A stretch of 26,281 nucleotides of DNA from a virus, in IMG/VR virus record IMGVR_UViG_3300005253_000398, positions 1 through 26,281 of that record; one strand, written 5' to 3'. The position numbers were made by a program, and so were the translations under genes. Below, in pieces: positions 1-26,281 of this stretch (the stretch's first letter is position 1; each line of letters opens with the position of its first letter). Below the pieces are notes generated by a model, which searched no databases, was not told where the DNA came from, and saw nothing but the letters and a program-made list of their open reading frames with translations.

Positions 1-33
1 ATTTCATACCCATTTAATTGATTGACGTGGGGA

Positions 34-39
34 TATAAT
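34..39 (+). promoter_or_regulatory. Possible -10 element upstream of the small plus-strand operon
   Basis: A perfect TATAAT lies 56 bases before the first plus-strand start codon at 95. No convincing -35 hexamer sits 16-18 bases upstream; the TTGACG at 22-27 is too close to pair with it. The left edge of the contig is only 33 bases away, so the true promoter could lie outside. The position fits a promoter for the rightward cluster 95-1591, but the call rests on one hexamer. Confidence 0.25.
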
Positions 40-94
40 TAGATTACCGTCTAAACAGTACCGCACAAAACGTCACCTGATGAGGATAAAGATC

Positions 95-349
95 ATGACT
101 ACCGACACTCCCACACAAGAGCATTCGCAGCCCACGCGGCGCTCCCCACACGCCATGGACACACTCACCGATTCCGGCTTGGGGCAGGAAGTCCGAGCCG
201 CCGTCAAATGGCTCAACGACCTGTCCGACGAAGCCGGCAAGCGCGGATTGATATTCAGGCTCGGCCTCGATCCCTGCATTCGCATCGATGACGGCGGCGG
301 CGAACGTGGTCCGTATGTTGAAGCGACCGTGATGAAAGCGGTTGCGTGA
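95..349 (+). CDS. Hypothetical small phage protein, first gene of rightward cluster
   Basis: An 84-residue protein that I do not recognise. An in-frame ATG exists at 80, but the ATG at 95 is preferred because a GAGG ribosome-binding sequence lies about 9 bases before it, and the ATG at 80 would leave that site inside the gene. The N-terminal third is polar and rich in Thr, Gln and Pro. Residues from about 25 onward look like a small folded domain, with a helix containing AAVKWLNDLSDEAGKRG followed by a short beta segment. There is no signal peptide or membrane segment. The stop codon overlaps the next start (TGATG at 347-351), so translation is probably coupled with the gene at 349. Confidence 0.6.
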   Translation: MTTDTPTQEHSQPTRRSPHAMDTLTDSGLGQEVRAAVKWLNDLSDEAGKRGLIFRLGLDPCIRIDDGGGERGPYVEATVMKAVA

Positions 350-627
350 TGAAATTCATACCCGCATGGAAAGAGGAGAACGGCAATCGTTTGATGGTCC
401 TCGCGCCGAACCATGTATTTGATACACGGATAGAAGCGAGCGAATATCAACTTGCCAATTTCCTTTTCTATATCCCATTCGGCTTCAAGCCTGACGGGAT
501 TGTGGAAATGGAATTGGAAAATGGCAAGGGCGGAATCACGCACGTCATTTGTGATGGACCGTTCGGCTCCCAAGTGGCCGTGATCGCTGGACCGCTTCTT
601 GATCGTGAGCTTCGGGAAGCGTCATGA
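349..627 (+). CDS. Hypothetical small phage protein
   Basis: A 92-residue protein of unknown function beginning MKFIPAWKEENG. ATG at 349 is chosen because it overlaps the preceding stop by one base; a GTG three bases earlier is the alternative. The sequence is a mix of hydrophobic and acidic residues with beta-strand-like stretches (ANFLFYIPFGF, THVICDGPFG, VAVIAGPLL) and no clear membrane segment. It ends in an ATGA overlap with the zinc-ribbon-like gene at 624. Presumably a cytoplasmic accessory protein made together with its neighbours. Confidence 0.6.
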   Translation: MKFIPAWKEENGNRLMVLAPNHVFDTRIEASEYQLANFLFYIPFGFKPDGIVEMELENGKGGITHVICDGPFGSQVAVIAGPLLDRELREAS

Positions 628-1013
628 AACGCCACTGCCGGGAATGCCGCGAGAGCTTCGATGGTTCCAAGGCCGCCGCATTCTGTCCCGGTACATCATG
701 CCGCCGCGACTGGAACAACCGCCGCCAGCAGAGAGGCGCGCAGCTTTACGACGTGTTCATGACCATGCGCGGAGAACGGCAACTCACCGCTGATCTGAAA
801 GACAATCAGGACATCAATCTATGGACGGTTGCTTGCCAGCTTGCGGCGGATTGGAAGGCCGAGGATGAGCAGCAACGCGGCGGGCGGCGGTCCTATCAAT
901 TCATCCCCGATCTGATCAAGGCCGGCAAGTTCGCCTATCTCGCGGCGGTCTGTGTCGGCGTGGATCGGACGGGCATCCATTCAAAACCCGCCATCAGAAA
1001 GGCATCATCATGA
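624..1013 (+). CDS. Small protein with N-terminal CxxC/CxxxxC putative zinc-binding motif
   Basis: A 129-residue protein. The N-terminus carries Cys5-x2-Cys8 and Cys21-x4-Cys26, spaced like a treble-clef or zinc-ribbon knuckle. Next come a basic stretch (RRDWNNRRQQRG) and a helical region beginning AQLYDVFMTMRGER. Proteins of this general form, a Cys4 knuckle followed by an arginine-rich helix, are common in phages of alphaproteobacteria and usually lack an assigned function. Binding of zinc and of nucleic acid is inferred from the cysteines and basic patch only. It is linked to both neighbours by 4-nt ATGA overlaps at 624-627 and 1010-1013. Confidence 0.65.
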   Translation: MKRHCRECRESFDGSKAAAFCPGTSCRRDWNNRRQQRGAQLYDVFMTMRGERQLTADLKDNQDINLWTVACQLAADWKAEDEQQRGGRRSYQFIPDLIKAGKFAYLAAVCVGVDRTGIHSKPAIRKASS

Positions 1014-1207
1014 CGACATATATCACCTTCGGTCAAGTTCATGTTCACAGCTTAAACGGCAAGACCTTTGACAAGGATTGCGTTGCCGTCATTGACCTTC
1101 CCGAAGATGAAGCGAGAGCGATCTTTATGCCGAAGTTCCACAATTCATTCACCGATAAAAGCCAAGTCGATATTTCGTATTATCCACGCGGCTTTATCCA
1201 CGTTTAA
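1010..1207 (+). CDS. Hypothetical small protein
   Basis: A 65-residue protein, not recognised. It has a beta-rich start (YITFGQVHVHSLNGK), a central stretch VAVIDLPEDEARAIFMPKF that looks like a strand plus helix, and ends YYPRGFIHV. The ATG overlaps the previous stop by 4 nt, which is the main argument for its being translated. A 31-base gap separates it from the next gene. It is locally more AT-rich than the late operon. Confidence 0.55.
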   Translation: MTTYITFGQVHVHSLNGKTFDKDCVAVIDLPEDEARAIFMPKFHNSFTDKSQVDISYYPRGFIHV

Positions 1208-1238
1208 CAAATTCATCAAACCCACCAGAGAATAAACC

Positions 1239-1499
1239 ATGACCAATGATACCGCCAAGATGCTCCGCGCCGCCCTTCGCGCCGCCCGGAAAGAACACGA
1301 CGAAGCTCTGGTTAAGGCAGGGAAGTCCATCGATAAAGCCAGGGGAAAGGCCGACAAAGATTTCATCAGGACTGTGGACAGGGCCGGGAAGGTCCGCGAT
1401 AAAGCGTTGGCCAATGCCATCACCGGCTACCTTAAAGCCCTCGATCCGTCCAGGGCCGCGTGCGGTGAAGCTAAGCGCCGCCTCGATTCTGCAAAGTGA
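1239..1499 (+). CDS. Hypothetical basic, alanine-rich helical protein
   Basis: An 86-residue protein dominated by Ala, Lys, Arg, Asp and Glu (for example LRAALRAARKEHDEALVKAG). It should form one long helix or a coiled coil through most of its length. It is highly charged and has no membrane segment or cysteine cluster. The ATG at 1239 follows a 31-base gap and has only a weak purine-rich leader. The stop overlaps a GTG start of the downstream 31-codon gene (GTGA at 1496-1499). Function unknown. Confidence 0.5.
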   Translation: MTNDTAKMLRAALRAARKEHDEALVKAGKSIDKARGKADKDFIRTVDRAGKVRDKALANAITGYLKALDPSRAACGEAKRRLDSAK

Positions 1500-1591
1500 C
1501 TACATTCAAAATCGTCATGATCATCATCGCGGCAGGATTGGCCCTCGCGCTGGCCTCACGTTGCGGATATGACGACGGCAAGAAGGGCTAA
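1496..1591 (+). CDS. 31-residue putative membrane micropeptide
   Basis: A very short open frame starting with GTG at 1496, which overlaps the preceding TGA by 4 nt, and ending TAA at 1589-1591. The product begins MTTFKIVMIIIAAGLALALA and ends in a short polar tail with a cysteine and two lysines. That is one predicted membrane helix with a charged C-terminus. The arrangement -ASRC- is not a proper lipobox because Arg precedes the Cys. Support comes from the translational-coupling overlap, the coherent hydrophobic segment and the fit against the convergent gene that ends at 1588. A membrane accessory or lysis-related role is possible but unproven. Confidence 0.45.
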   Translation: MTTFKIVMIIIAAGLALALASRCGYDDGKKG

Positions 1592-1983
1592 GGAATCAGA
1601 CCGCCGGTGATCCTTCCTACAATGCCCTGTGACAACACGTCCAGGGCCTCGGCTCCCAATCCAAGTTGAGCCTTTGCGATCTCGCCCTTGACCTCGGCGA
1701 GCAGGGCCATGACTTCCTCGGGCTGCGTGACGGATCGCGCTACATACTCGAATAACGGCTTGCCGGTCTTCGGGTGCCAAAGGGTGATCTTGACCATATC
1801 CTTGGCGCTGCCCGTACTCCAATCGATCTTGAAGGGGATGGCCGTGCCGTCGTCAAGGATGTACATGGTGTCCAATTTAACGAACGTCCCGCCCGCCGCC
1901 GAGTATCGAAGCTCGGCCTCGGGTGTGGTGCCGCAGCCTGCCAGAAAGAGGGCCAGGGCGGCTATGTTAATTGCGCGCAACAT
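1588..1983 (-). CDS. Putative outer-membrane lipoprotein, end of late/lysis operon
   Basis: A 131-residue protein. ATG at 1983 is preferred over an upstream TTG because GGAGG lies 8 bases before it. The N-terminus (MLRAINIAALALFLAGCGTT) is a type II signal peptide with lipobox LAGC, so the mature protein should start at the lipidated Cys16. The remainder contains a beta-rich part (AIPFKIDWSTG, VKITLWHPKTGKPLFEY) and a C-terminal helix. Its place after the lysozyme and DUF1353 genes suggests an envelope or lysis role, such as the outer-membrane partner of a spanin or a superinfection-exclusion lipoprotein. It is larger than typical Rz1 proteins and not proline-rich, so spanin is only a suggestion. 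It ends 4 nt inside the convergent plus-strand micropeptide gene. Confidence 0.65.
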   Translation of the reverse strand: MLRAINIAALALFLAGCGTTPEAELRYSAAGGTFVKLDTMYILDDGTAIPFKIDWSTGSAKDMVKITLWHPKTGKPLFEYVARSVTQPEEVMALLAEVKGEIAKAQLGLGAEALDVLSQGIVGRITGGLIP

Positions 1984-2353
1984 AAGAGCTACCTCCAAAT
2001 AGTCTGACGCCCTGATACATATACCACGCTCGATATGAGGGCGTTCCCATTGCGATCATGCCGTCGTAAAACATTTGATCGCCTTCGGCCTTGGTGATCC
2101 CCATGGCGCGATTGCGATAGATGTAATCATGAATTATGGCGGGCTGCAAATGATGGCCGTTGACGGGATTGAAGCTGCGAATGAAGCCGGGCAGGCTGGC
2201 GAGGTCGGTTACAAATCCTTCGGGGATATCGAATGAGATTGATGAGAATGGCGCTATCGGTATCCACTGGACCAGGAAGGGCCGGAGAACCAACCAGGTT
2301 CCCTTATCATTCAGCCATCGAAGATCCGCCGGGTCGCTGTATGTGATGCTCAT
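1967..2353 (-). CDS. DUF1353 family phage protein
   Basis: A 128-residue protein starting MSITYSDPADLRWL at ATG 2353, which overlaps the lysozyme stop by one base (TGATG). The family pattern is visible: FVTDLASLPG near residues 50-60, an acidic-histidine motif PAIIHDYIYR around residue 75, and a C-terminal helix with the acidic pair EGD followed by YRAWYMYQGVRLFGG. DUF1353 proteins are frequent next to lysis genes of tailed phages. Their biochemical role is not established; the conserved His-Asp-Tyr motif suggests metal binding or catalysis. The gene overlaps the start of the downstream lipoprotein by 17 bases. Confidence 0.8.
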   Translation of the reverse strand: MSITYSDPADLRWLNDKGTWLVLRPFLVQWIPIAPFSSISFDIPEGFVTDLASLPGFIRSFNPVNGHHLQPAIIHDYIYRNRAMGITKAEGDQMFYDGMIAMGTPSYRAWYMYQGVRLFGGSSYVARN

Positions 2354-2772
2354 CACGCGCCCCTGATCAGTTCCGCTATCCGAATGGCGCGATCCCCGAC
2401 CTGCCCGGCCCATCGGCTGTCCAGGGCCTCATCGGCGGCGGTCGGCATGTCGCCAGCCTTCATCGCCGCGAGCATCTTGACGAACAGCGACAAGTGCGGC
2501 AAGCCAAGGTTGAAGCACATATTGGAGAGCGCTCGTTGCGCATCATCGGGCATCCCGCGCCACCATGGAAAATTACGATCCAGGTCTTTGATGGCGCTGG
2601 CGATATCGTTGAGCAATAATTGATGGGCTTCCGGCTCGGTCAATCCGCCGCCGAGCTTCTTGTCGATGAGGCGGCCATAGCCGATGGTCAGATTGCCCCG
2701 ATCATCCATGTAGCCGTGGCGCACAAAACGCTCATCGCGTTTCAATTCGTCGACAAGTTTGAGCAGGGTCAT
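2353..2772 (-). CDS. Endolysin, T4-type lysozyme (GH24 muramidase)
   Basis: A 139-residue protein that should cleave the MurNAc-GlcNAc bond of peptidoglycan at the end of infection. With the start at ATG 2772 (ATGA overlap with the upstream gene, AAGGTGG leader) the catalytic triad is Glu14 (KRDERF), Asp23 (YMDDRG) and Thr29 (LTIGYG). The Glu-9-Asp-6-Thr spacing is the same as T4 lysozyme E11/D20/T26. Other family features are the TIGYGR loop and the later RALSNMCFNLG segment. There is no signal peptide or SAR domain, so it needs a holin to reach the periplasm. An ATG at 2781 is an alternative start. Confidence 0.9.
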   Translation of the reverse strand: MTLLKLVDELKRDERFVRHGYMDDRGNLTIGYGRLIDKKLGGGLTEPEAHQLLLNDIASAIKDLDRNFPWWRGMPDDAQRALSNMCFNLGLPHLSLFVKMLAAMKAGDMPTAADEALDSRWAGQVGDRAIRIAELIRGA

Positions 2773-3077
2773 TGTTCCCACCTTGACGGGCGCAGGAACT
2801 TGACCAGCTCATCGAGGCTATCATTGATATCATCGAGCGCCTTTTCGAGACGTTTATCGCCCCGGTCGATGCGATCATTTGTGGCAATGATGCTCGTCGC
2901 ATTAGCCTCGACCTTGGCCGCCGTCGCCGCCGTGGATTGACCGAAGCCATAAGCGAAGCCCGCGATTGTAATGATCAGGGTCACCACAATGGTAATCGGT
3001 ATCGTGATCGACGGCTTTTTCAGCAAGTTTCTGGTCGCCTCGCCCTTGCCGTCTTCATCCTCTTTGCGGCGGGTCAT
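2769..3077 (-). CDS. Single-pass membrane protein with coiled coil (holin or i-spanin candidate)
   Basis: A 102-residue protein. A charged N-terminus (MTRRKEDEDGKGEATRN) is followed by one strong membrane helix around residues 23-46 (ITIPITIVVTLIITIAGF). The remaining 55 residues form a charged helix or coiled coil (DRIDRGDKRLEKALDDINDSLDELVKFL). The predicted topology is N-inside with a periplasmic coiled coil, like an Rz-type inner-membrane spanin. Its position immediately before the lysozyme, with an ATGA overlap, would equally suit a holin. I cannot distinguish these by sequence. It is coupled to the secreted-protein gene upstream by another ATGA overlap (3074-3077). Confidence 0.65.
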   Translation of the reverse strand: MTRRKEDEDGKGEATRNLLKKPSITIPITIVVTLIITIAGFAYGFGQSTAATAAKVEANATSIIATNDRIDRGDKRLEKALDDINDSLDELVKFLRPSRWEQ

Positions 3078-3406
3078 ATCGATCCCTCGCCGTCGTCTGG
3101 TTCCGCTGGCTCATCCGGTGACGGGGCGATGTTTTGCCAGCCCCCTCCCGACGCAAAGGCGCACGTCAAGCCAGCGGGATATGTATATAGGATGGTCCAC
3201 GTCTCGCCGTTGGGGGAAGCAAACAGTTCCACGAAAATACCGTCAGTGGTCATCCCCGTCCCGATCACTCTTTCTTGATAGCCCATGCGCAGGGACTCGG
3301 CCCAATCGGCGTGAGACACACAGATTTGATTGTCACTTTGAGCGGAAACGGGGGATGCAATAAGCAGGATCGTCGCCAGGATGGCCGTTGATAAGAATGC
3401 TTTCAT
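3074..3406 (-). CDS. Secreted hypothetical phage protein
   Basis: A 110-residue protein starting MKAFLSTAILATILLIA at ATG 3406; an ORF-extending upstream start would bury the signal peptide. A Sec signal peptide with cleavage after SPVSA near residue 22 is clear. The mature part has conserved-looking features: two cysteines (QICVSHADW and GLTCAFASGGGW) that may form a disulfide in the periplasm, a GIFVELFASPNGETWTILYT beta-hairpin, and a Pro/Glu/Asp-rich tail. I have the impression that similar short secreted proteins recur in alphaproteobacterial phages near the tail fibre genes, but no function is known to me. It is the third gene in a row with an export signal. Confidence 0.65.
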   Translation of the reverse strand: MKAFLSTAILATILLIASPVSAQSDNQICVSHADWAESLRMGYQERVIGTGMTTDGIFVELFASPNGETWTILYTYPAGLTCAFASGGGWQNIAPSPDEPAEPDDGEGSI

Positions 3407-3431
3407 GTCCGCCCCCGCCGTTTGATCAAGG

Positions 3432-3773
3432 CTATTCCGCAACCGTCCCGTCAAACTTACCGATGGTGATGAGGTGTTGCAGCATCATCCGTCGAAGATT
3501 CTTGCTTGAAAGATCAATCGCGTCAACCGCCGATAGTCCTTCAGGACCAGAAAGAGGAACGTGTTCGATTTCCCCATTATCGGCCGTTAATGTGAGACCT
3601 ACATAGTCAGCAAGCCAATCGATCTCCATTTTGCCAAGAATGTAAGAGGTCGCTACCGGCGCGGGCTGTGCGGGAGTGGTGAGAGTGAGTGTAGGAGTCT
3701 GCGCCGAAGCCGTAGCGACTAAGGGAAGGTAGAACAGGAACGCAGCGAGGAGCAGAGTGCATAAATTCTTCAT
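3432..3773 (-). CDS. Secreted hypothetical phage protein
   Basis: A 113-residue protein. ATG at 3773 is chosen because AAGGA lies 7 bases upstream and because the product then begins with a clean signal peptide (MKNLCTLLLAAFLFYLPLVA, cleavage predicted after ATASA near residue 25). The mature part starts with a Thr/Pro-rich linker, followed by a small domain containing YILGKMEIDWLADYVGLTL and a C-terminal helical stretch with LRRMMLQHLITIGKF. Not recognised. It lies between the fibre-like gene and the other secreted protein. A role at the host envelope is inferred from the signal only. Confidence 0.65.
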   Translation of the reverse strand: MKNLCTLLLAAFLFYLPLVATASAQTPTLTLTTPAQPAPVATSYILGKMEIDWLADYVGLTLTADNGEIEHVPLSGPEGLSAVDAIDLSSKNLRRMMLQHLITIGKFDGTVAE

Positions 3774-3796
3774 GATCTTGTCCTTAGATTTACGGA

Positions 3797-5953
3797 TTAC
3801 ATGACTTCCCAATTCACGCCGTCGATGGCGAAATATCGAATGTTTGAACCCGCTGCCAGCGACACGGCGGTATTAACGCCACCGCCCAGGTTGTCGTCGG
3901 TGAAGGGGTAAACGTCCATTGCGTCCGTGCTGTCATTGTTGATGATAAATACTGTTTTCCCAATAGCTGCCGTGGGAAGACATACGCTATCGCCCGCTGC
4001 CCCTACAATTGGAACCTCATTGTACGAAGAGAGAAGTTGCAGACAAGAGCCTACACCGCCACCGCCAGAGTTAGCTGTCAATCCCACATGCGTTTCATAA
4101 CTGATAAGGATATGAGAAGAGGCTTCTTCAATTCGGATACCCTCTATACTATCGGCAATTAAAGAGAGCTCATTTGCGCCTCCCGAACCCATTCCGGTGG
4201 CCATATTATTAATAACACCAGGAATGACCGTAGGATTAATCGTGCTTGCGGTTTCCTGTAGTAAAGCGCCTCCATTAACACCGTTAATTGCCCGAAAGGT
4301 TCCGGCGACGAAGCCAAACCGATTTACCTCATTAATGCTGATATTTATGTCGTTGCCAGAAAAGTATATCCCCGTATCAGGGTTAGTTCTGTCGGTTAAA
4401 CTCGGGAGCGCGGCGATTCCAGTGTCGAGAAACACCTGCGTCCCCGACGCCATGGTAACATCGCCAGCAAAATCGCCGGTATTTACGCTGAGATTGCCAT
4501 CTTCATCCCACCCGTGCTCAATCGTCTTTGAAATCTGGATCGTGTCTTCAATCGGGTCTTGCGGAATGCTTGCCTGTGTCCGTGTAATCCTGATCCAGAA
4601 TTTATTTGCAACGGCATTGACGGTATCGGTTTGCCAGTTGGTCAGGTCGGCTATGGTCCATTCGATAATCCCCGTCTCACGGAAGCCATCCGTACCATCA
4701 ACCGGCGTGAAGGTATCCCAGCCGCCTCCGCCATCATCGCTAAACTCGAATGTCGGTTTGATGCCAGCGCCGCCCGCAACCGTATCGAGATTGACTTCAA
4801 GCGCATTGAATGCCGCCGCGTCACCGATATATAGAATGTCGCTATTCGAGGAGAACAGCGTTAGATCGGTCCCGGTATCGTTGAGTTCCGACGTAACCTC
4901 AACCGCATTTTCCCAAGCCGATTCCAAGGCCCCGAAGGTGCCGGATTCCTGATGAATAACATCAACGCCGGGATCGATATGAAGCGCATGAACATCAGCC
5001 GAGCCCGCGCCGGCCTTGTCAACCCGCACTGCTTCTATCATGCCTCCGGTCGATGTCGATGTATCGGCGGAAACGTGATAGCCGATCATTACCTCGCCGG
5101 GAGCCAGGGCCGTTGCGTGTAAATCGGCTCGCACGGCATGAGTGCTAGCGAATGATGCAGCGTCAACTTCAAGCTCAATCACACGAGTATTGACAGCCGC
5201 CGCCGTATGCTCATATCGCATAATCCCCTGAGTATGCGTTGATGGCGCGGTGCGGCTGTCGATGACGATGTTGTTTGCGGCGGGGGCTGCGATCGAGAAA
5301 TTACCGTCCAGCGTTGCCGCATTAACGATCTCAGTGAAGTCGATGCTGTTTGCCGTAATCGCCAAGGCCGTACCGTCAACCCGAGCGTAGAGGACATCGA
5401 ATTGAGTCGTCGAATCCGCATACACGAAAGCGATGTCACCCGCCGCCGTCGTGATGTTCGCGCTTCCGGGCAAGGCGAGATTGGCGCTATGTGTCAGGAT
5501 CAACGCGCCGTCGAAGATGACCACCCGAGACGCCCCAACGCGGGGAGCCGTACCAAAGGAAGTGATCGTGGTGACGCCGGTCACATGAATGGTGTTGCCG
5601 TCAGTCGCCCATATATCGGTTGTCGTGTCGCTGGCAACCGGCGTGCCTTCACTGAGATTTATCGCCTGATCGTTCGTGTCCAGCGGGCCGCCGAGTTGCG
5701 GCGTAACGTCATCGACTACATCAGTCATCGCCCCGGCAATGCAATTCTGCCACTCGAAGTCTCCGACCGTGCTTTCGTATGTCAGGCATTCTTCATCGGC
5801 TGGCGCGTCCACGGCCTTGAGGTGGCGCTCCCGGACGGCATTGGTAGTCAGGCCGGGAATGCCGACCGTGCCGCCGCCGAGGGTTGATTGACCGAATGTC
5901 GGGAAGGTAATGAGGGTGAGTAGGGTGAGCGGGAGCGCGAGAAATTTAAGCAC
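3797..5953 (-). CDS. Tail fibre-like protein with N-terminal signal-peptide-like segment
   Basis: A 718-residue protein. GTG at 5953 is preferred: GGAGG lies 9 bases upstream, and the product then begins MLKFLALPLTLLTLITFPTF, a signal-peptide-like hydrophobic start. An upstream ATG at 6001 would add 16 basic residues. The body is low in Lys and rich in Gly, Thr, Ala, Asp and Val, with repeated short beta segments as in trimeric tail fibres (for example WATDGNTIHVTGVTTITSFG near residue 120, NPDTGIYFSGNDI near 540). The last 80 residues (SVCLPTAAIGKTVFIINN onward) resemble fibre tip domains. Its position after the tail tip protein fits a receptor-binding or side fibre. The exact family is not identified, and the export-type N-terminus is unusual. 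Confidence 0.65.
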   Translation of the reverse strand: MLKFLALPLTLLTLITFPTFGQSTLGGGTVGIPGLTTNAVRERHLKAVDAPADEECLTYESTVGDFEWQNCIAGAMTDVVDDVTPQLGGPLDTNDQAINLSEGTPVASDTTTDIWATDGNTIHVTGVTTITSFGTAPRVGASRVVIFDGALILTHSANLALPGSANITTAAGDIAFVYADSTTQFDVLYARVDGTALAITANSIDFTEIVNAATLDGNFSIAAPAANNIVIDSRTAPSTHTQGIMRYEHTAAAVNTRVIELEVDAASFASTHAVRADLHATALAPGEVMIGYHVSADTSTSTGGMIEAVRVDKAGAGSADVHALHIDPGVDVIHQESGTFGALESAWENAVEVTSELNDTGTDLTLFSSNSDILYIGDAAAFNALEVNLDTVAGGAGIKPTFEFSDDGGGGWDTFTPVDGTDGFRETGIIEWTIADLTNWQTDTVNAVANKFWIRITRTQASIPQDPIEDTIQISKTIEHGWDEDGNLSVNTGDFAGDVTMASGTQVFLDTGIAALPSLTDRTNPDTGIYFSGNDINISINEVNRFGFVAGTFRAINGVNGGALLQETASTINPTVIPGVINNMATGMGSGGANELSLIADSIEGIRIEEASSHILISYETHVGLTANSGGGGVGSCLQLLSSYNEVPIVGAAGDSVCLPTAAIGKTVFIINNDSTDAMDVYPFTDDNLGGGVNTAVSLAAGSNIRYFAIDGVNWEVM

Positions 5954-6275
5954 GGGTTTTGCCCTCCATGATCGTGACGCGCTTCGTGCCGCCCGATCCA
6001 ACGTGGATACCGAATATGGCTCGATTATCGAACTGGCCGGCGACGGGCTTCAACTCGAACGTCCCGCCGTTGGCGTATATGCGTATGCTCTCATCCTTCA
6101 CGGCGGCAACGCCAACCCGGACATCGACATCTTCATCGCTCTGGTTTTGCAACAGGACATATCGTCGGGGCGTATCGCCCTCGGGATCTGCATCGGCGGC
6201 CATGATCTGTGTCGACGAATCGGCAACATCCGCTTTGTCATGGGTGAGGGTTAATTTCTCAACATGAACGGCCAT
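5946..6275 (-). CDS. Small beta-rich virion-associated protein (hypothetical)
   Basis: A 109-residue protein with an AAGGA leader 7 bases before ATG 6275. It reads as a compact beta sandwich: VEKLTLTHDKADV, RRYVLLQNQSDEDVDVRVG, SIRIYANGGTFELKP, TKRVTIMEG. The pattern VLLQNQSDEDVDVRVG resembles small phage proteins that decorate tail or capsid structures. It lies between two fibre-type genes and overlaps the GTG of the large fibre gene by 8 bases. No catalytic motif is seen. A structural accessory or fibre-attachment role is inference from position. Confidence 0.55.
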   Translation of the reverse strand: MAVHVEKLTLTHDKADVADSSTQIMAADADPEGDTPRRYVLLQNQSDEDVDVRVGVAAVKDESIRIYANGGTFELKPVAGQFDNRAIFGIHVGSGGTKRVTIMEGKTRA

Positions 6276-6349
6276 TGGTCTATTCCTTGTTCACTCCATG
6301 CTCGAAGGCGTCTACCGTTTCGCATATGGAGGGTGATTTGTCAATTTCG

Positions 6350-7240
6350 CTAAGGTTTCTTCACCGTCACCGTCACGGCTTGCAAAGAAATATCCGAGGC
6401 CGACGCGCCAGTGTCGGCGGTCAATAAAACATAGAATGTTTCATTCGCCGCGATGACTTCGGTCAGCCCGGTTTTCTCGTCATCGATCTCATAATCCGCC
6501 GTTACGCTGATCTGAGCGATTGAGTCCACGCTGGCATCGGCAACATCGCCCGCCGCCGCCGTGTGCTTTCGCAGGTTCGCATCGAGTAATACGGTCTCGC
6601 CGGCGCTCTCGATCTGCCCGACGACAGAGAATGCCGTGATGGTGTCGCCGACAACGAGACCCGCTATGGGAACAACCAGGGTGCAATTCGCCGTGGCCCC
6701 TGCCGGGACGGTGCCGAGCAATCCGATATCATCCGTCGCATCGATAACCCATCCCGCCGTGGCCCCGATCTTGGCGTGTGTATTGTGAATGGTCTGGATC
6801 GAGTCGCCGGTTATCAGCGCCGGTCGGATATCGTCTAGGTCGTCGTTTGTGATCTCGGCCATGGCGACCGTCCAGTTGATCCGCACAATCGGTATCTTGC
6901 CCGCCGGTATGCTCGGATCGACAGGACTGCCGGCTTCCGCGCCGGTTGCCACACCGACCGCGCCGGTGACTTCATCGATGTAGACGATATCCTTGCGGAG
7001 ATCGCCCACCGGCGCTGTCAATCCAGCCGTATCGTCAGCCGCTATTTCGGTGATGGTCCCGGCTGCGATATCCAAGATCGATCCGGCGTCGACGCGCACG
7101 GTCAGATCGGCCACGGTCTGTTGATGCCCGGCGAAGGCCGCCGCCTGGCGAGACATGACTGATGTCGCCGCGTCGATGGCGTTCTTGTAGGTCGAGCCGC
7201 CGTCCGTCTGGTCGGGCTGCGTGAATGTTGAAACGGTCAT
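6350..7240 (-). CDS. Putative tail/fibre structural protein downstream of the tail tip
   Basis: A 296-residue protein starting MTVSTFTQPDQTDGGSTYKN, typical of phage structural proteins placed after the J-like gene. An N-terminal helix that includes AFAGHQQTVADL is followed by beta-rich sequence: VRVDAGSILDIAAGTITEI, KDIVYIDEVTGAVGVATG, GKIPIVRINW. The second half (residues about 165-296) looks like a jelly-roll-type beta domain ending ISLQAVTVTVKKP. It starts 3 bases after the tail tip gene ends. Most likely a tail tip or fibre component. There is no recognisable enzymatic motif and I cannot name the family. Confidence 0.6.
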   Translation of the reverse strand: MTVSTFTQPDQTDGGSTYKNAIDAATSVMSRQAAAFAGHQQTVADLTVRVDAGSILDIAAGTITEIAADDTAGLTAPVGDLRKDIVYIDEVTGAVGVATGAEAGSPVDPSIPAGKIPIVRINWTVAMAEITNDDLDDIRPALITGDSIQTIHNTHAKIGATAGWVIDATDDIGLLGTVPAGATANCTLVVPIAGLVVGDTITAFSVVGQIESAGETVLLDANLRKHTAAAGDVADASVDSIAQISVTADYEIDDEKTGLTEVIAANETFYVLLTADTGASASDISLQAVTVTVKKP

Positions 7241-7243
7241 TAT

Positions 7244-10200
7244 CTAAACTCCTGTAACGGTGATCGTCGCCGTACCGCCTACATCATTGCCGCCAGAATC
7301 CCAAATGAAGATGTCAACCGAAGTGGTCGTGACATTGTCATAGGTGGCGAATAGCGCGGCGGCGGCCTCGGCGGAAACGGCGATCGCCGGCGCGGTGTGA
7401 TATTGCTGATCGAAGCTGATGGTCGAGCCGCCCGCCGCCGCAATGGTTTCGTCCGGGTGCGTCTCGGTGTGTTCCTGAGCATCGACATTGATGGTGTATG
7501 TCGTAAACGATGCAACGCCGGTTGCATTGGTGAAAGTGACGCGGGCCTTCAAGCGTCTGAAATTGGCGGCGGCGGGTGTCGGCCAATCCTCGAAGCCGTC
7601 ATACCCGTCTGCTTCATCCCGATAATCGATAGAGAAAATCGGATCGACAATGCCCGATTCCAATACGCCGATCTGGCCGCCCAGCTCGGCGAACACCCGC
7701 ATATCGTCGGCGTCGAATCCGAGGTTGATTTCCTTGGCTTCATAGATTGAGGTCGTGACCGGATCGAAAACCAGTTGATCCCATAGCTGCGCGTCGGTCA
7801 TGGCGCTGGCCGCCGTATTCGATTCAGGTATCAGCCCGCCCGACACGTCATGGCGGATGTAGCCGGTCAGCGCGCCCGGCCACCTTGCATGTTCGGATTG
7901 CGAGACGATGCTTGTGTTCACATTGACAACGGTAATCGTCGCCGTGACAGCGGTCGCCGAATAATTTCCCGAGGTATCGATCGCCTTGACGCCGACGACC
8001 CAGGTTCCGGGCGGGATCGCCCGTGAAGTGATCAAGGTCGAGCGCGTGTCTTCCGTGACCAGGATTGCCGAATCCCAATCGAAGGGCGCTGGCATGTATC
8101 GGATCTCATAGCTGCCAAGATCGGTGTCCGCGATGGCCGGATATTTGATCGTCACCTGCTCATCGCTCTGTTGCACGGTGAGCGTTGCGACACTGGAAGG
8201 CGCGGCAGTCTTGGCGACCACGGTATGATCTGACACCGTGACCCAATCCGAGCGCACGTTGTAGGCGTTGAGGCTTCGCACTCTGACATCGTAATCGACA
8301 TTATCTTGAACCGCCGAGAGATAGATGAACAGCTTGCCCTCGCGCACCGAGAAATGAGACCAGGAAGCGGCCACGTCGGGATCGGCGGATTTCTTGATCT
8401 GGATTTCATACTCGTTCACCATGAAGTCGCCAGCCGCCGTCCATGATGCAAGTATGCGCGAGACCACCGTTCCGTCAGCCTTGATGAAAAGCGTTGATGC
8501 TCCCGATGTCAGGGTCAATCCGGTTGGCGTAGCGACGTTGAACGCATCGGGCATATTGGTGTCGGGCGCGGGATCGACGATGGTTTCTTCGCCGCTGTTC
8601 CAGTCATAAACTTCCTCGGCTGTCTCGCGGAGTTCCAGATCGATCCCGAATGCCGGCACTCCGCCCGCCGCCGTGTATGGAGTCAACGACCAGCCGACAA
8701 CATCGAATTCCTTATCCGTCCATGAAGCGCGGTCATAATTGACCTTGATGATATCGATAGCCTCTATCTCGAAACCGGAAAGATTGAGTTGAGCCAGAAC
8801 GGTTATTTGCTGGCGGTGGCGTTCAAGGTGTATTTTCGCCAATCGCTCGGCCTGGCCTGGCCGGGATGTGTACGGTAGGTCGAGGTCGGTATAGATGCGC
8901 TTCTCATTGTCTTCGGTTTTATAGAGCGCGTTGGTGATCGCCGGGTAGTTGCTGATCTCGCCGTAATTGAGCGGAGTAATATAAGTACCCTTCACGGCAT
9001 TGAAACGGACTCGCCGCGAATGCTTTGTAGCTATGGTAAGCGGCCCTCTCAAATTATCCTCATCGATGGTGATCGTCGGCGCGACATATCCGGCGGCGTA
9101 CATTTTCCAGACACTCCCGACCTTCACCAGTCGGCCGCCCATCGCCTCCAATAGTTCCGTGATGACCAGGCTTGGATCGCGGTCGGCGTCCACCAGCCCG
9201 TTGACGGTGTAGCGCGGCTCCGCTTTCTTTGTGAGGGTATGGATGCCGGTGCCCTCTGTCGTGATGTCTATGGCCGTTCCTGCAAGAGCGTTTAGATAGG
9301 TTGTCGCCAGCTTGACCTTGATCGGCGTTTGTTCCTGCCAGACGATGACGAAGTAATCGGTGAGGTCCACGAACGGAGCGGGTAATGCTCCGGTTGTGGT
9401 AATCTCGACATGATCGCCGGTCTGGTACTTCAACAGAAGCTCGGCACCATTGAGCGTGAATAGATCGTTCGCCGTATCGGTGTTGTCAACGACATGCGTT
9501 GAATCCACGACGGCCACGAATTCATCGCATATGTCAGCAGCCGTATTGACGCTCGCGGTATCGATCTTCGCCACCGGAACACTCTTTCCAACTTTGGTGT
9601 CCCTGAGATAATCATAAAGGCAGAGCGCCGGATTCGGCGACCATCTTGTGCCGGAGTCCCTCGGATCGAGGACCAGCGCGCCCTTGCAATTCATCGAGAC
9701 ATTGGGAAGGCCGCCAGGGTACATATCCTGATTGGCGTCGAGGCGGATATAGGTGTAGGCGATTCCGCTCAAAGTATGGTCGGTTGTCCAGCTGGTCATT
9801 TCGGAAACAAGATCGGCGTCCGCTGTATCGGTCGAGGCCGCCGGTCCAATATAGAAAATGATTTCGGTGCAGCGGACCTTCTCTACTGTACCGCCCGATG
9901 TCGGGTGTTCGATCTTCAAACGATGGTATCTGTAAGCAGTCGTTGATGTGATTCCGGACATCTTGGTAATCAGAAGGCTCGCCTCATTGTCGATTGGCCC
10001 CGCCGAACCGAGGTCGACAATGGAGGCTCCGAAATTATCCGTCGAACCCTGTAAAGTTATAGTGATACCAACGGGCTGATTGGGACCATCGGGATTACTG
10101 AATCCGGTTGTGTTCGTTCCCCACGCCTGGAACCCGGTGATGGTCTTTGTGACCGCCGCGCCCCAGTCCTTGCCGATGTAGCCGATCAACACGAAACGAT

Positions 10201-10804
10201 CTTCTGAGCTGGCGTTGTGGGTCTGGTCAATGTCACCATCAAACGACGCGGCCAGGCCGCCATTGTTTGACATGGTGCCGATCAGGCCACCGGCGGCTTG
10301 CGCGACCGGCGTTTGGTTCGCCGGCACGCCGCCGCACCCCAAATGCTTCTTGATGCGAACCGGCGTATCGGCATCGAAGAATCGGCCCGAAGTGACAAAG
10401 CCGGAGCCATCAAGTTGATCCTTGAAGATCGGTTCGTCGTTGAAATAGGTAGTGCCGATTTCCTCAAAGCATCCTTCGCCGTGCAGAATGATCATATGGA
10501 AAAAGCGATTATCTCCGGTCGACTCGAACACTCCGATCGATCCCGAGATTCGCGACTCGCCATAGAGCTTGCGGCGATAGGTGAGCGGCTGTCGGATTTG
10601 AAGGGTGCGGCCCTGTGAGACATTGAACGGCGTGATGTTCGGTCGCTTGGGCTGGAGCAATGATGTTACCGCGCTCATCGCCAGCGATCCGATACCCATG
10701 ACAATCGCCGATAGGCCTGTCGCCAACCCGAAGACCGATGCTCCCGTGGCGAAAGAGACTGCCGCCGATACGGCGGCGGATATCAGTGCGGTGAAGAGTG
10801 CCAT
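7244..10804 (-). CDS. Tail tip attachment protein J-like (TipJ, host specificity)
   Basis: A 1186-residue protein, the largest in the window. The N-terminal 50 residues are hydrophobic and Ala/Gly-rich (VSFATGASVFGLATGLSAIV), as in lambda J and related tip proteins. They are followed by RQPLTYRRKLYGESRISG and the hub region. Around residues 610-660 comes the conserved tip segment NYPAITNALY with TSRPGQAERLAKIHLERHR. Two fibronectin type III-like domains follow at roughly 745-850 and 855-945, including YEIQIKKSADPD and LGSYEIRYMPAPFDW. A C-terminal beta domain ends the protein. It should form the central tip of the tail and contact the host receptor. The order NlpC-like gene, then J, is the usual tail-tip order. 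Confidence 0.85.
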   Translation of the reverse strand: MALFTALISAAVSAAVSFATGASVFGLATGLSAIVMGIGSLAMSAVTSLLQPKRPNITPFNVSQGRTLQIRQPLTYRRKLYGESRISGSIGVFESTGDNRFFHMIILHGEGCFEEIGTTYFNDEPIFKDQLDGSGFVTSGRFFDADTPVRIKKHLGCGGVPANQTPVAQAAGGLIGTMSNNGGLAASFDGDIDQTHNASSEDRFVLIGYIGKDWGAAVTKTITGFQAWGTNTTGFSNPDGPNQPVGITITLQGSTDNFGASIVDLGSAGPIDNEASLLITKMSGITSTTAYRYHRLKIEHPTSGGTVEKVRCTEIIFYIGPAASTDTADADLVSEMTSWTTDHTLSGIAYTYIRLDANQDMYPGGLPNVSMNCKGALVLDPRDSGTRWSPNPALCLYDYLRDTKVGKSVPVAKIDTASVNTAADICDEFVAVVDSTHVVDNTDTANDLFTLNGAELLLKYQTGDHVEITTTGALPAPFVDLTDYFVIVWQEQTPIKVKLATTYLNALAGTAIDITTEGTGIHTLTKKAEPRYTVNGLVDADRDPSLVITELLEAMGGRLVKVGSVWKMYAAGYVAPTITIDEDNLRGPLTIATKHSRRVRFNAVKGTYITPLNYGEISNYPAITNALYKTEDNEKRIYTDLDLPYTSRPGQAERLAKIHLERHRQQITVLAQLNLSGFEIEAIDIIKVNYDRASWTDKEFDVVGWSLTPYTAAGGVPAFGIDLELRETAEEVYDWNSGEETIVDPAPDTNMPDAFNVATPTGLTLTSGASTLFIKADGTVVSRILASWTAAGDFMVNEYEIQIKKSADPDVAASWSHFSVREGKLFIYLSAVQDNVDYDVRVRSLNAYNVRSDWVTVSDHTVVAKTAAPSSVATLTVQQSDEQVTIKYPAIADTDLGSYEIRYMPAPFDWDSAILVTEDTRSTLITSRAIPPGTWVVGVKAIDTSGNYSATAVTATITVVNVNTSIVSQSEHARWPGALTGYIRHDVSGGLIPESNTAASAMTDAQLWDQLVFDPVTTSIYEAKEINLGFDADDMRVFAELGGQIGVLESGIVDPIFSIDYRDEADGYDGFEDWPTPAAANFRRLKARVTFTNATGVASFTTYTINVDAQEHTETHPDETIAAAGGSTISFDQQYHTAPAIAVSAEAAAALFATYDNVTTTSVDIFIWDSGGNDVGGTATITVTGV

Positions 10805-10807
10805 CGG

Positions 10808-11239
10808 TTAGCCGATTTTCCAGGCGCATTTGCAACGCGAGGGCGGCATGAAGATCATGCCATCGAGACCGCGAAACATCGCTCCATTAGCCGTCATCGT
10901 TCCGAGCGAGTTCCAAGCGCCCCTCTCGAAAAACATCATATCGCCGACGCGAGCGCCGCCTGGATCAATGGAGCCGCCAAGCAGCCGCCGCGCCAAATCC
11001 TCGGTTGTCAAAGCGCCATCGAAATTCTTACGGCCTATTTCATGCAGTCCCCTTAAGTCCGAATATTTGCCGCGATAGGGAAACAGATCAGCCCCGGTAA
11101 TCGCACGCACAAGACGAAATGCGACCAAGCAACAATCACATTGCCCCCATTCAAACGGCCTACGTACTTCGCATTTGATTGCGATTTCAAAACGCCACCG
11201 CCAATTAGGGTAGCGTTTCAGGTGCTCGCCGGTTTCCAT
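10808..11239 (-). CDS. Tail tip assembly protein, NlpC/P60-like or DUF6950-like
   Basis: A 143-residue protein. The key motif is FEWGQCDCCLVAFRLV around residues 29-44, with an N-terminal catalytic-type cysteine as in NlpC/P60-fold peptidases. Later come GARVGDMMFFERG near residues 95-107 and a C-terminal CKCAWKIG. This pattern matches the DUF6950-type proteins that sit just before the J-like gene in many alphaproteobacterial phages and take the place of lambda gpK. The usual second catalytic histidine after the GD motif is not apparent, so peptidase activity is uncertain. The start overlaps the end of the preceding tail gene by 22 bases. Confidence 0.7.
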   Translation of the reverse strand: METGEHLKRYPNWRWRFEIAIKCEVRRPFEWGQCDCCLVAFRLVRAITGADLFPYRGKYSDLRGLHEIGRKNFDGALTTEDLARRLLGGSIDPGGARVGDMMFFERGAWNSLGTMTANGAMFRGLDGMIFMPPSRCKCAWKIG

Positions 11240-11787
11240 AGGACATCTTTCGTTTGCAGCGATGTTATGAAATCCAGGCCCCTATCGTCAGGGAATTCCA
11301 AGGCTTGATCCTCGGGCGTATATGTCCGATTGGTTGCTCGTTGAAGATCGATCAAATGATTTTCGGCGGTGACTTCGACGGTTGCCGTATCGCCGCCATC
11401 ATTGATGGTCTGCACGTCCATGAGGCCCTCGAACACGACATAAGGATCGGCGACCAGGTCGCGCATGTTGGTATCCAAAACGCCGATGTACAGCGTCGCC
11501 GGGCGGTCCTGATAGTCGGTGCCAAGCGCATTGGTGATCGCGGCGCTCGGGATGCCTGATAAAGTAAACACCATCCCCGACGCCACTATGCCTTCTGTTT
11601 CTTTGATTTCCGAAATGCGCAGGAATTCGCCGCCGCCTGTCCATAGCTTGGAATCAAATGCGAGTTCGCCGTAGCCGTTCCACAGGCGTACAGATCCGCT
11701 CGGATATTCCAACTCGACCAGGAAAACCACTTCAAGGCTTTCGCCCTTCATCTTGGTATTGAGCGCCCCAGTGATATTGCGGGCCAT
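11218..11787 (-). CDS. Minor tail protein (tail tip hub/L-like position)
   Basis: A 189-residue protein beginning MARNITGALNTKMKGESLEVV. The sequence SVRLWNGYGELAFDSKLWTGGGEFLRI and later DPYVVFEGLMDVQTINDGG and VEVTAENHLIDLQRA is typical of minor tail proteins located between the tape measure and the NlpC-like/J genes. It looks like the position equivalent of lambda gpL or of DUF2163-type proteins. It lacks the cysteines needed for an iron-sulfur cluster like that of lambda gpL. It starts 3 bases after the upstream tail gene ends. Structural role at the distal tail end is inferred from order and style. Confidence 0.65.
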   Translation of the reverse strand: MARNITGALNTKMKGESLEVVFLVELEYPSGSVRLWNGYGELAFDSKLWTGGGEFLRISEIKETEGIVASGMVFTLSGIPSAAITNALGTDYQDRPATLYIGVLDTNMRDLVADPYVVFEGLMDVQTINDGGDTATVEVTAENHLIDLQRATNRTYTPEDQALEFPDDRGLDFITSLQTKDVLWKPAST

Positions 11788-11790
11788 CTA

Positions 11791-12417
11791 TCAGACCTCG
11801 CTGATCGCGCGGAAGCTGAGTTCGTACACGGTGCCGCGCCGGATGGCATAGGGCATTGCATTGCTCGCCAATCGGAACACACCCTTGGGCGATTGCATGG
11901 CGACGGCGACACCGTTGGCGGGCGAGGTCGCTGAATTCACATTCGGCCAGATCGTCACCGTCAGATCGCCGGCACCATCGGAATCGACATCCTCAAGAAC
12001 TTTGTATAACCGGGGGATGGTCAATTGATTGAAGCCGATCCAATCGCCTTCCATGAGATAGTTGGTCGTCCCGAGCGATGCACCCTTGATGTCGATCTCA
12101 TTGCCGACCTGCAACGCGCCATCGATCAACGGTGCGCCGTCAGCCGCGCCCCTGGGGTTCGAGTTCACATTATCGCCCAGTAGGAACGTCCCTTCCTGTC
12201 CGTTGAGTTTCATCAAGAAGGCGGCCCATGGTTCAATGTCCTCGCGCTGCCCGGACATGATCGTGACTTGCAAATCCCACCACTGCCCTTGATGCACCTG
12301 GGCCTGTATGGCCCTGGTGAACGGCGAGCGTGAAACGGCGACGACAGAATTTGCCGTTATCCTTATGCTTTGCTGGCCCGAGGTTGTCGGCGTTGAAAGT
12401 GGATATGAGATTGCCAT
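11791..12417 (-). CDS. Minor tail protein (distal tail, M-like position)
   Basis: A 208-residue protein directly after the tape measure gene. Motifs include QWWDLQVTIMSGQREDIEPWAAF near residue 46 and the C-terminal pattern SPKGVFRLASNAMPY with RRGTVYELSFRAISEV. Together these recall a widespread family of phage distal tail proteins (frames, then LKGLFRLA.N and a closing beta-strand). No enzymatic motif is present. It probably forms part of the ring joining the tail tube to the tip. Six bases separate it from the tape measure stop. Confidence 0.65.
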   Translation of the reverse strand: MAISYPLSTPTTSGQQSIRITANSVVAVSRSPFTRAIQAQVHQGQWWDLQVTIMSGQREDIEPWAAFLMKLNGQEGTFLLGDNVNSNPRGAADGAPLIDGALQVGNEIDIKGASLGTTNYLMEGDWIGFNQLTIPRLYKVLEDVDSDGAGDLTVTIWPNVNSATSPANGVAVAMQSPKGVFRLASNAMPYAIRRGTVYELSFRAISEV

Positions 12418-12423
12418 GATTGA

Positions 12424-14283
12424 TCACCCGAACATTCTTGGCTGGCGGCGGCTTTGAGTGATGACTGCGGCAACCGAGCGTCGCTCGATAGAGCCATCCA
12501 ACGAGATAATGAGGGATTCCACTCGTTGCAATCCTTCGGCATCAGCGCCGGTTGCGTCGATGATGAACGTATCGCCGCCGCCCATCGCTTTCTCGGTGTC
12601 ACGATTTGAGAGGATGCTTCCTGCAACGCTGGGCCGGAATAATTCCCGCCCGCCTTCGCCGGTCATTAAAAGTTGGCCGGCGGCTGCACTCCCGCCGTGC
12701 CGCCTCGGCGGTGGCCTTATGGGCGGTCCGCTACTACTGCCGCCGAACAGTCCGCCGCCGAATATGCCGCTCACCAATGTTGCGAAGATTGAGCCGAAGC
12801 TGCCCTTGTTAGTGTATGCGGCAACGATATCCCGGATCGCCGTAAGCGCCACGCGCGCCAGATCGCGCCACTCGAATTTGCCTGTCGCCCCAAATTCGAT
12901 CAAGGCGTCCGACAGATTATCGAATGCCGTTTCCCCGGCCTCTTCAAGCCTCTCGAATACATCCACTCCCGCATCGCCAGTCTCGTTCAATGTTTCCTGC
13001 GCCATCTCGACGGCACGATTGTATGTCTCCCAATCGATCAGGGCGTGCGTTAAAAGCTCTCGGAGATCGACCATCGTTATGTTGAACTGCTCTTGAGCCG
13101 TCCGCGTTCTGATGATAACTCCCGCCGCCCGACTTTGAAGGGCGATGTATGCTTTGAGAGCGGCTGCGGTTGGCTTTATGTCGTCGGGGTCTAGTGATGT
13201 GAACGGCGTCTTGATTGGTTCCGTCGTCTTCGCTACCTCCTCATTGAGTTTGGCCAACTGCATACGGACAGCTTCTATCGCAACTTCCAATTCAAGCATT
13301 ATTATTTCGGGAACCTTGCCTTTAGACCAGGCGTCTTGTAGATTCAACCATTCATGTTGGAGTCTATTTAATTCTCTTGTTAAACTTTCGACAGACACGC
13401 CCTCTAAAAGACCGCGCGCTATAAGAAATTCTTCCATGAATACTTTGATGGCCGGCGTGAATGTCAGAAACCAATTGCCTAGTTCTATAATAGCTGGCGC
13501 AAGTGTCCCCAACATTATAGTTGCCTGTACCCCCATGACCTTCGTCATGCGCGTTAATTGATCGTTGGCTTCCTCGGCGTTGCGGATCAGAACCTCGGGG
13601 ATGATCAGGCCAAGGGTGCGCGTCTCTCGGATCATTTCGCGTAAGGCATCGGACCCGTTCCTGATCATGTTGGTCATCAGCTTCCCGCCTCGACCGAATA
13701 ATGTAGCCGATACAGCGGAGCGCTTTGCCTGCTTGGAAAAATCCGCCATGGCGAGGAAGGCCAATCTCAACGCTTCCTCGATAGTACTGGCCGCCTTCAT
13801 GTTGGCGAGCAATTCAGGCGCAAGGTCTTTCAGCGATGTTTCGAGTTCGCTTGATGATCGGCCCAGGTCGCCGATATTTTTGGTTGCCACCAACAGTGAC
13901 TTGTCCAGCAATGCGGTTGCAACCCCGGACAGTTCGGCGGCGTGTCTATATTCCTGCAAAGCGTCGGTCGAGATACCAATGGCGTCGGCCATCTTGCCTA
14001 TCGTGTCCATCGTGTTCAACGCCTTCTTGGTCAGCAGCCCAAGGCCGACCACACCCGCCGCCAGGACAACGGCGCTTCGCATGGAGATCAATCTTTTGGC
14101 GAGACCCTTGACCCGCGTCCCGACCTTGCCGAGCGCGCGGCCTAGTTTGCGGGATGACTTCTCAGCCTTCCCGAGATTCTTGTCGAGCTTTCCGGCGGCG
14201 GTCTTCGCACCCTTGACGCCCTTGGTAAATTTCTTGTCGTCGGTCGAAAGCTCCAGAACCGCCGATCCAAGACGTTCAACCAT
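12424..14283 (-). CDS. Tail tape measure protein
   Basis: A 619-residue protein starting MVERLGSAVLELSTDDKKF at ATG 14283, with TGAGG 6 bases upstream; a GTG at 14295 would add four residues. The N-terminus is typical of tape measures (LELSTDDKKFTKGVKGAKTA), with a long Lys-rich helical region, a hydrophobic segment around residues 70-90 (AVVLAAGVVGLGLL) and a mostly helical body. The C-terminal part has Gly-rich and Pro-rich linkers and ends ITQSRRQPRMFG. It sets tail length and occupies the tube lumen. At 619 residues it implies a short tail, below 100 nm by the usual rule of about 1.5 angstrom per residue. Part of the gene (about 13250-13560) is distinctly AT-rich. Confidence 0.9.
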   Translation of the reverse strand: MVERLGSAVLELSTDDKKFTKGVKGAKTAAGKLDKNLGKAEKSSRKLGRALGKVGTRVKGLAKRLISMRSAVVLAAGVVGLGLLTKKALNTMDTIGKMADAIGISTDALQEYRHAAELSGVATALLDKSLLVATKNIGDLGRSSSELETSLKDLAPELLANMKAASTIEEALRLAFLAMADFSKQAKRSAVSATLFGRGGKLMTNMIRNGSDALREMIRETRTLGLIIPEVLIRNAEEANDQLTRMTKVMGVQATIMLGTLAPAIIELGNWFLTFTPAIKVFMEEFLIARGLLEGVSVESLTRELNRLQHEWLNLQDAWSKGKVPEIIMLELEVAIEAVRMQLAKLNEEVAKTTEPIKTPFTSLDPDDIKPTAAALKAYIALQSRAAGVIIRTRTAQEQFNITMVDLRELLTHALIDWETYNRAVEMAQETLNETGDAGVDVFERLEEAGETAFDNLSDALIEFGATGKFEWRDLARVALTAIRDIVAAYTNKGSFGSIFATLVSGIFGGGLFGGSSSGPPIRPPPRRHGGSAAAGQLLMTGEGGRELFRPSVAGSILSNRDTEKAMGGGDTFIIDATGADAEGLQRVESLIISLDGSIERRSVAAVITQSRRQPRMFG

Positions 14284-14728
14284 GGCCGGCCTCACTCGGC
14301 TTGACTACCACCTCGATCCCGATTGAATCCAGCATGGCGGCGGTTGCCTTTGCGGGGCGCATCCGTGGCGCGTTGGTCTTTTTCTGCAACGCTTGCATCG
14401 TTCGCCTCTGCTCTTCCTTCTTCAAGCTGCCCGTTCCGAGCGCCACGGCCAGGGCCGTCTCCATTGTCTCGCCGGCCTCAAGCCTTGGCAGCATCGTCAT
14501 GTAGGCGCGGACCAAGGCTATCGGCGCATCGTAGAGCCACCATCCCGGCGGCCCGCCGTAGAACCTTTGAAGCCGCGCCGTGGCTTCGCCCCAATCGATT
14601 TCTATTCCTCTGCCGTCGCTTCCGTCGCCGGCAGGTCCGCCATCGCCTTCCTTGTCGCTGCTTCCGTCGTGGTGATCTCCTTGGTCAATGCCGTCAGGTG
14701 TTTCCGCAACGGAAGCGTCGTAAAAACC
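14276..14728 (-). CDS. Tail assembly chaperone, downstream (T-like) frame, probably made by -1 frameshift
   Basis: This frame is open from the stop at 14774-14776 down to TGA at 14276. The conserved-looking part, EIDWGEATARLQRFYGG then GWWLYDAPIALVRAYMTM, lies before the first usable start codon (TTG at 14515, or ATG 14500). No ATG, GTG, TTG or CTG occurs in this frame between 14773 and 14515. The frame is -1 relative to the preceding chaperone gene, the same geometry as lambda G/GT. The only attractive slip site is GGTTTTT (14728-14722; Val98-Phe99 of the upstream frame), which is not a perfect X XXY YYZ heptamer. Slippage there would give a fusion of about 247 residues. The first part after the slip is Gly/Asp-rich linker. 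The end overlaps the tape measure start by 8 bases. The boundary 14728 is the inferred slip point. Confidence 0.6.
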   Translation of the reverse strand, partial: GFYDASVAETPDGIDQGDHHDGSSDKEGDGGPAGDGSDGRGIEIDWGEATARLQRFYGGPPGWWLYDAPIALVRAYMTMLPRLEAGETMETALAVALGTGSLKKEEQRRTMQALQKKTNAPRMRPAKATAAMLDSIGIEVVVKPSEAGHG

Positions 14729-15018
14729 TCGGCGATCTCCGTTCTCATGGCGTCCGAGAGTTTGACCCGAACATCAGCCGGCACATCAACCATGATGAAA
14801 TCCGTGATGGCATGTAAAAGCGTTGACAGTTTTTTCTCGCCCTCGTCGTCGAGTTCGGGCTCATCCATCAGGGCATCGAGCTTCTTGCCCTGGCTGCCAA
14901 GCCGATAATGATCAAGCACGGACAATTCATCCGGCGATCTGATTCCATAGCTCACGTCGTCGATGATGATGGTCGGTCGGTCAATGAGTGTGGATAGTTT
15001 TAGGACTGATTCGGCCAT
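14602..15018 (-). CDS. Tail assembly chaperone, upstream (G-like) frame
   Basis: A 138-residue protein starting MAESVLKLSTLIDRP at ATG 15018, with AAGGAG 8 bases upstream; longer in-frame starts add a basic unrelated stretch. The sequence IDDVSYGIRSPDELSVLDHYRLG and the mostly helical, acidic body (MDEPELDDEGEKKL) are typical of phage tail assembly chaperones encoded between tube protein and tape measure. It should coat the tape measure protein during tail assembly and not be in the virion. Its 3' third overlaps an open -1 frame that leads into the T-like domain. Confidence 0.75.
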   Translation of the reverse strand: MAESVLKLSTLIDRPTIIIDDVSYGIRSPDELSVLDHYRLGSQGKKLDALMDEPELDDEGEKKLSTLLHAITDFIMVDVPADVRVKLSDAMRTEIAEVFTTLPLRKHLTALTKEITTTEAATRKAMADLPATEATAEE

Positions 15019-15214
15019 GAGATTTCTCCTTCTCTTCGCCAGTTTCATAAACGATCTCGATGCCAATCTCGGCACACTTACGTTCTATCTCGGCCTGGCG
15101 CTCGCGGTACTCAATCGCCCGCCGCCGATGACGAGCCGCCTCCCGCTTGTGATGTACCGCCAGGCCGTTAAATTCTCGCGCGGCGCTGATCAGCCTATGC
15201 GAGCTGGGTTGCAT
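14981..15214 (-). CDS. Small charged protein between tail tube and chaperone genes
   Basis: A 77-residue candidate starting MQPSSHRLISAAREFNG at ATG 15214. It is very rich in Arg, Glu, His and Lys (KREAARHRRRAIEYRERQ), probably one long helix or coiled coil. It fills what would otherwise be the only unexplained gap (15019-15194) in the tail module. The price is overlaps of 20 bases with the tube protein gene and 38 bases with the chaperone gene. No family recognised. The open frame extends further upstream into the tube gene, where it is a shadow, so only the part from 15214 is proposed. Confidence 0.45.
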   Translation of the reverse strand: MQPSSHRLISAAREFNGLAVHHKREAARHRRRAIEYRERQAEIERKCAEIGIEIVYETGEEKEKSHGRISPKTIHTH

Positions 15215-15806
15215 GTTGCGTGACGAGTTTTCCGAAGCGAGCGTTCGCTGTCGCGGCGTCCGGGTCTTCGAGCGCGGTGAATTCCAGGGCCAGCCCTGCC
15301 GGCGCACCCTTGACGAACGTCGGATCGGGGGAGGCGCTTTGAAAACAGACCGGGATTTGATATTGCGTGAGCCATCCAGCGCCTTCGGATGAGACGTTGC
15401 CGCGAGCAAGAAGCGCCATCAAGACCACGTCGATATCCTGATAGAGCTTGATGTCCTTATGACCAGGCGTGCCGCTGGCCGCCGCGACGGTTGTCTCGGC
15501 GTTGTTGTTGAGCGCCACGTTGTATTCCTCCGGCGTCATATCATGCAGCGTAAAGCGGACCATCAGGCCCTCTTCCGTGCGCACCGCCTTACGCGGGCCG
15601 GTGCCGCCGAGCATTCGGAATAACTCGACGGTCTGCTCATGCACGATGACCACGCCATCCTCGGAATAATTGCGATCGCCCGCCGTGCCGATCTTGGTAA
15701 AGCCGGTTACGGCTGTATCGTCGACCTCGGGGAAGCTGGTTCCGGTCGCCGCGAAATAGACGGTGTAAGGCGCGGCGATGATCTCGAAGGGTGCTGTCTG
15801 CGTCAT
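15195..15806 (-). CDS. Major tail (tube) protein
   Basis: A 203-residue protein. Its start, MTQTAPFEIIAAPYTVYFA followed by TGTSFPEVDDTA, is typical of siphovirus tube proteins: a short N-terminal arm and then an Asp/Thr-rich beta sandwich. Further features are GDRNYSEDGVVIVHEQTVE near residue 45 and a C-terminal strand GLALEFTALEDPDA. It lies after the tail terminator and before the chaperone pair, exactly as expected for the tube protein that polymerises around the tape measure. The leader contains GGAGA shortly before ATG 15806. Confidence 0.8.
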   Translation of the reverse strand: MTQTAPFEIIAAPYTVYFAATGTSFPEVDDTAVTGFTKIGTAGDRNYSEDGVVIVHEQTVELFRMLGGTGPRKAVRTEEGLMVRFTLHDMTPEEYNVALNNNAETTVAAASGTPGHKDIKLYQDIDVVLMALLARGNVSSEGAGWLTQYQIPVCFQSASPDPTFVKGAPAGLALEFTALEDPDAATANARFGKLVTQHATQLA

Positions 15807-15818
15807 GATATTCTCTCC

Positions 15819-16241
15819 TTATGCGGCGGCTTCCTCGGCATAGAACGCCTGGAATGATTGAAAGTTGATCGGCCATCTTGCGTCGGGATCGCGGATATTG
15901 GCAAAGCCGCCCGCCGGATCGACCCAATGGATTAACACGCCCGCCGATACGCTACGCTGCAATTGCTTGAGCGCATCGAAGACGGCGCGGCTGACGCGCT
16001 GGCATTGAAAGACGGTCTCGCCATAACTGAATATATCGAAACGCTGGCTTGTGTGCCTGACATACGATCCGCCCATGAGGATAGGCCCGCCCGATGGTTG
16101 CAACACGACGGCTTTGCGAGCCATGCTGTCGTCTTCGGCGCGGGGTAGCTCATTGCCAAAGACACGAGTTCCGACCAGCGCGGCCAGGGGTATATCCGCT
16201 TGCAAGAAGACGATCAGGCCCTCGATGATATCCGCGCTCAT
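15819..16241 (-). CDS. Tail terminator / tail completion protein
   Basis: A 140-residue protein. The N-terminus MSADIIEGLIVFLQADIPLAALVG, the central VVLQPSGGPILMGGSYVRHTSQRFDI and the later VSRAVFDALKQLQR match the architecture of lambda gpU-like terminators: helix, beta sheet, helix, closing strand. It caps the tail tube and docks it on the connector. It is coupled to the neck protein gene by an ATGA overlap at 16238-16241 and followed by the tube protein gene after 12 bases. Family assignment is by order and general sequence style. Confidence 0.7.
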   Translation of the reverse strand: MSADIIEGLIVFLQADIPLAALVGTRVFGNELPRAEDDSMARKAVVLQPSGGPILMGGSYVRHTSQRFDIFSYGETVFQCQRVSRAVFDALKQLQRSVSAGVLIHWVDPAGGFANIRDPDARWPINFQSFQAFYAEEAAA

Positions 16242-16573
16242 GCGAACGCTACCTTGATGCGCCGTGCCAGCCCCGGATATTGAACATCCGCCGCCGGCCT
16301 GAGATATGGCCTCGCCGTGATGAACAGCCCGCCGAGTTCATGGATCAGGGCATAGACGATATCGAGCGATCCCCAAAGGCCTCGCGCGCCGCCTCGAACT
16401 GCCGTGGCGTGTTCATGGATATCAATCGACCGTTCCAGTGTGCCGGTGCGATTGATCCATTCATGATTGCGCTTGGCGTGGATGACGGCGGCGGCCATGG
16501 TCGCCTCGACGCCCTCGACCTGTGCGCGCTGCATTCGGGAGATCACCTTGTCGCCTTGCCAGTCCAGGCTCAT
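16238..16573 (-). CDS. HK97 gp10-like neck / head-tail joining protein
   Basis: A 111-residue protein starting MSLDWQGDKVISRMQRAQVEG at ATG 16573, which overlaps the homing endonuclease stop by 4 nt. Family-type features are an N-terminal helix with VEATMAAAVIHAKRNH, the RTGTLERSIDIH segment near residue 50, the LDIVYALIHELGG strand-helix, and the closing ARPYLRPAADVQYPG. These are the usual landmarks of HK97gp10/gpZ-like proteins at the head-tail interface. It is separated from the head-closure candidate by an inserted endonuclease gene. Confidence 0.75.
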   Translation of the reverse strand: MSLDWQGDKVISRMQRAQVEGVEATMAAAVIHAKRNHEWINRTGTLERSIDIHEHATAVRGGARGLWGSLDIVYALIHELGGLFITARPYLRPAADVQYPGLARRIKVAFA

Positions 16574-17001
16574 GCGGCCCACCTTTCCGGACAACGGCTA
16601 GTCGCGATAAAATCACGCTCCAACTGCAATTTCTGTTCTCTCTCCGCGTCGGTGTAGCGCCCGCCTCCACGCGATATGTTCCGGGCGATAAGCATGTTTG
16701 CGCGTTTTGTTTTCATTTCTTCATTAAGATACGGGGCGATCTGTTTAAGAAGATCGACAGCTTGAGTGCCTACGAGCCGCCAAAAATAACAATCACGAAA
16801 TTTCGGATTCTTTTTTGATGCATTGTTATTCCAGCCCACCCCTCCGAAGTTCACTTCCAGCCAGACCATTATTGATTTCGATGCGTTGGCTATTATAACC
16901 GCCGGATGACGATAGCGAGAATTCTTAGACTTCGCCATTATGATTGACCCATCGGCGTCAACTAATCCCGCTAAGTACGCGACTTTCTGATCTTCGGTCA
17001 T
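16570..17001 (-). CDS. LAGLIDADG family homing endonuclease (free-standing, single motif)
   Basis: A 143-residue protein. YLAGLVDADGSI at residues 9-20 is the LAGLIDADG helix; the acidic residue in VDADG is the metal-binding catalytic position. Also typical are SIIMAK after the motif, a GGVGWNN and YFWRLVGTQAVDLLKQIAPYL segment, and a basic C-terminal helix. With one motif it should act as a homodimer that cuts a long DNA site in alleles lacking the gene. GC content is visibly lower than its neighbours (roughly mid-40s against about 60 percent), consistent with a recent arrival. No intron or intein border is visible; both flanking genes are intact and linked to it by ATGA overlaps (16998-17001 and 16570-16573). 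Confidence 0.88.
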   Translation of the reverse strand: MTEDQKVAYLAGLVDADGSIIMAKSKNSRYRHPAVIIANASKSIMVWLEVNFGGVGWNNNASKKNPKFRDCYFWRLVGTQAVDLLKQIAPYLNEEMKTKRANMLIARNISRGGGRYTDAEREQKLQLERDFIATSRCPERWAA

Positions 17002-17342
17002 GACATCACCTTGAGCAAGCCGGCTTCCTGGTGGCGGCGCTTTCGCTGGATCGTCTCGATGCGATAGCGGCCCGGCATTACGATTTGCCCCAAGCGATCC
17101 CTGATATCCGATATTTCATCGGCCTGTTGCACGTCGGCATTCTTTGAAAAGAAGGCCCGGACATCCTCGATGACCGTCAGCTTGCCGCCATCGGTGATCT
17201 CGCGGCGGACCTTGGAATAGACCCATGTCGCAATCCTGCCGATCACAGAGAAAACCGGCGTCGCCGGATGGCCATGAGCATCCGTGGCGTTCTCGGTGTT
17301 CCGCTCCAGATCAGCGCGCATTGTGAGGCGACCTCTAGTCAT
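16998..17342 (-). CDS. Head-closure (stopper) protein candidate
   Basis: A 114-residue protein placed directly after the head-tail adaptor, where siphophages usually encode the stopper. It has a basic start (MTRGRLTMRADLERN), a central segment TDGGKLTVIEDVRAFFSKN and a beta-rich end DRLGQIVMPGRYRIETIQRKR. The last part resembles the beta-barrel strand pattern of head-closure proteins. Its ATG overlaps the adaptor stop by 4 nt. An internal ATG at residue 8 is another possible start. Assignment rests mainly on gene order. Confidence 0.5.
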   Translation of the reverse strand: MTRGRLTMRADLERNTENATDAHGHPATPVFSVIGRIATWVYSKVRREITDGGKLTVIEDVRAFFSKNADVQQADEISDIRDRLGQIVMPGRYRIETIQRKRRHQEAGLLKVMS

Positions 17343-17854
17343 GCCATCAACACTCCGCGCCGAGGCGTCAGGCCGCCTATCAGGGCCTCACGCTCGGCCT
17401 TATAGTCGGCGAACGTCACCGAATAATCACCGGATTTCTCAGCCCTCAGCCCTTTATACTCGACGCCCAGTTGAACAACCAAGATCACAACCTCTTCGCG
17501 TTCCTCGGCTTTCGACGCCGGCGTGTAGGTGACTTTGACCAGCCGCTCCCAAAGCAGGCGACCGTTGGTGCCGTCGCCCAGGCGTTCCAGGGTGCGCCCG
17601 CCATCGAGCACGCGATAGTCGTCAGTCTCGATCGTCGTTTCGTCGGTGCCGAGGATCTCGACTATCGACGTTATGGTGTTGGCTTGGCGGATCAGGGATA
17701 GGTATTTGCGGTCGCCATCAAGAAAGACAATGATCGATGCCTCTGGACCGAAGCGGCGCTCAATTTCCGCGACCACTTCATCGATCATGGATTGGAGTTC
17801 GGTCCCCGTGAGGTCCGTTTCAATCCGTTCTTGAACGCGCGTCAATGTGGTCAC
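17339..17854 (-). CDS. Head-tail adaptor (connector) protein
   Basis: A 171-residue protein. The N-terminal half is helical (RVQERIETDLTGTELQSMIDEVVAEIERRFG), followed by a beta-rich part (DGDRKYLSLIRQ, TSIVEILGTDETTIE, DDYRVLDGGRTLERLG, LVKVTYTPASK). A C-terminal helix contains YKAEREALIGGLTPRRG. This helix, sheet, helix layout is typical of HK97 gp6-like adaptors that sit under the portal. It follows the small decoration-like gene by 18 bases and is ATGA-coupled to the downstream stopper candidate. Confidence 0.7.
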   Translation of the reverse strand: MTTLTRVQERIETDLTGTELQSMIDEVVAEIERRFGPEASIIVFLDGDRKYLSLIRQANTITSIVEILGTDETTIETDDYRVLDGGRTLERLGDGTNGRLLWERLVKVTYTPASKAEEREEVVILVVQLGVEYKGLRAEKSGDYSVTFADYKAEREALIGGLTPRRGVLMA

Positions 17855-17872
17855 AGCCGCCAGCCGCCCTTA

Positions 17873-18217
17873 TCAGTATTGCACGACGGCGACATCCAGG
17901 CCGTCGATATTCGATGCCAGCGTAAACTCGACCTTCCCATTCGCATTGTTGTAGACGCCCGGAGCGAACGGCCCGACGAATATATCGCCGGTCGAGCCCG
18001 TCACGGTCACGGCGCGGTCGGCGACCGCCAGCCCTTGAACAGTCTTCGGGGTGACAATCGTCACGGTGCAATCGACGGCCGAGCCCTTGATGAAGTTGAG
18101 GATCGTGGTGCCGTTGTTCGTGAAGAAATAATTGTTTGACAGCGAAAGGCTGCCGGTGCGCGAGGCTTCAACGCCGGCATCGGTTAATGTTTGAGGCGTC
18201 AGATTGACATCGGTCAT
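17873..18217 (-). CDS. Small head protein, possible capsid decoration
   Basis: A 114-residue, Asn/Thr/Val-rich beta protein: LTPQTLTDAGVEASRTG, NNYFFTNNGTTILNFIKGS, CTVTIVTPKTVQGLAVADRAV, GPFAPGVYNNANGKVEF. The pattern of strand, NGTTIL, TVTIVTP, GLAVADR, GPF, YN..GKV occurs in many small siphophage proteins encoded after the major capsid gene, often thought to decorate or stabilise the capsid. No catalytic motif. It sits between the Lys/Pro-tailed small gene and the adaptor. Confidence 0.6.
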   Translation of the reverse strand: MTDVNLTPQTLTDAGVEASRTGSLSLSNNYFFTNNGTTILNFIKGSAVDCTVTIVTPKTVQGLAVADRAVTVTGSTGDIFVGPFAPGVYNNANGKVEFTLASNIDGLDVAVVQY

Positions 18218-18255
18218 AGCGATAGGCTCCTAATATTTGGGCGATCTTGCGGGGA

Positions 18256-18552
18256 TCAGGATTCCTTGTCGGCGTCGGACAAAGGGGTGATCGTCAGCCC
18301 GCCTTTGTTCTCGGCGGGCTTCTTGGCTTTGTCAGTCGCCGGCGTCTTGGCCTTCTTGTCAGCGGGCTTCTTGGCTGGCTTCGGATCCTTGGTGAACTTG
18401 CGGCCATCGACAATGCCGAACCGCTTGACGGCGCTCTCGGGGATCTCGGTGCCGGGCGTGGCGTAGAGAAAGGCGGCGTCCGGGCTGCCCGCGCGTACCA
18501 GTTTGGTTTGCGCTGCGTTGGTGTACATCCGCTCTTTGGCGATCATGTTCAT
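18256..18552 (-). CDS. Small hypothetical head-module protein with Lys/Pro/Ala tail
   Basis: A 98-residue protein. The N-terminal half (MYTNAAQTKLVRAGSPDAAFLY then GTEIPESAVKRFGIVDGRKF) resembles a short conserved phage module found near capsid genes. The second half is a low-complexity basic linker (PKPAKKPADKKAKTPATDK) ending in a short hydrophobic and acidic tail. The start overlaps the previous stop by 4 nt (18549-18552). It could be a capsid-associated or DNA-contacting peptide, but no function is known to me. Confidence 0.55.
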   Translation of the reverse strand: MNMIAKERMYTNAAQTKLVRAGSPDAAFLYATPGTEIPESAVKRFGIVDGRKFTKDPKPAKKPADKKAKTPATDKAKKPAENKGGLTITPLSDADKES

Positions 18553-18872
18553 GATCCTGTCTCCTTGTCGCCCGCGTCAGGCGTGAGAGGGTCGACCGTA
18601 TCCTTGCCGTTGCCTGGGCCGTCAGGGCGCTCAAGGCTGGCCTGGAATTCGGCGGCCCCCTGCCACTTCAAGAGCTTGATGCGCGCCTCATTGAGTTCCT
18701 GCTCCATCTTGCCGACCAGGATTTTAAAGGCGCGGGCATTTGCCGTGGCAGTCTCAAGCGGCGTGGCGAGTTGCGGGGCGGCTTCCGGCTGGGCCTCGGG
18801 CTGCGCCGCCCCGGTCGGTGGTGCCGCCGGGACTGGCTCGGGACGGCTACTCTGACGCTTACGGCCCGCCAT
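18549..18872 (-). CDS. Small hypothetical head-module protein
   Basis: A 107-residue protein starting MAGRKRQSSRPEPVP at ATG 18872, which overlaps the stop of the fibre-like gene by one base (TAATG). The first 45 residues are a basic then Pro/Ala/Gln-rich linker. Residues about 45-80 form a helix or coiled coil (ARAFKILVGKMEQELNEARIKLLKWQGAAEF), followed by an acidic disordered tail. The coiled coil suggests an oligomer or assembly partner. No family recognised. Confidence 0.5.
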   Translation of the reverse strand: MAGRKRQSSRPEPVPAAPPTGAAQPEAQPEAAPQLATPLETATANARAFKILVGKMEQELNEARIKLLKWQGAAEFQASLERPDGPGNGKDTVDPLTPDAGDKETGS

Positions 18873-20614
18873 TAGCGCACCCTCCAAAGCGCGTGCATCG
18901 CGCCATCGGACATCACCTTATCGATCTCGCAATAGATCTCATCGCCAACCTTCATATCCCCGATTTCCTCGACGGGGATTTGGATGCCGGCGGTCTGTGC
19001 GGTGTAATGCCAGGCCGCCCCGTATTTGAAGTAGAGGCGGCCATTCGCGCTATCGATTGCCATCATACCATTAGGCGGTGCGGTGACCACGAAAGAGCCA
19101 TCACCGACCGCGCCGGCAACAACGCTGGTCGCCAAGCCGCCGATGCTTGAGTCGAGCGCATGTTCGGCGACGATGTAGGCTGCATCCGTGGTGCCGCTGG
19201 TCGTGGCGGCCAAGGTCAGATCGCCATCGGCGGCGGTCGAGCCTTCAAGGGGCTGGTCGGTCATGTTCATGTTGCCGGCCATGGCCGTGATCGTCTTGTT
19301 GGTAAGCGCCTCGCTTCCGGCGAGCGTGGCGAGCGTGCCCGTGATCGGCAGGGTAACGTCGGTTGTATTCGTAATCGTCAGCGTGAGACCGAACGCCCCG
19401 GACATCGTGAAGTCGCCGGTCAGCGTGATCTTCTTGTTCGCATCCGACACATCGAATTCGAGCGTCCGATCCGCGCCAAGCGCCTCGGTCGAGGCGAACA
19501 GAAGATCATTGCCGGCGGTCGAGCGGACACTGAGCGCCGTCAATTCGATGGCGGTGCCGCCGGTGATCGTCGGAGCGGTCAGTGACTTGTTGGTGAGGAT
19601 CTGCGTCGTGTCCAGATAGGCCACCGAGTCAGCGCCGCCGGGATCGGCGAATGTGATGGTTCGGGGCGCGCCGGGGTTGCTCACGGTGAACGTCGTCAGG
19701 TTGGCGGTCCCGACTTCATATGAGACGGTGCTGATATGGAATAAATCCTGCGCGCTGAGTTTCCAGGCATTGACATCGGCCCCATCGACGGCGTTGCGAC
19801 CGACGAAATCAACGTCGTTGGCGAGGCGTGCCAGGAACACGGCATCCGAGCGTAGGAATGTGGACGCCGAGCCCTCTGCCGCCGCCGCCGCCAGTGAATA
19901 GGTTGCGTCAGGGGTAGCCGCCGTCAGGCCGTGCGTGTGATCGGCGCGCGCCACCGAGGCGCTTGATCCCTCGGCCCCGGTTGCGTCAGGGACAATCGTA
20001 ACCGGCGTGACGCCAAACGAGAAATTGACCTTCGCGCCGGGGATCGATGAGTCCTCGAACTTGTCGGCGGCGGTCGCGGCGTTGAAGAAATCCGAGGCCA
20101 TGACGGCCCGGCCCGTGGCGTCCGCTGAAAGCGCGCCGGCCCCGAACTTGTCGGCGTCGTCGACAGCGCCATCACCGAGGATCGTGGCATCGACAAAATC
20201 GGTTGCGAACTTCCCCCGGCCCGTCGCGTCGGCGGTGAAGATACCAGCCCCAAGAGCGGCGAGGACAATGGGGCTGCCCTTGGTGGCGTCGGAATGGTCA
20301 TGCTCGCCGATCTTGTGGACGTGATCCGCCGGGGAGAAACCAGCATCGACGCCGATCACGTTTGCCGTGCCGGTGCCGTTTGCCGCCATGTCGCCAACCA
20401 GGCCCGGACTTGAGCCGGCCCCGAGCAGCGTCCATGTCGGCGATGATTGAGTGTTGGTGTTCTGATAGAGCGTCGTATTGGTGAAATCGATCAGAAGGTC
20501 GCCCGCTTCGGCGATGTTGGCGAGGGTGCCGGCCCCGCCATCAGACGGTGCGCCGGCATTCCTCCAAGTACGACGAAGCGAGAGTTCGATAACCGTGCCT
20601 TCGATACCGGACAT
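18872..20614 (-). CDS. Fibre-like structural protein inside the head module (head fibre candidate)
   Basis: A 580-residue protein encoded between the major capsid protein and the head-tail connector genes. It has the hallmarks of phage fibres: His-rich metal-site-type motifs (DHVHKIGEHDHSD near residue 97 and RADHTHG near 222), repeated LTNK elements (TQILTNKSLTAPTITGG and SEALTNKTITA), and Gly/Ala/Thr/Asp-rich beta sequence throughout. The N-terminus starts MSGIEGTVIELSLRRTWRNAG. The C-terminus (residues about 520-580) reads NGMMAIDSANGRLYFKYGAAWHYTAQ, a typical fibre end domain. The location suggests a fibre attached to the capsid or neck, not the tail, but fibre genes do move. Export signal absent. 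Confidence 0.65.
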   Translation of the reverse strand: MSGIEGTVIELSLRRTWRNAGAPSDGGAGTLANIAEAGDLLIDFTNTTLYQNTNTQSSPTWTLLGAGSSPGLVGDMAANGTGTANVIGVDAGFSPADHVHKIGEHDHSDATKGSPIVLAALGAGIFTADATGRGKFATDFVDATILGDGAVDDADKFGAGALSADATGRAVMASDFFNAATAADKFEDSSIPGAKVNFSFGVTPVTIVPDATGAEGSSASVARADHTHGLTAATPDATYSLAAAAAEGSASTFLRSDAVFLARLANDVDFVGRNAVDGADVNAWKLSAQDLFHISTVSYEVGTANLTTFTVSNPGAPRTITFADPGGADSVAYLDTTQILTNKSLTAPTITGGTAIELTALSVRSTAGNDLLFASTEALGADRTLEFDVSDANKKITLTGDFTMSGAFGLTLTITNTTDVTLPITGTLATLAGSEALTNKTITAMAGNMNMTDQPLEGSTAADGDLTLAATTSGTTDAAYIVAEHALDSSIGGLATSVVAGAVGDGSFVVTAPPNGMMAIDSANGRLYFKYGAAWHYTAQTAGIQIPVEEIGDMKVGDEIYCEIDKVMSDGAMHALWRVR

Positions 20615-20667
20615 GGTAATTCTCCTGTGTGTGACGCGGAGCTAATATCCAGCGTCAGGTGGTCAAA

Positions 20668-21933
20668 TCAGATACCCGTAACTGTGCAGAATGCGGTCGG
20701 GCGGAACACCACGAAGGCGGCGCGAAGAGAGGCGCGCATATGCTGTTTGCCAGTGGTGAAATCGGAGGCGTCCAGGCCGATCTTGACCTCGACACCCCGG
20801 CGCTCGAACAACATGCAGAAGTTCGCATAGTCGCCGACGAGCGCGGTGTTCTCAGTCTCGGCGTCGGTCTGGACAATGGGAAGGCCCCAAATGCGTTCCG
20901 GGCCGGAGTCCGAAGGCGAGCCCCAAATGTAGACGCCATCGGCGGTGCGGAGCAGTCGGATCGCCTGCCAGTCATTCGGGTGAAAGATCACCGCATTCGG
21001 CATGGCGCGTCCGGTGACGCGAACCAGAGTCATGGCCTTATAGATCGCGTCCGGTGTCGGGTCGGAGCCCTTGGCCTGGGTCTGGATGCTGCCGGTGTTG
21101 AGGATGCCGCGAAGATTGGGGGCGTTGCCATCGCCGGTCAGAAGCTGGCCGTCGAGGCGTTGGCGACAACTGAAACGTAGCCGCTGATTGAGATAGGCTT
21201 CCACCATCGCAACATCTTCAAGCTGTTCGTCAGTCACCGGGATCGAGGTGCCGATCGAGCGGACAGTCGATGATTGCTCGGTGAGTGCCAGGGTGTCTTC
21301 GGCATAAGCCGCCCCCTCGGCCCTTTCGGCGGCTATATGGGTGCGCGTGGTCTCTTCCATGTAGACGATCGCCGCCATGCCGGTTTGGCCCGCCGGGATG
21401 AGATCGGTTACCTGGATGGGTCGAGTGCGGCCCTCGATCAGAAGGCCGGTGCGCGTCGATTCGGGAGCCCAGCCAGCGGATGTCTCGAACAGCGTCTTGA
21501 GGCCATAGTCAGGAAGCTCGATGGGCGATGACTTGTTGCCGGCGAGCCATTCCTTGAAGGTATCATGTTCGATGACTTGCTGGCCGAAGCTCTTGATCTG
21601 CTCGGGCTGCGCGCTCTTGCCGCCCTCCGACGTGCCGGGGTGCGGGACGGTGCGATTCGCCTTGATGCGTTCGAGGTGAGACTGATGGGCGGCGTCGCCG
21701 GCTTCCAGCGTCTCGATATCCTTGGCGATCTCGGTAAGCTCATCGTTCATGCCCCGGACCTTTTCGGCCACGGCGACCGAGTTGCCTTTCACGTCCTTGC
21801 CGAGACATTCAACCTTGGTGAAATCGAGATTGCCGTCTTCGGTTTTGGCTTCCTCGAATATCTTGGCAAGCGCTTCCTCGCTAGTGGTGCGAAGCTCACG
21901 AAGCTCTTTCAGTGTTCCATTAAATTTGGGCAT
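20668..21933 (-). CDS. Major capsid protein, HK97 fold
   Basis: A 421-residue protein starting MPKFNGTLKELRELR at ATG 21933, with GGAGG 6 bases upstream; longer frames start without a ribosome-binding site. Residues 1-95 form a helical delta-domain scaffold (EEALAKIFEEAK, MNDELTEIAKDIETLEAG) expected to be removed by the prohead protease. The mature part carries HK97-type landmarks: TGLLIEGRTRPIQVTDLIP, VRSIGTSIPVTDEQLEDV, RLDGQLLTGDGNAPNLRGIL and the closing VVFRPTAFCTVTGI. The upstream gene order portal, protease, capsid is standard except for a gene-free kilobase between protease and capsid. A promoter candidate sits 90 bases before the start (22023-22051). Confidence 0.93.
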   Translation of the reverse strand: MPKFNGTLKELRELRTTSEEALAKIFEEAKTEDGNLDFTKVECLGKDVKGNSVAVAEKVRGMNDELTEIAKDIETLEAGDAAHQSHLERIKANRTVPHPGTSEGGKSAQPEQIKSFGQQVIEHDTFKEWLAGNKSSPIELPDYGLKTLFETSAGWAPESTRTGLLIEGRTRPIQVTDLIPAGQTGMAAIVYMEETTRTHIAAERAEGAAYAEDTLALTEQSSTVRSIGTSIPVTDEQLEDVAMVEAYLNQRLRFSCRQRLDGQLLTGDGNAPNLRGILNTGSIQTQAKGSDPTPDAIYKAMTLVRVTGRAMPNAVIFHPNDWQAIRLLRTADGVYIWGSPSDSGPERIWGLPIVQTDAETENTALVGDYANFCMLFERRGVEVKIGLDASDFTTGKQHMRASLRAAFVVFRPTAFCTVTGI

Positions 21934-22022
21934 AGCACGCCTCCGGTCTGTGATCGCGTTCGCCAGCGCCAGCGCTTGCATCTGATGAATGTCCCATCCA
22001 GATGAGACGTGAATAATCAGCG

Positions 22023-22051
22023 GTAATACAGATCGGGGATTAGGTTGTCAA
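22023..22051 (-). promoter_or_regulatory. Promoter candidate directly upstream of the capsid gene (P2)
   Basis: On the minus strand TTGACA (22051-22046) is followed after exactly 17 bases by TATTAC (22028-22023), a perfect -35 and a four-of-six -10. Transcription would begin near 22016 and reach the capsid start at 21933 with a leader of about 80 bases. The element lies just after the last hairpin of the structured RNA region, so it looks like a separate promoter for capsid-gene transcription and not part of the RNA. Confidence 0.55.
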
Positions 22052-22054
22052 GAA

Positions 22055-22390
22055 AGTTGGCGACGACCCACTCTGGCTAGCCTTGTGGATCGTCGCCTGA
22101 GGCATTTTTAGCGGACCTTTTCAGCACTCCGCCCCGGAGCCTTAACCCGCTTGACGCCCACCCGTAGGCCCGAGCGTGCTCGGCGTAATTCAAGCGGCGG
22201 CCCCCGGTCTACATCCTTTCGGGTAGCAGCGCCCCTCTCCGAAAAAAGGGAACGGTTCTATCCAAGGGGCCGCCTGGCGCGTCTCAACGTGGCGGCCCTC
22301 GTTTTGCTCCCTTGCGGGTGGCAGCGGCGCTCTCTTCAAGAGAACGCCGACAGACACGGAGAGCCGCCGTTGGGGGGTTGTCCAGTACCC
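22055..22390 (-). ncRNA. Putative structured noncoding RNA or capsid leader with tandem GNRA-hairpin domains
   Basis: Read on the minus strand this segment can form a chain of GC-rich stems. Domain A (22368-22291) closes by GGCGGC with GCCGCC plus CTC with GAG. It contains an 11-bp hairpin (22349-22325) and a CCC-GCAA-GGG hairpin (22318-22309). Domain B (22274-22196) closes by a perfect 9-bp stem (GGCGGCCCC with GGGGCCGCC) and contains a CTAC/GTAG hairpin with a GAAA loop (22226-22209). The 3' halves of A and B match at 27 of 35 positions with a 95-base period. Downstream are a stem CTCCG/CGGAG inside AGCGG/CCGCT (22151-22110) and an 8-bp stem GGCGACGA/TCGTCGCC (22097-22059). A promoter lies just upstream and a second one just downstream. 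No open frame here looks coding. I do not recognise the RNA class. Confidence 0.5.
22059..22097. terminator. Strong hairpin at the 3' end of the structured RNA region
   Basis: An 8-bp perfect stem (ggcgacga at 22059-22066, tcgtcgcc at 22090-22097) with a loop containing the palindrome GGCTAGCC. On the minus strand it is followed by aactttctt, a poor U-tract. On the plus strand a run of five T follows seven bases later. It may end or protect the upstream RNA, but it is not a textbook intrinsic terminator in either direction. Confidence 0.35.
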
Positions 22391-22396
22391 GAATTA

Positions 22397-22424
22397 AATG
22401 TACCACGATTTCATTTAGTGTCAA
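22397..22424 (-). promoter_or_regulatory. Promoter candidate for the structured RNA (P1)
   Basis: On the minus strand TTGACA (22424-22419) is followed after 16 bases by TACATT (22402-22397). The expected start is close to 22390, immediately before the first stem of the structured RNA. A GGGTAC motif sits at the expected start (22389-22384), the same motif that is repeated upstream at 22725-22958. A weaker pair, TTGACG (22482-22477) and GATAAC (22458-22453) with an 18-base spacer, lies further upstream. Confidence 0.5.
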
Positions 22425-22649
22425 CAGTTAATTAGGCACTGTCTCAGTTTGAGTTATCTTGCTTGTATATGCTTAGCGTCAAGTAATATTTTCATTTACT
22501 TTGGCGCTCGATCTCAGGTCGGCCCCAGGTACGCTAGGCCAAGTCGACCGGCTGTCTGTCCCTCGCTCGCGCCCAAGCCTTGAATTCCAAATCATCATAC
22601 CATCATACCTATTCAAGATTCAATATTGATAAATTCCATTCCGCTTATC

Positions 22650-22666
22650 TGTGGATATGTGGATAA
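22650..22666 (-). promoter_or_regulatory. Two overlapping DnaA-box-like sites
   Basis: The plus strand reads TGTGGATATGTGGATAA. On the minus strand 22666-22658 is TTATCCACA, a perfect DnaA box. 22658-22650 is ATATCCACA, one base off the consensus and sharing one base with the first. Their position in an AT-rich gene-free segment with direct repeats is origin-like. Chance occurrence of one box is possible; two in the same orientation 8 bases apart are less likely by chance. Confidence 0.5.
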
Positions 22667-22715
22667 CTGGGGGTAAGGGGGAATCTTAATTCTCTTTTAT
22701 AGGTAAGGTAAGGGG

Positions 22716-22936
22716 GCATCGCTCGGGTACAAATAAGATGTAGGGATTACAGAGACTTATAAATAGTTCGCCGACTCAGGATTTATTTTAAGTGGGTTGG
22801 ATTTATCCCACTATGTAGGGATATCAATATCTTGCGTGTCCAGAGTGTCGAAATAGCGGTGTCTTTCGTGCACCTTTTTTACAAAAACACGACGTGCCAG
22901 GGCGCGAGATTCCTTTTTTCTGTACCCGAGCGATGC
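22716..22936. repeat. 16-bp perfect inverted repeat, arms 189 bases apart
   Basis: GCATCGCTCGGGTACA at 22716-22731 is exactly reverse-complementary to TGTACCCGAGCGATGC at 22921-22936. The bases flanking the arms do not match, so the repeat is exactly 16 bp. The 189 bases between contain no gene. The arms end in GGGTACA, a motif that recurs twice more just beyond the right arm. Confidence 0.7.
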
Positions 22937-22958
22937 GGGCGGGTACACCTGGGGTACA
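22921..22958. repeat. Cluster of GGGTACA motifs (operator or iteron candidate)
   Basis: TGTACCC at 22921-22927, GGGTACA at 22941-22947 and GGGTACA at 22952-22958 lie within 38 bases. A fourth copy is at 22725-22731 and a GGGTAC at 22389-22384 on the minus strand. The first pair forms an inverted repeat with a 13-base spacer. Clustered copies of a 7-base motif in a noncoding stretch suggest a protein-binding site. Confidence 0.5.
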
Positions 22959-23054
22959 ACTTTAATCTATACGGAACAACGCCCTATTTATCCGAGACGA
23001 AAAAACGGGAAAGTCAAACGGGAGTAAACGGCGATTTGTAGAGGCGTATTTTTT

Positions 23055-23795
23055 TCACCGTTTTTTCACGAAAGTTGAGGTGAATTGCGCGAGCAATTGC
23101 CCGGCGTCCTTCGGCGAGCCCTTGAAGATGATCGAGGCGAGCCGGTCGGAAAGCGCTTTCGTTCGTTCAAGGGCGGCCTCCAGATCAAGGGCGTGCAAGG
23201 TCGTATCCACGCCGAGGGAGCGGCTGTCCTTAGCGCGCAACTCTGTGACCTCGGCGATACGTTTGTTCACCGCTTCAACTTCGTCCAACGCCGCCTTGAT
23301 GTGGTCGAGCAACGACAGCCCGCTCTTCTTGTCGTCGCCCTTGATCGCCAACGTCCCGGTATCGACGCCCGCCCCGAGCATGACAGGCGAGACCTCATGG
23401 ACGGTGAGCTTCTTCAACAGCCGCACCGATTCACCGTCCCGCGTCTCGGTCTCTGAGTCCTCAATCTTGAAACCATACGACCACTCGATCAGACCCTTGC
23501 CTTGCTCCAGATCGAACTTGAGGGCCGAGTGCCATTCCTTGCCGCTGGCGGTGTCCAGATTGATCTTGAATTCGGCGAGAGCTTCATCGCCTTTCTCGAA
23601 AATCCGAGCCGAGCCCAACGGCACCGCGCCCCAATCGTGCGACGGCATTACCTTGACGTTCTGCTCACCGAACGCGCCAGGCAGTGTGATATCGCCATCC
23701 GAGTCGATGACGTTGAGCGTTGCGAAGCGCGCCAGTCCCACGCCCGCTTCGTCAAGCTCCTTTAGATGCGTGATTGTTTTCCGTTCAATATCCAT
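23055..23795 (-). CDS. Prohead maturation protease, HK97 family (S78-type)
   Basis: A 246-residue protein starting MDIERKTITHLKELDEAG at ATG 23795, with AGGAG 7 bases upstream; the longer frame overlaps the portal gene and starts with non-coding-like basic sequence. Catalytic landmarks of the herpes-assemblin-like prohead proteases are visible: His in VMPSHDWGAVPLG near residue 52, Ser in GLIEWSYGFK near 107, and the strand VHEVSPVMLGAG near 135. Residues from about 165 on form a helical extension (LLDHIKAALDEVEAVNKRIAEV) that may act as internal scaffold. It cleaves the delta domain of the capsid protein. It is followed by the gene-free kilobase in place of the capsid gene. Confidence 0.9.
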   Translation of the reverse strand: MDIERKTITHLKELDEAGVGLARFATLNVIDSDGDITLPGAFGEQNVKVMPSHDWGAVPLGSARIFEKGDEALAEFKINLDTASGKEWHSALKFDLEQGKGLIEWSYGFKIEDSETETRDGESVRLLKKLTVHEVSPVMLGAGVDTGTLAIKGDDKKSGLSLLDHIKAALDEVEAVNKRIAEVTELRAKDSRSLGVDTTLHALDLEAALERTKALSDRLASIIFKGSPKDAGQLLAQFTSTFVKKR

Positions 23796-23799
23796 GATC

Positions 23800-25911
23800 C
23801 TACTCCTGCTGATCCGCTTGTATGAGCGGCGAGAATGACCGCGTGCCGTTCGGATGCTCGTCGGCGGCCAGGGCCTGCGCCTCATCGAGCGTCACCGTGA
23901 TCCCGTCCATGGCCGAACATATATCATCGTCGAAGCCCGTCCGATTGTCGAACACCATGGCCTGTTGCACGCCGGCCTCGCGGGACCGCTCGATGGTCGA
24001 CGTGGACTGTGCGAAAGCCGTCTCGGTGCGGGCAATCACCTTGGCCCTGGTCTGGACATCCCGATACCGTCCGCGCTCGATATCGACACGCACGCGCCGC
24101 GCCAACGCATCGGCCCCTTCGCCCGCCGCCCGGCCCTCGGCGATCGCATTGAATAGCGATGTCTTGGCCCTCTCTGTCATGTCGATCAGACCCGCCCTGC
24201 GGCCTCCAGCGGAGACCACTGCCCGCGCTACCGGGTCGGGTAGGCCCGTGGATAGGCCCAGTGCCTCGGCGGCCTCTCCCGACGACTTGGCGACCTCCAA
24301 ATAAACGGCTTCATACGTCTCGCGCAGGACGGCTTCGGACACCTCCATTGATGCCCCGCCAAGGATGCGTTCGACGATGATCATGTCTTCCGCCGATGCT
24401 TTGAACGTCTCTTGCAATATCGGCAGGGCGACGGCGGCAACGTCTCGGCCCATCTTTTCAAAGAAGGCGATCAGGCGGCGCTCGAACAACTCGACAAGGC
24501 CGGGCTGTTGACGCGCCATCATCGCCACAAATCGCGCTTGAGCCTGCGTCGGCTTATGGGATCTCCGCAACGCCAGCCGTTCCTCGGTCGGCGAATGGTC
24601 TGATTTCTGTCCGCCGCGTTGATATGCCAGCAGCGGTATGACGTTCCCCTTGGCGTCCTGATTGATCGGCAACGCCATGGATGCGCCGGCAGGAACCTCG
24701 ATGGTCGCCAGCCCACGAAGATAGACCTCATCGGCTGGAGTGACATCAAGGCCCATGGCTCGCCGCCCATCCGAGACCAAGGCCCACCCGCCAACAATCA
24801 GTGTATTCCAGCGCGTGGCCCGTAAGTTCATATCCTCTTCGAGCGCCGTCACCTGGGATGTATCGAATTCGACGACCTCGTTATTTGACTGGCCGCGCAT
24901 GAAATCCGGCATCAAGGATCGTTGAAGCGTATCGGCGAAGGATCGATGAATAGGGATGATGCCGTTGATCCAGGCGAGCTTGCGCATTTCGTTCATCGTC
25001 GCGCCGACCTTGGTCGATTGCAGCCCGGCCCCAAAGCCGACGATGGCCGCCGGTATCCCGAGACATGAACATACCCGTTCCTCGGCAACGTCCCGCACCA
25101 CGCTCAGATCCATTTGTTGCGGGTTGAAGCCATACTGCTCGACCTTCGTCTTGCCCCCCATGATCAACGGTGCGCCTCGACGATCCCCGGTGAACGCTTC
25201 CTTGAACCATGTCTTGGTCGCCGTCACATCTGCAGGGGCAACGCTCGTTTCACCGTCTGGCGAGATCACCAGCCCAGGGACGCCCTGATTGCGCAGCAAC
25301 GACGAAACCCAGTTGCTTGATTCCAGGTCCATGAATATCTCGCGGATCGCGCCATGGATCGGCGAGATGCCGAGACGGGTATTCCTGGGGTCGATGCCGG
25401 CGCGGAAATGCACAACATCCTCGGGCGGAACCTTGGAAGGCGTCCCTGCGCCGTGGTTGTACTCATAGTGACTGATGAATTCCATGCCATTCTCAGGCCA
25501 TTTCGGCGTCATCCTCCAGTGCGGGACATACCAAAGCTCGACCACCTTGCCGCTATCGTTCCTGATCTTGAGCCAATAGGCATTGCCCGCCGTGAGATAC
25601 GAGAACACCGTGGCCGACCATAGATCCAGCCCTGAGTATCCTGGGTTGGGCGTGTCGATCAGGGCGACCAGATCATGGTTCACGACTTCCTCAATCTCAT
25701 CACCCTTGCGTTTGACCACTCGCAACCAGGCCTCGGTAAAGGCGCGCTGTATCCATTGAACAGGCGCGGTGACGACGGATGAATCGATGCCGGTGCCAAC
25801 TTCCTTGGCATAATCAAATTTGGTGCGGGAGAGGAAGCCGAGCAGGAAGTTCGAGGCCCCGGTATGCCTCATGGCCGAGAGGGCTTTGGTGAAGGCTTTG
25901 AAGAGGTTCAT
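23800..25911 (-). CDS. Portal protein fused to a C-terminal MuF-like head morphogenesis domain
   Basis: A 703-residue protein. Residues 1 to about 420 are an HK97-family portal: VVTAPVQWIQRAFTEAWLRV, TPNPGYSGLDLWSATVFSYLTAGNAYWLK, VVHFRAGIDPRNTRLGISPI, EERVCSCLGIPAAIVGFG, and the crown/tunnel helices after it. After a helical linker (KSDHSPTEERLALRR onward), residues about 590-703 match a MuF domain: VQTRAKVIARTETAFAQS, the DDDICSAMDGITVTLDEAQ segment and DEHPNGTRSFSPL, where many MuF proteins have HPNCRC. The portal is the DNA gate; MuF proteins are minor head proteins, usually a separate gene. Here one polypeptide carries both. The start overlaps the upstream small gene by 4 nt. Confidence 0.85.
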   Translation of the reverse strand: MNLFKAFTKALSAMRHTGASNFLLGFLSRTKFDYAKEVGTGIDSSVVTAPVQWIQRAFTEAWLRVVKRKGDEIEEVVNHDLVALIDTPNPGYSGLDLWSATVFSYLTAGNAYWLKIRNDSGKVVELWYVPHWRMTPKWPENGMEFISHYEYNHGAGTPSKVPPEDVVHFRAGIDPRNTRLGISPIHGAIREIFMDLESSNWVSSLLRNQGVPGLVISPDGETSVAPADVTATKTWFKEAFTGDRRGAPLIMGGKTKVEQYGFNPQQMDLSVVRDVAEERVCSCLGIPAAIVGFGAGLQSTKVGATMNEMRKLAWINGIIPIHRSFADTLQRSLMPDFMRGQSNNEVVEFDTSQVTALEEDMNLRATRWNTLIVGGWALVSDGRRAMGLDVTPADEVYLRGLATIEVPAGASMALPINQDAKGNVIPLLAYQRGGQKSDHSPTEERLALRRSHKPTQAQARFVAMMARQQPGLVELFERRLIAFFEKMGRDVAAVALPILQETFKASAEDMIIVERILGGASMEVSEAVLRETYEAVYLEVAKSSGEAAEALGLSTGLPDPVARAVVSAGGRRAGLIDMTERAKTSLFNAIAEGRAAGEGADALARRVRVDIERGRYRDVQTRAKVIARTETAFAQSTSTIERSREAGVQQAMVFDNRTGFDDDICSAMDGITVTLDEAQALAADEHPNGTRSFSPLIQADQQE

Positions 25912-26132
25912 GGCGAGAACGAACCGTAATAGAGTGATCCCTGGCCGTCACCGAGATCGATGCGCCACCAGTTGTCAGTCGTGGAAGCCGGGATAAATAT
26001 GGTTGCATCCTCGGCCTGATCGTCAGCCTCAATGAATTTCATGATGCTCGGATCTGTGCTGATCGGAAATTCCATCGAGGTAAATTGCGCAGCGTCGCCG
26101 ATAGTAATCGTGTCGCCTCTTTCCTTGGTCAC
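25908..26132 (-). CDS. Small hypothetical protein between terminase and portal
   Basis: A 74-residue protein if started at GTG 26132, which overlaps the terminase stop (GTGA at 26129-26132) and gives MTKERGDTITIGDAAQF. A GTG at 26144 would add four residues but has its ribosome-binding sequence too close. The product is acidic and beta-rich (TSMEFPISTDPSIMKFIE, ATIFIPASTTDNWWRIDLG) and ends YYGSFSP. It overlaps the portal start by 4 nt. No family recognised; possibly a small head or packaging accessory protein. Confidence 0.55.
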   Translation of the reverse strand: MTKERGDTITIGDAAQFTSMEFPISTDPSIMKFIEADDQAEDATIFIPASTTDNWWRIDLGDGQGSLYYGSFSP

Positions 26133-26231
26133 AACGGCACCCACCTTTCCTGTTTCCTGATCAGCGGCTCAAGCGAATATCTCACAGCATCCCATATATG
26201 TTCGTTGCCCTCGCGCAGCACTGGTAACACG
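26129..26231 (-). CDS. Terminase large subunit, C-terminal fragment (cut by contig end)
   Basis: The last 33 codons of a gene on the minus strand, ending TGA at 26131-26129. It reads VLPVLREGNEHIWDAVRYSL and continues EPLIRKQERWVPL. The pattern GN-H-WDA-RY-LEPL is the usual C-terminal signature of phage large terminases, close to the end of the nuclease domain, and the position just before the portal fits. The gene is interrupted at 26231 by adapter sequence, not by biology. Confidence 0.7.
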
Positions 26232-26281
26232 CTGTCTCTTATACACATCTCCAAGCCCACGAGACCGTACTAGATCTCGTA
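26232..26281 (+). other. Illumina Nextera adapter and i7 index read-through (artefact)
   Basis: 26232-26250 is CTGTCTCTTATACACATCT, the Nextera transposase end sequence. 26251-26265 is CCAAGCCCACGAGAC, which differs from the Nextera read-2 adapter by one base (A for G at the third position). 26266-26273 is CGTACTAG, the sequence of a standard Nextera i7 index. 26274-26281 is ATCTCGTA, the start of the P7 flow-cell sequence. Translated, it gives the known artefact peptide type LSLIHI-KPTRPY. Confidence 0.98.

Follow-up and report, generated by a model that had tools for sequence, protein, structure and literature searches.

A tandemly duplicated three-way-junction module of an RNA family absent from Rfam, within a predicted non-coding RNA between the protease and capsid genes of a phage

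The window analysed here, i.e., the whole stretch of DNA, is a 26,281-bp virus record from IMG/VR in which the late genes lie on the minus strand (Table 1). The protease and capsid genes are separated on this strand by a gap of 1,073 bp (protease end 23055, capsid start 21981) that contains short ORFs only. Seven of these were tested, and neither Pfam matches nor significant PHROGs matches were found; a 46-aa ORF lying over unit 1 of the RNA described below has a weak PHROGs match, phrog_33998, with an E of 0.034. A blastn comparison of the gap with phage and plasmid collections gave no match, and a tRNA search of the window found none. The claim of the first-pass annotation that more than 1 kb without genes separates protease and capsid is borne out, as no ORF among those tested belongs to a recognised family, but its premise that these two genes normally lie close together fails in this clade, many relatives having 290–990 bp there. 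The gap also carries a 21-nt inverted repeat (22716-22736/22916-22936, 90% complementary, 179 nt apart), and GTAC is over-represented in it, with seven occurrences in 1,073 bp versus 36 in the whole window.

Table 1. Positions of the genes, RNA elements and promoter-like sites in the window.
Feature	Position	Strand	Description and basis
Portal gene	25911-23800	minus	
Head maturation protease gene	23885-23055	minus	
Promoter-like site of the RNA, TTGACA-16-TACATT, TG before -10	22397..22424	minus	expected start near 22390
Predicted structured RNA, about 336 nt	22055..22390	minus	fold z; strongest in unit 1 and 3' hairpin
Three-way-junction unit 1	22291..22368	minus	P1 GGCGGCTCTC/GAGGGCCGCC, P2 hairpin, P3 TGC-CACCCGCAAGGGA-GCA; fold z -4.4
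Three-way-junction unit 2	22196..22274	minus	P1 GGCGGCCCC/GGGGCCGCC, P2 hairpin, P3 CTGC-TACCCGAAAGGAT-GTAG
Middle segment, possible stems without statistical support	22130..22195	minus	z -0.9 for 22130-22205
Strong 3' hairpin GGCGACGATCCAC/GTGGGTCGTCGCC, then AACTTTCTT	22059..22097	minus	z -6.0
Capsid promoter-like site TTGACA-17-TATTAC, outside the RNA	22023..22051	minus	17-nt-spaced like sites before capsid in relatives
Capsid leader with hairpin GTCTCAT-CTGG-ATGGGAC, outside the RNA	21982..22022	minus	alignment to L053
HK97-type capsid gene	21981-20668	minus	tail genes beyond

A GC-rich fold on the minus strand between the two genes had been claimed earlier, with shuffled sequence proposed as its control. 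The segment folds at -161.5 kcal/mol with a z of -3.81 and none of 100 shuffles equally good, so the claim passes this control; the fold of the plus strand is weaker (z -2.70). In 120-nt windows (background mean 0.0, sd 0.85) z reaches -2.3 to -2.8 over unit 1 and -2.9 over the 3' hairpin, which carry the signal; the sequence between them is no better than shuffled. Both promoter-like sites described earlier, TTGACA-16-TACATT at the 5' side (22424-22397) and TTGACA-17-TATTAC at the 3' side (22051-22023), are present. The former directly precedes the GC-rich block and agrees with the consensus at 10/12 positions, but such a consensus match is only weak evidence because two sites of this kind were found in 1.5 kb against 1.1 expected. 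The 3' hairpin is probably a weak intrinsic terminator; the T run after it is weak and below what the terminator scan detects.

The 5' half of the RNA is, by computation, a tandem duplication of a three-way junction of about 78 nt, built from a stem (P1) and two hairpins (P2 and P3), with UACCCGNAAGGAU as the core of P3. The layout of the repeat is P1 GGCGGC.../...GCCGCC, a J1/2 strand of approximately 8–11 nt, P2, and P3 with a CCC-GNAA-GGR core. Units 1 and 2 are similar to each other over 44 nt (77% identity, period 95). Folded alone, unit 2 reaches a z of only -1.5 and is not significantly stable, and an alternative fold of the full RNA, combining the 5' arm of unit 1 with the 3' arm of unit 2, beats two separate modules by 3.5 kcal/mol, so that either fold may dominate.

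IMG/VR was scanned with DNA patterns for the P3 core, and the flanks of the sites were then scored for P1, P2 and P3 by a descriptor. The first scans gave 45 distinct sites, 11 of them with the full P1-P2-P3 junction (score of at least 45) versus 0.58 expected with shuffled flanks; at a score of at least 50 the figures were eight and 0.05. The last scan added, among the matches listed, L259, and L212 as a weaker case. In a relaxed scan of 5.7 Mb on both strands the members stood apart from all other sites, the next of which scored 42. Altogether, the same junction is present, once each, in at least 12 contigs besides the window (L120, L122, L128, L129, L131, L132, L134, L138, L139, L144, L158, and L259), plus the weaker L212, and the P1-P2-P3 junction, the UACCCGNAAGGAU core and covarying stems are common to the 12 contigs and both window units. 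Each of the 11 carriers checked has a single P3 core, whereas the window has two. Because the search for members started from the P3 core, conservation of this core is partly built in and not independent; independent evidence is limited to P1, P2 and the outer P3 pairs, the helices of which were picked by pairing score, a choice addressed by the shuffled-flank control. The flanks beyond the module are not conserved, and therefore relatives exist for the module but not for the 336-nt RNA as a whole.

Most matches to the P3 pattern are due to chance and coding, because the core also reads ATRKDA. A look-alike site in Macromonas phage BK-30P was rejected, being inside a 591-codon ORF, as were L130, L133, L113, L140, L145, L141/L162, L147, L154, and the L196/L201/L203/L204 group, in which the P3 core lacks the full junction or is likely coding. 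A stretch common to the four contigs of the latter group, GGGTCGGTCCTACCCGCAAGGATGGACGCGGTG, contains the same core and is probably conserved coding sequence.

Since MAFFT alignments do not align P1, a structural alignment of 14 modules (the 12 outside members and the two window units) was made by hand for counting pairs. Over these modules P1 is paired at 110/112 positions, with three to five pair types per position and its sequence almost entirely replaced, and the P3 stem is paired at 55/55, the types being CUGC/GCAG, AAGC/GCUU, AGGC/GCCU, CUUC/GAAG, and GAGC/GCUU. When arms were exchanged between members, P1 pairing dropped to 53.4 (sd 6.3); the second arm-swap figure, to be set against the 55/55 of the P3 stem, is 41.2 (sd 3.1). 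Free folding gave the same junction in all 12 outside members. When G.U and A.C are given equal scores, the P1 helices of the members contain 15 G.U versus four A.C, and the best non-member helices 67 versus 83; this excess of G.U over A.C favours the minus strand of the window as the RNA strand. Structure, family and strand are supported in this way by computation.

Absence of the RNA from the related phages searched was likewise established computationally. In 44 IMG/VR records related by capsid or portal, as well as in Sinorhizobium phages Aussie and StopSmel and phage Mwe-Yong1, the P3 core was not found, apart from one coding chance match. L053, the nearest relative by capsid (69%), has a protease-capsid gap of 152 bp with a promoter and leader only and no RNA. 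The first-pass annotation had proposed collecting related protease-capsid intervals; the gaps were compared, but the window RNA was absent from the capsid and portal relatives, the junction being present in unrelated contigs instead. Given this absence and the short gap of L053, the RNA has the appearance of a cassette that was placed ahead of a separate capsid promoter. The simplest history would be that the cassette was inserted after the protease stop and before the capsid promoter, or was lost in the relatives, with the module then duplicated.

In the carriers the module adjoins genes of various kinds: terminase (L129, L134, and L138), lysis genes (L139, L158, and L259), an outer-membrane protein gene (L144), and other genes in further carriers. 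It is antisense to both flanking genes in L138, L139, and L259, which implies its own transcription. In L134, a contig partly similar to a Paracoccus plasmid, TTGACA-16-TATGGT lies upstream of the module (one found versus 0.0 expected). The module of L128 (11509-11415) is located inside a coding-looking ORF for a DnaJ-like zinc-finger protein, and that of L131 (10052-10139) perhaps also lies inside a coding-looking ORF; such a position would be unusual for an independent RNA. The module was not found in annotated phages with terminases related to those of L134 and L129, nor in 388 genomes of the phylum of L052, the sole prophage-like genome match, which are probably not the right hosts. It is also worth mentioning that the ORF for the terminase large subunit in L138 (3575-6139) contains a LAGLIDADG-like domain, perhaps an intein.

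Immediately upstream of the capsid gene, a segment of 56 bp reaching into this gene is 80% identical to L053 (E 1e-7), and the leader hairpin of the latter, GTCTCCG-CTGG-CGGGGAC, has two pairs changed on both sides relative to the window. A promoter-like TTG(A/T)(C/G)N-17 nt-TA box precedes the capsid gene at 15 of 56 non-redundant loci versus 0.1 expected, the pattern having been written after examples were seen; these are the window (22051-21982), L006, L007, L010, L014, L019, L023, L053, L054, L065, L068, L070, L071, L095, and L105. In many cases a hairpin, for instance CCCCGGACACCTGTCCGGGG, comes after the box. In L006, L007, L010, L014, L018, L019, and L105, direct repeats CCTTCTTANNCCTTCTTAAAC about 10 bp apart, possibly regulator sites, lie before the capsid promoter. 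The gaps of L006, L007, L010, and L012 have fold z values of -4 to -5.4, with no sequence similarity to the window RNA.

The earlier annotation had left a choice between an independent non-coding RNA and a regulated capsid leader. As a cis-acting leader, the RNA would be the 5' untranslated region of the capsid mRNA and control capsid expression, a reading suggested by its location on the capsid strand, where it ends 74 bp before the capsid start, and by the structured intervals of 300–400 nt, several with z of -4 to -5, that relatives have there. However, the strong hairpin and a second promoter-like site separate the RNA from the capsid gene, L053 and L054 have the capsid promoter and leader hairpin but not the RNA, and no relative checked has the RNA upstream of its capsid gene, while other carriers place the module by quite different genes, three times antisense to both neighbours. 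The leader is therefore unlikely, and of the two options the independent RNA is favoured on account of the 3' hairpin, the separate promoter, the RNA-free relatives and the antisense placement in three contigs.

Neither need the conserved unit be an RNA at all: its hairpins would form in DNA too, and its occurrence both between genes and, for L128 and perhaps L131, within coding sequence could point to a single-stranded DNA element or a short mobile palindromic element. Yet the P1 sequence is not conserved, unlike mobile-element ends, members have more G.U than A.C, and there is one copy per contig, which makes such an element quite improbable. A protein-coding origin, in which the similarity reflects conserved amino acids (AATRKGAKRGPP/AATRKDVDRGPP) of one or more small genes and the fold is incidental, is hardly credible: although GCTACCCGNAAGGATGC reads ATRKDA in one frame, most chance P3 matches code for ATRKDA, and the 46-aa ORF covers unit 1, the frame is broken differently in each member, the ORFs here have no significant Pfam or PHROGs match, and P1 pairing with changed sequence is left unexplained. 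Finally, the RNA could serve as a decoy for a CsrA/RsmA-type protein, considered because the AAGGAUG of P3 resembles the CsrA consensus RUACARGGAUGU (PMC6692469 among others); the core GNAAGGAUG is present in 12/14 aligned modules and AAAGGAUGU in unit 2, and two copies would suit a dimer. This is nevertheless very improbable, since the predicted P3 has this GG of the GGA in base pairs rather than in a loop, so that several GGA motifs exposed in hairpin loops are not seen; L120 has GGGC without GGA there, a CsrA gene was found in 0/13 contigs, and the conserved CCC and GNAA would be left unexplained.

The preferred reading, held with a probability of about 0.7, is that 22390-22055 on the minus strand is an independent non-coding phage RNA gene, a cassette between the protease and capsid genes with a duplicated module of a family that is absent from Rfam and extends over otherwise unrelated phages. 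The first-pass view, in which the minus strand carries an unrecognised structured RNA preceded by a promoter-like site of its own, gains support from the similar modules of other phages and their compensatory changes. The window RNA is likely a separate transcript, which would be made from its own promoter-like site and end at the strong hairpin just before the capsid promoter. It probably acts in trans. As a tentative mechanism, rather less likely than not and suggested by the conserved hairpin core of P3 on a variable scaffold and the lack of a fixed neighbour gene, the P3 hairpin displayed by the junction may bind a host or phage protein or RNA and titrate or recruit this partner, the duplication giving two binding sites. 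More speculative still is the picture of an undescribed RNA family that has spread horizontally among unrelated phages, was duplicated here, and captures a specific host protein or RNA via P3, thereby favouring infection.

To our knowledge few small structured phage RNAs are known. If confirmed, the present one would offer a motif that can be searched for, with its strand and boundaries defined, as well as a naturally bivalent version, and its transcript and binding partner would be directly testable; head-gene intervals of phages could then be regarded as able to carry non-coding cassettes.

Among known RNA families, the Rfam 15 scan of the window gave no match at the gathering threshold and a single chance match (E 8.5) at a relaxed one, and there were no Rfam matches on the module in L120 and six member loci. 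The scan with the Rfam covariance models proposed earlier thus upholds the unrecognised status of the RNA and agrees with the earlier remark that no match to GOLLD, ROOL or HEARO is seen by eye. The C4 antisense RNA (RF01695), listed for Proteobacteria and phages (PMC2864571), is, like the module, a short phage RNA of roughly 80 nt, but it was rejected because its covariance model does not match the module (0/12 contigs at E up to 10). GOLLD and ROOL, which occur in phages and prophages and have no known function (PMC12286853), resemble the window RNA in being phage non-coding RNAs; unlike it they are far larger, about 660 to over 800 nt (PMC12286853), often near tRNA islands, and in Rfam. Decoys of the CsrB/RsmZ type share with the window RNA a possible multivalent display of hairpins with AAGGAUG, but in the module the GGA is paired in the prediction and missing in one member, and the contigs have no CsrA gene. 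The packaging RNA of phi29 is a phage RNA built on a three-way junction. In contrast to it, the module has no Rfam match, and the window phage, which has an HK97-like capsid, belongs to a different type; the two RNAs have no more in common than the general plan of a three-way junction, and some modules adjoin terminase.
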